DNA from: Actinomycetota bacterium
GTDB taxonomy: Bacteria > Actinomycetota > Actinomycetes > Streptosporangiales > Streptosporangiaceae
Reading direction: 5' to 3'
Assembly (NCBI GenBank): GCA_027314515.1
Contig: DAHVAR010000073.1
Location: 62,001-126,000 of the forward strand
DNA length: 64,000 nt
Each line of letters starts with the position of its first letter. The first letter of the stretch is position 1. Made by a program: the position numbers and the translations under genes. Shown here in pieces: positions 1 to 64,000 of this stretch. Under the pieces are notes generated by a model. That model saw only the letters and a program-made list of their open reading frames with translations. It searched no databases and had not been told where the DNA came from.

Positions 1-942
1 GGGCGATCGCTGGATGAACTCGTGGGCATTGCCAAGCAGGTCAGCAGTGCCGTGCAGACAGTCATCTCCGGCAAGGCAGGCGCGGTCCGCCTCGCCCTGA
101 CGGTGCTGCTGGCCGAAGGCCACATCCTCATCGAGGATGTGCCAGGGGTTGGCAAAACCCAGCTTGCGAAAGCGCTTGCCAGGTCGATCGACTGCTCGGT
201 GCGAAGGGTTCAGTTCACCCCGGATCTGCTGCCGAGCGATATTACCGGCGTGAACGCCTACAACCAGGAACTGCGTGAGTTCGAGTTCAAGCCCGGCCCA
301 ATCTTCGCCAATATCGTGCTCGGCGACGAGATCAACCGCGCCTCGCCGAAAACGCAGTCCGCATTGCTGGAGTCGATGGAGGAACGCCAGGTCACCGTCG
401 ATGGCAGCACCTACCAGCTCGAGCCGCCGTTCATGGTGATCGCGACCCAGAACCCGGTGGAGATGGAGGGCACCTATCCGCTGCCTGAGGCGCAGCGTGA
501 CCGGTTCATGAGCAGGATCTCGATCGGCTACCCGGACCGGGTGTCCGAACTTGCCATGCTCGACTCACATGGCGGCGGCTCGCCGCTGGACGAACTCACC
601 CCGGTAGCGCATGTCAGTGACATCCGGGCGCTGGTCGCCGCCGTGCGCGAGGTACATGTGTCGGTGTCGATCCGCCAGTACATCATCGACCTGGTCAACG
701 CCACCAGGACGGCCGCAGAACTGCGGCTTGGCGCGTCACCGCGCGCGGCACTGCATCTCCTGCGGGCTAGCCGGGCACATGCCGCGCTCGACGGGCGAGA
801 CTTCGTCATCCCCGATGATGTCCAGGCGCTCGCGATCCCGGTGCTCGCGCACCGCCTGCTGCCGAGCGCCGAGGCGATGGTCGGGCGGGAACTGCCCGAC
901 CAGGTCTTGTCAAGCATCATTCAGCGGCTGCCGAGCCGTTAA
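1..942 (+). CDS. MoxR-family AAA+ ATPase (5' end outside window)
   Basis: This is a chaperone-like AAA+ ATPase of the MoxR family, whose members usually activate or assemble partner proteins encoded next to them. Counting from the first in-window GTG at 22, Walker A (GVGKT) is at about residues 42-46 and Walker B (GDEINRA) at about 101-107, followed by the MoxR-typical ESMEERQV stretch. The frame is open from base 1 and the family normally starts 20-30 residues earlier, so the real start probably lies upstream of the window. A DUF58 protein and a transglutaminase-like protein follow on the same strand, which is the standard MoxR operon layout. Confidence 0.93.
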   Translation, partial: GRSLDELVGIAKQVSSAVQTVISGKAGAVRLALTVLLAEGHILIEDVPGVGKTQLAKALARSIDCSVRRVQFTPDLLPSDITGVNAYNQELREFEFKPGPIFANIVLGDEINRASPKTQSALLESMEERQVTVDGSTYQLEPPFMVIATQNPVEMEGTYPLPEAQRDRFMSRISIGYPDRVSELAMLDSHGGGSPLDELTPVAHVSDIRALVAAVREVHVSVSIRQYIIDLVNATRTAAELRLGASPRAALHLLRASRAHAALDGRDFVIPDDVQALAIPVLAHRLLPSAEAMVGRELPDQVLSSIIQRLPSR

Positions 943-985
943 GCGGCGTAGACTCGCGCGCAAGAGCAGCCGGAAGGACGGGAAC

Positions 986-2485
986 ATGCGGACCTCGCTG
1001 CTCGCCGGGCTGACCACCCGGGGGACGTCGTTCCTTGCCGCCGGGGCCGCTTCTGCCGTGGCTGGCTACGCGCTCGGCGAGCGCGGCCTTTTCTGCGTCG
1101 GCATCGCGCTGCTCGCCCTGCCGCTGCTCGCTGCCATGGCAGCCCGCCGGAGCCAGTACCGGCTGGCCACCAGCCGGATCATCAGCCCGCCTCGGGTCCC
1201 GGCAGGGCACACGGCCACCGTGACGCTGCGGCTGGAGAATGTATCGCGGGTCCCGACAGGGCTGCTGATGACCGAGGACAGCGTGCCGTACGCTCTCGGC
1301 ACCCGGCCCAGGTACGTGCTGGACAAGATCGAGCGCGGCGGCACCCGCGAGCTGACCTACCCGCTGCGGTCGGACCTGCGGGGCAAGTTCGAGATCGGCC
1401 CGCTGCAGTTGCGGGTCGCCGACGCGTTCGGACTGGTCGAAGTCGCCCGCTCACTGTCCGGGCGCACGACGTTCGTCGTGACGCCGCGGGTGGTCCCGCT
1501 TGCCAGGACGGTGATCAGCCGGTCGTGGGCTGGCGAAGGTGACGGGCGAGCCCGGCTGACCTCCACAGCCGGGGAAGACGACGTGATCCCGCGCGCTTAC
1601 CGGACCGGGGACGAGTTCCGCCGCGTGCACTGGCGATCGACGGCCCGGCATGGCGAGCTCATGGTGCGCCGGGAAGAGCAGCGCTGGCGGAACAAGGCGA
1701 CCGTCTTCCTGGACGGCCGCTCGCTCGCGCACGAGGGCACTGGCGCCGCGTCCTCGTTCGAGATGGCCGTCAGCGCCGCGGCGTCCGTCGGCGTGCACAT
1801 CGCGCAGGAGGGCCTGACCGGGCAATTCATCTCCGATGCCGAGGTAATCCGCAGCACGCAGTTCTTCGAGGACCGGCTGCTCGACTCGCTCGCCGTCATC
1901 AGGCCCTCGGGCAAGCGCAACCTGACCCAGTCACTCAAGGAGCTCAGGGTCTCCGGAGCAGGCGTGATCATCGCGGTGATGGGCCGGCTCACGGTCGACG
2001 AGGCGCGCCAACTGGCCGTCTGCCGGGGGGAAGGCAGCCAGGGGATCGCTTTGCTGCTCGAGGTGTCGAGCTGGACCGAGCAGGCACTCCGGGCAGCAGG
2101 CCCGCAGGTGACTGGCACAGCCGGAGTGACTGGCACAGCCGGAGTGACTGGCGCCGCCGAGGTGACTGGCCGCACGGCTGCGCCAGCCGCGAGGGCGCCC
2201 GATCGCTCCACTGCGGCCGGGGCGGACTCGGCCGGGCCGGACCCGGCCGCGGCAGCGGGGCCGGCCCACGGGACCGGCATACCCGCCGCCCCCCGCTCAG
2301 CAGGCCGTCGGGCCCATGCCGACAGCAGCGCGGCGGCCGCGCTACTGCGCAGTGCCGGCTGGCACGTGACGTCTATCGACGCCAGCACGCCGCTGGCAGT
2401 TGCCTGGCAGCGGCTGCCGCGGGCGGCCGAGATGCTTGTCACCGCGACGGCGGCAGCACGTCGGTCTGACGGGGCGCCGGCATGA
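986..2485 (+). CDS. DUF58 domain membrane protein
   Basis: About 499 residues. Two hydrophobic segments lie near the N-terminus (about residues 12-50), followed by a beta-rich region and the DUF58 core with its typical RRVHWRSTARHGELMVR stretch. DUF58 proteins accompany MoxR ATPases; their biochemical role is not established. I place the start at ATG 986, because the longer open frame upstream overlaps the MoxR gene. The C-terminal third is low-complexity Ala/Gly/Thr with an 18-bp tandem repeat near 2107-2170 (repeated VTGTAG). The stop overlaps the next start in ATGA, so the pair is probably translationally coupled. Confidence 0.85.
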   Translation: MRTSLLAGLTTRGTSFLAAGAASAVAGYALGERGLFCVGIALLALPLLAAMAARRSQYRLATSRIISPPRVPAGHTATVTLRLENVSRVPTGLLMTEDSVPYALGTRPRYVLDKIERGGTRELTYPLRSDLRGKFEIGPLQLRVADAFGLVEVARSLSGRTTFVVTPRVVPLARTVISRSWAGEGDGRARLTSTAGEDDVIPRAYRTGDEFRRVHWRSTARHGELMVRREEQRWRNKATVFLDGRSLAHEGTGAASSFEMAVSAAASVGVHIAQEGLTGQFISDAEVIRSTQFFEDRLLDSLAVIRPSGKRNLTQSLKELRVSGAGVIIAVMGRLTVDEARQLAVCRGEGSQGIALLLEVSSWTEQALRAAGPQVTGTAGVTGTAGVTGAAEVTGRTAAPAARAPDRSTAAGADSAGPDPAAAAGPAHGTGIPAAPRSAGRRAHADSSAAAALLRSAGWHVTSIDASTPLAVAWQRLPRAAEMLVTATAAARRSDGAPA

Positions 2486-5016
2486 ACCGCCTCGCCGTCA
2501 CGGCGGCAGGAGCCGTGCTGCTGGCTTCGCTCTCGCTAAGCTCGGTGATCGCCAGTGCCGGCTGGATTGTGACCGGGGCCGGCGCGGTGGCCGTCGTCAC
2601 GATCGCCGGAGCCCTGACCAGGCGGGCCAGATTGCCGGCCGCGGTAGCGGCGACGTTGCTGGTCTTGATTGCGCTCGTTCCGCTGCTCACCAGGCCTGGC
2701 TGGGCTGACCGGAGCGTCGCGCTGGTCATTCTGGTCATCACCGCGCTGAGCGCGACCGGCGCCTGGCCATTGCGCGGTATCGCCGTTCTGACGAGCTACC
2801 TTTCCGCCCTGCTGCTCTACCTGAACATGACGTTCGCGCACAGCGCATCTCTCGGCCTTCTCATACCGACCGACAGCTCGATGTCCGCGCTGGCCCGGCT
2901 CTGGCAGGCCGCGTTCGCTGAGTTCCGGTATGCGCCCCCGATCCCTGACCTGCAGCCAGTCAGCCTGGTGACCGCCGCGGGCATCGGCGGCGTGGCGATC
3001 GCCGTCGACCTACTTGCGGTGCGGCTGCGCCGCCCGGCCGTCGCCGGGCTGCCGCTGCTGCTGTTGTTCAGCGTGCCGGTCGCGAGCAACCTGAAGGTGT
3101 TCGGCTTGCCGCAAATGATCATCTTCGCGGTGAGCCTCACCGGATACCTGGCGCTGCTGTCCGCCGATGGGCGTGAGCGGCTGCGGATGTGGGGCCGGCT
3201 CGTGACCTTCCGCTACATCCAGTCGGCCGATGAACCGGGGTCCGGCCCGGACACCAGGGAGCTCAGCGCTTCGGGCCGGCGGATCGGCCTCGCCGCCGTC
3301 TGCCTGGCGATCGTCGTCCCGGCGATCTTGCCCACCGTGCGCGCCCGTGACCTATTCGGCACGGTCTCCACCGGGGCCGGTCACGGCGGCAGCCACAGTA
3401 CTGGCGTGTCGCCGCTGCTGAGAGTGCAGAACTTGCTTGAGGGCAAACCGCAGCCGGTGCTGACCTACACGACCACCGCAAAGGACCCGGCAGAGCAGTA
3501 TTTCCAGGTCTATGCGCTGAACTACGACGCACGCCAGAATGACTGGCCGCCGCCCACCTACTCCGGCACTCGCGCACCGGATGGCCCGAAACTGCCATGG
3601 GCGGTGCCAGGCGTGCTCGCATCGACGCCGGCCACCAAGGTCACCACAACGATCACGATCAGCAACAGCGACACCGGCGAGGCCATCCTGCCGATGCCCT
3701 ACGCCCCGGTCCGGCTGGATATCGGCGGCTCTGGCTGGCTCGAGTTGGGTGGATCCCTTACGGTGTTCGACCCCGCTGTGACGATGCCTGACTTGCGGTA
3801 CACAGTGCAGAGCGAGGAAGTTAGTCCGCCGCCCGCCGATATCCCCGACTACCTGGGACCGCCAGCCAGCATCTTCACCGCCTACGGCACGTACAACGGC
3901 CCGGATTTCGGGCAGCTAAGGCACATCGCTGTCGAGCGCACCAGGGGCGCGACCACCGAACTACAGCAGGCGCGGGATCTGGAGAACTGGTTCCGGTCCG
4001 GCGCATTCACCTACAGCCTGAAGCCGAACCTGCCCGCGACGAACTGGCTGCTGCCCTTCCTCACCACCGACCGCCGCGGCTTCTGCAGCCAGTTCGCGCA
4101 GGCATTCGCGATTCTCGCCAGGACGCTGGGGATTCCCGCGCGGGTTGCCATCGGCTACACCGCCGGCACCCCCGGACCCGGCAACACCTGGAGGATAACC
4201 ACCGCTGACGCGCACGCCTGGCCAGAGGTGTACTTCGCCGGCGAGGGCTGGCTGCGGTTCGAGCCGACACCGAGTGGCTCGCGAGGCCAGGGTACGGCCG
4301 AAGTGCCTGCGTACGCGGGCGGCGGCGCCGGCAGCGCAGGGCGAAAGCAGGGCGCCGCGCCGGGCGGCTCGTCGCCCAATGCGACTGGCCGGCTGCCGGG
4401 CATCCGAGGCCGCGCGCTGACGAACCGGGATGCGCACCTGGCAGGCGGCGGGCCGCTTACCCCCGCGACCCGCCACGTCGGGTCGAAGACGGGGTTCGCC
4501 ATTGCCGTAGCGATCGTGCTGTTCCTCCTCATCGCCTGGCCGGCATTGACCCGCCTGCTGACCAGGCGACGCCGCTGGCTGACCGCGTCCGGCGATGCCG
4601 GGGTCGCCACGGCTGCCTGGCGAGAACTAACCGATGATCTCGCCGACTTCGGCCTGCCGTGCGGGCCCGGCGAGACGCCGCGCGCCGTGGCCAGGCGGGT
4701 TACCAGCGAGGCCCGGCTGGGCGAGACAGCGACCGCGGCGATCAGCAGGCTCGCGGCGGCCGAAGAGCGGGCCAGGTATGCGCGCCTGCCTGAGCCGGGC
4801 ACCGGCCTTAAGTCCGCCGTGCTCACGGTGCGCCGGGCCGTCGCCGCCTCGGTGCCGCGGCGGCAGCGGGTGCGCGCCAGGCTTCTGCCCGCCTCCACCG
4901 TGCTGGCGGCCAGGCACCTCCTCCAGCGCGGCAGCGAGATGCTCAACTGGCTGGACTCGCCATGGCCGGCCGTGCGGCGGCGGCTGCGAGACGTCACGGC
5001 ACGCCGCGCCGGATGA
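2482..5016 (+). CDS. TgpA-like transglutaminase membrane protein (DUF3488/transglutaminase/DUF4129)
   Basis: 844 residues. A bundle of N-terminal membrane helices (about residues 1-240) is followed by a large extracytoplasmic region, a transglutaminase-like domain, one more helix (about 673-690) and a cytoplasmic DUF4129-like tail. The papain-like triad is visible: Cys in RRGFCSQFAQAF (about 535), His in TADAHAWPEV (about 578), and the acidic FEPTP stretch just after. The family is thought to act at the cell envelope; the substrate cannot be told from sequence. It is the last gene of the MoxR-DUF58-TgpA unit and converges on the DUF3040 gene 37 bp away. Confidence 0.9.
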   Translation: MNRLAVTAAGAVLLASLSLSSVIASAGWIVTGAGAVAVVTIAGALTRRARLPAAVAATLLVLIALVPLLTRPGWADRSVALVILVITALSATGAWPLRGIAVLTSYLSALLLYLNMTFAHSASLGLLIPTDSSMSALARLWQAAFAEFRYAPPIPDLQPVSLVTAAGIGGVAIAVDLLAVRLRRPAVAGLPLLLLFSVPVASNLKVFGLPQMIIFAVSLTGYLALLSADGRERLRMWGRLVTFRYIQSADEPGSGPDTRELSASGRRIGLAAVCLAIVVPAILPTVRARDLFGTVSTGAGHGGSHSTGVSPLLRVQNLLEGKPQPVLTYTTTAKDPAEQYFQVYALNYDARQNDWPPPTYSGTRAPDGPKLPWAVPGVLASTPATKVTTTITISNSDTGEAILPMPYAPVRLDIGGSGWLELGGSLTVFDPAVTMPDLRYTVQSEEVSPPPADIPDYLGPPASIFTAYGTYNGPDFGQLRHIAVERTRGATTELQQARDLENWFRSGAFTYSLKPNLPATNWLLPFLTTDRRGFCSQFAQAFAILARTLGIPARVAIGYTAGTPGPGNTWRITTADAHAWPEVYFAGEGWLRFEPTPSGSRGQGTAEVPAYAGGGAGSAGRKQGAAPGGSSPNATGRLPGIRGRALTNRDAHLAGGGPLTPATRHVGSKTGFAIAVAIVLFLLIAWPALTRLLTRRRRWLTASGDAGVATAAWRELTDDLADFGLPCGPGETPRAVARRVTSEARLGETATAAISRLAAAEERARYARLPEPGTGLKSAVLTVRRAVAASVPRRQRVRARLLPASTVLAARHLLQRGSEMLNWLDSPWPAVRRRLRDVTARRAG

Positions 5017-5053
5017 CCCGGGGCCGGGAAGCTCACCGGTGCGGCGGCTACCG

Positions 5054-5446
5054 CTAGCGGTTGTTGCCCTCCTGGCGGCGCCGCCAGCGTTCCTCAAGCC
5101 GTTCCATGAGGCTGTCCCTAGGGGCGGCCTTCGCCGCGGCTTTACGATCCCGGCGCTTCCGCTTGCTCAGCACGCCAGCCATCCGCCGGTAGCTGACGAT
5201 GGCCAGGATGCCGCTGAGCAACAGGACGGCCACCCCGGGCGCCACGAGCCAGACGTGCTTAAGTACGATCCCCGCGGCCAGCAAGCCGACGCCGACCAAG
5301 AACCCCACGGCGGCCTGAACGACTCGCCGCCGGTAGTGAACTTTAGGATCTTTCGCCCGCATTGCCCTGGCAAGTCGCGGATGCTCGGCATAAAGCGCCT
5401 GCTCAATCTGCTCGAGCTGGCGCTGCTCGTGCTCAGAGAGCGGCAC
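5054..5446 (-). CDS. DUF3040 membrane protein
   Basis: About 130 residues. The N-terminal PLSEHEQRQLEQIEQALY motif is diagnostic for DUF3040, followed by two hydrophobic helices (about residues 44-83) and a very basic tail. The function is unknown; the family is actinobacterial. I chose GTG 5446 because a GGGAGG box sits just upstream and family members start MPLSEHEQ. An ATG at 5461 would add five residues. The gene is divergent from nothing nearby and probably monocistronic. Confidence 0.85.
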   Translation of the reverse strand: MPLSEHEQRQLEQIEQALYAEHPRLARAMRAKDPKVHYRRRVVQAAVGFLVGVGLLAAGIVLKHVWLVAPGVAVLLLSGILAIVSYRRMAGVLSKRKRRDRKAAAKAAPRDSLMERLEERWRRRQEGNNR

Positions 5447-5596
5447 TGTGCCTCCCATCAACCAGGCCGTGCTGACTGCGCTATGGCCTCGCCCTTACGC
5501 CAAGAATACGAGCGCCGGGGCGTCCTGTGGAAGGGTACACGGCCACCAGCGCGAACCAGCCACATCATGACGACGTCCGGTCAGTACCATTCCCGC

Positions 5597-6862
5597 TTAT
5601 GCCGTGCTGCCACCGCCGCCGGGCGGACCCGGCGCCGCTGCGCGCGGCGCCCGCTCGACCAGCGCGGCCGGACGCACGGCATCCGGGCCGAAACGACCAG
5701 TGATCTTGTCTAGCGCTGATTCCGCATCGTGCCAGGACCCCCCGCCTTCGCCCAGCACAAGCTGGGCTGGTGCGGCGGCGGCCGGCACGAGGCCGGTCGC
5801 TCGCACGCCGACCAGCCGCAGCCGTGCCTGGCCGCTCAGCCCCGAGGCGGCATAGAGCGCGCACGCCGTGGCGTAGATCTGCTGGGTCTCGCTGGTGGGC
5901 TCGGGCAGGGTCTTGGAGCGGGTGATCGTCGTGAAGTCGGCCTTGCGAAGCTTGACGACGATCGTCCTGGTTGCGTGACCGGACGAGCGAAGAGATCGCG
6001 CAGTGCGCCGCGACAACCGGAGCAGCTCGCGGCGGACGACGACCGGGTCGCTGACGTCAACGTCGAAGGTCTCCTCGCTGCCGACGCTCTTCTCCCGCAC
6101 CGCGGCCTCGACGCCGCGGTCATCCCGGCCTGCGGCCAGCGCTTGCAGATGAGCCGCCGCAGCCTTGCCGATGTCGCGTTCCAGGGCGGCCAGCGGCGCG
6201 GATGCGATGTCCCCCACCGTCCGCAGGCCCAGCCGGGCCAGCGTCTGGCCAGTCTTCTCCCCCACCCCCCACAGCGCCGAGATCGGCAGCGGATGCAGGA
6301 ACTGAAGCGCGCCATCCACCGGAATGACGAGCAGCCCGTCTGGCTTGCAATGCACCGACGCGAGCTTGGCGAGGAACTTCGTCGCCGCGACCCCGACCGA
6401 GCAGGTGATCTGCTGCTGCTGTGCCACCTGACGCCGGATGTGCTCGCCGATCCCGGCGGGCGGGCCGAGCAGCCGGATCGCCCCGGACACATCGAGGAAC
6501 GCCTCGTCAAGCGAGAGCGGCTCGACTATCGGGGTCACTGCCCGGAAGATCGCCATGACCTCTTTGGATACCGCGCCGTATAGTCCGTGCCGGGGCGGGA
6601 TGACTGTCGCGTGCGGGCACAGCCGCCGGGCCCGGGCCATCGGCATGGCCGACCGGACCCCGAAGGATCGCGCCTCGTAGGTGGCCGACAGCACGACGCT
6701 CCGGCCGGACAGCCCGCCCACGATCACCGGCGTGCGGGCAAGCTCCGGGCGGTCCCGGATCTCCACGCTGGCATAGAAGGCGTCCATGTCTACATGCAGG
6801 ATGTGACAGCCGGCGTCGTCACCGGACAGGCCCGTGACCCGTGACGACGCCTGCCTGCTCAT
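5597..6862 (-). CDS. dinB: DNA polymerase IV (Y-family, error-prone)
   Basis: About 421 residues. Y-family polymerases bypass DNA lesions in the cytosol. The catalytic motifs HVDMDAFYASVE and LSLDEAFLDV are intact, and the finger, palm, thumb (helix-hairpin-helix, WGVGEKTGQTLARLGL) and little-finger regions follow in order. The start is placed at ATG 6862, which has an AGGTGAT-like box upstream; the in-frame extension to 6961 runs into a large inverted repeat and is not family-like. The last 40 residues are Ala/Pro/Gly-rich. Confidence 0.93.
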   Translation of the reverse strand: MSRQASSRVTGLSGDDAGCHILHVDMDAFYASVEIRDRPELARTPVIVGGLSGRSVVLSATYEARSFGVRSAMPMARARRLCPHATVIPPRHGLYGAVSKEVMAIFRAVTPIVEPLSLDEAFLDVSGAIRLLGPPAGIGEHIRRQVAQQQQITCSVGVAATKFLAKLASVHCKPDGLLVIPVDGALQFLHPLPISALWGVGEKTGQTLARLGLRTVGDIASAPLAALERDIGKAAAAHLQALAAGRDDRGVEAAVREKSVGSEETFDVDVSDPVVVRRELLRLSRRTARSLRSSGHATRTIVVKLRKADFTTITRSKTLPEPTSETQQIYATACALYAASGLSGQARLRLVGVRATGLVPAAAAPAQLVLGEGGGSWHDAESALDKITGRFGPDAVRPAALVERAPRAAAPGPPGGGGSTA

Positions 6863-6919
6863 CCGATCACCTGCCAGCAATCCGGGCACGGGCGCCCGGC
6901 GGCTCACCAACTGTAGCGC

Positions 6920-6964
6920 CAGGTGAGTGGCCGGGGGGAATCGCACCCCCCGGCCACTCACCTG
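6920..6964. repeat. 19-bp perfect inverted repeat with 7-nt loop
   Basis: The arm CAGGTGAGTGGCCGGGGGG (6920-6938) is the exact reverse complement of 6946-6964; the spacer is AATCGCA. A stem this long and GC-rich would form a very stable hairpin. It lies 58 bp upstream of the dinB start and before the DUF4097 remnant, at the left edge of the broken-gene zone. It has no T-tract on either side. It could be a bidirectional terminator or a relic of a mobile-element end. Confidence 0.85.
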
Positions 6965-7005
6965 ATCACAGCGACTCGGGTGAGCGGTCAGGTCAGCGCG
7001 ATTAG

Positions 7006-7344
7006 GGCAACGGGACTATCACGACAAGCTCGACACGCCTCGGCGGGCACTCGGTTGTGCGAGCGCGAGGCGGCACGATCAACTTCCACGGCGGCCTGGA
7101 TCCAGGTTGTCGCGCCGCATTCAGTAACACCAACGGCGCAATCGGAGTCACCTTGCCGCGCGGTTCGTCGGCTGTCGTTGACGCACGGGCTCCCCAAGGA
7201 TCGATCAATTCCGGATTCCCTTCCTTGCACGTGACCTCTAACTCCGACGGGCGGGTCGCCGATGGCCGCCTCGGGCGTGGTGCAGCGGCGCGCCTCAGCA
7301 TCGAGACCACCGGTGGCTCAATCGAGCTGAGTCACGGGAGCTGA
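7006..7344 (+). pseudogene. Remnant of a DUF4097-type beta-repeat protein
   Basis: The frame from 7006 reads GNGTITTSSTRLGG, then GGTINFHGG, SNTNGAIGVTLP and TTGGSIELSHGS. This is the repeated NG(S/T)I pattern of DUF4097 C-terminal halves. A stop codon (TAG, 7003-7005) interrupts the frame just upstream, and the N-terminal half of a normal protein is missing. A GTG at 7057 could start a 95-residue product, but family-like sequence continues on its 5' side, so I read the piece as a decayed fragment. Confidence 0.6.
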
Positions 7345-7363
7345 CTGGCTGGCGGCTAGCAGA

Positions 7364-8457
7364 TTATGGCCACAGTGCCTGCACTGCCGCCGGAACTCCG
7401 TCCACTGCCGCTGGGCCGAGAGTGGCGAGCTGGAGGATGAAGCCGGGCACGATAGACAAGAACACCGCAGCGACCGCTTCGGCCGGGACCTGACCTGGCA
7501 TGTCGCCGGCGCTTTGGTGGTTACGCACGATTTCTGTGAGGTCGGCGCGGATCTGCCCGAACAAATCCGCGAAACGGCCGGCTAGGAGGCCAGGGCCGGC
7601 TTGACGTCCTTGTGCACCAAGGCGGCCAGTACCGGCAGCGCCACCGGCCGGGACACCACCAGCCTGGCCACCGCCAGGCCCAGGTCGTGCGAGCTCCACC
7701 GGGCGCCGGAGAAGAACCGGTGCGCCCGGTCATGGCGCCACACCCGGGAAAGGCCGCTCCGGTCAGCATGCCGCACACCGTCCGCCTGCCCGTCTGGGCC
7801 AGGAACCCGCCGGCCAGCGCGCAGAACGTGCGGAATGACGGCGCGGTGCACAACGGCCGGTACGGCCAGCAGTTCCATCAGCGAGGCAGGAAGCGATACC
7901 GCCGGTTCCGGGAGCATCGGCGCTCACTTGAGGTGAGGAAATAGACACGCCGATGCGCCCTTGCTCATGGTTCGAACTGGTGAACCCCGAGATCACCCGG
8001 CGTGTCGCGAACGTACCGGCCAAAGCCAGGCCAGGGCCGGTCAGGCCTCCGGACCTACCCCCGACTGGGCATCACCCGGCTCCCAGCCGAAAAGTGCGAA
8101 AGTCGAGGGACCAGGCCAGCAAGGCGAGTCCGGTCCGGTAAGGCCGTAGTCAGCGTCTTTGGCCTTCAAGGCGGTAATGATGTCCGCCAGCACGGTTCCG
8201 ACCGGCCTGCCTGGCTGCCTGCTGGCCACGTCGTGGATCATCGCGACAACATCGCGCATGTTGTCCTCAGCGATCGCGACGATCATGTCATCCTTGCTCG
8301 CGAAATACCGGTAGGCCGCGCCGGATGAAAGTCCGGCCTCCGCGAACAGGTCCTGCATCGACGTGGCGTGGAATCCGTTCCGCAGAAAGCAGCGCCTGGC
8401 TGCGCTCAGGATCTGATCGCGGCGCGCGTCTTTGTACTGGTTCGTGACCTTCGGCAT
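7364..8457 (-). pseudogene. TetR-family regulator gene split by a transposase remnant
   Basis: The N-terminal half starts at ATG 8457 (MPKVTNQYKDARRDQ) and has an intact TetR helix-turn-helix (LFAEAGLSSGAAYRYFASKDDM). The frame degenerates near 8110 and ends at 8041. A TetR C-terminal half (FADLFGQIRADLTEIV through VFLSIVPGFILQLA) resumes at about 7590 and ends at 7364. Between them lies an IS701-like transposase fragment. The regulator's likely target was the adjacent ABC-2 type permease, itself frameshifted. Confidence 0.75.
7583..7960 (-). mobile_element. IS701-like transposase N-terminal remnant inside the TetR gene
   Basis: One frame reads PSFRTFCALAGGFLAQTGRRTVCGML and the other reads LSRVWRHDRAHRFFSGARWS and DLGLAVARLVV. 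These are consecutive pieces of the N-terminal region of IS701-family DDE transposases, here split by a frameshift. The catalytic part is absent and no terminal repeats are evident. The 3' boundary is near the TAG at about 7585, where TetR-like sequence resumes. The 5' boundary is uncertain. Confidence 0.6.
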
Positions 8458-8464
8458 GTTCTGA

Positions 8465-8474
8465 ATTCTAGAAT
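8465..8474. promoter_or_regulatory. Palindrome ATTCTAGAAT, possible TetR operator
   Basis: A perfect 10-bp palindrome 8 bp upstream of the TetR start codon, in an AT-rich patch that stands out from the GC-rich surroundings. Self-binding just upstream of the start is usual for TetR regulators. No second identical copy is seen in front of the neighbouring permease, so the assignment is tentative. Confidence 0.35.
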
Positions 8475-8503
8475 GAATGTTCGTCTTACAGGTCCGGTCT
8501 TCA

Positions 8504-9531
8504 TCAGCCCGTGGACGCCATCGCGGCAAACCGGACCGGAGCATGATGGCCGATGATGATCGCGGCCAGCCCAAGCAGGCTCCAGGTAGCAAGCACGCTG
8601 AGATAGCTCGAGGCCCCGTTCCCGTGGAAGTGGGCCGTGCTGCGGATCAGGTTGGCAGCGGCACCAGGCGGAAACCATTGCCCGATATGATCCACTGCCG
8701 CGGGGAGCAACTGGGGCGCCGAGGTGCTCCCGGAGAACGCGTTGCCGACGAAGATCATGAGGGCCGCGCTGAGTCCTAGTCCGGCGGCTCCTATCAGGGC
8801 AACGAGCCCCGCTGTCGTGGCGGCCATGGCGAAGACGGTGAGCGACAGCGCTCCCCGGGTAGCCCAGTGCTCCTGCGGCAGCATGTCAAGGAAGCCCTGT
8901 ACGACGAGATAGGCGCCTAGCCCGGCGGTGGCGGAGACAATCGCCAGCTCGATGATCTGACGCCAGGCCGGCCGGAATCCGAGTAGCAGTGCGATCACCG
9001 CTGCCATCAGGACACTGCTGATGCTCAGCGGCACGAGCGCCAAACCGAGCGTCAGCTCCCGCGGATCGCCCGGCGGCGCACGAACGAGGTCGACCTGGGT
9101 TACGCGGAAACGCAACGCTGACTCGCCACTGATTACGGCCCGCCCGGTCGCCTGGCGCGCAAGCTGCTGGCCGACACAGTCCAGGAGCTGAGCGACAGCC
9201 GGGCTCCCAGAACTGGCATCGAGCACGGTTACTCGCCGGCGGCTGAAAGCGAACGCGCCATAGATTGCGCGAACCTTGATCGCCGACTGAGCTGATGCCT
9301 CCTCTGCATAGTGCCGGAAGAGAAGCCGCCAGGCTCGGCATGGCTCGTGCGGCGACAGCCTGCTCGCTGGCAGGGCCCGTTTCCCGCGACGCCGACTGGC
9401 AGGTCGCGCGGGGCAATACGCGCGACAGGCCACCCGAACGCTAGTGCTGCCAGCGAGATCATCACCGGCAGCGCCACCGAGATGATGCGGAGTTGACGCC
9501 ACGGCGGGTCGGCAGCCAGCGGGTTCCTCAC
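8504..9531 (-). pseudogene. ABC-2 type / YhgE-Pip-like permease, frameshifted
   Basis: The N-terminus from ATG 9531 (MRNPLAADPPWRQLRIISVALPVMI) carries one membrane helix. The family-like sequence then moves from that frame to another: EPGGF is in the first frame and FRHYAEEASAQSAIKVRAIYGAF in the second. This places a frameshift near 9318-9322. The remainder continues to 8504 with five to six membrane helices (about 8515-9080). A single indel separates it from an intact gene, so a sequencing error is possible. The damaged TetR gene downstream supports real decay. Confidence 0.7.
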
Positions 9532-9543
9532 GTCAGGCCTTCT

Positions 9544-9803
9544 TTAAAGGGCACGTTCGTTTTGTATGCAAGGGCGTGCGTGTGCTCGTGCCAGCAGGCC
9601 CGGCCACCGGCTAGTGGGCCTGTGCCGGAACCGCACTCGGACTCTGACGGTTCCGCGGGCCCCGGGGCCTGAGTGGGGGCGGTCGCCGGACTCCAGGGTT
9701 CCGGATCGCGCTGCAGCCATGAGCGTCAGTTCCTGGTACCATCCGGGCCCAGAGCAGTGGCGCTGCGCCGCTGGCCGGCGCGAGCTAGGCGAAGGCAGGA
9801 ACG
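9544..9803. other. Intergenic region without a recognisable gene
   Basis: Divergent spacer between the permease and sulfotransferase genes. It contains an AT-richer patch at about 9541-9572 that probably includes the permease promoter. Open frames here are short and match no family I recognise. Confidence 0.5.
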
Positions 9804-10120
9804 GTGACAATGAATGCACCCGCGCCCGCCCGAGAGGCTGCTGATAGCCCGATCATCGTCGTGGGCTCCGCGCATTGCGGCGTGCCTGTGCTGCGTCAAG
9901 CGCTCGTGGCTCAGCAGGGCGTTACCTGGATCGACGCGCCGGGCCTTGTTCACCTCGGCCATCAAGTTTCGAGGACATGGAGCAGGGTGGATGGTCGTCA
10001 AGGCAGAGTATCGGGGTTAGCGCGCGCAGCTATCAGCACGATGCTGCAGAGCATGATCGTCGGCCGCCTGGCGGCAGATGGTTGCCGGACATGGTCGGCA
10101 ACTACCGTGCCAGCGGAGCC

Positions 10121-10140
10121 TGTCAAACTGAATGAGACAT
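10121..10140 (+). repeat. IS3 left terminal inverted repeat
   Basis: TGTCAAACTGAATGAGACAT. It matches the other end (reverse complement of 11668-11688) over TGTCAAACT and TGAGACAT, with 3-4 unlike bases between. The orfB stop codon begins at its last base. Confidence 0.88.
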
Positions 10141-11174
10141 CAGGCGGCTGGGTTTGTTTGTGGCGCCTCCTGGGTTTCGATGGCCGCCCGGGGCTGGTTG
10201 ATCCAGACCTTGGCGGGCAGCCGGGGTGCTAGCGGGCGCTTGTGCTGGAAGCGGATCGGGCTGGCGGCGTAGGCCTGGTCGAGGACGTGCTGGCGGCGGG
10301 CCTGGATGGCCCAGGCGGTGCCGTCGTGGACGGAGGCCGGGGTGTGCAGGCCGATGCCGGAGTGCCGGTGCTCGTTGTTGTAGTAGTCGAAGAAAATGTC
10401 GCAGAAGTCGCGGGCCTGGCCGAGTGTTTCGAAGCTGCCGGGGAAGGCCGGGCAGTATTTGAGGGTCTTGAACTGCGCTTCTGAGTAGGGATTGTCATTC
10501 GATACGTGCGGCCGGGAGTGGCTGCGGCTGATCTTGAGGTCGGCCAGCAGGTCGGTGACTGTTTTGGAGGTCATCGAGGTGCCGTTGTCGGCGTGAATGC
10601 CGCCGGGGGCGGTACCGCCGTTGGCGGCGATGGCGTTGGTGATGAACTCCTTAGCCAGGTCACCGTTCTCGGTGGCGTGCACTTCCTGCCAGATGGCCTT
10701 GCGGGAGAAGATGTCCAGCATCACGTACAGGTCGAACCAGATGCCCCGCCACGGGCCTTTCAGCTTGGTGATATCCCACGACCATACTTGCGACGGGCCG
10801 GTGGCCACCAGCTCGGGCCGCACCCTCGGCGGGTGGGCGGCCTGGGCCCGCCGTTCCCGTACCTGCCCCTCGGCGCGCAGCACCCGGTACATGGTGGACA
10901 CGCTGGCCAGGTAGGTGCCCTCATCCAGCAGGATGGCCCAGGCCTGGGCCGGGGACTTGTCGGCGAACCGCTGGCTGTCAAGCACCGCCAGCAGCTGCTC
11001 TCGCTCCGCAACGGACAGGGCCGCGGGATGTGCCGCGCGGGAAGCCGGCGGCCTTTCCGGCTCCGGCACCGGATTGCGCTGCCGGTAGAGCGTGGCCCTC
11101 GGCTTGCCGAGCAGCCGGCACGCAATTGTCACCGAGGTGAGGGGTTCCAGCTCGGCGACCGCCTGGTCGATCAC
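10140..11174 (-). CDS. IS3-family transposase OrfB (DD35E integrase core)
   Basis: 344 residues. The N-terminal half contains an HTH_21-like region (YRVLRAEGQVRERR). The rve integrase core has all three catalytic residues: Asp in WSWDITKLKG, Asp in IHADNGTSM, and Glu in NPYSEAQFKTLKY. There are 35 residues between the second Asp and the Glu. It cuts and joins the element's ends. The GTG start at 11174 overlaps the orfA stop in GTGA, which suggests coupling rather than the classical -1 frameshift of many IS3 elements. Confidence 0.93.
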   Translation of the reverse strand: MIDQAVAELEPLTSVTIACRLLGKPRATLYRQRNPVPEPERPPASRAAHPAALSVAEREQLLAVLDSQRFADKSPAQAWAILLDEGTYLASVSTMYRVLRAEGQVRERRAQAAHPPRVRPELVATGPSQVWSWDITKLKGPWRGIWFDLYVMLDIFSRKAIWQEVHATENGDLAKEFITNAIAANGGTAPGGIHADNGTSMTSKTVTDLLADLKISRSHSRPHVSNDNPYSEAQFKTLKYCPAFPGSFETLGQARDFCDIFFDYYNNEHRHSGIGLHTPASVHDGTAWAIQARRQHVLDQAYAASPIRFQHKRPLAPRLPAKVWINQPRAAIETQEAPQTNPAA

Positions 11175-11602
11175 TTGCCCGGCCTCGTGCCGTAGTCCGC
11201 GCTCTCGGAGAGCAATTCCAAGAGCGCGTGTGCTTTTCCCACCACTTCCAGCGCCGCTTTGGTCCGGGCCAGTTCCGTGGCGAGTTTCTCGTTCTCCTTC
11301 CGCAGCCGCTCGTTCTCCACCTCCGCCTTGCTGCGCGACGGCCGCCCGGCCGGCTTTTCCGCCAGTGCTGTCAGCGCGCCCTTATCCCGCGCCGCCCGCC
11401 AGTACTCGATATGGGAGTGATACAGCCCCTCCCGGCGCAGCAGCGCGCCGCGCTCGGCCGGATCCTCCAGCTGCTCATACCGCTGGAGGATCTTCACCTT
11501 GTAGGCCGCAGTGAAAGTCCGCCGCTTCGGCTGGCCCGCCCGCGGGCCCCGCCTGGAGGTCACCCGCCCATCCTCGCGCGTCGCGGAGGCCATGTCTGCC
11601 AT
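11171..11602 (-). CDS. IS3-family transposase OrfA (HTH, leucine zipper)
   Basis: About 143 residues. A helix-turn-helix region (RTFTAAYKVKILQRYEQL, then LLRREGLYHSHIEYWRAAR) is followed by a coiled coil (VENERLRKENEKLATELARTK). This is the normal build of IS3 OrfA, which binds the element ends. ATG 11602 is used; a TTG at 11614 would add four residues and overlaps a TTGACA sequence. Confidence 0.9.
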   Translation of the reverse strand: MADMASATREDGRVTSRRGPRAGQPKRRTFTAAYKVKILQRYEQLEDPAERGALLRREGLYHSHIEYWRAARDKGALTALAEKPAGRPSRSKAEVENERLRKENEKLATELARTKAALEVVGKAHALLELLSESADYGTRPGK

Positions 11603-11667
11603 GGTCAGTGTCAATGTCTCGTGGGTCCCGTCTCGCCCTGCTCGCTACAGAGGTTTACCTCAGCCTC

Positions 11668-11688
11668 ATGTCTCACGGGAGTTTGACA
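11668..11688 (-). repeat. IS3 right terminal inverted repeat
   Basis: Read on the minus strand it is TGTCAAACTCCCGTGAGACAT, the partner of the left repeat at 10121-10140. The sulfotransferase frame resumes directly after it (GAG at 11689). Confidence 0.88.
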
Positions 11689-12239
11689 GAGAGGGCAGCG
11701 CCTCGCGCGGGCCTGGACTTCTTCGCGCGCACGTTCCCGTCCGCGAAATTCATCTGCCTGCATAGGCGCTGCGATGCGGTGATCAGGACTGTTCTTGCCG
11801 CACATCCGTGGGGGATCGTCGGGGACGGGACCGCGTTTCACAGCTTCGTCATGATGCATCCCTGGAGCCTGCCCGCAGCGGTGGCTGAGTACTGGGCTGC
11901 GCAGACCAAGGTGCTCAGCGACTTCGAGACTGACCATCCGGACAGAAGCCTGCGCGTGCGCTACGAAGACATGCTGACCTGCCCGGACGAGACTTCATCG
12001 CGGCTCGTCGGCTTCACCGGTTTGACATTGCGGATTGGCAGCAACGAGGCCACAGGGCCAACTGGCCGCGCTGTCGGCTCTGCCGGCGATACACTCCCGG
12101 CACCAAAACGTATCCCGCTAGAACTCGTAAGCCGGGTGAATACTTTGATGACGGTCTTGGGATACCCGACGCTCGAATCGGCGACGCAGTAGGCATGTCA
12201 AGACTCGGCGAGCTGCTGCAGGGAACCGGAGGATACGAC

Positions 12240-13490
12240 GTGGACGGCGCGAGCGAGCAGTCATTCGTGCAGTACTCACCTGCCCGCAGGGTCCGTCGGA
12301 TTATCTACTTCGCGCTCGGCGCAGCCTGCTTAGCGATAGCTAGCGGACTGATCGGAGTTTCGCTCGTCAAATCCCCTGCGCAGGTAGCGGCGGAGACGGC
12401 GCCGCCCACGCCAACCCTAATCACCGCGCCGGTAGTACACCAGGTGCTATCGGAAAGCGTCGTTATGCGGGGCACTCTCGCAGTTGGCAGATCACTGTCG
12501 TTTGCCCCGTCATCCGTCGCTTCGACGGCCGCCAATGCAGGTGGTGGCGGGATGGTGGTCACGGCGGTGAATGTCAGAAGCGGCGAGCGGATTCGCTCCG
12601 GCCAGGTCGTGGCAGAGGTTTCGGACCGTCCCGTATTCGTATTGCAGGGAAATCTTCCGCTCTGGCGCAACCTAATGCCAGGCGAGTCAGGTAAAGATGT
12701 CGCAGAGTTGCAGACGGCGCTGGCGGATCTCGGCTACTCCTCGGGTACCGATTCATATGGCTTCTTCGGAGCCGGGACTGAAGCCGCCGTGCGGGGGTTC
12801 TACCAGGGCATCGGATATGCTCCAGCGATAGAACCTCCGAGCAGCGTCAGTACCGCGACAGTGGGCGGCACCAGGGCGGGCACCAGGGCCGGGAAGACGT
12901 CGACAGCGAACCCGCCGGCAATAGTTCCGATGTCTGAGGCGTGGTTCGTTCCGTCACTTCCCGCTGAAGTTCTCTCCGTGCCGGCATACGTGGGAGAAGT
13001 GTCTGCGGCATCGCTGATGACCATCGCCGAGGGGTCGCTGCGGCTGACCGGCCAGTTGGATCCCTCCGAGGAATCTCTGGTAAAGGTCGGCCTGCATGTA
13101 TCGGTCTACTCGGACGTCACGGGGTATACCGGCACTGGCAAGATCTCTTCGATCGGCAGTCAGATCGTGCCCTCGGGACCTAACGGCGGCGCGTACGTGC
13201 CCATCTATATCAGGCCGCGTACCTTGTGGCCGACGTCACTGAACGGACAGAACGTGCAGATCACGATTACCGCGGTCACGACAGGACGGCCGGTGCTCGC
13301 AGTGCCTGTCGCCGCGGTTTCTTATGGCGCCTCCGGGCTGGCACAGGTGACTGTCAGGGGACCTGGCGGCGTGGAGAGAAGGGTTGCGGTGCGAACAGGC
13401 GTCTCGGCTGGCGGCTATGTCGAGATCACCGCTCTCGACGGCGGGGAGCGCGCGCTAGCCGCGGGAACGCAGGTCGTGGTGGGGCAGTGA
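12240..13490 (+). CDS. Membrane-fusion-type adaptor with peptidoglycan-binding domain
   Basis: About 416 residues. A transmembrane anchor lies at about residues 19-43 and is followed by an HlyD/MacA-like barrel region. A PG_binding_1-like domain (GESGKDVAELQTALADLGY ... GTEAAVRGFY) is inserted, then beta-rich C-terminal domains. Such proteins link an ABC exporter to the cell wall. GTG 12240 has GGAGG seven bases upstream and is preferred; ATG 12195 would add 15 residues directly after the sulfotransferase stop. It overlaps the ATPase gene in GTGA. Confidence 0.85.
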   Translation: MDGASEQSFVQYSPARRVRRIIYFALGAACLAIASGLIGVSLVKSPAQVAAETAPPTPTLITAPVVHQVLSESVVMRGTLAVGRSLSFAPSSVASTAANAGGGGMVVTAVNVRSGERIRSGQVVAEVSDRPVFVLQGNLPLWRNLMPGESGKDVAELQTALADLGYSSGTDSYGFFGAGTEAAVRGFYQGIGYAPAIEPPSSVSTATVGGTRAGTRAGKTSTANPPAIVPMSEAWFVPSLPAEVLSVPAYVGEVSAASLMTIAEGSLRLTGQLDPSEESLVKVGLHVSVYSDVTGYTGTGKISSIGSQIVPSGPNGGAYVPIYIRPRTLWPTSLNGQNVQITITAVTTGRPVLAVPVAAVSYGASGLAQVTVRGPGGVERRVAVRTGVSAGGYVEITALDGGERALAAGTQVVVGQ

Positions 13491-14251
13491 GGTTCAGGCG
13501 GGCGCAGCCTGGGACCGGGACGCTCACTACGGATGTCCCGGTGATCAGGATGTGTGGCGTCGGTCGCACCTACCCTGGGCCTCCGCCGGTCCATGCGTTA
13601 CGCGACGTCGACCTGGAGATCGAGCCTGGTGCTTATGTAGCGATCACCGGGCCGTCCGGAGCGGGGAAGTCCACACTGCTGAACCTGCTCGGCTTGCTGG
13701 ACAGGCCTAGCAACGGCACTTGCGAGCTGGACGGCATCGACGTATCGCGTCTGCCGGAGCGGGATCGATCGGGATTGCGCGGTGCACGCATTGGCTTCGT
13801 TTTCCAGAGCTTCCACCTGCTCCCGCACCGGACGGCCCTGGAGAACGTCATGCTTGCCGAGATATACAACCATCGACCGCACGCAGCCAGAGCCGACGCT
13901 GCGGCCATGGCCCTGATCCGGGTTGGTCTAGCGCACCGGATCCATGCGCTGCCGAGAACCCTCTCCGGCGGCGAGCGTCAGAGGGTCGCCATAGCTCGCG
14001 CTGTCGTGAATATGCCCAGGTTGCTACTGTGTGACGAACCTACCGGCAACTTGGACTCCGTCTCGACTGCGACGCTTCTCGACCTGCTTGGCTCGTTGAA
14101 CGATCTGGGTCTGACGGTCATCGTCATCACGCATGACCCCTCGGTGGCAGCGCGCGCCCGTCGTACTATCTCGATGCTGGACGGCCGAGTCGTCAGCGAC
14201 AGCCAGGTGGCCCCCGACCACCCGCATAACTGTACCGGCGCGCACCGGTGA
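13487..14251 (+). CDS. ABC exporter ATPase (MacB/LolD-like)
   Basis: About 254 residues. Walker A is GPSGAGKST, the signature is LSGGERQRVAIARA, Walker B is LLLCDEPTGNLD and the H-loop is VITHD. The DEPTGNLD form is typical of the MacB/LolD/FtsE group. The protein would power the FtsX-type permease encoded next. GTG 13487 lies in the GTGA overlap with the adaptor stop; the longer frame upstream is antisense-like extension. The stop overlaps the permease start in the same way, so all three genes are probably translated together. Confidence 0.93.
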   Translation: MRFRRAQPGTGTLTTDVPVIRMCGVGRTYPGPPPVHALRDVDLEIEPGAYVAITGPSGAGKSTLLNLLGLLDRPSNGTCELDGIDVSRLPERDRSGLRGARIGFVFQSFHLLPHRTALENVMLAEIYNHRPHAARADAAAMALIRVGLAHRIHALPRTLSGGERQRVAIARAVVNMPRLLLCDEPTGNLDSVSTATLLDLLGSLNDLGLTVIVITHDPSVAARARRTISMLDGRVVSDSQVAPDHPHNCTGAHR

Positions 14252-15507
14252 GAGGCGGCCGGACAGTCGCCGACCAGTCCAGTTACTGCTTGCGCGATCT
14301 CGCCACCGAGTCCCTTGCCGGCCTCGCCCAGCGGCCCGGCCGCTCAGTGCTGACGCTGCTAGGGACGGTTCTTGGCACTGGGGCATTCGTCGCTGTTCTA
14401 GGTCTGGCGGCGACGGCGAACGGTCAGATCGGCAAGCAATTCTCGCTGCTCAGCGCGACTACCGTGACAGTGAACGACGTCGGCGTACCGCAGTCCTCAG
14501 CTAATGAGGGCGGTAATGCTTACCTCGATGACTTCCCTGCAGACGCTGATATGCGGGTCGACAGGCTGAACGGCGTGATGCAAGCAGGTGTATGGTGGCG
14601 GGTCCAGCTGAACGAATCTGTCATCAGCACATCGCCGTATGCAATCGCCGGCAGCCAGAACGACAACGGCGGGTTGCCAGTTTACGCGGCGTCTGCCGGG
14701 GCCCTGCGTGCGATGCGGCCAGCTGTCACGACCGGCGAACTATTCGGAAGCTTCGACGTGCGCAATGCCGAGCCGGTCGTCGTTCTCGGCGCCGCAGCCG
14801 CGAGTCAGCTGGGGATCAGTAACCTTACCGCCGAGCCAGTTGTGTTCATCAATGGTCTGAGCTTCACAGTTGTCGGCATTATTTCTAATGCGCAGCGAGT
14901 AACCGAGGCTCTATCAGGGCTTATCGTGCCGACTACGACCGCTGAGAACTACTTCGGACTACCCCAATCCATTGACCCGCCGCAGATGGTCATATGGACC
15001 AGGATCGGGGCAGCGGATCAGGTCGCCGCCGAGGCTCCGATTGCGCTGCGCCCAGACGATCCTCATGTCTTTCAGGCGGTCGCCCCTCCGGACAGGTGGT
15101 CTATCCAGGGCAAGGTGGATGCGGCACTGGAGGAACTGTTCCTCTCCCTGGCGGGACTGTCGCTGTTCATCGGCGCCGTTGGCATCGCGAACACGACCCT
15201 GATTGCCGTCCTGGAGCGGACCGGAGAGATTGGCCTCAGGCGGAGCCTCGGCGCCCGACCGGGACACATCACCGCACAGGTGCTCTGTGAGTCCGGCACG
15301 CTCGGCCTTCTCGGCGGGCTTATTGGCGCCAGCCTTGCGGTGCTGCTCGTCATTGCGGTCGCTCTGGCAAAGCAGTGGACGGCCATCCTCGACCCTGCCG
15401 CGGCGCTTTTCGCACCACTGGTCGGTGCGGTTCTGGGCGTTCTGGCCGGGCTATACCCGGCGGTTCGCGCGTCACGCATTGAGCCGCTGGAAGCGCTGCG
15501 TAGTTAG
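14248..15507 (+). CDS. FtsX/MacB-type ABC permease
   Basis: 419 residues. There is one N-terminal helix (about 32-55), a large extracytoplasmic domain (about 60-280) and three C-terminal helices with the FtsX core (GLSLFIGAVGIANTTLIAVLERTGEIGLRRSLGA). This is the MacB topology. It forms the transmembrane part of the exporter with the adaptor and ATPase encoded upstream. The cargo is unknown. Confidence 0.92.
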   Translation: MRGGRTVADQSSYCLRDLATESLAGLAQRPGRSVLTLLGTVLGTGAFVAVLGLAATANGQIGKQFSLLSATTVTVNDVGVPQSSANEGGNAYLDDFPADADMRVDRLNGVMQAGVWWRVQLNESVISTSPYAIAGSQNDNGGLPVYAASAGALRAMRPAVTTGELFGSFDVRNAEPVVVLGAAAASQLGISNLTAEPVVFINGLSFTVVGIISNAQRVTEALSGLIVPTTTAENYFGLPQSIDPPQMVIWTRIGAADQVAAEAPIALRPDDPHVFQAVAPPDRWSIQGKVDAALEELFLSLAGLSLFIGAVGIANTTLIAVLERTGEIGLRRSLGARPGHITAQVLCESGTLGLLGGLIGASLAVLLVIAVALAKQWTAILDPAAALFAPLVGAVLGVLAGLYPAVRASRIEPLEALRS

Positions 15508-15561
15508 GCTGGCGATCCAAGCCCTTTCAAGACGTTTCTTCTAAGTGCAGAGGAGTTATTG

Positions 15562-16464
15562 GTGAAGGCCACCTTCAGGAGCGTCGCGACGGTGGCGGCG
15601 GCGCTGTTGCTGACGGCGTGCAGTGCGGGCGTTGCCCGGAGCACCGGAGCCGCCAGTCAGCCGAGCACGCCGCACGACCGTCTGACCCTCGCGCTTGGCG
15701 ACACTAGCAATTCCTTGGTCCTTCCCCTCACGCCCTACTTCCCGTCACAAGAGCAGCTGGCCAACCTGTTGAATGCCCAGGATGTGCTTTTGTCGCGCTG
15801 CATGCAAAAGACAGGATTTAACTATCCCGTTGTCGTGAACGAACCAGAGACCTTCGGCGGCGATCCGGGAAACGGGCAGTTCTACGACTTCGGTGTCACA
15901 AGTTCGAGTTTCGCGAAGGTATATGGGTATCACAACACCACGACGCAAACGCCTATGCATACGGTCTCCGGGGCCCCGGCTCCGAAGCTTTCGCAGTTGC
16001 CAGCTGCCGAATTGACAGAACTGGTGAGCTGCCGCGACGCGGTTTCTAAGGAGGCAGGCAGCCACCTTCAGTATCTGAGTCTCGTTCAGCAACTGGGTGT
16101 GCAAGCCTGGAATCAGGCGAAGACCAATCCCAAGGTCGTGGCCGGCTTCAGGCGCTGGTCAGCATGCATGGCGGCAAGTGGCTATGACTATGCGAACCCG
16201 CTGCAGGCGCTTGCTGGCGCTCCGGGTGATTCCCAGAAGGCGACACAGTGGCAGACCGCCACTCCTTCGCAGCAGGAGATCCAGACGGCCGTTACAGATG
16301 TCCGGTGCAAGGACAAGACAAGCTTGCTGAAGTTGTGGATCGGGACACTGGCTATGTTCCAGAACGAGCTCGTGCAGAAGGACCTCCCGCAGTTGCAGGC
16401 AGGCATTGCTGACTTCCAGCAGACATTGCGACGGGAGGAGGGGCTTGAGGCGCAGCCCTCATGA
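15562..16464 (+). CDS. Secreted lipoprotein of unknown function
   Basis: About 300 residues. A signal peptide ends in a lipobox (LLLTAC) with the acylated Cys at about residue 20. The mature part has paired cysteines and motifs such as CMQKTGFNYPV and WSACMAASGYDY, seen in uncharacterised actinobacterial lipoproteins. GTG 15562 has AGGAG six bases upstream. It lies 54 bp after the permease and probably belongs to the same transcript, perhaps as an accessory exporter component. Confidence 0.75.
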   Translation: MKATFRSVATVAAALLLTACSAGVARSTGAASQPSTPHDRLTLALGDTSNSLVLPLTPYFPSQEQLANLLNAQDVLLSRCMQKTGFNYPVVVNEPETFGGDPGNGQFYDFGVTSSSFAKVYGYHNTTTQTPMHTVSGAPAPKLSQLPAAELTELVSCRDAVSKEAGSHLQYLSLVQQLGVQAWNQAKTNPKVVAGFRRWSACMAASGYDYANPLQALAGAPGDSQKATQWQTATPSQQEIQTAVTDVRCKDKTSLLKLWIGTLAMFQNELVQKDLPQLQAGIADFQQTLRREEGLEAQPS

Positions 16465-16579
16465 GGCAGGCGGCAGCCGCATCCTTTGGATAAGGCGGCT
16501 CGGGGTTAGCGGGCGCCGGGCGCGCGCGGTTTCGTCAGTCGGCGTGGCTGGCCCAGGGAGGGCACCCGCTGCTGGATAT

Positions 16580-16617
16580 GCGCTCATGAGCGCGGGCGTA
16601 GGCTCGCGCTCATGAGC
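16580..16617. repeat. Palindrome and repeated CGCTCATGAGC
   Basis: A 14-bp perfect palindrome GCGCTCATGAGCGC (16580-16593) is followed by a second CGCTCATGAGC (16607-16617) 26 bp on. The second copy contains the start codon of the SnoaL-like gene. Paired palindromes across a start site could be an operator. No regulator gene is adjacent. Confidence 0.5.
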
Positions 16618-17010
16618 CGTGGATCGCTTGCCGTCGTCGAGGAATGGCTTGCCGCCGTGAATCGTAGTGACGGACAGCGGGTGATCGAGTTGCCGGCTGA
16701 TGACGTCGAGATCATCGGCCCTCGCGGGACGGCACGCAGCCGCTGCGTCCTGACCGATTGACTCGCCCGCGCCGGGTTTACAGCCGACGACCTGCGCTGG
16801 TTCTGCGGCTCCGGCGGCAGGCTGGTGGTCGAGCAAGAGGCACGCTGGTACGACGCGCAGAGCGGCGTCGTGCAGGGTCAGGCTCGCGTTGCGTCCCAGT
16901 TCGTCGCCCGCGGCGGAGCGATTAGCTTCTACCAGCGTCACGAGAGCCTGGGTCACGCACTACTGGCGGCGGGGCTTGACCCTGCCGCGGAGGTAACGTC
17001 CCGCTCGTGA
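16612..17010 (+). pseudogene. SnoaL/NTF2-like protein with internal TGA
   Basis: Starting at ATG 16612 the frame reads MSRGSLAVVEEWLAAVNRSDGQ and continues to GTARSRCVLTD, then TGA (16759-16761). It resumes as LARAGFTADDLRWFCGSGG and VVEQEARWYDAQSG to a stop at 17010. The whole has the length (133 codons) and pattern of a small SnoaL/NTF2-like protein. By family resemblance I expect Trp (TGG) at the TGA. A point nonsense mutation, a base-call error or readthrough could explain it; no other codon in the gene is damaged. Confidence 0.7.
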
Positions 17011-17127
17011 GTCCCGGTTGCTCTTCGCCGCCATTGATCTCAGACCGCGGGATAGACGGAACGATCTCAGCCAGCCTGGTTCACTTGGGGAACGCCGTCG
17101 TCGCGCCCTCGCCGGGACACCGCCCGC

Positions 17128-17700
17128 GTGATCCTGGCCAGCCCCGATGACCGCGTGCCGCTGTTCAGGTACCTTCTGTTGGTCCCGTGGGCGCGAGAAG
17201 GATGGCTGACGCCGGGCGGCGCCTTCGACCCTGGTGAGACCCCAGGGCAAGCCGCTGCACGCGAACTGGCCGAAGAGACCGGTCACCTGATCTCGGTGAC
17301 CGGAATGGGGCCTGCGGTCGCGGTCAATTCGGGCCGATGGCAAGACGCGCACGGGACCACGATCGCCACTACAAACTGGTATTTCTTCGCCTGCGCGGCT
17401 AACTCTGACATCGACCTGTCCGGCCAGGGCGACAGCGAGCGCAGCGGCCTCCTCGGTCACCGCTGGTGGACGGTCAGCCAACTCCGCGCAACCGCGGACC
17501 TAGTGCTTCCCGCCGGGCTAGCCGGGCTCATAGGGCGACTGCTGATCGATGACAAGCGCGTCGTCCCGTACTCGGCGCCGACCGGGATGCTGCTGTCGAG
17601 GTATCTGGCCCGCCGTTCGGCGATCAGCCGGGCTCGGGGACCGCTGCTTCTGTCGGAGTCCCGGCGCAACCATGCTGAGCCGCTGAGCATGTGGACCTAG
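17128..17700 (+). CDS. Nudix hydrolase joined to a recombinase fragment
   Basis: About 190 residues. The Nudix box is recognisable (GGAFDPGETPGQAAARELAEETGH), so the first 140 residues would hydrolyse a nucleoside-diphosphate-linked substrate. From about residue 140 (DKRVVPYSAPTGMLLSRYLARR) the sequence becomes that of a tyrosine recombinase and ends at TAG 17698-17700. Nudix-like sequence also extends 5' of GTG 17128 (RRDTAR) with no start codon in frame, so the gene is probably truncated at both ends. The fold could be intact, but I expect it is non-functional. Confidence 0.6.
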   Translation: MILASPDDRVPLFRYLLLVPWAREGWLTPGGAFDPGETPGQAAARELAEETGHLISVTGMGPAVAVNSGRWQDAHGTTIATTNWYFFACAANSDIDLSGQGDSERSGLLGHRWWTVSQLRATADLVLPAGLAGLIGRLLIDDKRVVPYSAPTGMLLSRYLARRSAISRARGPLLLSESRRNHAEPLSMWT

Positions 17701-17938
17701 TCGAAGGTGGTGCGCCGGATCGCGTTGGCTGCCGGGGTGCCGCAGTTCTCGACGCACACGACCCGTCACCTCTGTCTGACCGATCTGGCCCGCATGGGCT
17801 GGGAACTGCATGCCATAGCCACCTTTGCCGGCCATCGCAGCACCGACTCGACGCTGGCCTATATCCACCTGTCCGGGCGAGATCTGGCCGACAAGCTCGC
17901 GCGTGGCATGGATCAGATCCACGCCTGGCGGGTGCAGA
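17545..17938 (+). pseudogene. Tyrosine recombinase C-terminal fragment with internal TAG
   Basis: In the same frame as the Nudix gene, the recombinase sequence crosses TAG 17698-17700 (SMWT-stop-SKVVRRIAL) and continues through THTTRHLCLTDLARMGW, FAGHRSTDS and LAYIHLSGRDL. HxxR, the second His and the Tyr nucleophile are all visible. The N-terminal domain is missing. The family has Trp-like residues at this point, so TGG to TAG is likely. After about 17938 the frame is lost. Confidence 0.7.
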
Positions 17939-18499
17939 CGCGACGCGGTCGCGCAGGCGATCGAGCCGGTCCGCGCCGTCCTGCATGGCTGGGGCTACCG
18001 GGCCCACGATCTGGAGTCGATGGTTTGCACGTTGCTGCTGCTCAACCGAAGCCCGCTGCTCAGCGATCTTTCCTCGCCCGTGCTGGACCAGATGCGCGGC
18101 CGGCCAGCGATCGGGCGGCATTTCCACGGCCGCCACCTGCACGGTGTCTACCGTGCGCTGGCTGCGCTCGGCCACGCGGACCCGCCGCCGACGCCGAAAT
18201 ACGGCGACGGCCCGGTCGCGATCACGGGAACGGCAGACCAGTGGGCGCGCTGGGTGGAGCGCTGGCATGCGACCTCGACACTGGAGGCGGGCACGCGAGG
18301 CATCTACCGTGTCGTGCTGGCCAAGATCGGGCGCTGGCTGACGGCTGAGCATCCCGAGATCACCGAACCCTGCCACTGGACGCGGCAGACCTGCACGGCC
18401 TGGATCGCAGCCGTGGACCGGATGGCCGTCGGCGACCACTCCCAATGGCGGGCAGGACAGCGGGCACGTGTCGGCAAACCGCTGTGGGTGCACGACTGA
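17938..18499 (+). pseudogene. Second tyrosine recombinase, N-terminal fragment
   Basis: From about 17938 a different frame reads RRDAVAQAIEPVRAVLHGWGY and then ADQWARWVERWHATSTLEAG and CHWTRQTCTAWIAAVDRMAVGD, to a stop at 18499. This resembles the N-terminal SAM-like DNA-binding half of long actinobacterial integrases. No catalytic domain follows. Lying directly after another recombinase, it may be the remains of a multi-recombinase element. Confidence 0.55.
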
Positions 18500-18574
18500 A
18501 TCGTGAGGGTGCTTTGTTTGCGCAGGCTGCGCGGCTAGTCTGAGTGATGTTGACACGCAGATGGGAGGCCTGCG

Positions 18575-19003
18575 TTGGCTGCTGACTTGTCCGGCCGTGA
18601 CCTGGCGTGGCTGGAGCGCCGCCGCGCCGAGCTACTGGCTCTGTTCGCGCAGGTCGGGGACTTCCGCCGGGGCGCGCTGAACCCGGTGTGGCGCAAGTGC
18701 GGCAAGCCGAACTGCGCCTGCGCCCGGCCGGGGCACCGCGGGCACGGGCCGCAGTGGAACCTGACCCGCCGGACCGGCGGCAAGACGGTGAACGTGCATC
18801 TCAGGCCCGGGCCTGAGCTGGAGAAGGCGCGGCGGGAGGTGGCCGAGCACCAGCGGTTCGCCGGCCTGGTGGAGGAGATGACCCGGGTGAGCGAGGCGAT
18901 CTGCGCGGCCCGGCCGCCCGCCGCGGACGGGGCGCCGCCGGACCAGGGAGCTGAAAGGGGGGGCTCTGGGCGCGGCTCGAGGAGGCCGCCGCCGCCGAGG
19001 TAG
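18575..19003 (+). CDS. DUF6788 protein, partner of ISKra4-type transposase
   Basis: 142 residues. The sequence FRRGALNPVWRKCGKPNCACARPGHRGHGPQ, with its four-Cys/His cluster, and GKTVNVHLRPGPELEKARREV are typical of the small ORF found before ISKra4 transposases. It may bind DNA or zinc; the function is not known. The TTG start at 18575 has GGGAGG seven bases upstream. The last 20 residues overlap the transposase frame. Confidence 0.75.
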   Translation: MAADLSGRDLAWLERRRAELLALFAQVGDFRRGALNPVWRKCGKPNCACARPGHRGHGPQWNLTRRTGGKTVNVHLRPGPELEKARREVAEHQRFAGLVEEMTRVSEAICAARPPAADGAPPDQGAERGGSGRGSRRPPPPR

Positions 19004-19441
19004 GCAGGCTCGCCGGAATCGCCGCAGGCATGCTCGGCTCCGGCGCGGCGCTGGGGACGCTGGAGAGCGCGATGCGCGCTGCGCTGACCGCGGCCGGCGC
19101 GGCGCTGCTGCAGGCCGTGCTGCAGGAGCAGGATGACGGGTACTGCGGCCCCCGCGCCAGATGCCCCCGCTGCGGCGGGCACGCTGCCTTCGCCGGGACC
19201 CAGGGCAAGACGATCACCACCGTGCTCGGCCCGGTGCGCATCACCCGCGCCTGGTATCACTGCGCGCAGTGCCGCCACGGGTTCGCGCCCCGCGACCAGC
19301 AGCTCGGCGCCGGCGATGGCTCGCTGTCGCCGGGCCTTCCGGAGATGACCGCGCTGGCCGGCGCGGAAACCTCGTTCGCCCGCGCCGCCGGGCTGCTGGC
19401 CGGGCTGGCCGGAATCACCCTCAGCCCCAGGACCGTCGAGC
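18955..19441 (+). pseudogene. ISKra4-family transposase, 3'-truncated
   Basis: In the frame one base back from the DUF6788 gene, the sequence reads LWARLEEAAAAEVGRLAGIAAG, then LGTLESAMRAALTAAGAALLQA, CPRCGGHAAFAGTQGKTI and ITRAWYHCAQCRHGFAPRD. This is the N-terminal third of ISKra4 transposases, with two CxxC zinc motifs. It runs to LSPRTVERA at about 19441 and then enters antisense PadR sequence. The catalytic domain and the right end of the element are lost. Confidence 0.75.
18957..18963 (+). other. G7 run, possible -1 frameshift site between DUF6788 and transposase frames
   Basis: A heptamer of G follows AAA in both overlapping frames. A -1 slip here would join DUF6788 (ending ...GAERGG) to LWARLEEAAAAEVG of the transposase with no gap. 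The same result would follow from one missing or extra G in the assembly. Confidence 0.45.
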
Positions 19442-19633
19442 GGGCAGCGCCTCCACCAGGCCGTCCCGCTCGAGGCTGGCCAGCGCTCCATACAGAGCGC
19501 CGGCCCCGAGCCTGACACCGGCGAAGTCCTCGATGTCCTTGATCAGCGCGTAGCCGTGCTTCGGCGCCTCAGCCAGGCTAGTCAAGATCAAGGTGCTGCG
19601 GTCAGACGAGCCTCGGATAGAGTCCCTGGTCAC
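19421..19633 (-). pseudogene. PadR-family regulator, 3'-truncated
   Basis: From GTG 19633 the sequence reads STLILTSLAEAPKHGYALIKDIEDFAGVRLGAGALYGALASLERDGLVEAL. This is a normal PadR winged helix-turn-helix. It stops being PadR-like at about 19446, where the truncated ISKra4 sequence begins, and ends after 70 residues. The C-terminal dimerisation helix is missing, so a working repressor is unlikely. Confidence 0.75.
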
Positions 19634-19660
19634 CCGCCATCCCTCAGCTCATTGCTACCA

Positions 19661-19672
19661 ATAGTGTTCTAT
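19661..19672. promoter_or_regulatory. Possible PadR operator ATAGTGTTCTAT
   Basis: Inverted 4-bp arms (ATAG/CTAT) around a 4-bp spacer, 28 bp upstream of the PadR start in an AT-rich patch (19650-19690). The position suits self-regulation or the core promoter. There is no other support. Confidence 0.3.
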
Positions 19673-19879
19673 CGGAAAATGTAATAATGGGCCGAGGTGG
19701 AACGCAACCGGCCGTGCTCGCCCGACTGGAAGCACGACGGCACCGGAACCCGTCCCGCATGAGTGGCCGACCTGCACGTCGTGGCCCGTAACCAGATGAC
19801 TGCTGACCCGGGCACCTACTCGGCGATCCGGAGCGGCGGTGGGTGGAGGGTGGCGACTCCCGCCGCGCACCCCGCCGGG
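19673..19879. other. Intergenic region, no gene seen
   Basis: About 200 bp between the PadR fragment and the acetamidase stop. It holds only short frames. It marks the right edge of the broken-gene zone. Confidence 0.5.
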
Positions 19880-20806
19880 TTAGCTGATCGCGCCCGCCGG
19901 AAGCAGCGCGTGAACACCCCAGGACTGGTTTGCCACCTGCGTGATCCTCAGGTCGAGCACCGGGCTTGCCATCGCCAGCGCTGTTGCCTTGCCTACTCCG
20001 TATCTAGCCTGCAACCAGGTCAGCATCGCGTCGAGCGCATCGCCCATCGCCGCATTGAGATCCGGGCTGAAGCCAAAGGTGATCTGGCCAGCCGGGGTCT
20101 CCGCGTGTACCCCCGGAACCGGCCGGCCGGTCACTAGCCCGAGCTGAATCTCGGTCGTCATGCCGCACTCGATAGCAGTGCCGGCCACTTCTCCGTCGCC
20201 CTGGGCAGCGTGGCCATCGCCGATGCTCAGCAGCCCACCCGGCACGGCAACCGGCAGGTACAGGATCGATCCGGCGACCAGTTCCTTGCAGTCGATGTTG
20301 CCGCCGCCGACCGGCCGCGGCGGGATGGTCGAATGCTCGCCCGGTTCGTCGAAGGCGACGCCCGTCACGCCATGGAACGGTGCTATCCGCACCGTGTGCC
20401 CCCGGTCGCTGACCGCTGCTCCCGCCTCCGCGTCAATCTGCCAGAGCAACCACGCAGGCGGGCCCTCGTGCAGGCCGAGTCGCCTGGTCAGCGGGGTATC
20501 GCGAGCGGCTGCAACGGTGAAGCCCCAGGGGTCGGGCCGCAGCCAGGCGAAGCGCACCGCAAGCACGTCGCCTGGCAGCGCACCCCGAACAGCGATCGGC
20601 CCTGTCAGGCAATGGCCGCTGCGCGCATTCCCGGCCATCGTCGGCACCCGTTCGCCAGGGAACGTCTGCGGCTCCAGGTGGCCGGACGCGTCCAGCGAGC
20701 GCAACACGATGGTGTCGCCAGGATCGACGGTCAGGGCCGGCGGCACGTCACGGGAAAACGCGTGCACAGTCGTCGACGGCGACGGGTCGAGGTGGTGGCG
20801 AGTCAT
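19880..20806 (-). CDS. Acetamidase/formamidase family protein
   Basis: 308 residues, the usual length of the FmdA/AmdA family, which hydrolyses short amides to ammonia and the acid. Characteristic stretches include HLEPQTFPGERVPTMAGNARSGH, PFHGVTGVAFDEPGEHSTIPP, GGGNIDCKELVAGSILYLPV and SIGDGHAAQGDGEVAGTAIEC. The ATG overlaps the nusB stop in ATGA, so it is probably translated with nusB, an odd partner. The substrate cannot be predicted. Confidence 0.9.
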   Translation of the reverse strand: MTRHHLDPSPSTTVHAFSRDVPPALTVDPGDTIVLRSLDASGHLEPQTFPGERVPTMAGNARSGHCLTGPIAVRGALPGDVLAVRFAWLRPDPWGFTVAAARDTPLTRRLGLHEGPPAWLLWQIDAEAGAAVSDRGHTVRIAPFHGVTGVAFDEPGEHSTIPPRPVGGGNIDCKELVAGSILYLPVAVPGGLLSIGDGHAAQGDGEVAGTAIECGMTTEIQLGLVTGRPVPGVHAETPAGQITFGFSPDLNAAMGDALDAMLTWLQARYGVGKATALAMASPVLDLRITQVANQSWGVHALLPAGAIS

Positions 20807-21222
20807 GCTGATAACAGCGTAATCGTGGGCTTGAGTTCAAGCAGCCGGGCGAGCAGGCCGTTCACGAACGCTGAGGAGCCATCGGTGGACAACTCGCCGG
20901 CGAGCGTGACCGCTTCACTGATGGCCACCGCGTCGGGCACGTCGTCGTTCCACAGCAGTTCCTGCACGCCGATGCGCAGGATGTTGCGGTCGACGGCGGG
21001 CATCCGGCTCAGCGCCCAGCCCTGCGCGTGCGCCGCCAGCAGCTGGTCGATCTGCTCGCGGTGCTCCGCAACGCCGCGGATCAGCTCGGCGGCGTACGGC
21101 GGTACCGGCGGGCTGGCCTCCTGCGAGCGGACAGCCAGCAGGTCAAGCACCGGCTCGCCCCTGATCTCAGCCTCGAACAAGACGTCAAGTGCCCGCTTGC
21201 GGGCCTTGCTGCGCGCTGTCAC
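20803..21222 (-). CDS. nusB: Transcription antitermination factor NusB
   Basis: 139 residues, full length. The all-helical NusB fold is clear: ARSKARKRALDVLFEAEIRG at the N-terminus, then MPAVDRNILRIGVQELLW and AISEAVTLAGELSTDGSSAFVNGLLARL. With NusE it binds boxA RNA and supports rRNA antitermination. The GTG start at 21222 lies 40 bp after efp, the same order as in M. tuberculosis (pepQ-efp-nusB). Confidence 0.96.
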   Translation of the reverse strand: MTARSKARKRALDVLFEAEIRGEPVLDLLAVRSQEASPPVPPYAAELIRGVAEHREQIDQLLAAHAQGWALSRMPAVDRNILRIGVQELLWNDDVPDAVAISEAVTLAGELSTDGSSAFVNGLLARLLELKPTITLLSA

Positions 21223-21261
21223 TGCGATGGCCGGCTCGTTGCCCTGCCTTCCCCTGCTATC

Positions 21262-21819
21262 TCAGGCCCGGCCGAGGTACTCGCCAGAACGGGTGTCGAC
21301 CCGGATCTTCTCGCCGGTCGTGATGAACAGCGGCACCTGGATCTGCGCGCCAGTTTCCAGCGTGGCCGGCTTCGTCCCGCCGGTCGACCTGTCGCCCTGC
21401 AGCCCGGGGTCGGTGTGCTCGACCGTCAACTCGACGGCGGCCGGCAACTCGACATAGAGCGGCGTGCCGTCGTTGAACGCGATCGTGGCGGTTTGCTCCT
21501 CCAGCAGGTAGTTCGCGGCGTCACCGACGACGGCAGCCGGAATATGCGGCTGGTCGTAGTCGGTGGTGTCCATGAACACGAAGTCCTCGCCCTCGCGGTA
21601 GAGGTACTGCATCTCCCGCTTGTCGACATTGGCGACCTCGACGCGCACGCCCGCGTTGAACGTCTTGTCCACCACCTTGCCGGACAGCACGTTCTTCAGC
21701 TTGGTGCGCACGAAGGCGCCGCCCTTACCTGGCTTGACGTGCTGAAAGTCCACCACGCTCCAGAGTGCGCCGTCGATGCTCAGCGTCATGCCGTTCTTCA
21801 GGTCGTTGGTGGTGGCCAC
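21262..21819 (-). CDS. efp: Translation elongation factor P
   Basis: 185 residues, full length, with the three EF-P beta-barrel domains. EF-P rescues ribosomes stalled at polyproline. The tip loop is PGKGGAF with Lys at about 32, the residue modified in some bacteria. I see no EpmA or YmfI-type modification gene in the window. ATG 21819 starts [11 protein letters not shown], as in relatives. Confidence 0.97.
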
Positions 21820-21858
21820 GTGTGTCTCTCCCGCATGCGTCCGGAACCGGATGCCCGG

Positions 21859-22745
21859 TCAGAGCACCAGCAGTTCCTTGGTGATCGTAGTGAGTACTTC
21901 CGCTGTTCCCGCCGCGGCGGAGCGGACGACGAGGGTGTCCTCGATCCTTACGCCGCCCTTGCCCGGAAGGTAGATCCCTGGCTCAACGGTGACCGGAACC
22001 CGGGCCTTCAGCTTACCTGTCCGGCCGGGTCCCATCAGCGGTGCTTCGTGTACCTCAAGACCCACGCCGTGGCCCAGGCCGTGGCCGAAGTGGTCGCCGT
22101 GACCCGCGTCAGCGATGAGGTCCCGCGCGCTGGCGTCCACCGCTTCGATGTCAGCACCCGGAACGGCCGCCCGGATGCCAGCGAGTTGCGCGGCCGCCAC
22201 CAGGTCGTAGATCTCCCGCTGCCAGGAAGCAGGCTCGCCGAGTGCCGCCGTCCTGGTCATGTCGGCATGGTAGCCACCGACCTCCGCACCGCAGTCGATA
22301 GTGATCAGATCACCCGGCTGGAACTCCCGGTTCGCCGGCGCATGGTGCGGGATCGCGCTGTTGGCACCGCTGGCCACGATCGTGTCAAATGCCACGCCGT
22401 CTGCACCCAGGTCGATCATCGTGCGCTCCAGCCAATCGACCGTCACCTCGTGCGCATCGAAGGCCAGCGAGCCGACACCGAGCTCAGCGGCCAGGGTGAC
22501 AAGCGCGGGCTCGATCTGGCGCTCGGTGCGCATGTCCAGGTCCGGGCACTGGCGCGCGGCAGCCTCGGCATATCGAGAGTCGGTGGCGAGCACGCCAGCG
22601 CCGGCCGCGGGCAGCAGGATCGCCGCGTTGGAGCTGACCAGGCCGCCCGGACGTTCGGCCGGCTGGTGATCAGTGCCGCGTCCGCGCCAGCCGCGGCGAT
22701 CTTCTGCTGGGCACGCAACCGCCGGTTTGCGTAGATGTCGGCCAT
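21859..22745 (-). pseudogene. pepQ: Xaa-Pro peptidase (M24B), apparently frameshifted near the N-terminus
   Basis: The start at ATG 22745 gives MADIYANRRLRAQQKIAAAG and ITSRPNVR. The family-like continuation GLVSSNAAILLPAAGAGVLATDSRY is in a different frame, so a frameshift lies near 22645-22651. By family comparison about seven bases (part of a YLT-like tripeptide) are missing. Downstream the peptidase is intact, with metal ligands in ITIDCGAEVGGYHADMTRT, GHGLGHGVGLEVHE, VTVEPGIY and GVRIEDTL. It may be a true deletion, an assembly error, or a gene now started downstream. Position before efp matches M. tuberculosis. Confidence 0.75.
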
Positions 22746-22797
22746 GCCGGCTAACTCTACTGGCCGCTCGCGCCACCGCGGCTTGTCCGGCCAGCGG

Positions 22798-24069
22798 CTA
22801 GCGCCTGCCCGGCACGTCGTCGCCGACGATCACGCCGCCGCCACGGCTCCAGGTCAGGTAGCGCCAGGCAAGGTTCACCAGCGTTACCACGCGGTTCCGG
22901 TTGCCGAGCAGGTAGATCAGGTGCAACCCAAGCCAGGCAAACCAGGCAATCGTCCCGCGTAGCCGCAGCCCGCCGCGCAGCTCAACCACGGCCGACCGGC
23001 GGCCGATCGTAGCCATGATGCCCTTGTCGTGGTATCGGAACGGCCTTGTCGGCTGACCGGCGATCCGGCGAACTACCTGCTCCGCCGCATGGCGGCCCTG
23101 CTGGATAGCGGGCTGGGCCAGCTGCGCGACTGGATCCTGCACATTGATGGCCACGTCGCCGGCGGCGAAGACCCGGTCCTGCCCGCTCACCTGAAGGTCG
23201 GCAGTCACCTCGATCCGGCCGCCCTTGCCGTGCGGCAGCCCGGACATCCAGCCCGCGTCCGGCCCGGAGACTCCGGCGGCCCAGACAGTGATGTCGCTGC
23301 GATGCTCACTGCCATCGGCCAGCAGTACCGACCGCGCGCGAACCTCCTTGATCGCCGTGTTGAGCAAGACCTCGACGCCCCGGTTGACCAACTGCTGGCG
23401 GGTGTACTGCCGCAACCGGTCGTGATAGGGCTCGAGCAGCGCGGGACCCATCTCGATCAGGCGGACCCGGAACAACGAGCGGTCAACCTCCGGGAAGACC
23501 GTCGGCAGCGCCATGTTCCGCAGCTCGGCAAGCGTGCCCGCTAGTTCCACGCCGGTCGCGCCGCCGCCGACGATCGTCACGTCGAGCTCCGGACCGGCCA
23601 GCCCCTCGTTGCGGCGCTCTAGTGCCGCCATCAGCCGGTTCCGCAAGGTGATCGCGTCCCGGCGGGTGTACAGGCTCAGGCTGTGCTCGGCGGCGCCGGC
23701 CACGCCGAAGAACGCGGCACTGACCCCGGTGGCGATGATCAGGTAGTCATAGCCGAGTTTTTCGCCGGAGTCCAGCCTGGCCACGCGCTGGCCCAGGTCA
23801 AGCCCGGCGAGCTCGCCCTTCCTGAAGCTCGCGCCCCGCCTGCCGGTCGCCGACCACAGCGGGTAAGCGACATCCGCGCTGGTGAGGCCGGCCGTGGCCA
23901 CTTGGTACAGCAGGGGCTGGAACGTGCTGTACACGTGCCGGTCGACGAGGGTCACCCGGGCGGCCGAGCGCGCCAGCACCGGCAGCGCCGAGATTCCCGC
24001 AAATCCGCCGCCGACGACAAGCACCGCCGGGCCATCCGACGGACTGCCCGGTCGCCTCGCTTGCCTCAT
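22798..24069 (-). CDS. ndh: Type II NADH dehydrogenase
   Basis: About 423 residues. NDH-2 passes electrons from NADH to menaquinone without pumping protons, at the inner face of the membrane. The FAD-binding GGGFAGISAL is at the N-terminus and the NADH-binding VTIVGGGATGVELAGTLAE is central. AAGDVAINV binds the second FAD segment. A C-terminal amphipathic/hydrophobic region (IAWFAWLGLHLIYLLGNRN) anchors it. The start is either ATG 24069 (used) or GTG 24105; neither has a good ribosome site. It lies between pepQ and the LLM gene, inside an otherwise conserved cluster. Confidence 0.92.
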   Translation of the reverse strand: MRQARRPGSPSDGPAVLVVGGGFAGISALPVLARSAARVTLVDRHVYSTFQPLLYQVATAGLTSADVAYPLWSATGRRGASFRKGELAGLDLGQRVARLDSGEKLGYDYLIIATGVSAAFFGVAGAAEHSLSLYTRRDAITLRNRLMAALERRNEGLAGPELDVTIVGGGATGVELAGTLAELRNMALPTVFPEVDRSLFRVRLIEMGPALLEPYHDRLRQYTRQQLVNRGVEVLLNTAIKEVRARSVLLADGSEHRSDITVWAAGVSGPDAGWMSGLPHGKGGRIEVTADLQVSGQDRVFAAGDVAINVQDPVAQLAQPAIQQGRHAAEQVVRRIAGQPTRPFRYHDKGIMATIGRRSAVVELRGGLRLRGTIAWFAWLGLHLIYLLGNRNRVVTLVNLAWRYLTWSRGGGVIVGDDVPGRR

Positions 24070-24203
24070 GCTTCGCTCTCGTTCATCACGAGCGTGCCTG
24101 CCCACGGCCCAGCGGTCAAAACCGCCGCCAGGCCGCGCGAGACCGCAGCAGCCGCCGTGCCGCAGCAGCCTGCAACCAGGGCCATGGCCAGGGCCGCCAG
24201 GGC

Positions 24204-25244
24204 CTAGGCTGCCAGGTCCTTGATCTGCTCGATCAGCGCTACCCGCTCGGAGTGCGTGGCGGCCATCGGGGCCACGTTCAGCGTGGTGACGCCGGACTCG
24301 CGCATCGCGGCGACCCGCTCGGCCACGAACGACCTGGGCCCGATCAGCGAGACGTGCTCGAGCAGCTCCTGCGGGATAAGCCCGGCCGCCTCGTCCTTGC
24401 GCCCGGCGAGGTAGGCGTCCTGGATCGCCGCCGCTTCCTTGCCGTAGCCGTAGCGGACAGCCAGGTTGTTGTAGAAGTTCTTGGTGCGCGCGCCCATTCC
24501 GCCGATGTACAGCGCCTGGACCGGGCGGATCAGGTCGATCAGGCCCTTGACGTCGTCGCCGATCGCGAGCGCGGTTTGCGCGAAGACATCCAGCGGCGGC
24601 AGCGAAGGGTCGCGCCTGGCGGCACCGGCCGCCAGGGACGCGCCCCAGACATCCTTGGCCTTCTCCGGGTAGTAGAAGATCGGCTCCCAGCCCTCGGCCA
24701 GCTCGGCGGCCATCTCCACGTTCTTCGGGCCGATCGCGGCCAGTATGATCGGGATGCGCTCGCGGACGGGGTGGTTGATCAGCTTCAGCGGCTTGCCCAG
24801 GCCGGTGCCCTGCCCGGCCGGCAACGGAATCTGGTAGTGCGCGCCGTTATAGACCAGTCGCTCCCGGCGCCAGACCGCGCGGCAGATCTCGACGGTCTCC
24901 CTGGTGCGGGCCAGCGGCGCGTCGTACGGCACGCCGTGCCAGCCCTCGATCACCTGCGGCCCGGACGCGCCGATGCCGAGCGAGAACCGCCCCCCGGAGA
25001 CGAAGTCGATGCCAGCCGCGGTCATCGCGGTCAGCGTGGGCGTCCGTGAGTACAGCTGCATGATGCCCGATGCGAGCTCGACCCGTTCAGTGACCGCCGC
25101 GAGGTAGCCGAGCTGGCTCACCGCGTCGTAGCTGTAGGCCTCGGGCACGAAAACGATGTCGAGCCCGGCCTTCTCGAAGTCAGCCAGCTCAGCCGCCGTC
25201 TCCCTGAAGCCGCCCGCGTAGTTCAGAGCCATCCCGATGCGCAT
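24204..25244 (-). CDS. LLM-class flavin/F420-dependent oxidoreductase
   Basis: 346 residues, a luciferase-like TIM barrel. GGRFSLGIGASGPQVIEGWHG and ARTRETVEICRAVW are typical of the F420-using branch, so coenzyme F420 is the likely cofactor (family inference). The substrate is unknown. ATG 25244 (MRIGMALNYAGGF) is the natural start. It is unrelated to the shikimate genes upstream. Confidence 0.9.
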   Translation of the reverse strand: MRIGMALNYAGGFRETAAELADFEKAGLDIVFVPEAYSYDAVSQLGYLAAVTERVELASGIMQLYSRTPTLTAMTAAGIDFVSGGRFSLGIGASGPQVIEGWHGVPYDAPLARTRETVEICRAVWRRERLVYNGAHYQIPLPAGQGTGLGKPLKLINHPVRERIPIILAAIGPKNVEMAAELAEGWEPIFYYPEKAKDVWGASLAAGAARRDPSLPPLDVFAQTALAIGDDVKGLIDLIRPVQALYIGGMGARTKNFYNNLAVRYGYGKEAAAIQDAYLAGRKDEAAGLIPQELLEHVSLIGPRSFVAERVAAMRESGVTTLNVAPMAATHSERVALIEQIKDLAA

Positions 25245-25519
25245 GCGCCGACCCCTTCACGCTGCCTGAGACCGGCCATCGCCGGCCGGCCGCGGCTCGG
25301 CGAGCCGCAGTCCCTCGCTAGGGATGAATCGTAACTGTCGCGATCAGGTCAGCACAGCTGCCGGTGCTTCGTGTTCAGCCCGGCGCCGGGCCGGCCGAGA
25401 GTCGTGGTCGACCCCGCGAACTGCTTGTTCGTCGATGTTTCAATCGGCGGTCACCAGGTGTCGGCGCTGTACCCGGCCACCGCTTTGCTCAGCGCGGCGC
25501 GGCGGGCAGTGCGCCAGCG
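25245..25519. other. Intergenic region between aroQ and the LLM gene
   Basis: No gene recognised. A 40-residue open frame (plus strand, about 25409-25522, VVDPANCLFVDVSIGGHQVS) has normal composition but no start signal or known match, so I leave it uncalled. The region probably contains the LLM gene promoter. Confidence 0.45.
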
Positions 25520-25975
25520 CTAGCCGGCGCCCGGCCCGATCATGGCCGCGATCGCTCGGAGGGCCAGCTCGTAGGACCGCACCCCGAAGCCGCAGATGGT
25601 CCCGTCAGCGACCGCCGAGACGACCGAGGTGTGCCGGAACGACTCGCGTGCGGCCGGGTTCGACAGGTGCACTTCAACGACTGGCGCCCGGCGCATCGCC
25701 AGTGCGTCCCGCAGCGCGTAGGAGTAGTGGGTGAACGCGGCCGGGTTGATCACCACCGGCAGCCGGCGCTCGAATGCCTCATGCACCCACCCGATCAGCT
25801 CCGCCTCGTCGTCGGTCTGCCGCAGGTCGATCTGGAGGCCGAGTTCGGCGCCGAGCGCCGTGCACTGCGCCGCGATGTCGGACAGCGTGGCCGACCCGTA
25901 GATCTCCGGCTCGCGAGCCCCGAGCATGCCGAGATTCGGGCCGTTCAGCACCAGGACCGCCGTCAACCTGGACAC
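25520..25975 (-). CDS. aroQ: 3-dehydroquinate dehydratase, type II
   Basis: About 151 residues. It dehydrates 3-dehydroquinate to 3-dehydroshikimate (shikimate pathway). The type II signature LNGPNLGMLGAREPEIYG carries the catalytic Tyr and Arg. NPAAFTHYSYALRDAL and VEVHLSNPAARESFR (His) complete the site. GTG 25975 (MSRLTAVLVLNGPN) is chosen; TTG 25966 is possible. It follows aroB by 8 bp in the aroC-aroK-aroB-aroQ operon. Confidence 0.94.
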   Translation of the reverse strand: MSRLTAVLVLNGPNLGMLGAREPEIYGSATLSDIAAQCTALGAELGLQIDLRQTDDEAELIGWVHEAFERRLPVVINPAAFTHYSYALRDALAMRRAPVVEVHLSNPAARESFRHTSVVSAVADGTICGFGVRSYELALRAIAAMIGPGAG

Positions 25976-25983
25976 CCCCAACG

Positions 25984-27057
25984 TCAGGACACTTCCGCGT
26001 AGGCCAGCTCGAGCAATTCCTCCGGCGGGTCCGCCATGATGCCCGGCCTGGCCAGCCCGTCCAGCACCACCAGCCGGAGCTTCGCCGCCCTGGACTTCTT
26101 GTCCATCGCCATCGCGGCGCGCAAGGCCGGCCACGCCCCCGGCCGGTAGCGCACCGGCAGCCCGACGGCCGTCAGCACGGACCTGTGACGCTGCGCGGTC
26201 GCCGCCTCAAGGCGCCCGGCCAGCCTGGCGAGCGAGGCGGCGAAGCACATCCCGATCGAGACCGCGTCGCCGTGCCGCATCCTGAAGTCCTCGGCCCGCT
26301 CGATCGCGTGACCTAGCGTATGCCCGTAGTTGAGTACCTCCCGCGGCCCGGACTCCCGCAGGTCGGCCGACACCACCTCGGCCTTTACCCGGATTGCCCG
26401 CTCGATCAGCTCGCGCTCGCGCGGTCCGCCGGGCCGGGCCGCGCCCGCCGGATCGGATTCGATCAGGTCCAGGATCGCCGGGTCGGCGATGAAGCCCGCC
26501 TTGATCACCTCTGCCAGCCCGCTGACGTACTCAGCCGGCGGCAAGGTGGCCAGCACCGCCGTGTCGGCCAGCACCCCGGCCGGCGGCCAGAAGGCGCCCA
26601 CCAGGTTCTTGCCGTCGGCGGTGTTGATCGCGGTCTTGCCGCCGATCGCGGCGTCGGTCATGGCCAGCAGCGATGTCGGCACCAGCACCAGCCGGACGCC
26701 GCGCAGCCAGGTCGCCGCCACGAACCCGGCCAGGTCAGTGACGGCGCCGCCGCCGACACCGACGATCGCGTCCGCGCGGCCGACGCCCGCGGCTGCCAGC
26801 TGCGACCAGAGCCGGGCGGCGACGCCGGCTTCCTTGGCCGCCTCGCCGTCCGGCACCGGCTCTGGCGCCACCGCGTACCCGGCCGCCGACAGCGCCTGGC
26901 ACACCCCGGCCGCGATGCCGGCCAGGCTGACCGAGTGGATGACCACCACGGTCCTGGCCGCGGCGCCGACGAGTGAGGGCAACTCGGCCAGCGCGCCGGT
27001 ACCCACGGTCACCTCGTAACGGTGATCGCCGCCGACCACGATCCGCGTAGCGCTCAC
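25984..27057 (-). CDS. aroB: 3-dehydroquinate synthase
   Basis: 357 residues, full length. It converts DAHP to 3-dehydroquinate using NAD and a divalent metal. The NAD site is VGGGAVTDLAGFVAATWLRG. IPTSLL-type VPTSLLAMTDAAIGGKTAIN and the metal ligands in GHTLGHAIE and RHGDAVSIGM are present. The GTG start overlaps the aroK stop in GTGA. Confidence 0.96.
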   Translation of the reverse strand: MSATRIVVGGDHRYEVTVGTGALAELPSLVGAAARTVVVIHSVSLAGIAAGVCQALSAAGYAVAPEPVPDGEAAKEAGVAARLWSQLAAAGVGRADAIVGVGGGAVTDLAGFVAATWLRGVRLVLVPTSLLAMTDAAIGGKTAINTADGKNLVGAFWPPAGVLADTAVLATLPPAEYVSGLAEVIKAGFIADPAILDLIESDPAGAARPGGPRERELIERAIRVKAEVVSADLRESGPREVLNYGHTLGHAIERAEDFRMRHGDAVSIGMCFAASLARLAGRLEAATAQRHRSVLTAVGLPVRYRPGAWPALRAAMAMDKKSRAAKLRLVVLDGLARPGIMADPPEELLELAYAEVS

Positions 27058-27698
27058 CGCCCGGCGCCCTGCGCGCCCGGCGCACTGCCGGCTGCCGCTC
27101 CGCCGGCCATCACGGTGGCCGCTCTCCCGGCAATTTCCGCGGCGATCTCGTCCGGTTCCCGCCCGTCGGTGCTGACCGTCAGCCAGGCCAGCCTGTCGTA
27201 CACCGGCAGGCGCTGGTCCAGCAGCGACTTCAGCTGGGCGCGGGGGTTGGTGCCGATCAGCAGCGGCCTGGCGCGGTCCAGTCCGACCCGCTTGGCCAGT
27301 TCGGCAAAACCGGTCTGCAGATACACCACCGCGCGCCCGGCAAGCTGCGCCTGTGCCTGCTCGTCCATAACCGCGCCGCCGCCAAGTCCGACGACCCCGG
27401 CAATGCCCGTTCCCGCCGTGGCGGTGCCGTCGCGCTGAGCGCTGCCGCCGGTGAGCGCAGCCGCCACGGCCGTGCGCTCCAGCCGGCGGAACTCCGGCTC
27501 GCCGTCGGTGATGAAAATATCGCTGACCGGCTTCCCGGCAGCCGCTTCGACCATGGCGTCGGTGTCGGTGAACGGCACGCCGAGCCGGGCCGCCAGCATC
27601 GTGCCCACCGTCGACTTGCCGGCGCCCGGTGCCCCGATCAGGACAACCGGGGGGAACGGGGCAGCACCGGGCTGCCCGCCCGGTCCGCGCGCGGTCAC
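27054..27698 (-). CDS. aroK: Shikimate kinase
   Basis: 214 residues, longer than the usual 170-180 because of an N-terminal lead, an Ala/Gly/Thr insertion (about 95-115) and a Gly/Ala tail. Walker A is GAPGAGKST, the shikimate-binding Asp is in FTDTDAMVE, and [10 protein letters not shown] and RARPLL are present. It phosphorylates shikimate at O3. Its start and stop overlap aroC and aroB in GTGA. Confidence 0.93.
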
Positions 27699-28873
27699 CG
27701 GACCACCATCGCGCCGAGGTAGGCCCTGGCGTTCCGCGCGGTCTCGGCCACGCTGTCGCCGCCGAATTTCTCCAGCACGGCGTCGGCCAGTATGAGCGCG
27801 GCCATCGCCTCGGCCACCACGCCGGCCGCTGGTACCGCGGTCACGTCACTGCGCTGGTTGATCGCGCTGGCCGCCTCGCCGGTCCGCACGTCGACGGTGC
27901 GGAGCGCGCGCGGCACGGTCGATATCGGCTTCATCGCGGCCCGCAGCCTGATCGGCTCGCCGGTGCTCATCCCGCCCTCAATTCCGCCCGCCCTGTTGGT
28001 CAGCCGCCTGATCCCGGAGTCGCTGCCTTCGATCTCGTCATGCGCCAGCGACCCGCGCCGGGCCGCGGTCGTGAACCCGTCGCCCACCTCGACGCCCTTC
28101 ATGGCCTGGATGCTCATCAGCGCGCCCGCCAGCCTGCCGTCCAGGCGCCGGTCCCAGTGGACGTGACTGCCAAGGCCGGGCGGCAGCCCGTAGGCGATCA
28201 CCTCGACGACCCCGCCGAGCGTATCGCCGTCACGGCGCGCGGCATCGACTTCGGCCTGCATCGCGGTGCTGGCGCTGGCGTCCAGGCAGCGCACCGGGTC
28301 GGCATCGATCCGGGCCTGGTCCTGCGGGCCGGGCAGGTACTCGCCGGGCGCCTGCACCGTGCCGATCGCGACCACGTGACTGACGATCTCCGCTCCCAGT
28401 ACCTGGCGCACCAGCCGCCTGGCGATCTCGCCGAGCGCGACCCGGGCCGCCGTCTCCCTGGCACTGGCCCGCTCGAGGACCGGACGGGCGTCGTCGTGGC
28501 CGTACTTCTGCATGCCCGCCAGATCCGCGTGGCCGGGCCGCGGCCTGGTCAGCGGGGCGCCCCGGGCCTGCCCGGCCAGGAGCTGCTCCTCGACCGGGTC
28601 GGCTGACATCACGGTCTCCCACTTCGGCCACTCGGTGTTGCCGATCCTGATCGCCACGGGGCTGCCCAGCGTGAGCCCGTGCCGGACGCCGCCGGTGAGC
28701 TCGACCTCGTCCCGCTCGAACTTCATCCGGGCACCCCGGCCGTACCCCGCCCGGCGCCGGGCTAGCGCGAACGCGAGATCGTCCGTCGTCACCGCGACGC
28801 CCGACGGCACGCCCTCGCACACGGCGACCAGGGCACGGCCGTGCGATTCTCCCGCTGTCAGCCACCGCAGCAT
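27695..28873 (-). CDS. aroC: Chorismate synthase
   Basis: About 392 residues. It makes chorismate from EPSP and needs reduced FMN. Family signatures are [18 protein letters not shown] near the N-terminus, [11 protein letters not shown], and [18 protein letters not shown] with [11 protein letters not shown] 28873 starts [12 protein letters not shown] as in relatives; the longer frame upstream is not family-like. It is the first gene of aroCKBQ. The promoter is presumably in 28874-28950. Confidence 0.96.
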
Positions 28874-29070
28874 GCTGCCGATCTTGCCACGCTGGCCGCG
28901 CCGGTGTTCCGTTAGCCGGCGCCCCAGGCCGGTCCGGGGCGGCCGTCGCACGCCGTTTGCCTGGCCGGCCGCCGGGTATCCCGGCATAGCGATCGGGGGA
29001 ATTCGTCGGCCTTGCAACTGCCTTGCACCTGTTCCTTGCGCATGCCTCACGCCTGCCTTACGCCTGCCAG

Positions 29071-29097
29071 CACCTGCCGCCGTGATGACGGCAGGTG
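29071..29097 (+). terminator. Hairpin before the 29139 gene (attenuator or terminator candidate)
   Basis: A 9-bp perfect stem CACCTGCCG/CGGCAGGTG with a 9-nt loop, followed by TGCTTT. It lies 42 bp upstream of the start at 29139, in the probable 5' leader, so it could attenuate that gene. A role as a structured leader is equally possible. Confidence 0.4.
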
Positions 29098-29138
29098 TGC
29101 TTTGCCATGGTGCGAGCGGTTCTCGGGGAGGAACCTTC

Positions 29139-29930
29139 ATGCGGCTGATGCGGCGATTTGCCGTTCAAGTGACGCAAGGTCCCAGCCTGGCCAGCCCGCC
29201 TGGCCGGGAAGGTTTCGCGTGGCTGGGTTTCGCGCGGCTGGGTTTCGCGCGGGTCCGTGCCGTTGTGCGCCTGGCGACTGCGGACCTGGTTACCGTGCTG
29301 GCTGCGGGTCTAGCCGTGCTGGCCGCCGTGCTAGCCGTCAGCGCCGGTCCGGCGCTGGCGACGGCGGCCGGTCCGGTGCTGGGTCCGCCGACCGGCAATC
29401 TGGCCTCGGTAGTCCCCTCTACCGCGGTCGCGGGCGGCCGAGTGACGTTCACGGTGTTCTGCGGCAGCAGCGCCAGCGCGGCGACGCTCTCGGGCCATGC
29501 CCTCGGGCTGCCCCGGCATATCCAGATGCGGGCCAGCCCGCCGAGCGGTGAGTTCACCGTCTCGGTCATCTTGCCGGGGCACATCAGGCCCGCCACGTAT
29601 CAGCCCGGCATCGAGTGCTCGGACGGTACGGCGACATCCGCGCGGCTGCTGATTCCGGCGTTCGGGGCGGGCGGCACCGCGCAGTCTGGTGACGGCGCCA
29701 CGTCAGCGACCACCTGGCTCGCCGCTGCAGGGCTGGTCCTCATCGGCGTGGGCGTGGTGACCGGCACCCTCGCGCTCCGGCGCCGCAGGTCTGGTCGCTC
29801 CGGGCTGGGTCGGCCAGATCACTCAGGCAGCTCAGAAACCTCAGGGAATTCCGAAGACGCAGAGGACTCAGAAGACGCAGAGAAGTCAGAACGCTTTGAC
29901 TACTCTAGCTACACCAATTTCCGGTTCTGA
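29139..29930 (+). CDS. Membrane-anchored extracellular protein of unknown function
   Basis: 263 residues. There is a basic N-terminus, a hydrophobic segment at about 44-70 ([20 protein letters not shown]), a beta-rich region (about 75-175) that may be Ig-like, a second hydrophobic segment at about 190-212 and an acidic Ser/Glu-rich tail. The build suggests a surface domain held by a C-terminal helix. ATG 29139 has GGGGAGG about seven bases upstream. I do not recognise the family. Confidence 0.7.
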
Positions 29931-29932
29931 CC

Positions 29933-30394
29933 TCACCAGGCAGCCCCGGTCATTCCGGGCCCGAGCTCGATATCGACCTGGTCAGGCTCGATGGCCATGC
30001 CGCATGCACGGCAGACAAGCTGCTGTTCGACGTCGCCGCCGCACTCGGCGTGCCGGTAGATGACCGGGCGCCCGTTGGGCGCCGCCCAGCGATCGCCCCA
30101 GTCCGTCAGGGCAATGATCACGGGGGCGAGATCTCGGCCCTTCCGGGTCAGGCGGTACTCCTGATAGGCCGCGCCTTCGGGCAAGAAGCGCTCCATGATC
30201 CCAGCTTCGACGAAGCCGTCCAGCCGGGCAGCAAGGATGTTCCTGGCCAGGCCAAGGCACCGGGCGAAGTCGCTAAAGCGGGTCACGCCGCCAAACAGCG
30301 CGTCCCTGATGATCAGCAGGCTCCAGCGCTCACCCACCACCTCGAGCGCCCGGGCCGCCGAGCAGACCTGGCCCTCGTAGCTGTTCCCGAGCAC
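29933..30394 (-). CDS. HxlR-family winged-helix regulator
   Basis: 153 residues. The HxlR fold is clear: CSAARALEVVGERWSLLIIRDALFGGVTRFSDF, then ILAARLDGFVEAGIMERF and YRLTRKGRDLAPVIIAL. A C-terminal extension has paired cysteines (CGGDV ... CRACGM) that could bind zinc. Such regulators respond to oxidants or small molecules. It converges on the membrane-anchored protein, with stops two bases apart. Confidence 0.92.
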   Translation of the reverse strand: MLGNSYEGQVCSAARALEVVGERWSLLIIRDALFGGVTRFSDFARCLGLARNILAARLDGFVEAGIMERFLPEGAAYQEYRLTRKGRDLAPVIIALTDWGDRWAAPNGRPVIYRHAECGGDVEQQLVCRACGMAIEPDQVDIELGPGMTGAAW

Positions 30395-30413
30395 GAGCCA
30401 AGCGTAGCGCGAC

Positions 30414-30432
30414 TGGTTGCATCATGCGACCA
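30414..30432. promoter_or_regulatory. Inverted repeat upstream of the HxlR gene, operator candidate
   Basis: TGGTTGCA-TCA-TGCGACCA: arms of 8 bp with one mismatch, 20 bp upstream of the HxlR start. Position and size suit an autoregulatory site. Confidence 0.4.
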
Positions 30433-30489
30433 TTGAAACCGGCGGCGCCATGATCGCGAAGGATCTTTAGCCCGAAACGGTGCAATAGT

Positions 30490-30849
30490 TTACGTGTTAA
30501 CGCGGTAGAGCAGCTTCCTATCGAGTTCGGTTAGCCGGGCAGCATCGGCGGCTTCGCTCCACTGAGTGCGGATGATATCGAGTTGGTTATCGATGATCGC
30601 CTGCGCTTGCGCGGAGTCCAGCAAGTAGATCTCACAGGATGAGCGGCAGCTGGCGACTTGGCTGATGCGCTGTCCGTCCCGTCCGATCGCCATTGCCTGA
30701 TTCGCTTGCGGAACGGATCTGGGCTGCGGGCAGATGTCGTATGCCGGAGTGAGCGTGAGGCTGCCGCCGGGGTTGACGAACGCGGCGTGATTTCGGGGGT
30801 GATCATCGGTGTTGCCGACCAGGACGTTGAACACAACGCGCGAGGACAA
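30490..30849 (-). pseudogene. HipA-like kinase, C-terminal fragment
   Basis: About 119 residues read SRVVFNVLVGNTDDHPRNHAAF and LTLTPAYDICPQPR. These are the catalytic loop and metal-binding Asp region of HipA-type toxin kinases. The N-terminal lobe and ATP-binding part are missing, a stop codon precedes the frame at about 30850, and no hipB-type antitoxin is adjacent. It is a remnant of a toxin-antitoxin locus. Confidence 0.75.
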
Positions 30850-31106
30850 CTAGGCCCGGCGAGGCCCGGCCAGCAGGCGCTGGCCCAGGGGTTAGCCCTT
30901 CGGAGACGCCTCCGGCGTGACGGCGTGACGGCTGCGTCCACGCCATGAAACAGGTGCTGCGGCGTCCATCCGTATGATCGCGGTCGTGCTGAGCTGGCCT
31001 CAGCTGCGCCGAGGTCAGCCCGTGATAGCGTCAGAGATGATCATCTGCGATAGATGTCATTGTCTCGCAGTACCCGTCGGAGCGTGCGCAGCCTCGTGAG
31101 TTGTCC

Positions 31107-32717
31107 GTGACCAGACAGGTAGTCAAGCTCGGCTCCAGTTCCATAGCAGGTCGCGACGGACTCGCCCTCGACGTGATCGCTAGCCTGGTCAGCCAGATCG
31201 CAGTGGCACAGCAAGCCGGGCACGAGATCATACTGGTCACCTCGGGCGCCGCCCGGCTTGGCCGGCAGCTCCTGGCGTTCGAGGGACCAACGGCCGGGGC
31301 GGCCCCGGCGCTACAGGCACTCGTCCGCTCCGTGCGGTCAGCCATCAGCACTGCGGCTACTGCCAGCACTGCGGCTACTGCCAGCACTGCGGCTACTGCC
31401 AGCCCTGCGCCTACTGCCAGCCCCGCAACCAGCCGTCCCGGCAGCCTGGCCGCCGCTCCCGCCGACAGCCAGGCCAGGCTCGCTGAGTCGCTTACGGAGG
31501 TGCTGCGCGGCTATGCGAGCAGGGAGGCAGGTCGGCGGCCCGCCGAGACGGCGCTGCCCTCGGCAGTAGGGCAGCCTGCCCTGATGGCCCTGTACCGGCA
31601 GCTTGCCGCCGCGGTCGGCGTCGAGGTATGCCAGATTCTCGTCTCCCGCAGCGATCTGTCATCGGCGCGCGCCATGGCCGACATCGGCCAGCTGCTGCGG
31701 GATGCGGTCAGCCGCGGCCTGCTGCCGATCGTCAACGGCAACGACGCGGCTGACCCGCTGTCGGCGCTCGACAACGACCAGGTCGCGGTGGCGATCGCGG
31801 TAGCCGCGGAAGCGCCGCGGCTGCTGTTCCTCACCGACGTGCGCGCCGCGTACCGGGATGCATCGCTGACCGAGCGCATCGGCCGGCTGACGCCAGCGGA
31901 AGCCAGGGCAGTCCGGGTGGCGGCCGGGGGCACCGGCCGCGGCGGGATGGGCTCGAAGCTCAGCGCGGCCGCGCGGGCCGCCTGTTGCGGGGTCGAGTGC
32001 ACCATCGGCTCGGCCCGCGAGCCGGAGGTGGTGGCGCGCAGCCTCAATCCGCGTGCCCGGATGGGCACCGTCGTGCGCGCGGCTGGTCCTCAGCTCGAGG
32101 CCGCCAGGCGATGGATCGGCGGGATGGCATACTCCGCGGGCTCGGTGCACGTGAACCGGGAAGCCGAGGACAGCCTTCGCAGCGGAAGCACGCTGTTCCT
32201 GTCCGGCGTGAAGCGGGTGGACGGTGACTTCGCCGCCGGCTCGGTGGTGGAACTGCTGGACGTCCGGCATCCCGAGCGGCTGCTCGGCCGGGGATCGGTG
32301 GCCCTGCCGAGTGCCGTCCTGCGGCTGCTGCGCGCTCTTTCCCCGCAGGAAGTCGCGTGCGTGATCTCAGTCATGCTCCGGCTGAGGTATGCCGACCCTG
32401 CCGCCTGGCATCAGCTGCCCGGCGCCGGCGGGCCCGCATCCCTGCTCGACCCGGACCGCTACCCTGACTGCCGTGAGCTTGCGGACGGCACGTCGCGGGC
32501 CTGCCGGGAGGCGTACGCGCAGATCGCCGGGTTCTCCGCGGAGCGGGTTGCCGACCTGGCCGACTCGCTGCTGCTGGCGCAGCCCGCCGTCGCCACGACG
32601 TTCCTGCTCAGCAAGGGGTTTCAGGACGGCCGGGTACCAGGGGATCCGGCGGCGCGCCGGGTGGTGCGCAGCATCCATGCCGTGCACCGCGAGTCGCTCG
32701 TGATGTTCCCCGGCTAG
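31107..32717 (+). CDS. proB: Glutamate 5-kinase-like protein with C-terminal extension
   Basis: About 536 residues against a usual 365-380. The amino-acid kinase domain has KLGSSSIAGRDG, ILVTSGAA, LPIVNGNDA, LFLTDVRAAY and GTGRGGMGSKLSAA. A PUA-like domain (AGSVHVNREAEDSLRSGSTLFLSGVKRVDG) follows at about 345-410. Two oddities: a TAATAS-repeat insertion at about 82-106, and about 115 extra C-terminal residues (from LSPQEVACVISVMLRLRY) that I cannot assign. It phosphorylates glutamate in proline synthesis if it acts like ProB. GTG 31107 is used; TTG 31101 is possible. It converges on proA. Confidence 0.85.
   Translation: MTRQVVKLGSSSIAGRDGLALDVIASLVSQIAVAQQAGHEIILVTSGAARLGRQLLAFEGPTAGAAPALQALVRSVRSAISTAATASTAATASTAATASPAPTASPATSRPGSLAAAPADSQARLAESLTEVLRGYASREAGRRPAETALPSAVGQPALMALYRQLAAAVGVEVCQILVSRSDLSSARAMADIGQLLRDAVSRGLLPIVNGNDAADPLSALDNDQVAVAIAVAAEAPRLLFLTDVRAAYRDASLTERIGRLTPAEARAVRVAAGGTGRGGMGSKLSAAARAACCGVECTIGSAREPEVVARSLNPRARMGTVVRAAGPQLEAARRWIGGMAYSAGSVHVNREAEDSLRSGSTLFLSGVKRVDGDFAAGSVVELLDVRHPERLLGRGSVALPSAVLRLLRALSPQEVACVISVMLRLRYADPAAWHQLPGAGGPASLLDPDRYPDCRELADGTSRACREAYAQIAGFSAERVADLADSLLLAQPAVATTFLLSKGFQDGRVPGDPAARRVVRSIHAVHRESLVMFPG
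31350..31421 (+). repeat. 18-bp tandem repeat, four copies, inside proB
   Basis: Unit ACTGCGGCTACTGCCAGC: three exact copies (31350, 31368, 31386) and a fourth with three changes (31404). It encodes TAATAS repeats in a loop of the kinase domain. Copy number could vary between strains without breaking the frame. Confidence 0.9.
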
Positions 32718-34018
32718 TCACCATCGGCCGCGAGCTGGCCCGAGGCCAGCGGGGAGCCGGCCGGCACCACCACGTACTGACGCAGGCACAGATCGCGGAA
32801 CGTCACCGGGCCGCGCGGTCCAGGCACGACGTCAATGTTGATCCCGGTCTCCGGAAGCGACAGCAGCTTGAATCCGTCCAGCAGGCGGGGTGTCGAGTTC
32901 CAGAACGCGCCCGTTCCGGAATAGGCGCCGATGAAGCGTCCGGCCGCGCCGGCGTCCGAGGCGACGATCGAGGCAGCGAGCCCCGAGGTTTCCCGGTTCG
33001 CGATCTCGGCCGCGTCCAGCGCGCTGTCCGCCGGCGCCACCGTGATCGTCGCCTCGGCACCGGCGTGCAGCGCCCACTCATGACCGAGCGCATGCCGGTG
33101 CGGCGGCAGCGACACCGCGATCCCGATCCGCTCAGCCAGCGCGCTCACCATCGGAACGATCTCGTCCCAGACGGCACGCTGGACCAGCAGCAGGTTCAGC
33201 CGGTTACACACCCCGAGCCGGTCCAGGCTCCGCTCGATGAGCTGCAGCGCCAGCGCGGCGTCGGCGGACCGGTCCACGTAGATCACCGCCCCGCCGTCGG
33301 CATGAGCGAGGGTGCGCACCCCGTGCAGCGCCGCCTCCCTGGCCAGCTCGCGCGTGCTGTCACCGCTGCCGCGCAGGATCACCAGCGGGATGAGCGCCGG
33401 CTGGCGGACCAGGGCAGCGGCGCTCTCCCGGCCGGGAACGCGCACGAGCTGGATCGCCGCCGCCGGCAGCCCCGCGGCCGTCATGGCCGGCCCGACCACT
33501 TCATCGACCAGCGCAGCAGCCGACCTGATCGCGCTGGAGCCGGTGCGCAGCACACCCGCGTTACGCGACTTGATCAGCTGCGAGGCGATATCGACGACGA
33601 CGCCGGGACGAGCCTCGAAGTTAGCCCCGATGACACCGACCGGGCGCCGCCATTCCTGCAGCTCAAGCCCATCGGGCAGGTCGCGGATCCTGGACCTGGC
33701 GGCCTGCGCGGGGATGGTGGCCAGCGCCCGCAACTGGCCTGCCATGGCCTCGACCCGGCCTGCATCCAGGCGCAGCCGGTCAACGAGCGCGTCAGCCATA
33801 CCATCGGCCTTCGCCGCACGGACGTCGCGGGCGTTGGCGTCGATGATGTCCGCGGCCCGTTCCCCGAGCCGGGCCGCGATCGCGATCAGCACGGCGTCCA
33901 GCAGGTCTTCCGGCGCCTCCCGGAGCGCGCCAGCCGCCAGCCGCGCCGCCGCTCCCGCCGCGCTGACGGCCGCGTCCGCGCCATCGCGGGCAGCCGGGCT
34001 GAGGCCTGGCAAACTCAT
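32714..34018 (-). CDS. proA: Glutamate-5-semialdehyde dehydrogenase
   Basis: About 434 residues, full length. It reduces glutamyl-5-phosphate with NADPH in proline synthesis. RRPVGVIGANFEARPGVVVDIAS, LKSR-type IKSRNAGVLRTGSSAI and the catalytic Cys in LDRLGVCNRLN are present. ATG 34018 has a GGGAGG box upstream. Its stop and the proB stop lie on opposite strands of the same CTAG (32714-32717). The sequence looks divergent for a ProA, so a specialised paralogue is possible. Confidence 0.9.
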   Translation of the reverse strand: MSLPGLSPAARDGADAAVSAAGAAARLAAGALREAPEDLLDAVLIAIAARLGERAADIIDANARDVRAAKADGMADALVDRLRLDAGRVEAMAGQLRALATIPAQAARSRIRDLPDGLELQEWRRPVGVIGANFEARPGVVVDIASQLIKSRNAGVLRTGSSAIRSAAALVDEVVGPAMTAAGLPAAAIQLVRVPGRESAAALVRQPALIPLVILRGSGDSTRELAREAALHGVRTLAHADGGAVIYVDRSADAALALQLIERSLDRLGVCNRLNLLLVQRAVWDEIVPMVSALAERIGIAVSLPPHRHALGHEWALHAGAEATITVAPADSALDAAEIANRETSGLAASIVASDAGAAGRFIGAYSGTGAFWNSTPRLLDGFKLLSLPETGINIDVVPGPRGPVTFRDLCLRQYVVVPAGSPLASGQLAADGD

Positions 34019-34301
34019 CCTGCCTCCCGGAATGTGATCGGTCCTGGCCAACACGGCCGCACCTGCCGGGCGCAGCCACCGCCGGCCGACTCTTCGAGCA
34101 TAACCAGCACGCCAGCTTCATGATCGCGAAGGTCTTCTGTCGCTGCCGGGGCAATCCGCCGCGATCGCACCGGCACAGCTTCCGTCCTGCCCGCCCTCGG
34201 CTCCTCAGGCCGGCGCTGTGCCCATTCGCGCCCAGGCAGCCCACTCCGGATCGCGTTTGCGCTGGTCAGGGCTGTACGAAGCAACACTCTCCGGAGCCGT
34301 T

Positions 34302-34328
34302 TGCGCAGGTTGGGTTCCAACCTGCGCA
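34302..34328 (-). terminator. Hairpin terminator after the coiled-coil gene
   Basis: A perfect 12-bp stem, TGCGCAGGTTGG and its complement, with a 3-nt loop. It lies 7 bp past the stop of the minus-strand gene at 34336. It has no T-tract, as is common for actinobacterial terminators. It may also serve the region between the two minus-strand genes. Confidence 0.6.
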
Positions 34329-34335
34329 GACCATC

Positions 34336-35316
34336 TCATCGCGGAGCCCGGCCGCTCGCAGCATCGCGGTCGTGTCGCGCCGCCGCGCGGCTGGCCTGGT
34401 CAAGCTGGCGATTCGCCGCCCTGAGCGCGCGAGCCGCCGCGTCGCGGCGCTGCTCGGATTCCCTGGCCGTGCGCGCGAGCTCCGCGTCCTCACGGCTAGC
34501 TTCGCCAAGCTCGCGCTCGAGGTGCTCGATCCTGCGCCGAAGGAACTGCCGCTGTTCGGCAACGCCGGCAAGCTGATGCTCAGCAGCCTGCAGCGCGCGC
34601 CCCGCCTCGGCCGCGCGGTTGATGGCCGCCTGCACGGCTTCCGCGGCGCGCTCGGCCGTTGCTGCCGCCGGCTCCGGCTCTGTGGCGGCACCGGAAGGTG
34701 CCACGCCGGACGCGCGGTGGCGGGCGGCCGCCGGGCGGCCAGGTCCGGTTCGGGGACCGGGCTTGAGCTGGGGGCCGGCCTGCAGCGCGCGGCCCGCCCG
34801 GCTTTCCCCGCCGGGCAGCGCTAGCGCCGCGGCCAGATCGACCTCGCCAAGCCCGGCGTACGCCAGCGGCTTCGTCAGCCGCCCGGCATGCACGGCGGCC
34901 CTGGCGACCGCATCGGCGAGAGCGGCCTCGAGCGTGGCCCTGACTTCGCCCATCACCACAGCGCTGGCCGGCTGGCCGGCCCGGCTCGCAATGTCCGCCG
35001 CGCACGGCAGCAAGTCATTGATGACGCCCCTGCGCTGTCCGGACAGTTCCCGCAGCCGGCCGCCGGCGAGGGTGCGCTGTGCCTCCTCCAGCGCCTCGGC
35101 AACCTCGATGAGCCGCCCGAGCTGTTCGGGAGCCTGACGCGACAGCTGATTGACAAGCCAGGCGCTCGTGGTTGGCCGGGCCAGCTTCTTGATGGCAGCC
35201 GCGTCGTCCCGCTGACCCGCCTGCCGGGCCTCGCGGGCACGCGCGTCGCGGGCCGCGGTGAACTCCGCCGGGGTAAGCGCGTAGAGCTCGCCGGCAACCT
35301 CGGTCACTGGCTGCAC
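34336..35316 (-). CDS. Conserved actinobacterial coiled-coil protein
   Basis: 326 residues. The N-terminal part (TEVAGELYALTPAEFTAARDARAREARQAG, RPTTSAWLVNQLSRQAPEQLG) is conserved in actinobacteria as an uncharacterised family. An Ala/Pro linker (about 185-215) leads to a long Ala/Arg/Glu-rich coiled coil (about 215-315). No enzyme motif, signal peptide or membrane segment is seen. A cytosolic scaffold or DNA-associated role is possible, but the sequence does not show it. Confidence 0.8.
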   Translation of the reverse strand: MQPVTEVAGELYALTPAEFTAARDARAREARQAGQRDDAAAIKKLARPTTSAWLVNQLSRQAPEQLGRLIEVAEALEEAQRTLAGGRLRELSGQRRGVINDLLPCAADIASRAGQPASAVVMGEVRATLEAALADAVARAAVHAGRLTKPLAYAGLGEVDLAAALALPGGESRAGRALQAGPQLKPGPRTGPGRPAAARHRASGVAPSGAATEPEPAAATAERAAEAVQAAINRAAEAGRALQAAEHQLAGVAEQRQFLRRRIEHLERELGEASREDAELARTARESEQRRDAAARALRAANRQLDQASRAAARHDRDAASGRAPR

Positions 35317-35423
35317 AGATCATCATCGTAATACTGCTGCCCCGGCAGCGGCTGCGCCGCGATCGATCCAGGCGCGGCGCCCGCGCCCCGGCCGGCCGCT
35401 GGTGCAGTATCCCGGCCGCCGGC

Positions 35424-36197
35424 TCAGCGCGGCGGCTGCACGATGAGCGTGACGCCCGCCCGCACCCGGCCGGCCAGCCGGGCCATCGCGGCTTCGGCGA
35501 TCTGGCTTGCCGCCAGCTCGGGAACCGGCCGGGAAGCGCCGGCCGGCGGGGCTAGCTCGAGCGTGAAGTCCAGGCCGTCAGGCGCGGGGCCGAGCCGGAT
35601 CCGGATGCCCGGCGCGACTGCGGCTGCCGCGGCCGCTACCTCCTGCCAGACGTCTGGATCCTCGTGCATCGCCGGCGCCGTGCCCCCGGCCATGGCTGCC
35701 AGCCGCGCGCCGTCGATGGACAGCGGGACGGGGCCGGCAATGTCGATCACTACCGCGCTGGACTCTGCCACGGCCGACTGCCAGACGCCGATGGCCGGCA
35801 CCGGCACCGGCCGTGCTGCGGGCCGCCAGCGCCGGAGCGCGTCGAGGCAGGTAAAGGCAGGCAGGGCCGGGCGCCCGTCCCGGCCGATGATCGACGGCAT
35901 CGCTACCTCGCTGGCCTTCTCGCCCTGGAGCGGCAGGCCTCCGGCGCCGGAAGCCTCCCCGCCGGGCAGGCCGGCAGGGCCACGGCTGCGCCCGCCGTCC
36001 ACCGGGGCCTCTCCGGCCGGTTCGTCAGCGAGCACCGCGACCACGGGAATCAGCAGCCGACTTGCGGCCAGCGCGACCAGCACGGCGTGCTCCCCGCCTG
36101 TTCCGGCCGCGTAAGCTGCCAGCGCCGCGGCGACGGCAGGGTCGGCATCCCCGCGATCACCGCGGTAACGCTCGTCACCGGCAGTCAGCTCAGCCAT
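35424..36197 (-). CDS. SseB-domain protein
   Basis: About 257 residues. The SseB fold is recognisable from VAAALAAYAAGTGGEHAVLVALAASRLLIPVVAVL, PSIIGRDGRPALPAFTCLDALRRW and VVIDIAGPVPLSIDGARLAAMA. A Gly/Ala linker splits the domain. SseB-type proteins are uncharacterised in actinobacteria. ATG 36197 is used because the extra 26 residues upstream lie in a 20-bp tandem repeat. Confidence 0.82.
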   Translation of the reverse strand: MAELTAGDERYRGDRGDADPAVAAALAAYAAGTGGEHAVLVALAASRLLIPVVAVLADEPAGEAPVDGGRSRGPAGLPGGEASGAGGLPLQGEKASEVAMPSIIGRDGRPALPAFTCLDALRRWRPAARPVPVPAIGVWQSAVAESSAVVIDIAGPVPLSIDGARLAAMAGGTAPAMHEDPDVWQEVAAAAAAVAPGIRIRLGPAPDGLDFTLELAPPAGASRPVPELAASQIAEAAMARLAGRVRAGVTLIVQPPR

Positions 36198-36230
36198 CGG
36201 GCTCACTGTAATCTCCGCCCGCGAGCATCC

Positions 36231-36275
36231 GGCACCCGGCGCGCTTGGCCGGCACCCGGCGCGCTTGGCCGGCAC
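36231..36275. repeat. 20-bp tandem repeat, 2.25 copies
   Basis: GGCACCCGGCGCGCTTGGCC occurs at 36231 and 36251, followed by GGCAC. It lies in the leader of the SseB-type gene. Confidence 0.85.
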
Positions 36276-36467
36276 GCAAGCCCGCTCCGGCGTTCAAGCC
36301 GGGACCGGGCCGGGTAGCCTTGCGTTAAGGACAAATCAGCCGGGCCAGGCACTTCCGGACCCATACCGTGATAACCAGAGTGCTGTGAATTCGCCCGGAA
36401 AGCATGGCACAGTAGACCGAAGTACAGCAGGTCAGGAGCACAGGGGACAGCGAGCACAGGGGACAGC

Positions 36468-36971
36468 GTGAGCCAGGTCAGTCAGCGGTCCGGGTCGGTG
36501 GCACCGGGCACGCTCCTGCACAAGGCAATCCCGCCGCGAATGGTTGAGCCATACTTGACCGGCCGCCGCTCGGTGATCTCCGGCTTCGTGCACCGCGTGG
36601 CGGATGCGCCCGTTTCCGGTCCTGAAGATCTCTACCGGCTTTTCGGGCTCGGGTACCGGGGGTCGGACTTCAGCCCCGGTGCGGACGAGATCTACGTGCT
36701 GCGGTGGCGGGCGGTCGGCACGGAGCACTACAAGGTGCCCTACTCCGCCGAGCATGGCGGCGACTGGGTGCTGGAGCCACCGTTCACCGGCAACGGCCTT
36801 GCCGCCAGTGGCGGCCAGCCGATTGCCGAGTACTTCACCGACCCGATCCCCGTTCCCGTAGGCGCCGAGATCCACCGGATCGCCAGGGACCGGTCAGACT
36901 TCATTGCCCGTTATGACGGCCAGGTGTGGCTCCGTCCGGCAGAAGGGTCGCAGCTGTGCGCTACCGGCTGA
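36468..36971 (+). CDS. Conserved actinobacterial protein, first of a two-gene unit
   Basis: 167 residues, soluble, with no signal peptide. It begins with APGTLLHKAIPPRMVEPYLTGRRSVISGF and continues with DLYRLFGLGYRGSDFSPGADEIYVLRW, then GGDWVLEPPFTGNGLAAS and PIPVPVGAEIHRI. I recognise this as a recurrent actinobacterial family of unknown function but know of no experimental role. GTG 36468 has GGGGA upstream. The gene overlaps the next by 16 bp, so the two probably work together. Confidence 0.8.
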   Translation: MSQVSQRSGSVAPGTLLHKAIPPRMVEPYLTGRRSVISGFVHRVADAPVSGPEDLYRLFGLGYRGSDFSPGADEIYVLRWRAVGTEHYKVPYSAEHGGDWVLEPPFTGNGLAASGGQPIAEYFTDPIPVPVGAEIHRIARDRSDFIARYDGQVWLRPAEGSQLCATG

Positions 36972-38095
36972 TGGCTACGTACCGCGGCTCGCCGTTCGAG
37001 GCGGGGGTCGGCCCGAGTGACGACGACATCGTCCTTTTTGCCGCCTGCCCGCCTCCCGAGGAACTCGGCTTCGAGCCTGCGACCGGCCACTGGCGCAAGC
37101 AGTTGCGCTTCTCCGACGTGCAGGCGGTCTGGGAGTCCAAGCCGGTGGGCGTGTTCCGGGGCGAGCGGTGCATCGTGCTGGACGACCTTGGCGACCGGCT
37201 GCATGTCGGCTACCTGGGCCACGACGGGTACAAGGCGGCCGAACTCGGCTACTGGCAGGTGGATCGCGGCGTGTTCGAGCTGGTCGCGCCTAGGTCCGAG
37301 GTTAGCGACATCCTGGAAGAGCGCACCGAGTACGCGCGGCCGGGCGGCCCGGCAGACGCATCCGGCACCGTGCCAACGTCTGGACCGGCTACCCGGTCAG
37401 GACCGGCTACCCAGCCAGGGCAGGCTACCCAGCCAGGGCAGGACTGGCCCAGCTCGCCCGTTTATCCGATCGAGCGGCGGCCGGACTCGGCCGCGTACAC
37501 GATCCCGGCCGGGCTGGGCAGAGCGGCCGGGCCGGCCGTGGCACCCGTTCCGGCCGCCGCCACTCCGGCTGCCTACCGTGGCTTCGGCCCGGCCATCGGC
37601 AGCGAGCCAGCGCCTTACCGCAACAGGCCGGCACCAGATGACACCACTGGGGTCGCCCTGCCGATCCCGGCGGAGGCACCGCTGCCGCTTGAGGCCGAAG
37701 CGCTCCGGGCCGCCTCCGCGGCCAGGCGGCCGCGACAGCCGGCCGCGCCGCCCCGCGCTGCCGCGCCGCCGGACCACCGCGTCGCGGCAGCACCGTCCGG
37801 CCCGCGCCGTGCGGCACGCGCCCCGATGGCGACCGAACGGCTGCTTGCTGAACTCGCCAGCCTGGCCGGCATCCCGGCCGACAGCTACGCGGTCGGCGAG
37901 GAAGTCGCGGGATCCATCTGCCTGCTGCAGGGCGACCGCGGGTTCGAAGTCTTCCATTCCTCCGGCGGTGCCCGGCGCGATGTTCAGCTGTTCGCCACCG
38001 AAGAGTCGGCTTGCTTCTACCTGTTCGGGCGGCTGGCAGCCGAAGCCGTCCGCAACGGCACTCTTGCGCGCGCTCCCGCCAGCCGCCCGGCGTAG
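36956..38095 (+). CDS. Conserved protein, second of a two-gene unit, with Pro-rich linker
   Basis: About 379 residues. The N-terminal domain (about 1-125) contains GHWRKQLRFSDVQAVWESKPVGVF and DRGVFELVAPRSEV. A long Pro/Ala/Gly linker with TQPGQA-type repeats (about 130-285) follows. The C-terminal domain (about 290-370) reads ERLLAELASLAGIPADSYAVGEE and GFEVFHSSGGARRDVQLF. Similar C-terminal modules occur beside actinobacterial toxin-related proteins, so a toxin-immunity role is one possibility; the sequence alone does not show it. GTG 36956 (AGAAGGG upstream) is preferred to ATG 36971. Confidence 0.78.
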   Translation: MRYRLMATYRGSPFEAGVGPSDDDIVLFAACPPPEELGFEPATGHWRKQLRFSDVQAVWESKPVGVFRGERCIVLDDLGDRLHVGYLGHDGYKAAELGYWQVDRGVFELVAPRSEVSDILEERTEYARPGGPADASGTVPTSGPATRSGPATQPGQATQPGQDWPSSPVYPIERRPDSAAYTIPAGLGRAAGPAVAPVPAAATPAAYRGFGPAIGSEPAPYRNRPAPDDTTGVALPIPAEAPLPLEAEALRAASAARRPRQPAAPPRAAAPPDHRVAAAPSGPRRAARAPMATERLLAELASLAGIPADSYAVGEEVAGSICLLQGDRGFEVFHSSGGARRDVQLFATEESACFYLFGRLAAEAVRNGTLARAPASRPA

Positions 38096-38250
38096 CGCCC
38101 GGTTGGCTGGCGACGCCGGCGGCACCGAGGCAGGCCAGTCACGGCGTGCCCTGAGGCGCGTGCCGCGGCTGCTGCCTGGCTGGCCAGAACTAGCTGCGGG
38201 GTTGGCGAACTTCGCACCGATCTGCAGCTTCGGCGGCTAGGGTTCGTTGT

Positions 38251-38297
38251 GCTGGCGGGGCTGACGGTCCCCCCGCTCCCCAAGCAGCCCCGCCGGC
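38251..38297 (+). terminator. Hairpin with T-rich tail after the two-gene unit
   Basis: A 13-bp stem (GCTGGCGGGGCTG pairs with 38285-38297, one G-U) encloses a 21-nt loop and is followed by ATTTTCCTT. It lies 155 bp after the stop at 38095 and before the epimerase gene. Rho-independent termination is likely. Confidence 0.55.
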
Positions 38298-38382
38298 ATT
38301 TTCCTTGCTGGTCGCCAGCCCGCAACCGCGATTCGGGCGAGCCGTCATCCGCGCTCGGCCGGCGGATGCCAGAGTTGGTTCC

Positions 38383-39315
38383 ATGCCAGAGTCGACTCTT
38401 CCGCTCACCGGTGCGCAATACGACATCGCCGCTGGCGAGTACCGGGCCACTGTTACCGAACTAGGTGCCGGGCTGCGTTCCCTGAGTCTCGGCGGCCAGC
38501 CGGTCATCAGCGAGCATGCCGCCGACGAGGTGCCGCCGGCGGGCGCCGGCCAGCTGCTAGCGCCATGGCCGAACCGGGTCGACCACGGCACCTATTCCTT
38601 CGGCGGCCGCAGCTACCAGCTTGACCTGTCCGAGCCTGCGCACGATAACGCCATCCATGGCCTCACCAGGTTCGCCAGCTGGAGCGTCTGCCGCTCACAG
38701 CCCGATCTCGTGGAGCTTAGGCTGCAGCTGCTTGGACGGCCCGGCTACCCTTTCTGCCTGGCGCTGAGCGCGCAGTACCGGCTCAGCGCGCAGGGCGGGC
38801 TCGAGGTCACCGTGACGGCGCGCAACACCGGCAGCCGCCCAGCTCCGTTCGGCACCGGCTCGCACCCTTATCTGCTGGCCGGCACCGGCACGCTCGACAG
38901 CTGGCAGCTGCAGCTGCCTGCATCGCGCTGGCAGCCCGCTGACGACCGCGGCATCCCCGTCGGCCGGCCGCGGGAGGTGGCAGGCTCGCAGTACGACTTC
39001 CGGGAGCGCCGCCCGATCGGCAGCACGTCGCTGGACACCGCCTTCACCGGCCTGTACACCGACGATGACGGCCGCGCCTGGGCACGGCTGACCGGTCCTG
39101 ACACCGAGATCGCGCTCTGGGCCGGGGCCGGCTACCGCTGGCTGCAGGTGTTCACCGGGGATGCGCTCGCCCCGGACGCGCGGCGTCGGGCACTGGCTAT
39201 CGAGCCGATGACCTGCCCGCCCAATGCCTTCGTGACCGGGATCGACCTGCTGACGATCGAGCCAGGCGGCAGCACCGCGCAGCAATGGGGCATCCGGGCA
39301 GCAAAAGTCAGTTAG
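38383..39315 (+). CDS. Aldose 1-epimerase
   Basis: About 310 residues. It interconverts alpha- and beta-anomers of aldoses. Active-site stretches are HDNAIHGLTR and GTGSHPYLLAG (two His) and AIEPMTCPPNAF (catalytic Glu). ATG 38383 (MPESTLPLTGAQYDI) starts the family-like sequence. The galactose pathway is not encoded nearby, so the sugar is unknown. Confidence 0.93.
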   Translation: MPESTLPLTGAQYDIAAGEYRATVTELGAGLRSLSLGGQPVISEHAADEVPPAGAGQLLAPWPNRVDHGTYSFGGRSYQLDLSEPAHDNAIHGLTRFASWSVCRSQPDLVELRLQLLGRPGYPFCLALSAQYRLSAQGGLEVTVTARNTGSRPAPFGTGSHPYLLAGTGTLDSWQLQLPASRWQPADDRGIPVGRPREVAGSQYDFRERRPIGSTSLDTAFTGLYTDDDGRAWARLTGPDTEIALWAGAGYRWLQVFTGDALAPDARRRALAIEPMTCPPNAFVTGIDLLTIEPGGSTAQQWGIRAAKVS

Positions 39316-39350
39316 GAACGAAAGCCCAGTTAGGAAACGGGCAGTCCTGG

Positions 39351-40061
39351 TCAGCCCCGGTCAGCCGGGTCGGCCCGCGACAGCCCGGCGAGCAGCGCCT
39401 CGACCCGGGCCAGGTCTTCGGGCGAGTCAACATCATCCGGTCGGCCGGTGTCAGCACACTCGACCTCGGTCACCAGGCCCGGGTGCGCGCGCAGGAACGG
39501 GCGGGCCCCCACGTCGCCGGCGGCGAGCGCGATTACCTCCGGCCAGTGCTCCCGGCTGATCAGCACGGGGTTGCGAGGCCGGCCGTGATAGCACGCGACC
39601 GCCACGCTTGCCCCGGCTGCGTGCGCGGCCAGCAGCCTGCGCACCGCCTCGGGTCCGACCAGCGGCTGATCGGCGAGCGCGAGCACCGCCGCCGGGCAGT
39701 CCGGCGGCACCACGCGCAGGCCGGCGGCCAGCGACGAGCCCATGCCGGTCTGCCAGTCCGGGTTGTGCACGCTGATCACGCCGCGGCTGTCTCGCGGCGG
39801 GCCCTCAGCGGCCGGGCCATCAGCGGCCAGTCCGGCACCAGCCGGGCGGGTGCTGACGCCGGCCTGCGCGTCGCCGGCGTCCGGAACCGGTCCTGTCGCC
39901 CCGGTAACGACGATGACGGGGTCGGTGCCGCCGTCGTGCAGCAGCGTGATGCCCCGGCGCACCAGCGACTGACCGTCAACGATGACCAGCGCCTTGGGGC
40001 GTCCTAGCCGGCTGCCAGCGCCGGCGGCAAGCAGCACGCCAGCCACGGCATGCGGCGGCAC
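39351..40061 (-). CDS. MobA-like nucleotidyltransferase (molybdenum cofactor maturation)
   Basis: 236 residues. The N-terminus AGVLLAAGAGSRLGRPKALV is the nucleotide-binding loop of the MobA/MocA group. LALADQPLVGPEAV and NPVLISREHWPEV are typical of MocA-type cytidylyltransferases that make MCD cofactor. A Pro/Ala insertion lies at about 60-85. The GTG start at 40061 directly follows the xdhC stop, so the two form an operon for a molybdenum hydroxylase. The hydroxylase itself is not in the window. Confidence 0.85.
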   Translation of the reverse strand: MPPHAVAGVLLAAGAGSRLGRPKALVIVDGQSLVRRGITLLHDGGTDPVIVVTGATGPVPDAGDAQAGVSTRPAGAGLAADGPAAEGPPRDSRGVISVHNPDWQTGMGSSLAAGLRVVPPDCPAAVLALADQPLVGPEAVRRLLAAHAAGASVAVACYHGRPRNPVLISREHWPEVIALAAGDVGARPFLRAHPGLVTEVECADTGRPDDVDSPEDLARVEALLAGLSRADPADRG

Positions 40062-41219
40062 TTACAAACTCCGCTCGTCCGCCACCCCGGCGGGTGCCTG
40101 CCGGTCACCTGGCACGCTGCCATGGTGGATGCGGCCCGTCGTCGCGGTGAGCGGCCGCCCGGTGCCGCCCCAGCGCAGCTGGATGAGCTCGGCCGCGATC
40201 GCTACCGCAGTCTCCTCGGGCGTCCGGGCTCCGAGGTCGAGCCCGATCGGCGAGCGGAGCCTGCCTAGCTCGGCCTCGGTCAGGCCGGCCTCGCGCAACC
40301 GCGCCAGCCGGTCCTCGTGGGTGCGCCTGCTGCCCATCGCGCCGATATAGGCGGCCGGCCGCCGCAGTGCTATCTCGAGTAGCGGGACGTCGAACTTCGG
40401 GTCGTGGGTCAGGACGCAGATGACCGAGCGATCGTCGGTGGTGCTGCCGGACAGGTACCGATGCGGCCAGTCGGTGATGACCTCGTCCGCGTCCGGGAAC
40501 CGGGATTGCGTGGCAAACACCGGGCGGGCGTCGCACACAGTGACCCGGTAGCCAAGGAACTTGCCCGCCTTAGCCACCGCCGCGGCGAAGTCGATCGCGC
40601 CGAAGACCAGCATCCGCGGCGCGGGCGCGAACGACTGAACGAAGATCGCCAGCTCGTCCCGGCGGCGCTCACCGTCCGGGCCGTACCGGCGTACCCCGGT
40701 CAGGCCCTGGGCGAGCATGCCGCGGGCGTCGTCATCGACGGCCGCATCGAGGCGGTCCCCCGCGCCGAGCGAGCCTGCCGTGCGCTCGCCTTCCCAGATG
40801 ATCCGTCGGGCGCCGACGATGCCCGGCCCCTCGATCACGGTAGCGACGGCCACCGGGATGCCCTGCCGGACGTCCTCGGCGATCTCGCCGAGGTAAGCGA
40901 ACCGCTGCCGACTGGCGGGCTCCACGAAGATGTCGATGATTCCGCCGCAGGTGAGACCGACAGCGAACGCGTCGTCGTCGCTGATCCCGTAGCGGCGCAG
41001 CACCGGCTGGCCGCTCGCGGTGACCTCGGTAGCGAGCTCGTAGACAGCGCCTTCGACGCACCCGCCGGATACACTGCCGACCACCTCGCCGGCCGCAGAA
41101 ACCGCCATCGCGGCCCCCGGCTCCCGTGGTGCGCTGCTGTAGGTGCGGACAACCGTGGCAAGCCCGAACGTGTCGTTCGCCTCCCACCACTTCGTGATGG
41201 GATCAAGAATGTCGCGCAC
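40062..41219 (-). CDS. xdhC: XdhC/CoxI-family molybdenum-enzyme maturation factor
   Basis: 385 residues. It has an N-terminal XdhC_CoxI domain (TYSSAPREPGAAMAVSAAG, SVSGGCVEGAVYE) and a C-terminal Rossmann domain (MLVFGAIDFAAAVAKAGKFLGYRV, ALRRPAAYIGAMGSRRTHEDR). XdhC proteins load sulfurated molybdenum cofactor into xanthine/CO dehydrogenase-type enzymes. It lies next to the MobA-like gene, with the target enzyme presumably elsewhere. Confidence 0.92.
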   Translation of the reverse strand: MRDILDPITKWWEANDTFGLATVVRTYSSAPREPGAAMAVSAAGEVVGSVSGGCVEGAVYELATEVTASGQPVLRRYGISDDDAFAVGLTCGGIIDIFVEPASRQRFAYLGEIAEDVRQGIPVAVATVIEGPGIVGARRIIWEGERTAGSLGAGDRLDAAVDDDARGMLAQGLTGVRRYGPDGERRRDELAIFVQSFAPAPRMLVFGAIDFAAAVAKAGKFLGYRVTVCDARPVFATQSRFPDADEVITDWPHRYLSGSTTDDRSVICVLTHDPKFDVPLLEIALRRPAAYIGAMGSRRTHEDRLARLREAGLTEAELGRLRSPIGLDLGARTPEETAVAIAAELIQLRWGGTGRPLTATTGRIHHGSVPGDRQAPAGVADERSL

Positions 41220-41353
41220 TCAGGTCACCTCGGTGCTGTCTGCCGGGCCGCGTGTCCAGCCCGGCACTCGGCCCAACAATTGCGGCAGTCGCCATCTTCC
41301 TTAGCCTAGGCCCGGCAGCGCATGGCGGGCCTGAGGCCGGCTGCCGCGATCCG

Positions 41354-41797
41354 CTAGCGCTGGTTGCTGTAGATCCTCGTCGGAGTGACCAGCACGACGG
41401 CCCGCCGTTCGGCCGCCATCACGCGGTCGTACTCATCCCAGTCGTCGTGACTGCCGCCCGCTGCGGTGAACACATCCCGGCGCAGCAGGCGCAGGCGGTC
41501 GGCTTCCAGTCCTGCCGCCGGGCCGTCGGGCCCGATGATCCTGGCTCTGCCTTCGACCGCGGCCCATTCCCAGCCGGCCCGGAATGTCACCGTGACCTGC
41601 GGCCGGGCCCTCAGGTTGCCGAGCTTGGCCCGGCCATAGGTGACGAACCCCACCACCCGCCGCCCGGTCTCAGGGTCCGCCAGTACGCCGGCATTGACCA
41701 GGGACGTTTGGATCGTCCCGTCGGCGCGTGCGGTGGAGATCACCGCCAGGAACTTGTCGCGGCCGCCGATCGCCTCGGCGTCAGCCAACGTCGTCAT
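41354..41797 (-). CDS. PPOX-class F420-dependent oxidoreductase
   Basis: 147 residues, a split-barrel flavin/F420-binding protein. FLAVISTARADGTIQTSLVNAGVL, VVGFVTYGRAKLGNLRARPQVTVTF and RDVFTAAGGSHDDWDEYDRVM match the actinobacterial PPOX F420 group. With the LLM enzyme it suggests the organism makes F420. The substrate is unknown. Confidence 0.88.
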   Translation of the reverse strand: MTTLADAEAIGGRDKFLAVISTARADGTIQTSLVNAGVLADPETGRRVVGFVTYGRAKLGNLRARPQVTVTFRAGWEWAAVEGRARIIGPDGPAAGLEADRLRLLRRDVFTAAGGSHDDWDEYDRVMAAERRAVVLVTPTRIYSNQR

Positions 41798-41880
41798 GGG
41801 CTGGTCCTGTCTGGAGGTAACGTCCGGTCAGCCGGTCTAACCGAGTGCGGCGGCCAGCTAATCCTGGCACGCTGAGTCCG

Positions 41881-42036
41881 GTGACAATCTCGATCGACGA
41901 CCTTGAGCACGCCGCTGCGGCGGGCTGGCGGGCCCGCCTGCCTGCCGTGGCTAGAACCACAACGGCAGGGCTACTGCAGTGGTACGCGAGTGAGCCAGCG
42001 GCTCAGCATGCTTACCTCCTCGCCTGCGTATACTAG
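41881..42036 (+). pseudogene. N-terminal fragment of a GNAT acetyltransferase
   Basis: From GTG 41881 the frame reads VTISIDDLEHAAAAGWRA. This is the usual start of an actinobacterial GNAT family. The next residues (RLPAVARTTTAGLLQWYAS) are not, and the frame ends after 51 codons. It abuts the vapBC promoter, so insertion or deletion beside the toxin-antitoxin pair probably removed the rest. Confidence 0.45.
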
Positions 42037-42060
42037 GTTTACGCTGCTCTATGTACAGAG
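42029..42060 (+). promoter_or_regulatory. vapBC promoter and operator candidate
   Basis: TATACT at 42029-42034 resembles a -10 box in an AT-rich patch. An imperfect palindrome CTCTATGTACAGAG lies at 42047-42060, 13 bp before the vapB start. VapB-type antitoxins repress their own promoter through such sites. Confidence 0.45.
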
Positions 42061-42073
42061 CCTGGGAGGATCG

Positions 42074-42280
42074 ATGTCCACAACTCAGATCGACCTCGAC
42101 CAGCACTTGCTAACGAAGGCCGCGGAGGTGCTGGGCACCAAGACTAAGAAGGACACGGTGAATGAGGCTCTCCGTCGCGTAGTAGAGCAGGAAGCCCGTC
42201 GCCGTCACGTCGACGAGCTGGCTGGCGGCGCGCTGCCGGACCTCGCCGACCCGGACATAATGGCCGGGGCATGGCGGTAG
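42074..42280 (+). CDS. vapB: VapB-type antitoxin
   Basis: 68 residues. The ribbon-helix-helix part reads TTQIDLDQHLLTKAAEVLGTKTKKDTVNEALRRVV, and the C-terminal tail (LPDLADPDIMAGAWR) would wrap the toxin. It neutralises VapC and should repress the operon. ATG 42074 has GGGAGGA three bases upstream. Its last 10 bases overlap vapC, so the two are translated together. Confidence 0.9.
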   Translation: MSTTQIDLDQHLLTKAAEVLGTKTKKDTVNEALRRVVEQEARRRHVDELAGGALPDLADPDIMAGAWR

Positions 42281-42690
42281 CTCGCTACCTGGCCGACAAG
42301 AGCGTCTGGGCTCGGCTCGCGCAGCCGACCGTGAGGGCAGTTGTCGCACCGCGGGTAGACCGAGGACTCGTCGGAACCTGCCCGATCATCGACCTCGAGA
42401 TCCTGTACAGCGCCAGGACCGGCGGTGAGCATGACCACTTCCGGGCTCAGCGCGCCGCTTTCGAGTACTTCCCGATGACTGATGAGATTGCGCAGCGCGC
42501 CGTCGATGTGCAGGGCCTGCTGGCGCAGCATGCTCAGCACAGATCGGTTTCGATTCCGGACCTATTGATTGCCGCGACAGCTGAGCGGTTCGAGCTGACG
42601 ATCCTGCACTACGACGGCGGTTACGACCGCATCGCGGCAATCACCGGCCAGGCGACTGAATGGGTTGTCCCGCCGGGCACGGCGGACTAG
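42271..42690 (+). CDS. vapC: VapC-type PIN-domain toxin ribonuclease
   Basis: 139 residues. The PIN acidic residues are in place: Asp in YLADKSVWARL, Glu in DLEILYSAR, Asp in SIPDLLIAATAE and Asp in HYDGGYDRIA. VapC toxins cut tRNA or rRNA when not bound by VapB. ATG 42271 lies inside the vapB 3' end (ATGGCGGTAG). The gene looks intact, so the locus is probably functional. Confidence 0.93.
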   Translation: MAVARYLADKSVWARLAQPTVRAVVAPRVDRGLVGTCPIIDLEILYSARTGGEHDHFRAQRAAFEYFPMTDEIAQRAVDVQGLLAQHAQHRSVSIPDLLIAATAERFELTILHYDGGYDRIAAITGQATEWVVPPGTAD

Positions 42691-42715
42691 GAAACCGGCT
42701 GGCCCGGCCGTGCGC

Positions 42716-44594
<1,879 letters not shown>

Positions 44595-44607
<13 letters not shown>

Positions 44608-45203
44608 CCGGCCAGCAGGCGTTCCACGTACTTGGCGATCATGTCGACTTCGAGGTTCACCACTCCGCCCGGCTGCTCTCGGCCGAGCGTGGTCCGCTCC
44701 AGCGTCGCCGGGATCAGGCTCACCTCGAACCAGTGCCCGCCGCCGGTCTCGCCGAGTGCCGATATCGTCAGGCTGATGCCGTCAACCGCCACCGAACCCT
44801 TCTCCACCAGGTAACGGGCTAGTACCGCGGGAACCGAGATCCGCAGCACCTCAGAATTGCCGGCCGGCCGGCGCGCCAGCAGGATGCCGGTGCCGTCCAC
44901 ATGACCCTGCACGATGTGCCCGCCCAGGCGGCCGTCGGGCCGCAGCGGACGCTCCAGGTTGACGACGGCGCCGGGAGCCAGGGCGCCCAGGCTCGACCGG
45001 CTGAGGGTCTCGCCCATCACGTCCGCGCTGAAGACGCCATCGGCCGACCGGGTCACCGTCAGGCAGACGCCATTGATCGCGATGGAATCACCGCTACTGG
45101 CATCGCCGGTTACCAGCGGCCCGCGCACGCTGAGCCGAGCCGACTCGCCGGTCGTCTCGATGCCGACGACCTCGCCGAGTTCTTCCACTATCCCGGTAAA
45201 CAC
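44595..45203 (-). CDS. ribE: Riboflavin synthase, alpha chain
   Basis: About 202 residues. Two lumazine-binding barrels in tandem start at [12 protein letters not shown] and at [12 protein letters not shown]. They include [12 protein letters not shown] and [12 protein letters not shown]. It converts two lumazines to riboflavin. GTG 45203 has GGAGGAGG five bases upstream. The FMN riboswitch ends 128 bp upstream and controls the operon. No ribD is present in the window. Confidence 0.95.
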
Positions 45204-45255
45204 CGCGTCCTCCTCCGGAGCCTGCGACCCAGCGGGCCATGCATCCGACTCCGGG

Positions 45256-45466
45256 GGGAAATGCGCTAGCAGCGCAACCGCGGCGTCGCCGCCGACCCCG
45301 GGACCACCGGGCCGGCGCGCTGCCGCGCACGTGCTGCCTCCCATCCGGACTTTTACCGTCGGTCCCGGAATTTCACCGGGTCAGCCAGCCGATGGTTTCG
45401 GCCGGGTCGCGGACTATCACCGCCGGTTCGGAGTTTCACCGACCCCGGAGCACGTACTTCCGTGAA
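45256..45466 (-). repeat. Duplicated ribE leader, copy 1 (includes FMN riboswitch)
   Basis: About 210 bp nearly identical to 48457-48676 in the same orientation, 3.2 kb away. It spans the riboswitch and part of the leader up to a TGCGCT/AGCGCA hairpin at 45264-45278. Outside these limits the two loci share little. Confidence 0.9.
45331..45458 (-). promoter_or_regulatory. FMN riboswitch (RFN element) controlling ribE-ribBA-ribH
   Basis: On the minus strand the conserved RFN landmarks appear in order: CTCCGGGGTCGGTGAA, CGGCGGTGATAGTCCGCGAC, GGTGAAATTCCGGGACCGAC, GGTAAAAGTCCGGATGGGAG. The closing stem is GTGCT/AGCAC. It binds FMN and represses the rib operon. With 128 bp to ribE and strong GC hairpins between, either termination or blocking of the ribE GGAGGAGG is possible. 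Confidence 0.95.
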
Positions 45467-45579
45467 CTAGTGTGCCATGTCAGGTATTCCGGTGTCGCCC
45501 GCGGATCTCCCGGGTACGGCTTGCGTTCGGGCTGCGCGGTGCCGCCGTGCTGCTGGCGACCGGCGCGCGCACCGTGTTG

Positions 45580-46680
45580 TCAGCATTCCGGATCCGCGGC
45601 CGGCTGGAAGCCGGTGAGGATATCGCCGCCCCGAGCCGGGCCCTCCGGACCCCGCCGATGGCGACCGCCTCCAGCGCGCTCACCATCGCCATGTGGGCCG
45701 AGGTCTTTGCCGCCGCATCCGCCGCCCGCATCGCCCGCATCACCCCGGCCGCGGTCATGCTGCTGGCCGGCATCGGCTGCGGATCGTCCGCGTGATTCGC
45801 CGCCCCGTCCGCCGCCGTCTCGATCGTGCACCGCCGCGTGGGCCAGCGCGGACTCCGCATCGCCGATGCCGTGCCGGACCCGGGCGTCATCGGGTTCGGC
45901 GGTCTTCTGGTCTGGCGCGCCGTCCGCCACCACTGACCAGGGTGTGCCCGGAGGCGACGCGACGCCGGTCGGCGATGTCCAGGTCGTCATCGGCCGATGG
46001 GCGGGGTTCTCCTGGACGGCGGCGATGCGGCCGTCGCGCATGACGCCGACCCGCTGCGCCCGCCGCGCCACGCTGCTGTCGTGCGTGACCAGGATCATGG
46101 TCAGCTCATTGGAGACCCACATCTCCTCCAGCAGGGTGACGATCTCGTCTCTGGTGTCCTCGTCGAGGTTGCCGGTGGGCTCGTCGGCGAGCAGCACGGC
46201 CGGCTGTTTTACCAGCGCGCGGGCGATGGCGACCCGCTGCTGCTGACCGCCCGACAGCTCCGACGGCAGGTGGGATGCCCGGTCCGCGAGGCCGACGCTG
46301 GCAAGTGCCAGGGCAGCCATCTCCGCACGCGCAGCGCTCGCGACGTGCTGCGGGACCAGTGCCGTCTCCACGTTCTCCTGCGCGCTGAGGGTGGGAATGA
46401 GGTTGAAGGTCTGGAAGACGAAGCCGATCGACTCCGCCCGGACCCTGGTGATGTCGCTGTCACGCATCCGGGCCAGGTCCTGTCCGTCGAGTTCGACCAG
46501 GCCGCTCGTCGGCCGGTCCAGGGCGCCGAGCATCTGCAGGAGCGTGGTCTTGCCGTGGCCTGTCGGCCCCTGGATGGCCAGCCACGCCCCGTCCTCGATG
46601 ATCAGGTCCACTCCGGCCAGGGCGGTCACCGGCTCGCGGCCGCCAGGATAGGTCTTGGTCACTCCGGTTAGCTTGTACAC
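45580..46680 (-). CDS. ABC exporter ATPase (MacB/LolD-like) with long tail
   Basis: About 366 residues. The ATPase part (about 1-230) has GPTGHGKTT, LSGGQQQRVAIARA, LLADEPTGNLD and LVTHD. Ser in the usual GxSGxGKS Walker A is replaced by Thr-Gly-His (GPTGHGKT). After about residue 235 there is a Gly/Arg/Asp-rich tail of about 130 residues unlike any domain, perhaps from a lost stop codon. GTG 46680 has GAGAGGAAG upstream. It works with the FtsX permease just upstream on the minus strand. Confidence 0.87.
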   Translation of the reverse strand: MYKLTGVTKTYPGGREPVTALAGVDLIIEDGAWLAIQGPTGHGKTTLLQMLGALDRPTSGLVELDGQDLARMRDSDITRVRAESIGFVFQTFNLIPTLSAQENVETALVPQHVASAARAEMAALALASVGLADRASHLPSELSGGQQQRVAIARALVKQPAVLLADEPTGNLDEDTRDEIVTLLEEMWVSNELTMILVTHDSSVARRAQRVGVMRDGRIAAVQENPAHRPMTTWTSPTGVASPPGTPWSVVADGAPDQKTAEPDDARVRHGIGDAESALAHAAVHDRDGGGRGGESRGRSAADAGQQHDRGRGDAGDAGGGCGGKDLGPHGDGERAGGGRHRRGPEGPARGGDILTGFQPAADPEC

Positions 46681-46720
46681 GGCTTCCTCTCCGAACGGAC
46701 GGGACGGGACGGACTGCCCG

Positions 46721-48187
46721 TCATGCGACCCTGGACAGCGCATCGGCGGGGCGCAGCCTGCTGGCCCGCCAGCCACCGAGCGAGCCGGCGACCAGGCCGC
46801 CCAGGATCGCCAGGCCCACCGCGAGCGCCACGGCGGTCAGCGTCACTGGCGCGCTCAGGTGCACGGTCACGGTGTGGCCGGCCGCCGCCAGGGCCCGGAA
46901 CCCGCCGCCTCCGCGGCCGGCGTGCGGCCGGCCGCCGGCGAACGCGCGCGCGCCTCCCGGCGTCGCGGAGCCGGTGACCAGGCCAACCGAGGCGGACAGC
47001 GGCGGGGCGAGCGAGCCGACCAGAGCCGCTCCGGCCAGGCCGAGCCCGATTCCCGCCGCGCCGCCGATGGCCCCGACGGCCAGGGCTTCGCCGATGACCT
47101 GGCCGACGATGCGCCTGCTCCGCCAGCCAAGCGCTTTGAGCGTGCCGAACTCCCTGACCCGCCGCGAGACCGCGGACATAGTCAGCAGGCTTGCCAGGAG
47201 GAAGGCCGCCGCGAGTACCGCGATCGCCAGCCAGCGGCCCAGGCTGCCCGCCAGGCTGGCGGCGCTCGCAAGCGACCCGGTTACCTCGCCGGCTAGGTTG
47301 CCGGAATTGGTGACAGCGGCACCCGGCAGCAGGCGGGATATCTGCGCCGAGACCGGGCCGATCCCCGAAGCGCTGTCCGCCGCGACGAAGATCGTGTTGA
47401 CCTTGCCAGACAGCCCGGGACTGGCCAGCGCCTGGGCACGGGCCAGCGGAATGTAGACGTCCGACGGGTTGTCCCCCTGCGGCTCGGCCACAATCCCGAT
47501 GACCTTGAACCCCGTCCCGCCGACGGTGACAGCGGAGCCGACGCCGAGATTCTGCGCCGCCGCGAAGTTCGAGTCGATCACGGCGACATCGGAGTTCGAA
47601 TCCGCGGCCGTGAAGGTGCGGCCGGCGACCAGCTTCCCGGAGCTGAGCGGCCCGAGCTCACCCTGACCGATCTCGACTCCCTCGACACCGAACGCCGCCG
47701 GGGTGAGATAGGCGCGCAGGCCGTGATGCCGCCCCGTCGCGCCGCCGCCCGATGCCGCGGAGACGCTCGGGATCGTGCCGCTCAGCGTCATGTCAGTGAG
47801 CGTCAGCCCGCCGGCGGCCGCGGTCACGCCTGGCAGCCGGGATACGGCGGCCACCGAGGACGACTCCAGGGTTCCCAGTCCGCGGCTGCGCAGCACGCTG
47901 ACATCGATCCTGGTCCCCGCTGCGGGCCTGGTCCCGCCGAGTGCCTGGCGCAGCCCGAAGCCGAAGCCCTGGGCCGCACCGGAGCCGGGCACGGGGGGTT
48001 GGGTAACGGTGATGTCGGTGCCCACCCCGTACAGCGAGTGCAGTACCGTGCCCTGCGCGGCGGCGACCCCCGCCGACGCCGCAGTCACCGTGATGACCAG
48101 GCCGATTCCCAGAGCCAGGCCAAGCGAGATCAGGATGCTCTGCCGCATCCGCCGCCGCAGCTCACGGCGGAGGTAAATGAAGAACAC
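46721..48187 (-). CDS. FtsX-type ABC permease
   Basis: About 488 residues. An N-terminal helix (RQSILISLGLALGIGLVITVTA) is followed by a large extracytoplasmic domain (about 45-310) and C-terminal helices with the FtsX core (FLLASLLTMSAVSRRVREFGTLKALGWRSRRI). The extracytoplasmic part has the MacB periplasmic-core pattern (ADSNSDVAVIDSNFAAAQNLGVG). GTG 48187 has GGAGAGGAT upstream. The second FMN riboswitch lies 347 bp upstream on the same strand. The cargo is unknown; control by FMN would point to a flavin-related compound (inference). Confidence 0.9.
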   Translation of the reverse strand: MFFIYLRRELRRRMRQSILISLGLALGIGLVITVTAASAGVAAAQGTVLHSLYGVGTDITVTQPPVPGSGAAQGFGFGLRQALGGTRPAAGTRIDVSVLRSRGLGTLESSSVAAVSRLPGVTAAAGGLTLTDMTLSGTIPSVSAASGGGATGRHHGLRAYLTPAAFGVEGVEIGQGELGPLSSGKLVAGRTFTAADSNSDVAVIDSNFAAAQNLGVGSAVTVGGTGFKVIGIVAEPQGDNPSDVYIPLARAQALASPGLSGKVNTIFVAADSASGIGPVSAQISRLLPGAAVTNSGNLAGEVTGSLASAASLAGSLGRWLAIAVLAAAFLLASLLTMSAVSRRVREFGTLKALGWRSRRIVGQVIGEALAVGAIGGAAGIGLGLAGAALVGSLAPPLSASVGLVTGSATPGGARAFAGGRPHAGRGGGGFRALAAAGHTVTVHLSAPVTLTAVALAVGLAILGGLVAGSLGGWRASRLRPADALSRVA

Positions 48188-48456
48188 GCGGATCCTCTCC
48201 GGACATCGGCGACTGTGCCGCAGCGGTGTACTTGGCAGCGCGAGCCGGCTCGGCGCTGGATCCCGATAATGCCGCCTCATCTTGTGCGAACCCTGGGACG
48301 GTCGTGAGAGAAGATGAAGGTCCCCTGCGAGAACCCTGCGCACGCAGGATCCGACGCAAGAAGGCGGCGCCAGGCTGGTCTGCCGCGCCACCACTCCCTA
48401 GCCCGGCCGCATCCGCGTGCCGCGTCCGCTCACTCGGTGGTCGGCATGGTCGGAGT
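48188..48456 (-). other. Leader/intergenic region before the FtsX permease
   Basis: About 270 bp between the duplicated leader and the permease start. It holds no recognisable gene. It could be a long leader continuing from the riboswitch or contain a separate promoter. I see no strong -10/-35 pair. Confidence 0.45.
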
Positions 48457-48676
48457 CGGGGGAATATGCGCTAGCAGCGCAACCGCGGCGTCGCCGCCGA
48501 CCCGGACCACCGGGCCGGCGCGCTGCCGCGCACGTGCTGCCTCCCATCCGGACTTTTACCGTCGGTCCCGGTACCGTCGGTCCCGGAATTTCACCGGGTC
48601 AGCCAGCCGGTGGTTTCGGCCGGGTCACGGACTATCACCGCCGGTTCGGAGTTTCACCGACCCCGGAGCACGTACG
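48457..48676 (-). repeat. Duplicated ribE leader, copy 2 (includes FMN riboswitch)
   Basis: The second copy of the segment at 45256-45466. It differs by a few substitutions and small indels, and by a 15-bp tandem duplication in the riboswitch. The TGCGCT/AGCGCA hairpin is kept (48466-48480). Confidence 0.9.
48534..48671 (-). promoter_or_regulatory. Second FMN riboswitch, upstream of the ABC exporter
   Basis: All landmarks of copy 1 are present in order, including the closing stem, CGGCGGTGATAGTCCG, GGTGAAATTCCGGG and AAAAGTCCGGATGGGAG. A 15-bp unit (TACCGTCGGTCCCGG on the plus strand) is repeated at 48557-48571 and 48572-48586, just before the conserved 3' segment. The first gene downstream is the FtsX permease. 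The extra 15 nt may weaken FMN binding or may be looped out. Confidence 0.88.
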
Positions 48677-48694
48677 TCCGTGGACGAGTCAGCT

Positions 48695-50032
48695 TTACCT
48701 GGCAGTGCTGCCCCGGCGCGCCAGCGCGTCCAGGGCGACCGCTGCCAGCAGCACCAGGGCCGTCCAGATGTACTGGCCGGCCGCACCGAGGCCGAGCAGG
48801 TCGACGCCGTTGTAGATGACCGCGACGACGAACCCGCCGAGCACCGCGCCCAGCATCCGGCCCCGGCCGCCGAACAGGCTGACCCCGCCGATGACGCCGC
48901 CCGCGACCGAGTACAGCACGTACTGGCCGCCAGGGAAGTTCTCCGACATCGAGCCAAGGTAGGACGAGTACAGGATGCCGGTGATGCCGGCGAACAGGCC
49001 GGCCAGCGTGAACGCCAGCACCCTGATCCGGTTCAGGTTGATTCCGGCCCGCCTGGCCGCTTCGGCGTTCCCGCCGACCGCGTACATGTACCGGCCAAAC
49101 TTCGTCCGCATCAGCAGCACAGTCGTCGCAAGCAGCAGCGCGAGCACGACCACGACGACCCACGGAACGCCTTCCAGCGTGCCGAGGGCGGCCCGGTTGA
49201 GGTTGAGCACGAAGACCAGCGCCGCGCCGATCACCGCCATCACGCCGAGCTTGAGCACGGTGACGCCCGCCGGCGGCGCGGCGAGGCCGTTGCGCACCCG
49301 GCGCCGGTCTCGCGTGATCATGAAAATGCCACCCAGCAGCACGGATGCGATCAGGACGATCCAGCCGGCGCTGGCGCTGAGGTTGCCGTTCACGATGTCG
49401 TTGATGAAGTTGTTGTGGTTGGCGATCGTGCCGCCGATGCTGACCGCGTGGGAGACGTCGAACAGCCAGATCAGCACGCCGTTCAGGCCGAGCAGGCCGG
49501 CCAGCGTCACCACGAACGACGGGATCTTCAGCCAGACGATGATCAGGCCCTCGATAGCGGCAATGGCCCCGCAGACGACCAGGCCCGCAAGGATGGCGAT
49601 CGCCGTCGGCCACGGATGATTTATCGACACCAGCCACATGGTGATGGTGCCGCCGATGGCCGCGTTGAACCCGACCGACAGGTCGATCTCGCCGAGCAGC
49701 AAGATGAATGCCTGTGCCATGGCGATCGTGATGATCCAGCCGGCCTGGCCCATCAGGTTGGCGATATTGCTCGCCGACAGGAAAGTGCTCTGCGAGACCT
49801 GGAAGTAGATCACCAGCGCTATCAAGCCGATGATCACGGGCAGCGCGCCGCTCTCGCCGCTGCGCACGCGGCGCAGCCAGAGCCTGGCGTACTCGCCCAG
49901 CGAGTTGACCATCAGGTCCGGCGTGATCGCCGGGCCCGTGCCGACGGCCGCGATCTGCTCATCTGCTGCGCCGGCTACCGCCACCGGCCCCGCCGCCTGC
50001 GTGGCCGGTCCCTCGTGTCCTGTAGATGTCAT
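48695..50032 (-). CDS. Xylose/ribose-type ABC sugar importer permease
   Basis: 445 residues with about ten membrane helices. LGEIDLSVGFNAAIGGTITMWLV, TRFGRYMYAVGGN-type KFGRYMYAVGGNAEAARRAGI and GGVIGGVSLFGGRGRMLGAVLGG are signatures of RbsC/XylH permeases. It forms the channel with the ATPase and binding protein encoded just upstream. The ATG start overlaps the ATPase stop in ATGA. The second riboswitch starts 24 bp after its stop. Confidence 0.94.
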   Translation of the reverse strand: MTSTGHEGPATQAAGPVAVAGAADEQIAAVGTGPAITPDLMVNSLGEYARLWLRRVRSGESGALPVIIGLIALVIYFQVSQSTFLSASNIANLMGQAGWIITIAMAQAFILLLGEIDLSVGFNAAIGGTITMWLVSINHPWPTAIAILAGLVVCGAIAAIEGLIIVWLKIPSFVVTLAGLLGLNGVLIWLFDVSHAVSIGGTIANHNNFINDIVNGNLSASAGWIVLIASVLLGGIFMITRDRRRVRNGLAAPPAGVTVLKLGVMAVIGAALVFVLNLNRAALGTLEGVPWVVVVVLALLLATTVLLMRTKFGRYMYAVGGNAEAARRAGINLNRIRVLAFTLAGLFAGITGILYSSYLGSMSENFPGGQYVLYSVAGGVIGGVSLFGGRGRMLGAVLGGFVVAVIYNGVDLLGLGAAGQYIWTALVLLAAVALDALARRGSTAR

Positions 50033-50919
50033 GTCTGTCGGCCCTCCGAACCACTGCTGGCGCCAGTCGAGGCGGCTGACGCGGTGCCGCTTCCGTTGCC
50101 AAAGCGGCCAGCCGACCCGGTGGTCATGTACTCGACGACCGACTGCGAGTCGAATCCGGACGCCGGACCGACCGCGGCTAGCCTGCCGAGGTACAGGACC
50201 GCGATCCGGTCGGCGATCCGGAAGACGTCCGTCAGGTTGTGCGAGACGACGAGCACGGCGTGCCCTCGGCTAGCCAGCGTGGTGATCAGGTCCAGCACCA
50301 GTTCGGTCTGGGTGACGCCCAGCGCGGCGGTCGGCTCGTCCATGATCACGAGCCTGGCCTCCTGCATGACGGCCTTGGCCACGGCGACCGCCTGCCGCTG
50401 CCCGCCGGACAGCGAGCCGACCGGCTGCCTGATCGACCTGACGGTCGTCACCGAGAGATCCCTCAGCGTCTGCTTGGCGGTCAGCTCCATGGAGATCTCG
50501 TCAAGCAGGCCGAAGTGCGTCTTCTCGTGGCCGAGCAGCATGTTCTGCACGATGTCCAGGTTGTCGGCGAGCGCCAGGTCCTGGTAGACGGCGGCGATGC
50601 CGAGATTGGAAGCGTCCTTGGGCGAGTGCAGGTGCACCGGCCGGCCGTTCCAGATCAGCTGACCGCTGCTGGGCTCGTAGATGCCCGTGATGCACTTGAT
50701 CAGCGTTGTCTTGCCGGCCCCGTTGTCGCCCACCAGTGCGGTAACCTGCCCGGCTGGTATGTCGAGCTCGATCCCGGCGAGTGCCTGCACCGGGCCGAAT
50801 GCCTTGCCGACGCCTCGCAGTTGAAGCAGTGGGATGCCGGTCACTGCCGTGCCGGGCACGGACGGTGCCGCGCCCGCTGCTGCGGGCGTGGCACCGTCCC
50901 CGGCGCTGCTGGCTACCAC
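50029..50919 (-). CDS. Sugar ABC importer ATPase, single nucleotide-binding domain
   Basis: 296 residues. Walker A is GDNGAGKTT (about 64-72), the Q-loop region is VYQDLALADNLD, the signature is LSGGQRQAVAVAKA, Walker B is LVIMDEPTAALG and the H-loop is VVSHN. RbsA/XylG usually carry two such domains (about 500 residues). This one has only one, so the transporter needs a homodimer or a second ATPase. The fused ATPase at 53095-55770 is closely similar and could be that partner (inference). Confidence 0.93.
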   Translation of the reverse strand: MVASSAGDGATPAAAGAAPSVPGTAVTGIPLLQLRGVGKAFGPVQALAGIELDIPAGQVTALVGDNGAGKTTLIKCITGIYEPSSGQLIWNGRPVHLHSPKDASNLGIAAVYQDLALADNLDIVQNMLLGHEKTHFGLLDEISMELTAKQTLRDLSVTTVRSIRQPVGSLSGGQRQAVAVAKAVMQEARLVIMDEPTAALGVTQTELVLDLITTLASRGHAVLVVSHNLTDVFRIADRIAVLYLGRLAAVGPASGFDSQSVVEYMTTGSAGRFGNGSGTASAASTGASSGSEGRQT

Positions 50920-50956
50920 CGGGCCGCCAGGGACCGGCCGTCAGCGCTTAGCTTCA

Positions 50957-52183
50957 TTACGAGATCCCGTACTTCGTGCAGTCGGCCGCGTACGTTGGCT
51001 GCCCTGAGGCGGGCGACGCGCTCGTGCAGATCTGCGAGGCAGGCACGAAGTTGTCCTTCACCACCGTCGACTCCACGGTCTGCGGGGTGACCCATTCGGG
51101 GGTCAGCAGGATGGAAGGCACCGGGATGTTCTCCTGAATGTCCTTCACCGTTCCGTTGACCAGCGACGACGGCGGTGTGAGACCGGCCCGCAGGTACATG
51201 GCCAGCGCGACTGCCGCCTGTGCCTCCAGGTAGATCGGCTTGTACACGGTGCCGCACTGGTAACCGGAGATGATGTTCTGGATGCCGGTGAGGGTGGCGT
51301 CCTGGCCGGTGACCGGGAAGGTGTCCGGCTTGACGCCCTTGGTCTGCAGGTAGTGGATGATCGGCGCACCGTTCTCGTCGTTCGGGCTGAGCAGCGCGTT
51401 GGCATTCGGGTGCGTCGTGTAGGCGGCCTGGAACTCGGTCAGCGCGACGGTCGGTGTCCAGGTGCCGGCCGGGTTGGCCACGTCGGTGTAGGCCTTGCTG
51501 GCGAACTTCGGCGCCAGCACCGCATCGTAGCCGTCGGCGAACAGCGTCGCATTGTTGTCCGTCGGGTCGCCGCGCATCACGATGACCTTCGGGTTCTTGA
51601 CGCCCCACGAGGTGATGCAGCTCTCCAGGCCCTGGCCGAGCAGCGTGCCAACGCGCACGTTGTTGAAGCTGACGTAGTACTTGCGGCTGCCGCCGAGGGT
51701 GATCCGGTCGTAGTCGATCACCGGAACGCCGTGCGACTTGGCGTAGGACTCGATCTTGGCACCGGTGGCCGGGTCGAGCGGGTCCATGATCAGGACCTTC
51801 GCGCCCTTGGTGATGTCAGCCTGCGCGTCTGCGTACTCGGTCGCGTCGCTGCCCTGCGCGTTCTGGATGATCTGGTCTGACTTCGGCAGGCCGGCGGCCG
51901 TCATCGCCTTGGCCAGGTACGGCGCGTCGAACTCGACGTACCGGGTCGATGACACGGTGTCGGGCAGGATGGCGGCGATCTTGCCCGAACCGTGCGAGGC
52001 GAGGATCTTGATCGCGGACATGGCCGAGAAGCTCAGGTTGAAGTCGCTGTAGCTGAGCTTCGGCACCTGCGATGCACTGAGCTTGCTCGTGGAGCCCGGT
52101 GAACTGCTGCCGCAGGCGGCGACGAGCAGCGCCGCGCTGCTGGCAATGGCCACAGTGGCCACGGCCTTGGAGACTGAGCGCAA
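50957..52183 (-). CDS. Xylose/ribose-type substrate-binding lipoprotein
   Basis: About 408 residues. A signal peptide ends in a lipobox LLVAAC with the acylated Cys at about residue 24. The mature protein is a Peripla_BP_4-type sugar-binding protein: VLIMDPLDPATGAKIESYAKSHGVPVIDYDR and YYVSFNNVRVGTLLGQGL. The nearest named group I can suggest is XylF-like. TTG 52183 has GAGGTGG at the right spacing and is preferred; GTG 52192 also fits. It is the first gene of the importer unit. Confidence 0.92.
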   Translation of the reverse strand: MRSVSKAVATVAIASSAALLVAACGSSSPGSTSKLSASQVPKLSYSDFNLSFSAMSAIKILASHGSGKIAAILPDTVSSTRYVEFDAPYLAKAMTAAGLPKSDQIIQNAQGSDATEYADAQADITKGAKVLIMDPLDPATGAKIESYAKSHGVPVIDYDRITLGGSRKYYVSFNNVRVGTLLGQGLESCITSWGVKNPKVIVMRGDPTDNNATLFADGYDAVLAPKFASKAYTDVANPAGTWTPTVALTEFQAAYTTHPNANALLSPNDENGAPIIHYLQTKGVKPDTFPVTGQDATLTGIQNIISGYQCGTVYKPIYLEAQAAVALAMYLRAGLTPPSSLVNGTVKDIQENIPVPSILLTPEWVTPQTVESTVVKDNFVPASQICTSASPASGQPTYAADCTKYGIS

Positions 52184-52365
52184 GAAAACCACCTCGTCTG
52201 TTAGCGGGACGCCCGGAAAAGACGGGCTTTTCACAGCCCTGCGAGCACTCCCGCGTGGGGGTCAATTCGTCTTCCGCGGCAAACACTAGGCCGCGATCGA
52301 TGAACGGCTCCGTTAACATCCGGGTAACCTCGTGAAAATACCGTAAACGAAAACCTGCAGGTCAG

Positions 52366-52377
52366 GCGATATATCGC
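52366..52377. promoter_or_regulatory. Perfect palindrome GCGATATATCGC upstream of the importer
   Basis: A 12-bp perfect palindrome in the AT-rich spacer (52184-52403) between the response regulator and the binding-protein gene. A PstI-like CCTGCAGG lies at 52354-52361, and a hairpin GCCCG/CGGGC at 52211-52227 is in the likely leader. The palindrome is a candidate site for the adjacent response regulator or a LacI-type repressor. Confidence 0.45.
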
Positions 52378-52403
52378 GGTCCCGCGCGCTCGGCTTCTCG
52401 TCA

Positions 52404-53102
52404 TCAGTCCGCGAGGATCCGGTAGCCGGCCCGCGGCTGGGTGACGATCAGCGGCGTGCTGCCGGATTCCAGCTTGGCCCGCAGCCGCCGGATGTAGACC
52501 CGGACGTACTCGGTCTCGGTCTCGTAGCCGTGGCCCCAGACTCGCCGCAGCAGGTGCGCGTGGCTCAGCAGCTTGCCCCGGTTGGTCGCGAGCTCGCGCA
52601 GCAAGGCGAACTCCGTCGGGGTCAGGTGTACCGGGACGCCCGCTCGGGTGACTAGCTGCCTGGCCAGGTCGATCTCCAGGTCGGCGACGTTAATGACAGC
52701 TGGCGCCGACTCCGCCGGCAGCCCGGCGGGCCGGGTCCGGCGGAGCGTGGCGTTGATCCGCGCGAGCAGTTCCTCGATGCTGAACGGCTTGGTCATGTAA
52801 TCGTCGGCGCCGACATTCAGCGCGCTCACCTTGTCCCGTTCCCCGCCCCTGGCCGAGACGACGATGATCGCCACAGACGACCGCTCCCGGATCTGCCGGC
52901 ACAGCTCGAAACCATCGATCTCGGGCAGCATCAGGTCCAGCAGCACGATGTCCGGGGACTCGGTCTCCAGCAGCCGCAGCGCGCGCAGGCCATCTGCGGA
53001 CACCACCGTGTCGAAGCCGCGGACAGCGAGGTTCGACCTGATCAGATCGACGATGTTCGGGTCATCCTCGACCACGAGCGCACGCGTAGCCGCCTCAGTC
53101 AT
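52404..53102 (-). CDS. OmpR/KdpE-type response regulator
   Basis: 232 residues. The receiver domain (about 1-118) has VVEDD, the phospho-acceptor Asp in IVLLDLMLPEIDG, Thr/Ser in VVSARGG and Lys in MTKPFS. The C-terminal winged helix (about 130-230) reads LTPTEFALLRELATNRGKLLSH and YVRVYIRRLRAKLE. It is the output partner of the fused kinase: its ATG overlaps the kinase stop by 8 bp (ATGACTGA). The importer genes follow directly, so they are its likely target. Confidence 0.95.
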   Translation of the reverse strand: MTEAATRALVVEDDPNIVDLIRSNLAVRGFDTVVSADGLRALRLLETESPDIVLLDLMLPEIDGFELCRQIRERSSVAIIVVSARGGERDKVSALNVGADDYMTKPFSIEELLARINATLRRTRPAGLPAESAPAVINVADLEIDLARQLVTRAGVPVHLTPTEFALLRELATNRGKLLSHAHLLRRVWGHGYETETEYVRVYIRRLRAKLESGSTPLIVTQPRAGYRILAD

Positions 53103-55770
53103 CGCCCTCGCCCACCGTCAGCTGAGCCTGCCTGGCCGCGGTCGCGGCCACGGTTCCGACGGCCGGCCCGGTTCCGACGGCCGGCCCGGGGCTGGCCGTA
53201 GCGAGGAGTGCCTGGCCATCCGGGTCGGGCTGGGCCGCCAGGCCGGCCTCCGCCTCGATCGGCAGGCAGATGCGGAAGCAGGTCCCGCGCGGCTGGGCAA
53301 CTAGCTCAATCCGGCCACCGTGCGCGGTCACGATTCCCCTGGCGATGGACAGCCCCAGGCCCGCGCCGGCGGTCGGGCCACGCCACCGCCTTGCGGGCTC
53401 GAAGCGCGCCCTGGCCGTATCCGGGCCAAGGCCCCGTCCGTCGTCGGCCACCGTCACCTCCACGTACTCGGCCCTGGCGACAGCGCTGACCTGGACGTTC
53501 GTCCCGGCCGGATTATGGCCGACCGCGTTCGCCAGCAGGTTCACGAAGACTTGCTCCAGCCGGTCATGATCGGCCCAGATCACCGGCAGGTCCGGCGCGC
53601 AGGATACCTTCACCGGCGGTGAGACGTCCGGCGGCAGGCACGCGATCGCGGCTTCCAGCACGAGCGCCAGGTCGCACCAGTCACGTTGCAGCCGCAGGAT
53701 GCCTGACTCGATCGCGGAGAAGTCGAGCAGGTCGTCGACGAGCCGGCCGAGCCGGGCTGACTCGGCCGCGATCCGGCGCAGGAACCGGTGCTGGGACTCG
53801 TTATCCCAGGTCACGTCCGGCTGCAGCAAGCTAGAGGCGTAGCCGCGGATCGCCGTCAGCGGTGTGCGCAGCTCATGGCTCAGCCTGGACAGGAAGCCAC
53901 GCTGGAGTTCCTGCGACCTGCGCAGGGTAAGTGCCTCCTGATGGGCGACGGACGCCTCCTCGCGTTCCAGTGCCAGCTGCAGCGAGCGGGCGGCGTCTTC
54001 GGCCAGCGCCCCGGCGTCGGCCGGCTGCGCGGTAGTGCGCCAGCAGACCACCAGCGCTGCGCCGCCGCCAGGCGCCGCGAACGGCACCGTCACAATCCGG
54101 CCGCGGCTGCCGGGCGCGTGCACTGCGACGTCGTTCTTGCGCGCCCGGCTCAGCACCCCGGCCGCGGCTGCGACCAGGTCATCGTCGGCGCTAGCGGGCC
54201 GCAGGTCAGCCCGCCCGGCCGCGGCCCGCACCACCGGCTCCTGCCCGGCCCGGCGGACCACCAGTGCTGCCTGGTCAGCCTGCAAACCCCGGCACAGCGC
54301 CTGCAGCGCGACCCCGAGGCTCTGGCTCACCGGCAGCGGCCCGGCTAGCGTCTCCAGCATCTCCCTGATCGTCTCGAGCACCCGGTTCCTGGCGGTGACC
54401 TCGGCCAGCAGGCCATCCCGCTCGATCGCACTGGCCGCGTACCCGGCGTACAGCGTGACCAGGTCCAGGTCATCCCGCTTCGGCTTGCCGCGCATCGACC
54501 GGAACACCGTGATCACTCCGGCCAGCCCCTGCGGGCCGAGCACGGGCACCGACCACGAGCTGGCCACCCTGGCGGACCTGGCCAGGGTCGCGAACGGCGC
54601 CCAGCGGCCGTCGCTTCGCACGTCATCGGCGATGACCGGCTCGCCGGCCGCCGCCGCGATCCCGGCCGGCCCGCCAGCCGGGCCCTGCGGCAGCCGGGAC
54701 CAGGCTGACAGCAGCGGGTCAGCGAGGCCGAGCGAGGCGGCGCAGGCCAGCTCGCTACCGGAGACCAGGTGGATGCACAGCCGCTCGCTGCCGAGCGCCG
54801 CGCCGAGCGCGGACAGGATCAGCGACAGGCTGGACGAGGGATCCGCGCTGACGAGCCGGCCGGTAAGCCCGTGCAGCCTGGTGAGCTGGCTGCGCGCGGA
54901 GGAGTCCGCGTCCTGCCCGGACAGCAGGGCGATCACGTCATCGGGGTGCACCTCGGTCGGCCTGACCTCGGCCACTACCCGGCCGTGCCGGAGCACCACG
55001 ATCCGGTCAGCGAGCCGGAACATCATGTCGATGTCGTGGCAGGCGAGCAGGACCGAGGTGCCCTGCTGGCGCACACCGCTGATCAGGTCCTCGACCAGCT
55101 TCGACATGGTCACGCCGAGCGCCGTCGTTGGCTCGTCAAGCAGTAGCAGCCGGGGCCGGTGACTGATCGCCCGGCCAACGGCCACGAGCTGGCGCTGGCC
55201 GCCGGAGAGCGACCGGATGTCACGGGTGGTAGCAGGCAGGCTGATGCCCAGGTCCGCGAGCAGCCGTCTGGCCCCGGTGTGCAGCTTGACCTCGGACATC
55301 AGGTGCGTCCGCCGTTCCCGCCCCAGCATCAGGTTCGCTGCGATATCGAGGTTGTCGCACAGCGCCAGGTCCTGCCAGAGCACGCTGACGCCCTGGCGGG
55401 CCAGCGCGCCGGGGTCGGGCTGCAGCGGCATGCCGCCGAGCTTGATCTCACCCGCATGCGGAGCCATGTCGCCGCCGATGCAGCGCATCAGCGTGGTCTT
55501 CCCGGCCCCGTTCTCCCCGGCGAGGGCGACCACCTCGCCCTCCCGCACGGTCAGGCCCACGCCGAGGAGCGCCTGCACGGGACCGAAGTTGACCGCAAGA
55601 TCGCGGACCTCCAGCAGCGGGGACACGGCAGGCGGTTCCCGGCCGTCAGCGCTCCGGTCGCCCGGGCCGGGTTCGCCGCCCCGGCCATCCGCGCCGCCAT
55701 GCGCAGCGCGCCTGCCGGCACCGGGTCCTTTCGCCGCCGTCATGAGCACACTCTGAGCCCAGCGCGTCAT
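53095..55770 (-). CDS. Fusion protein: sugar-type ABC ATPase + GAF-like regions + histidine kinase
   Basis: 891 residues in one uninterrupted frame. ABC ATPase at about 52-285: Walker A GENGAGKT (85-92), Q-loop VLWQDLALCDNLD, signature LSGGQRQ (188-194), Walker B LLLLDEP (208-214), H-loop CHD (244-246). Two GAF-like regions follow at about 305-455 and 475-605. Then HisKA with LSHELRTPLTAIRGY (His at about 632) and HATPase with the N-box VFVNLLANAVGHNP, ADDGRGLG and GAGLGLSIA. No membrane segment or signal peptide is seen, so it is cytosolic. Its ATPase resembles the single-domain importer ATPase downstream. It is expected to phosphorylate the response regulator at 52404-53102. I know of no characterised protein with this architecture. 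ATG 55743 is an alternative start. Confidence 0.93.
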   Translation of the reverse strand: MTRWAQSVLMTAAKGPGAGRRAAHGGADGRGGEPGPGDRSADGREPPAVSPLLEVRDLAVNFGPVQALLGVGLTVREGEVVALAGENGAGKTTLMRCIGGDMAPHAGEIKLGGMPLQPDPGALARQGVSVLWQDLALCDNLDIAANLMLGRERRTHLMSEVKLHTGARRLLADLGISLPATTRDIRSLSGGQRQLVAVGRAISHRPRLLLLDEPTTALGVTMSKLVEDLISGVRQQGTSVLLACHDIDMMFRLADRIVVLRHGRVVAEVRPTEVHPDDVIALLSGQDADSSARSQLTRLHGLTGRLVSADPSSSLSLILSALGAALGSERLCIHLVSGSELACAASLGLADPLLSAWSRLPQGPAGGPAGIAAAAGEPVIADDVRSDGRWAPFATLARSARVASSWSVPVLGPQGLAGVITVFRSMRGKPKRDDLDLVTLYAGYAASAIERDGLLAEVTARNRVLETIREMLETLAGPLPVSQSLGVALQALCRGLQADQAALVVRRAGQEPVVRAAAGRADLRPASADDDLVAAAAGVLSRARKNDVAVHAPGSRGRIVTVPFAAPGGGAALVVCWRTTAQPADAGALAEDAARSLQLALEREEASVAHQEALTLRRSQELQRGFLSRLSHELRTPLTAIRGYASSLLQPDVTWDNESQHRFLRRIAAESARLGRLVDDLLDFSAIESGILRLQRDWCDLALVLEAAIACLPPDVSPPVKVSCAPDLPVIWADHDRLEQVFVNLLANAVGHNPAGTNVQVSAVARAEYVEVTVADDGRGLGPDTARARFEPARRWRGPTAGAGLGLSIARGIVTAHGGRIELVAQPRGTCFRICLPIEAEAGLAAQPDPDGQALLATASPGPAVGTGPAVGTVAATAARQAQLTVGEGDD

Positions 55771-55902
55771 CGGTCGCCCGCAAAGCCGGCATCCGGCGCC
55801 AGGCGGTCACCAGGGGCAGCAGCCAGTCCCGATGACAGGGGAACTCGCATCCATGTCATTGCTGCCACTGACCGTAGTATCCGCGATCGCGGGGTGCAAC
55901 CG
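55771..55902. other. Spacer upstream of the fusion gene
   Basis: No gene seen. It should contain the promoter of the fusion-kinase/response-regulator operon. Confidence 0.4.
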
Positions 55903-55936
55903 GGCTGTTCAGGTCGAGCGAGAGACCTGGACAGCC
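55903..55936 (-). terminator. 13-bp hairpin terminator after the rpe unit
   Basis: GGCTGTTCAGGTC pairs with 55924-55936 (one G-U), with an 8-nt loop. It lies 14 bp past the stop of the small minus-strand gene at 55951 and separates the rpe transcript from the fusion-kinase operon. Confidence 0.65.
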
Positions 55937-55950
55937 GGGAAAGTCCGGCG

Positions 55951-56136
55951 CTACGCCGGCACGCTCTTCTGCACGAACGGCGCCTGTCCCGGCCGCACCC
56001 TGATCAGGTCGCGGATCTCGCCGAGGTAGTCGATCAGATCCCGCTTGGTGGCCTGCGCACCCTCAAACAGCGCGGAGTCGAGACTGGTGAGGGCGGCGGC
56101 TGCCCGTTCCCCGCTGTTATGGGTCTTGGCGCTCAC
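55951..56136 (-). CDS. Small conserved-looking protein downstream of rpe
   Basis: 61 residues: helical, soluble, ending RDLIRVRPGQAPFVQKSVPA. Its codon composition is gene-like. It starts 13 bp after the rpe stop (GTG 56136) and ends just before a strong hairpin terminator, so it is in the rpe transcript. I do not recognise a family. Confidence 0.6.
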   Translation of the reverse strand: MSAKTHNSGERAAAALTSLDSALFEGAQATKRDLIDYLGEIRDLIRVRPGQAPFVQKSVPA

Positions 56137-56149
56137 CGGCCGCCGCCGA

Positions 56150-56842
56150 TCAGCCAGCGGGACGGCCGCCGGAATGCGCTGCCGAGGCGGCCACGGCGAG
56201 GCCGCGCAGCGCCTGCACCGCGCCGGCCGGGTCCGCTGACCCGTACACCGCAGAGCCGGCCACGAACATGTCAGCGCCTGCCGCCGCGCACCGCTCGATT
56301 GTCTGCTCGCTCACGCCGCCGTCAACCTGCAGCCAGACCTCGCCGCCGTGAGCGCTGATCAGCTCCCTGGCACGCCGGATCTTCGGCAGCACCAGGTCCA
56401 GGAACGGCTGGCCGCCGAATCCGGGTTCGACGGTCATCAGCAGCAGCATGTCGATCTCGGGCAGCAGGTCCGCGTGCCCTTGCACCGGGGTGCCCGGGTT
56501 GAACGCCAGCCCAGCCCGCGCGCCCTCGGCCCTGATCGCGCGCAGCGTCCGGACCGGGGCGCTCGCCGCCTCGGCGTGAATGGTGACGCTGCGCGCGCCG
56601 GCCTCGGCGTAACCGGGCGCCCACCGGTCCGGGTCCTCGATCATCAGGTGGCAGTCAAGGGGCAGCCGGGCATGCCGCCGCAGCGCTTCGACTACCGGCA
56701 GGCCGATCGTGAGGTTCGGGACAAAATGCCCGTCCATGACGTCCACGTGCAGCCAGTCGGCGACGTCGCGGACCGCATCGGCCTCGTCGGCGAGCCTGGC
56801 AAAGTCCGCCGCCAGCAGGCTCGGCGCTATCTGCACGCTCAT
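56150..56842 (-). CDS. rpe: Ribulose-phosphate 3-epimerase
   Basis: About 230 residues, a TIM barrel of the pentose phosphate pathway. [33 protein letters not shown] (metal His/Asp), [27 protein letters not shown] and [11 protein letters not shown] are all present. ATG 56842 ([13 protein letters not shown]) is the natural start. In M. tuberculosis it follows fmt and rsmB, as here. Confidence 0.96.
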
Positions 56843-57037
56843 CACGGCCGATTGTAGGCACGGACCGTCAGGTTCTCGCATCCTCCTGCCGGGAACGGGC
56901 ATCGGCACAGCCGGCCGGCTGGCCGGGCCGCGGCCCGCAACGGCCGGGGCAAGCCGGGAAGTGCGGCGGCGGACTGTCGGAGCGTTCGGCTAAGTTCGGA
57001 CGCGCAGCCAACGCAGCGATCGCCCTGGAGGCAGCCG

Positions 57038-57781
57038 ATGAGCACGTCCGTGGCCGATGAGGCACCCGACCGCCTGCTCGACCGGGTCCGCAAGCTGCTC
57101 GCCAAGGCCGAGGCCGAGGGAGTCACGGCCGCCGAGGCGCAGGCGCTGACGGCAAAGGCCGCCGAACTGATGGCCAAGTACGGCATCGACCGGGCACTGC
57201 TGGCCGCGGCACGCCCGGAGACCGACAGGCCGGATAACCGGATCGTGGAGATCTGGAACCCGTGGGCCCGGGTTCAGGCCCACCTGCTGTGCGGGCTGGC
57301 CGCCGCGCTGCGCTGCCAGTGCATCCTGCTGCCCGCCGGGTCCGGTCAGCGGGTCCACGTCTTCGGCTATGCCTCCGACATCGAGCGGGCTGACGTCCTG
57401 TACACCTCGGTGCTGATCCAGATGTGGCACGGGCTGGCCGGCGCCGAGGTACCCGCGGGCGCCTACAGCGTGCGCGCCTGGCGGCGAAGCTGGCTGCTCG
57501 GCTTCGCGACGGCGGTGATCGCCAGGGTACGGTCCGCAGAGCAGCGCGCCGAGCGGACGGCAGCACAAACGGCCGACGGCCAGTCCTCGCGCGCCGCGCT
57601 GGTGCTGGCGGACCGGTCCATGGTGATCCGGCTGAACGTCGCGCAGGCGTACCCGCGGACCAGGGCGGCACGGGTTACCTACACCGGCAGCGGCTACTCG
57701 GACGGCTACGAGCAGGGCAAGCGCGCGGACATCGGCACTGGCAGGGTGGGCGGCAAGCACCCTCGTGCCCTGGCGCGCTGA
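57038..57781 (+). CDS. DUF2786 domain protein
   Basis: 247 residues. The DUF2786 motif LDRVRKLLAKAEAEGVTAAEAQALTAKAAELMAKYGID lies at the N-terminus. A second conserved part (VHVFGYASDIERADVLYTSVLIQMW, GYEQGKRADIG) follows. The function is unknown. ATG 57038 has GGAGGCAGCCG upstream. It is on the plus strand, divergent from rpe and convergent with rsmB. Confidence 0.88.
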   Translation: MSTSVADEAPDRLLDRVRKLLAKAEAEGVTAAEAQALTAKAAELMAKYGIDRALLAAARPETDRPDNRIVEIWNPWARVQAHLLCGLAAALRCQCILLPAGSGQRVHVFGYASDIERADVLYTSVLIQMWHGLAGAEVPAGAYSVRAWRRSWLLGFATAVIARVRSAEQRAERTAAQTADGQSSRAALVLADRSMVIRLNVAQAYPRTRAARVTYTGSGYSDGYEQGKRADIGTGRVGGKHPRALAR

Positions 57782-57912
57782 CACCTTCGCAGCCCGCGCG
57801 CTGACGCCCCGGCGCGCTGACACCTTGGCGCGCTGACGCGCGAGCTGAGCTGGCGGGCGACCGGCGCTGCTCTGGCTATCACTGCTCTGGCTATCACTGC
57901 TCTGGCCGGCAC
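57773..57912. repeat. Two kinds of short repeats between convergent genes
   Basis: GCGCGCTGAC occurs four times (57773, 57796, 57812, 57828). TGCTCTGGCTATCAC then occurs twice in tandem (57868, 57883) with a partial third copy (57898). They fill the spacer between the DUF2786 and rsmB stops. Confidence 0.85.
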
Positions 57913-57951
57913 CGCTGCCAGCCCATCGCCGGACTCGCGCCCCGGTCGCCG

Positions 57952-59397
57952 TTACCGCCGCCTGAGCAGCGCCAGGAAGATCGCGTCCGTGCCGTGCCGG
58001 TGCGGCCAGAACTGCGCGTACTGGCCGCCGTCTCCGCAGCGCAGCCGCGGCACTTCGGCGAGCACGGCGGGCGCGTCGAGCACCGCCACGTCGCCCCGCT
58101 CGGACAGCACGTCGCTAAGGACGTCCCTGGTCTCCGCCAGATGCGGCGAGCAGGTCACGTAGGCGATGACCCCGCCGGGCCTGGCCGCGTCCAGCGCCGT
58201 GCGGAGCAGGTCGCGCTGGAGCCCGCCGATCGCGGCGATGTCGGCCGCCGTTCGCCGCCACCGTGCCTCGGGCCGGCGCCGCAGCGCGCCGAGACCGGAA
58301 CATGGCACGTCTGCGATGACCCGGTCGAATCCGCCTGGCCGCCACGGCGGCACGGTGCCGTCGGCGATGACGACCCGGCATGACCCGGCGGGCTGGACCG
58401 CCGCGGCGACCAGGCGCGCCCTGTGCTCCCGGATCTCGACCGCGGTGAGCCTGGCCCCGGCGCGGGCAGCCAGGCCAGCCAGCAGCCGTGCCTTACCGCC
58501 CGGCCCCGCGCAGACATCCAGCCAGCTGCCGTCCGGCCCGTTGACCGGCACCCGGGTCAGCGCGGCCGCCGCGAGCTGGCTGGCTTCATCCTGAACGCCC
58601 GCCCGGCCCTCAGCGACAGCGCGGACAGCCGCCGGGTCGCCGTGGCCGAGGTAGCCTCCGAATGCCGACCAGCGGGCCGGCTCACAGCCGGCCGCGACAA
58701 GCTCCTGCTGGTCCGCAAGGCCCGGCGCGGCGCACAACTGGACCGCGGGACGCTCATTGTCCGCGGCGAGCACCGCCGCTGTCTCGGTGAGATCGGCCGA
58801 GGAGAGGCCGGCGCCTGACGATTCACCCAGCGCGGCCGCGAACGCCTCGGCGATCCACCGCGGGTGGCTGAACCGGACGGCAAGATGACCCATCGGGTCC
58901 GCATCCCTGGCCGGCGCGGCGATCTCCAGCCAGCCGGCCATGTCCCTGGTAGCCACCCGCCGCAAGATCGCGTTGACGAAGCCGGCCGGCCGCTGGCCGG
59001 CGTGCTCCTTGATCAGGTTGACGGAGGTTGCGACGGCCGCATGCGGCTGGATCCTGGTGGCCAGCAGCTGATGCGTGCCGAGCCTGAGCACCTCGCGGAC
59101 TGCCGGGTCGAGTGTGCTCAGGTCCCGGTCGCAGCAGATGCCCAGCACGGCGTCGTAGCTGCCCCGGCCGCGAAGCGTTCCGTAGCTCAGCTCGGTGGCC
59201 AGCGCGGCGTCCCGGCCAGCCAGGTGGTGTTGCGCGATCAGCCGCGGAAGCAGCAGGTTAGCGTAGGCGTCCCGGTCGTCGACCGCGAGCAGCAGTTCGA
59301 GTGCCACCCGCCGGGCCGGATCACGCGGTGCTGGCCCCGGGCCGCGCGGGCGGCTGGCGGCCTGGCGCGCGCCCGGCCGCTTCGGATGTCCGGGCAC
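57952..59397 (-). CDS. rsmB: 16S rRNA m5C967 methyltransferase
   Basis: 481 residues. An N-terminal NusB-like RNA-binding domain (about 25-160) precedes the SAM-dependent methyltransferase. The SAM motif is LDVCAGPGGKARLLAG, and the two catalytic cysteines are in DVPCSGLGALRRRPEARW and VTCSPHLAET. It methylates C967 of 16S rRNA. The GTG start follows the fmt stop by one base, so the two are co-translated. Confidence 0.95.
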   Translation of the reverse strand: MPGHPKRPGARQAASRPRGPGPAPRDPARRVALELLLAVDDRDAYANLLLPRLIAQHHLAGRDAALATELSYGTLRGRGSYDAVLGICCDRDLSTLDPAVREVLRLGTHQLLATRIQPHAAVATSVNLIKEHAGQRPAGFVNAILRRVATRDMAGWLEIAAPARDADPMGHLAVRFSHPRWIAEAFAAALGESSGAGLSSADLTETAAVLAADNERPAVQLCAAPGLADQQELVAAGCEPARWSAFGGYLGHGDPAAVRAVAEGRAGVQDEASQLAAAALTRVPVNGPDGSWLDVCAGPGGKARLLAGLAARAGARLTAVEIREHRARLVAAAVQPAGSCRVVIADGTVPPWRPGGFDRVIADVPCSGLGALRRRPEARWRRTAADIAAIGGLQRDLLRTALDAARPGGVIAYVTCSPHLAETRDVLSDVLSERGDVAVLDAPAVLAEVPRLRCGDGGQYAQFWPHRHGTDAIFLALLRRR

Positions 59398-59398
59398 G

Positions 59399-60388
59399 TC
59401 AGCCGAGCACAGCTGATCGGCCGTCCAGGTGCAGCCCCCTGGCCCAGTCGGCAGCAGGCATCCGGCGCTTGCCGTGCGCCTGCACCTCGCCCAGCACCAC
59501 CGGCGTAGTGCCGGTGCCCGCGAGCACGCAGCGGCCCGCTACCCGGAGCTCGCCGGGCGTCAGCGGCCCGGATCCGGCCGTCCGCGAACCGGCGGCCGGC
59601 GAACCGGAGGCCGGCGAACCGGAGCCCGGCACCGGTGCCGCTGGTTCCACCGGCCAGAGCTTGATCCGGACGCCGTCCAGCTCCGTCCAGGCGCCGGGCT
59701 CTGGCGTGCAGGCCCGGACCTGCCGTCCGATCGCGACCGCCGGCTTCCGCCAGTCGACGCGGGCATCGGCCGCAGTGATCTTCGGTGCCAGGCTGACGCC
59801 GTCGGCCGGCTGCTCACGCGGCTCCAGCTCACCGGACTCGATCCCGTCCAGCGTGGCGACCAGCAGGTCGGCGCCGGCCGTACTCAGCCGTTCCAGCAGG
59901 TCACCGGCTGTGTCGGCAGGCCTGATGGCCTCGGTGAGGTAGCCGTAGACCGGCCCTGCGTCGAGTTCGGCCACGATGCGGAAGGTCGTCGCGCCGGTGA
60001 TGTCATCTCCGTGCAGGATCGCGTGCTGCACCGGTGCCGCGCCGCGCCAGGCTGGCAGGACCGAGAAGTGGAGGTTGACCCAGCCGTACCGGGGGATGTC
60101 GAGCGCGGCCCGCGGAAGCAGCGCACCGTAGGCAGTCACCGGGCAGCAGTCAGGCCCGATCTCGCGGAGCCTGGCGAGGAAGTCCGGCTCGGACGGCTTG
60201 GCCGGTGCCAGCACCTCGATGCCGGCTTCGGCAGCCCGATCGGCGACCGGCCGTGGGCCGGGCTTCAGGCCGCGCCCGGCTCTGGCCGCGGGCCTGGTGA
60301 CGACTGCCGCGACCTGGTGCCGGGACTTCAGCAGCGCTTCCAGGGCAGGCACGGCCGCCGCCGGGGTGCCCGCGAAGATCAGGCGCAT
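59399..60388 (-). CDS. fmt: Methionyl-tRNA formyltransferase
   Basis: 329 residues. It formylates initiator Met-tRNA using 10-formyl-THF. The catalytic site is [17 protein letters not shown] with the Asp in [12 protein letters not shown]. The N-terminal [16 protein letters not shown] is the Rossmann start. A C-terminal [12 protein letters not shown] insert comes from 15-bp repeats near 59580-59630. It lies 3 bp after def, the common fmt/def pairing. Confidence 0.96.
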
Positions 60389-60391
60389 GCG

Positions 60392-60937
60392 CTAGAAGGC
60401 CTTGCCTTGCGTCGGATGGGGCGACACCTTGACCAGCGGGACCGGCTCACCCCACCATTCCGAAGCCCGGATCTCCTTCATCGCGAGCTTGCGCTGCGCT
60501 GGATCGAGCCGGTCGATGAACAGCACGCCGTCCAGGTGATCGGTCTCATGCTGAACGCACCGGGCTAGCTGGCCGCTGCCCTCGACCGTGACGGGCTCGC
60601 CATGCATGTCGAAGCCGGTCGCCACGGCGCGCCGCGACCTGCTTGTCGGGTACGCCAGGCCGGGGAAGGACAGGCAGCCCTCGCCATCGACCTCCAGTTC
60701 TTCTGACAGCTGCAGCGACGGGTTGATCAGGTGCCCCGCCACGTCGTCGACGTAGTAGGTGAAAACCCGCAGTCCGACGCCGATCTGAGGCGCAGCCAGT
60801 CCGACACCGGGCGCGTCCATCATCGTGTCGGTGAGGTCCTTCACGAGCTTGCGCAGCTCGGCGTCGAAGGACGTCACCGGATCGGCCGGGGTGCGCAGCA
60901 CCGGATCGCCGAACAACCGGATGGGCCTGATACTCAC
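60392..60937 (-). CDS. def: Peptide deformylase
   Basis: 181 residues. It removes the N-formyl group from new proteins. All three motifs are intact: GVGLAAPQIG, EGCLSFPG (metal Cys) and QHETDHLDG (metal His pair and Glu). The start at 60937 (MSIRPIRLFGDPVL) is the natural one. First gene of def-fmt-rsmB. Confidence 0.97.
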   Translation of the reverse strand: MSIRPIRLFGDPVLRTPADPVTSFDAELRKLVKDLTDTMMDAPGVGLAAPQIGVGLRVFTYYVDDVAGHLINPSLQLSEELEVDGEGCLSFPGLAYPTSRSRRAVATGFDMHGEPVTVEGSGQLARCVQHETDHLDGVLFIDRLDPAQRKLAMKEIRASEWWGEPVPLVKVSPHPTQGKAF

Positions 60938-61006
60938 GACACTCCTCTGGGCACGAGCGCTGCCGCCGACCGCGTCCCGCAGCGGGCGAGGCAGCTGTGA
61001 TCAAGT

Positions 61007-62338
<1,332 letters not shown>

Positions 62339-62369
62339 CCAAGTACCCTACGGCCTCAACGGTCCGTAG

Positions 62370-64000
62370 TCAGATCAGCGCGGCGGGGTCAAGCTGGACG
62401 TGGATCACCCCCGGTTCCTTCGCCGCACTCCTGACGGCCTGCCCGGCACGCAGCGCCAGCGCCAGCGATGTGCCTTCTGACCTGGGCACCCGCACCAGGT
62501 AACGAACGGTTTCCGGCTCCGGCCCGGCCGAGCCCGCCCGGTTTCCGGCAGCGGGAAACGGCCCGAGGAGCTCAGCGTCGGGTGGCAGCGTCAGCCCGTC
62601 CAGGAAGGCGCTGGCAGCTCGCTCCGGCCCGGTCACCGCCGCCATCCGCGCGGTCGGCGGGAACCTCAGCTCAGCTCTGTCGGTTAGCTCTCGATCGGCA
62701 TGGGTGGCCGGGTCCCAGCGAACGAGTGCCTGTACCGCCGGCTGTGCGCCGTCAGCCACGACGACGACGCTCCCCCCGGCGGCCGCCGGCCGGACCAGCG
62801 CGGCGGCATTCATCCACCGCCGCAAGGCTTCCTCGGCGGCCCGCAGGCTGGCCAGCCCGAGCATGGCCCAGCCGTCCAGCAGGATCGCTCCGGCATATCC
62901 GCTGCCGGCCACTGGCTCGGCACCCGGCGTCGCGACCACGACGGCAGGATCCTCGCCCACGGTGACGAGTACCTGGCTGCCGCCCGAGGTCAGCACGGGT
63001 ACTCCCGCGAACGCGCGGCCCAGCTCCTCAGCGGTCCGGCGGGCACCGGTCACCAGAGCGCGCAGCCCCTGGTGACCGCACCGGCGGCAGCTTCGGCCGA
63101 TCGCCGATCCGCACCATCCGCACCGCAGTGGCGCCTGCGCGCCGGGCAGCTCGGCCGGCCCGCCGCACTCGCACCGGGCCGGGGAATGGCAGCGCTCGCA
63201 GGCTACCGCGGCGAGATAGCCGCGCCGTGGCACCTGGAACAGCACGGGCCCGAAGGCCAGCGCCGCCCGTGCGGTCCGCAGCGCAAGGCCCGGCAGCCGG
63301 GCGTACCGCGCGGCCTCATCCCTGGTCAGCTCGGCATCCGCGCCGGCCGCTTGCACGGCGGGCGCGCACCGGCGGACTACCGGGCGGCTGGCCTGCAGCG
63401 GGCGCGCCCAGCCGGACGCGATGAGCTGCGCGGCCTCAGCCGTCCGGGCAAACCCCCCGATGAGCGCGGCGCAGCGAGCCCGGTGCGCTCGCAGCGCCAG
63501 GACCTCTCTCGCATGCGGATACGGCGCCCGCGGCTCGGCGTGCAAGTCGTCGCCCTCGTCCCAGAGCACGACCAGGCCAAGGTCGCGCACCGGCGCGAAC
63601 ATGACCGACCGCGTGCCCGCCACCACGGCGACCTCACCGCGCGCTGCCGCCAGCCAGCGCCGGTAGCGCTCGGCCGGCCCGAGGCTGGCCATCAGCGCCA
63701 CGTGCCGGCCAGGCCCGAGCGCCGCGCACAGGGCCGAGTCGACGAGAGTCAGGTCGCGGGAGTCGGGGACGACCACAACGGCTCCGCGGCCCGATCCGGC
63801 AGCCGCGGCAACCGCTCGCGCGATCTCGGCCGGCCAGTCGCGGCCGGGTAGCGCGGACCAGACGGCACGCGGACTGCGGCCGTCAGCCAGTGCCGCGAGA
63901 AAGGACGGCCCGTCCGGATAGCGGCCCCACAGCAGGTCTGGCGCCTGGCCCGCCGCCGCCCCGCCCGGCCCAACCTGCCCCGCCGGCCCAACCTGCCCCG
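62370..64000 (-). CDS. priA: Primosomal protein N' (PriA), 5' end outside window
   Basis: At least 543 residues; the frame is open to base 64000. The zinc-binding region CERCHSPARCECGG ... LRCGWCGSAIGRSCRRCG is present, with the PriA-type C-terminal domain (RELTDRAELRFPPTARMAAVTG). The Walker A and DEAH-type helicase motifs expected near VVVVPDSRDLTLVD are degenerate, as in other actinobacterial PriA-like proteins. It probably acts in replication restart without helicase activity (family knowledge). The start is beyond the window. Confidence 0.92.
   Translation of the reverse strand, partial: GQVGPAGQVGPGGAAAGQAPDLLWGRYPDGPSFLAALADGRSPRAVWSALPGRDWPAEIARAVAAAAGSGRGAVVVVPDSRDLTLVDSALCAALGPGRHVALMASLGPAERYRRWLAAARGEVAVVAGTRSVMFAPVRDLGLVVLWDEGDDLHAEPRAPYPHAREVLALRAHRARCAALIGGFARTAEAAQLIASGWARPLQASRPVVRRCAPAVQAAGADAELTRDEAARYARLPGLALRTARAALAFGPVLFQVPRRGYLAAVACERCHSPARCECGGPAELPGAQAPLRCGWCGSAIGRSCRRCGHQGLRALVTGARRTAEELGRAFAGVPVLTSGGSQVLVTVGEDPAVVVATPGAEPVAGSGYAGAILLDGWAMLGLASLRAAEEALRRWMNAAALVRPAAAGGSVVVVADGAQPAVQALVRWDPATHADRELTDRAELRFPPTARMAAVTGPERAASAFLDGLTLPPDAELLGPFPAAGNRAGSAGPEPETVRYLVRVPRSEGTSLALALRAGQAVRSAAKEPGVIHVQLDPAALI

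Follow-up and report, generated by a model that had tools for sequence, protein, structure and literature searches.

A complete IS3-family element with non-TG tips and a 3-bp target duplication inside an actinobacterial sulfotransferase-like gene

Where does a mobile element end, what did it duplicate on arrival and what became of the gene that it entered? These questions are raised by a transposase-bearing element in the stretch of actinobacterial DNA analyzed here (the window, 64,000 nucleotides). A sequence-only reading had described an IS3 element inside a sulfotransferase gene, flanked by a partial 5-bp target duplication, GAGCC/GAGAG. We find that those bases belong to the element itself and that the duplication is an exact 3 bp, CAG/CAG. 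Our account of the locus, to which we give a probability of about 93%, is that of a complete, probably functional IS3-family insertion with CAG duplicated, an OrfAB transposase produced by frameshifting and a host gene that is very probably inactivated. The points against it are a narrow pass of the IS3 cut-off, the low identity of OrfB to IS2, IS3 and IS150, the non-TG tips, host-gene homologues no closer than 44% over the C-terminal half in place of a sister strain, an extra residue at the join of the host product, the fit of the flanks to a longer repeat (CAGCG) and a mild folding score for the predicted stem-loop.

The element is 1582 bp long (10114–11695), with its transposase on the minus strand, and its two genes, taken from the open reading frame (ORF) list, overlap. 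OrfA (11171–11614, minus strand; 147 aa) has a predicted helix-turn-helix and a coiled-coil-like region and on its own scores below the family cut-offs; OrfB (10140–11174, minus strand; 344 aa) lies in the −1 frame relative to OrfA and matches integrase-core profiles. In the window translation, the OrfB triad is intact, with D134 (10773–10775), D196 (10587–10589) and E232 (10479–10481), all on the minus strand, spaced D-61-D-35-E and followed by K239 at E+7, so that the earlier description of both genes and a full catalytic triad holds. The NCBIfam IS3 model (NF033516, transpos_IS3) narrowly accepts OrfB, at 161.1 bits against a cut-off of 160; this match, the two minus-strand ORFs and the Sulfotransfer_3 match of the host gene bear out the general identification of the locus. 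Membership in IS481 was rejected, as the curated model for that family scores OrfB at 90.1 bits against a cut-off of 224 and IS481 has one ORF, whereas the window element has two. A sequence search at E 0.01 found no solved structure for a relative of the transposase.

We defined the tips as the points where identity between copies of multicopy relatives stops, using 18 copies from five genomes, and then read them in the window. Three identical copies in one genome (G023) occupy different sites; they have in common a stretch that opens with CGGTACC ahead of TGTCA and closes with GAGAGGG behind TGACA, beyond which they diverge. On each side, 7 bp separate the TGTCA...TGACA core from the tips, which read 5'-CCCT...CCG-3' in transposase orientation, a rule that also applies in G122 (five copies), G135 (three), G395 (five) and G190 (two); five copies in G151 and G237 were kept outside the 18 because their shared stretch extends past the element. 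In the window, the terminal repeats are CCCTCTCTGTCAAACT on the OrfA side (11680–11695, minus strand) and CGGAGCCTGTCAAACT on the OrfB side (10114–10129, plus strand), agreeing at 11 of 16 positions with an exact 10-bp core, CTGTCAAACT. The matching ends of the earlier reading are thus real as a repeated core, but the true tips, 10114 and 11695, stand 7 bp further out. Immediately beyond them are the two copies of CAG (10111–10113 and 11696–11698).

Because the relatives' tips lie beyond the TGTCA...TGACA core, GAGCC and GAGAG are outer element bases. When the flanks were read in the five genomes, an exact 3-bp duplication stood at these tips in 15 of the 18 copies; given tips that are set by other genomes, all three flanking bases would agree by chance at roughly one site in 64. 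A second, pattern-based count started from 67 entries (66 loci plus the window), from which two without an OrfB match and four duplicates were dropped and 35 more lacked one or both ends by pattern (fragments, contig edges and variant tips). Among the 26 complete elements, window included, 19 had a 3-bp match, and 2000 rounds of shuffling the right flanks gave 1.03 matching elements on average and never more than 7. This count presupposes the tip pattern, whereas the count from identity boundaries does not.

These data bear on two other ways of drawing the ends. If the element ended at TGTCA...TGACA (10121–11688), with GAGCC/GAGAG as a decayed 5-bp duplication, it would have the TG...CA ends usual in the family (PMC6211511), and its excision would also restore the host frame: as the earlier reading had correctly noted of a 5-bp duplication, 1568 + 5 is 1 mod 3, which is equally true of 1582 + 3. 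The bases outside the core are, however, common to all copies of each multicopy relative, with exact duplications beyond them in the 15 of 18 copies above, and we rejected these ends, which are contradicted by both the identity boundaries and the shuffle test and which we regard as scarcely credible. Taken by itself, the window also fits a 5-bp duplication, CAGCG (10111–10115 and 11696–11700), exact in both copies, around an element of 1580 bp (10116–11695). Yet in all relatives with resolved ends the CG forms part of the CCG tip, and a duplication of 3 bp is preferred over one of 5 bp because a fourth or fifth flanking base matches in none of the 18 other elements that bear a 3-bp duplication; we consider CAGCG very unlikely to be the duplicated target.

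The main group shows no sign of a preference for palindromic targets, with a mean pairing score over 19 empty sites, including that of the window, of 5.0 versus 4.5 for shuffled partners. A distant relative with about 40–48% OrfB identity, present at four loci of one genome (L027, L032, L034 and L036 in G043), resembles the main group in its tips, likewise duplicates 3 bp and appears to have its copies placed in the loop of a palindrome, GGCGCG..tt.CCGG.GC-NNN-GC.CCGGaaa.CGCGCC, as if targeting REP-like hairpins.

A −1 ribosomal frameshift very probably yields OrfAB, to judge from a slippery heptamer in the OrfA frame, G_GGA_AAA (11234–11240, minus strand), and a stem-loop predicted by folding to begin 5 nt past it, with a 12-bp stem and a 7-nt loop (11198–11228, minus strand). 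GGGAAAA occurs in the correct frame in 14 of 18 distinct elements and is absent from L022, L040, L043 and L063; L077, with a match in another frame, was left out of this count by hand. The count accepts as OrfA any expected-frame stretch of 85 or more open codons, a lenient measure in high-GC DNA, and its 18 elements include two in which OrfA is degenerate (L040 and probably L043). Downstream of the heptamer, 13 of 14 stretches have folding z scores no higher than −1.5 relative to mononucleotide shuffles (L066 is unremarkable), and the stem arms vary among elements yet still pair, for example CGCGCTC/GAGCGCG versus CGTGCTC/GAGCACG. The 131-nt stretch of the window itself has a mild z of −1.79 against dinucleotide shuffles, 14 of 200 of which fold as well or better. 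By its conservation, we find the predicted frameshift signal convincing. The closest OrfB relative found, L040 (900–2600 in G220; 67% identity), is without a normal OrfA or slippery site, and the DNA upstream of its stem-loop remnant looks unrelated; it is seemingly a truncated copy.

Taken together, we propose that the element entered the sulfotransferase-like gene by ordinary IS3-type transposition, duplicating its 3-bp target, CAG, and splitting the gene at codon 104 of 267. OrfA would bind the element ends through its predicted helix-turn-helix, and OrfAB, arising at GGGAAAA with the help of the downstream stem-loop, would catalyze transposition through the DDE triad. We infer that the element is probably mobile.

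On the triad, the model match, the frame relation and the duplication, we assign the element to the IS3 family, in which its tips add to the departures from TG. Short target duplications of 3–5 bp are a family trait, 3 bp is usual for several IS3 groups and CAG/CAG agrees with both. The usual 5'-TG...CA-3' tips are not seen; in their place stand CCC.../CGG..., with the TGTCA core inset by 7 bp. Non-TG tips do not exclude membership, because exceptions are on record in IS1447 and at the left end of IS2. IS2, IS3 and IS150 of Escherichia coli K-12 share with the window element two overlapping ORFs, an OrfB in the −1 frame and a D-35-E integrase core; both ends of IS3 and of IS150, but only one of IS2, start with TG, in contrast to the CCC.../CGG... 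tips here, and OrfB is 22–27% identical to their counterparts over 152–220 residues. In the literature, a 3-bp duplication is mentioned for IS150 (PMC11708052), TG is given as the conserved IS3 tip, from which IS1447 departs with TA, and A6G-type slippery motifs are described as usual, unlike the GGGAAAA found here (PMC6211511). The same source describes the IS1447 group as Firmicutes-enriched and as using +1 transcriptional slippage on an A run. The window element resembles that group in departing from TG but differs in its signal, which points to −1 ribosomal frameshifting, and in the company that it keeps, the relatives found being mostly actinobacterial as a result of how the search was set up.

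A tree that included IS2, IS3 and IS150 drew very long branches for those three and yielded no subgroup assignment of use. No description of the CCCT...CCG tip type was found in the open-licence literature searched, and the part of PMC2516522 consulted holds nothing on this element group. Tips that depart from TG may set the element apart in an IS3 subgroup of its own. We also raise, as less likely than not, the idea of a widespread, undescribed actinobacterial subgroup that would be characterized by CCCT...CCG tips, a TGTCA core 7 bp in from the tip, target duplications of 3 bp, GGGAAAA conserved along with a stem-loop and an OrfB less than 30% identical to those of IS2, IS3 and IS150.

The host gene lies on the plus strand in two parts, placed by the ORF list and homologue alignment: an N-terminal part starting at GTG 9804 or ATG 9810 (9804–10113) and a C-terminal part whose first three bases are the second CAG (11696–12192). 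Removal of the element and one CAG leaves a frame of 267 codons. Pfam Sulfotransfer_3 (PF13469; cut-off 27 bits) matches the C-terminal part at 4.2e-11 (44 bits) and the rejoined product at 5.6e-12 (46.8 bits). The rejoined 267-aa product aligns from residue 8 to residue 262 or 265 with uninterrupted homologues in G008 (311 aa) and G010 (296 aa), at 33–34% identity, and in a ten-row alignment of the window with 9 of the 17 homologues found, all nine cross the insertion point in one frame; the window product has one extra residue, exactly at the join. The earlier statement that the host gene reads through once the element is removed is borne out, and none of the nine has the two halves as separate genes without the element. 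Uninterrupted homologues of about 34% identity were to be had; a close orthologue was not. Among 60 relatives, seven match at 1e-6, own genome counted, none of them a closer orthologue, and in a search of 341 genomes of the family, 11 match at 1e-20 (own included), the best other reaching 44% over the C-terminal half. Support for the empty site thus comes from homologues and not from a sister strain.

Sulfotransferases bind nucleotide through a P-loop motif, RSGS/T. This motif is present in the larger homologues of the alignment, is replaced by HCGV in the window product and is also altered in the five small homologues aligned. The window product passes the Sulfotransfer_3 cut-off but groups with these small (about 300 aa), P-loop-altered proteins, which suggests that it has the family sequence, perhaps without the activity. 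In five genomes (G008, G027, G010, G021 and G649; L068, L069, L070, L071 and L107), small sulfotransferase-like proteins with a P-loop of the form xSGV/A adjoin a larger canonical sulfotransferase, and the pair in G010 lies near an asparagine-synthase-like gene. The window gene encodes a small protein of this sort, and a search at the sensitivity of 1e-6 found no canonical partner in its genome.

We infer that the insertion very probably inactivates the host gene. An HlyD-like gene, identified by profile matches, begins 2 nt past it (12195–13490, plus strand) and is followed by genes for an ABC ATPase and a MacB-like permease, and this spacing makes polar effects on the export operon possible. 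The left host half stays open into the element for about 37 further codons, to a stop at 10232 (ORF 9804–10232). The host halves have a GC content of 64% and 63%, versus 70% for the window, and third-position GC is low in the HlyD-like gene as well; the operon may have been acquired. The right half is open from a GTG at 11608 within the element, and this frame (11608–12192) could be taken to mean that the insertion creates a new gene, with the C-terminal half expressed as a 194-aa product. Such ORFs are abundant in high-GC DNA, however, a halved sulfotransferase fold would hardly be stable, and a sigma-70 scan found no promoter-like site between 9500 and 12300, although it carries little weight in this organism. 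A new gene is highly improbable, and disruption of the old one is the reading that we keep.

The genome assembly holds one copy of the element, as counted from one full nucleotide match (plus a 42-base hit at 86%) and one OrfB match, although in 280 contigs this count may miss copies at contig breaks; the window element is one of four integrase-core (rve) matches. OrfB matches occur in 8 of 60 relatives at E 1e-40 or better and in 32 of 394 genomes of the class at 1e-90, own genome included in both, and eight other searched genomes of the genus have none at 1e-40. The G023 element (L023, L029 and L033) and other relatives in the class share the tips, a length of 1.54–1.60 kb, the 3-bp duplications and the slippery heptamer, but differ in that their OrfB is at most 67% identical to that of the window element. 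A contig search for related loci returned three, of which only L037 (Frankia) is close, and of 605 plasmid records that match OrfB at 1e-40, one reaches at least 60% identity (Embleya, 64.2%).

To the earlier reading the insertion looked recent. An exact duplication, two undamaged transposase ORFs and host halves that are open and fit together are consistent with this, although no near-identical empty site was found among the relatives, and the event is undatable because the nearest host-gene homologues are about 34% identical over their full length and 44% over the C-terminal half. Open frames are weak evidence of age at 70% GC. An old insertion into an already decaying gene, its halves open by chance at this GC, would suit the weak patterning of GC by codon position in the host halves, the many long antisense ORFs and the altered P-loop region. 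The duplication is exact, however, the transposase signal is intact and the alignment of the rejoined product with homologues runs from one end to the other; the P-loop is altered in small homologues elsewhere too, so that its alteration is not decay. We judge an old insertion unlikely; a recent one would fit better.

Beyond its ends, this is an ordinary case of gene disruption that may act with polarity on an export operon. The correct ends decide whether copies of this element type read as cleanly duplicated or as rearranged, and annotation from the TGTCA core would suggest lost or imperfect duplications where copies have exact ones.

Follow-up and report, generated by a model that had tools for sequence, protein, structure and literature searches.

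The window, as we call the whole stretch of 64,000 nucleotides analysed here, contains on its minus strand one intact reading frame (53095–55770), which as called encodes 891 residues and joins an ABC NBD, two GAF modules, a HisKA domain and a HATPase_c domain. Pfam matched ABC_tran at residues 70–216 (99 bits), GAF_2 at residues 310–450 (44 bits), HisKA at residues 623–690 (70 bits) and HATPase_c at residues 734–839 (75 bits). The NBD (residues 50–288; 54907–55623, minus strand) is of the single-NBD CUT2 type, and every catalytic motif is present: Walker A (GENGAGKTT), Q-loop (WQD), signature (LSGGQRQ), Walker B (LLLLDEP) and H-loop (CHD). As the permease coupling helix of ABC importers is generally understood to adjoin the Q-loop, we take the segment that includes it, LWQDLALCDNLDIAANLMLGRE (residues 131–152; 55315–55380, minus strand), to be the permease-docking segment. 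A conserved linker (residues 284–313; 54832–54921, minus strand) leads into the first GAF domain (residues 310–455; 54406–54843, minus strand), which was found both by Pfam and in the AlphaFold model. The second module (residues ~481–600; 53971–54330, minus strand) had no Pfam match and was assigned from its predicted fold only, an alpha/beta module of the GAF type. The HisKA dimerisation/phosphoacceptor domain (DHp; 53701–53904, minus strand) carries H632 in SHELRTP, and this H-box and the N, G1 and G2 boxes of the kinase were all intact, with the HATPase_c catalytic domain lying at 53254–53571 (minus strand). The preliminary description had read the frame as ABC motifs, GAF-like regions and a complete kinase, and the profile matches, the motifs and, for the second GAF module, the predicted fold bear this reading out.

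The AlphaFold model was built on a nine-row alignment and had a mean pLDDT of 65.7 and a pTM of 0.34, so that it was used for domain boundaries only. It placed the NBD at residues 53–283, a helix at 290–306, the first GAF domain from 314, a long helix at 432–476, the GAF-like module at 481–600 and a long helix at 586–648 that runs into the DHp domain, followed by the catalytic domain. No segment of the fusion protein was hydrophobic enough for a membrane helix, and the permease of the same operon has nine by the same measure; the kinase is thus predicted to be a soluble protein. Translation may start at M10 (~55743) instead of the called start. The pattern ANAATG-N6-ATG, conserved at this position in relatives, looks like a leaderless promoter. 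Foldseek returned no solved structure combining the ABC and kinase parts; its best matches covered each half separately, bacteriophytochromes on the kinase side and ABC ATPases on the other.

The fusion gene is followed on the same strand by genes for a regulator, a binding protein, a separate ATPase and a permease. The regulator (52404–53102) is of the OmpR/PhoB type with Response_reg and Trans_reg_C domains, and the first 8 bases of its gene are shared with the end of the fusion gene. The binding protein (50957–52234) is a sugar-binding lipoprotein of the Peripla_BP_4 family, XylF/ChvE-like, whose likely start is a TTG at ~52183 after GAGGTGG; XylF and ChvE were the best-matching models, with scores well below their cut-offs. 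The separate ATPase (50029–50919) is a standalone single-NBD CUT2 protein, and the permease (48695–50032) is a CUT2-type, GguB/XylH-like protein of the BPD_transp_2 family with the coupling-loop motif AVGGNAEAARRAGI near residue 317. By sequence, these three are ordinary members of a CUT2 importer. The likeness of the fused NBD to the separate ATPase, remarked on earlier, proved to be the closest in the genome (45% identity and E = 1e-53, with 1e-30 for the next-best ABC match). The preliminary description had listed the fusion and the standalone ATPase correctly and had missed the overlapping regulator, the binding protein, the permease and the repeats at 52300–52348.

These repeats lie in the gap between the regulator and binding-protein genes and constitute a putative operator for the response regulator, GTTTACGGTATTTTCACGAGGTTACCCGGATGTTAACGGAGCCGTTCAT (minus strand), with TTNAY half-sites 11 bp apart. 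A -10-like element, TAGTGT (52283–52288, minus strand), lies downstream of them, and family relatives have TANNNT at this place. A 46-base pattern taken from the array matched once at up to three mismatches in the whole 5.86 Mb genome, was not matched in 100 shuffles of the window, and recurred at the corresponding position in most family relatives and in the genome G253. Direct-repeat pairs of TTNAY with 11-bp spacing, 35 in all, were present in every one of the 23 regulator/binding-protein gaps; because the motif had initially been spotted by eye in part of this set, the family relatives are no independent test, and the eight gaps added later (L144–L150 and L152) are a largely independent one. 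Shuffled gaps contained a mean of 0.2 such pairs and at most one, and other spacings from 5 to 17 gave at most 9 pairs (at 12 bp). No such array was found upstream of the fusion gene itself. From the gene order and the repeats together, the kinase–regulator pair very probably controls the importer genes. Within about 200 bases of position 7954 of L071 (G146), upstream of the fusion gene of that genome, we also observed two CRISPR-like copies of GTCGTCCCCGCCCGCGCGGGGGTCATCC.

The fusion recurred in about 30 genomes from three actinobacterial groups, with 38–96% identity to the window protein by BLASTP. Conservation across species with an intact linker, which had been named in advance as support for a real protein, was what we found in these genomes; neither a stop nor a frameshift was seen between residues 285 and 620, and split copies occurred only at contig ends. 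A scan of the genome collection gave eight relatives of 59–96% identity, nearly full length and each in one open frame. The GAF region, used as a fusion-specific probe that would miss ABC–kinase fusions without these GAF modules, matched 16 of the 151 genomes of the window's own family, one of which (G035) was without an NBD; in the sampled order, matches were limited to that family. At the scale of the phylum, full fusions were found in G431, G335 and G253, the last a single contig of 2.16 Mb. The class of G431 had four full fusions among 66 genomes, including G579, whose second contig was identical over the 8 kb tested to the Euzebya pacifica DY32-46 plasmid NZ_CP031166.1, and that of G253 had fusions in 10 of 395 genomes from about eight families.

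Several other matches were set aside. A Rhizobium rhizoryzae plasmid that matched over both halves encodes a KdpD-like kinase, a regulator and a dual-NBD ATPase in separate genes, and the matches in Planctomycetota (L009) and Pseudomonas (L019) were ordinary CUT2 ATPases. Matches to the GAF or kinase part in G035, G351, G574, G590 and G224 showed no NBD. The copy in G066 (L078, 3423–5672) is probably decaying or misassembled: it lacks the first GAF domain, so that its NBD joins the helix before the second GAF module directly, both its Walker A (GEKGAGKTT) and its signature (LPGGQ) are altered, and only a regulator fragment lies downstream. Among plasmid records none covered 80% of the query, and no relative of the fusion was found in viral contigs. 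The open-access papers searched described no ABC-ATPase/histidine-kinase fusion.

The operon was conserved along with the fusion. When the split contigs of one genome were taken together, a regulator, a binding protein and a CUT2 permease followed the fusion gene in 27 of 27 operons with usable flanks, and a separate ATPase was present in 24, the usual order being FUS>RR>SBP>NBD>PERM. The remaining three, in G431, G576 and a second copy in G025, had the order FUS>RR>SBP>PERM, and the sequence examined contained no gene for a separate ATPase; the G025 copy is split across two contig ends (C600 and C612), and its continuity is inferred. The permeases of all three retain the coupling-loop motif, although the fused NBD is the sole ATPase left in these operons. 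Elsewhere, the G431 genome encodes a related importer with all of its components, and the ATPase of that importer could supply the function in trans. In these three loci the regulator and binding-protein genes abut or overlap, and no TTNAY pairs with 11-bp spacing were found.

Trees were built of the NBDs and of the permeases and binding proteins. In the NBD tree, the 21 fused domains formed one group (ultrafast bootstrap 96, SH-aLRT 88), which sat with the single-NBD CUT2 ATPases (92/86) and outside both halves of the dual-NBD proteins. The fused protein has a single NBD, and the dual-NBD equivalogs (RbsA/XylG/GguA) scored at most 158 bits against cut-offs of at least 586. The tree thus indicates that the fused NBD is derived from single-NBD CUT2 ATPases. 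The fused domains of the three operons without a separate ATPase formed one clade (86/87), whereas in the permease and binding-protein trees the G025 copy did not group with G431 and G576; the importer parts and the fusion have therefore not always been inherited together.

The catalytic residues of the fused NBD were almost invariant. The Walker A lysine and the Walker B DEP were kept in 31 of 31 NBD-bearing copies, and the Q-loop glutamine and H-loop histidine in 30 of 31, the exception being G576, which has lost both and retains the nucleotide-binding motifs. The domain also carries the CUT2-type docking segment YQDLALCDNLD..N..LG.E, and this Q-loop/docking segment was 66% identical between fused and separate NBDs, compared with 30% for the NBD outside the motifs. 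Across 28 full-length copies, the mean pairwise identity was 0.72 for the docking segment, 0.53 for the NBD, 0.59 for the linker, 0.46 for the first GAF domain, 0.67 for the helix 432–480, 0.32 for the second GAF module, 0.64 for the helix 586–622, 0.76 for the DHp domain and 0.52 for the catalytic domain. The path from the NBD to the DHp domain (0.59–0.76 for the linker and helices) is thus better conserved than the GAF modules along it.

Taken together, we propose that the protein would act as a soluble histidine kinase with an importer ATPase as its input domain. The kinase has no transmembrane segment, so that an outside signal requires a membrane partner. Like a normal importer ATPase, the fused NBD would dock from the cytoplasm on the CUT2-type permease of the operon. 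Sugar delivered by the binding protein, together with the cycle of NBD closure and opening driven by ATP, would be felt through the linker, the GAF modules and the connecting helices at the HisKA dimer and would change kinase activity there; the kinase would phosphorylate the overlapping OmpR-type regulator, which would bind the 11-bp-spaced repeats and turn on the binding protein, the separate ATPase and the permease. A feedback is plausible, in which separate ATPase, once newly synthesised, would take the place of the kinase on permeases. We consider it fairly probable that the permease is a docking site for the NBD and that NBD state is transmitted to the kinase, as is suggested by the permease pairing, the ancestry of the NBD, the conservation of the docking segment and linker, the coupling loops and the 11-bp repeats. 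The preliminary description had proposed that transport state or nucleotide binding could set kinase activity directly. The fusion is genuine and such control remains the best-supported reading, but the permease is probably not bypassed, and the NBD would serve as the kinase's plug. More tentatively, the kinase could itself be an importer subunit: two fused NBDs would close on the permease dimer while the kinase halves dimerise, each cycle would be read out as phosphorylation, and a swap with the separate ATPase would toggle the permease between sensing and pure transport. Some observations temper the docking view. The docking segment adjoins catalytic residues, and constraints of the ATPase fold could explain part of its conservation; in the 24 operons with a separate ATPase, transport need not be driven by the fused NBD; and both the Q-loop and H-loop losses in G576 and the possible trans-acting ATPase in G431 count against it.

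Other readings of the same data were weighed. The NBD might never touch the permease and might instead be a cytosolic ATP-binding or dimerisation module, through which the kinase would read cellular ATP/ADP along with a GAF ligand, the importer being no more than the regulated target. The invariant Walker A and B motifs, found while most operons have a separate ATPase as the usual motor, the retention of nucleotide binding in G576 without the Q-loop and H-loop residues, and the frequent sensing of intracellular signals by soluble GAF kinases all agree with such a role. However, it leaves unexplained the strict pairing with a permease and a binding protein, the conserved docking segment and the operons that have a permease but no other ATPase, and we consider it unlikely. 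Alternatively, the fused NBD could be a second transport ATPase that the kinase, sensing through its GAF modules, merely accompanies, with the two halves uncoupled. Its nearest relatives are real importer ATPases and 30 of the 31 copies have the full catalytic set, but a passive tether would not need to be among the better conserved parts, as the linker is, and G576 retains the fusion despite degenerate ATPase motifs; this reading is distinctly improbable. There is only a slim chance that the basic role is sensing, with the binding protein and permease acting as the receptor of the kinase and transport secondary or lost. The operons without a separate ATPase, which form one clade, lack the promoter repeats, have abutting or overlapping regulator and binding-protein genes and in one case have degenerate catalytic motifs, would fit it; against it, two of the three keep the Q-loop glutamine and H-loop histidine, and the tree, with three examples only, does not tell which layout is ancestral. 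An assembly or frame artefact, which the 280 contigs of the window genome might suggest, is refuted by the independent genomes with the same fusion, including the single-contig G253 and the cultured Euzebya pacifica, and is vanishingly improbable.

We compared the system with known transporters and kinases. The importer parts are similar by sequence to CUT2 importers of the XylFGH/RbsABC/GguAB-ChvE type (single-NBD branch), whereas the ordinary single-NBD CUT2 operons examined adjoin LacI- or AraC-type regulators and have no kinase-fused second NBD. In the clostridial XylFII-LytS/YesN system and its kin, a sugar importer is under two-component control with input from a XylF-like binding protein, and the binding protein is thought to contact the membrane kinase directly; the XylF-like binding protein and the two-component control are shared, but the fusion kinase has no membrane part. 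The kinase core is similar to that of KdpD (6lgq), and the NCBIfam KdpD model matched only the kinase part of the fusion (121.7 bits; cut-off 1123). The nucleotide-binding N-terminal region of full-length KdpD is not an ABC ATPase and the protein has transmembrane helices, whereas the fusion begins with an ABC ATPase and has none. In the antimicrobial-peptide module BceAB-BceRS of Bacillus subtilis, a histidine kinase is under the control of an ABC transporter, the genes of which are in turn induced by the kinase's regulator, and kinase and transporter form a complex in which the movements of ATPase and kinase appear coordinated (PMC10314905). The fusion circuit as proposed shares this logic of a transporter-controlled kinase that induces its transporter. 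In contrast, the Bce kinase sits in the membrane as a protein of its own beside the permease BceB, while the fusion kinase is predicted to be soluble, bears the ATPase itself and has GAF modules in place of a TM/HAMP input; its partner is a CUT2-type sugar importer with a binding protein, and the permease is of the BPD_transp_2 and not the FtsX/MacB type of BceB. The phosphate system PstSCAB-PhoU-PhoR also reports the state of an importer to a histidine kinase with an OmpR/PhoB-type regulator, but PstB and PhoR are separate and linked via PhoU (PMC6978683), and here ATPase and kinase are one chain. The components thus belong to known families, and no description of the covalent ABC-ATPase/kinase architecture was found in the open-access papers searched.

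Its recurrence across distant actinobacteria makes the fusion look like a real coupling of a transporter to a genetic switch. Reporting from transporter to kinase has been hard to study because it depends on contacts within the membrane, Bce modules being an example; with a covalent, soluble and conserved link, a single purified protein would suffice to measure how ATPase state affects the kinase. Natural variants of the circuit exist, since some operons have the separate ATPase and others do not, and a cultured strain with the fusion exists (Euzebya pacifica).

The surroundings of the operon showed further features. A ribulose-phosphate epimerase gene lies upstream of the fusion gene in the window and in several relatives, and this neighbourhood may be merely positional. 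The importer operon is directly followed by a separate ABC system, which consists of a MacB/FtsX-type permease and an ABC ATPase (45580–48394, minus strand). On the plus strand, a 757-codon open frame (48314–50587) antisense to the permease and ATPase genes is probably a by-product of high GC content and no gene. The G1009 operon has two binding-protein genes. In G1007 (L144, 8354–15302), the regulator and binding-protein genes are separated by additional genes of permease-like and divergent ATPase type, possibly from a merging of two importers. In G576 (L114, 11225–12980), a pair of BPD_transp_1 permease genes stops a short way upstream of the fusion operon, whose regulator might control this second importer.
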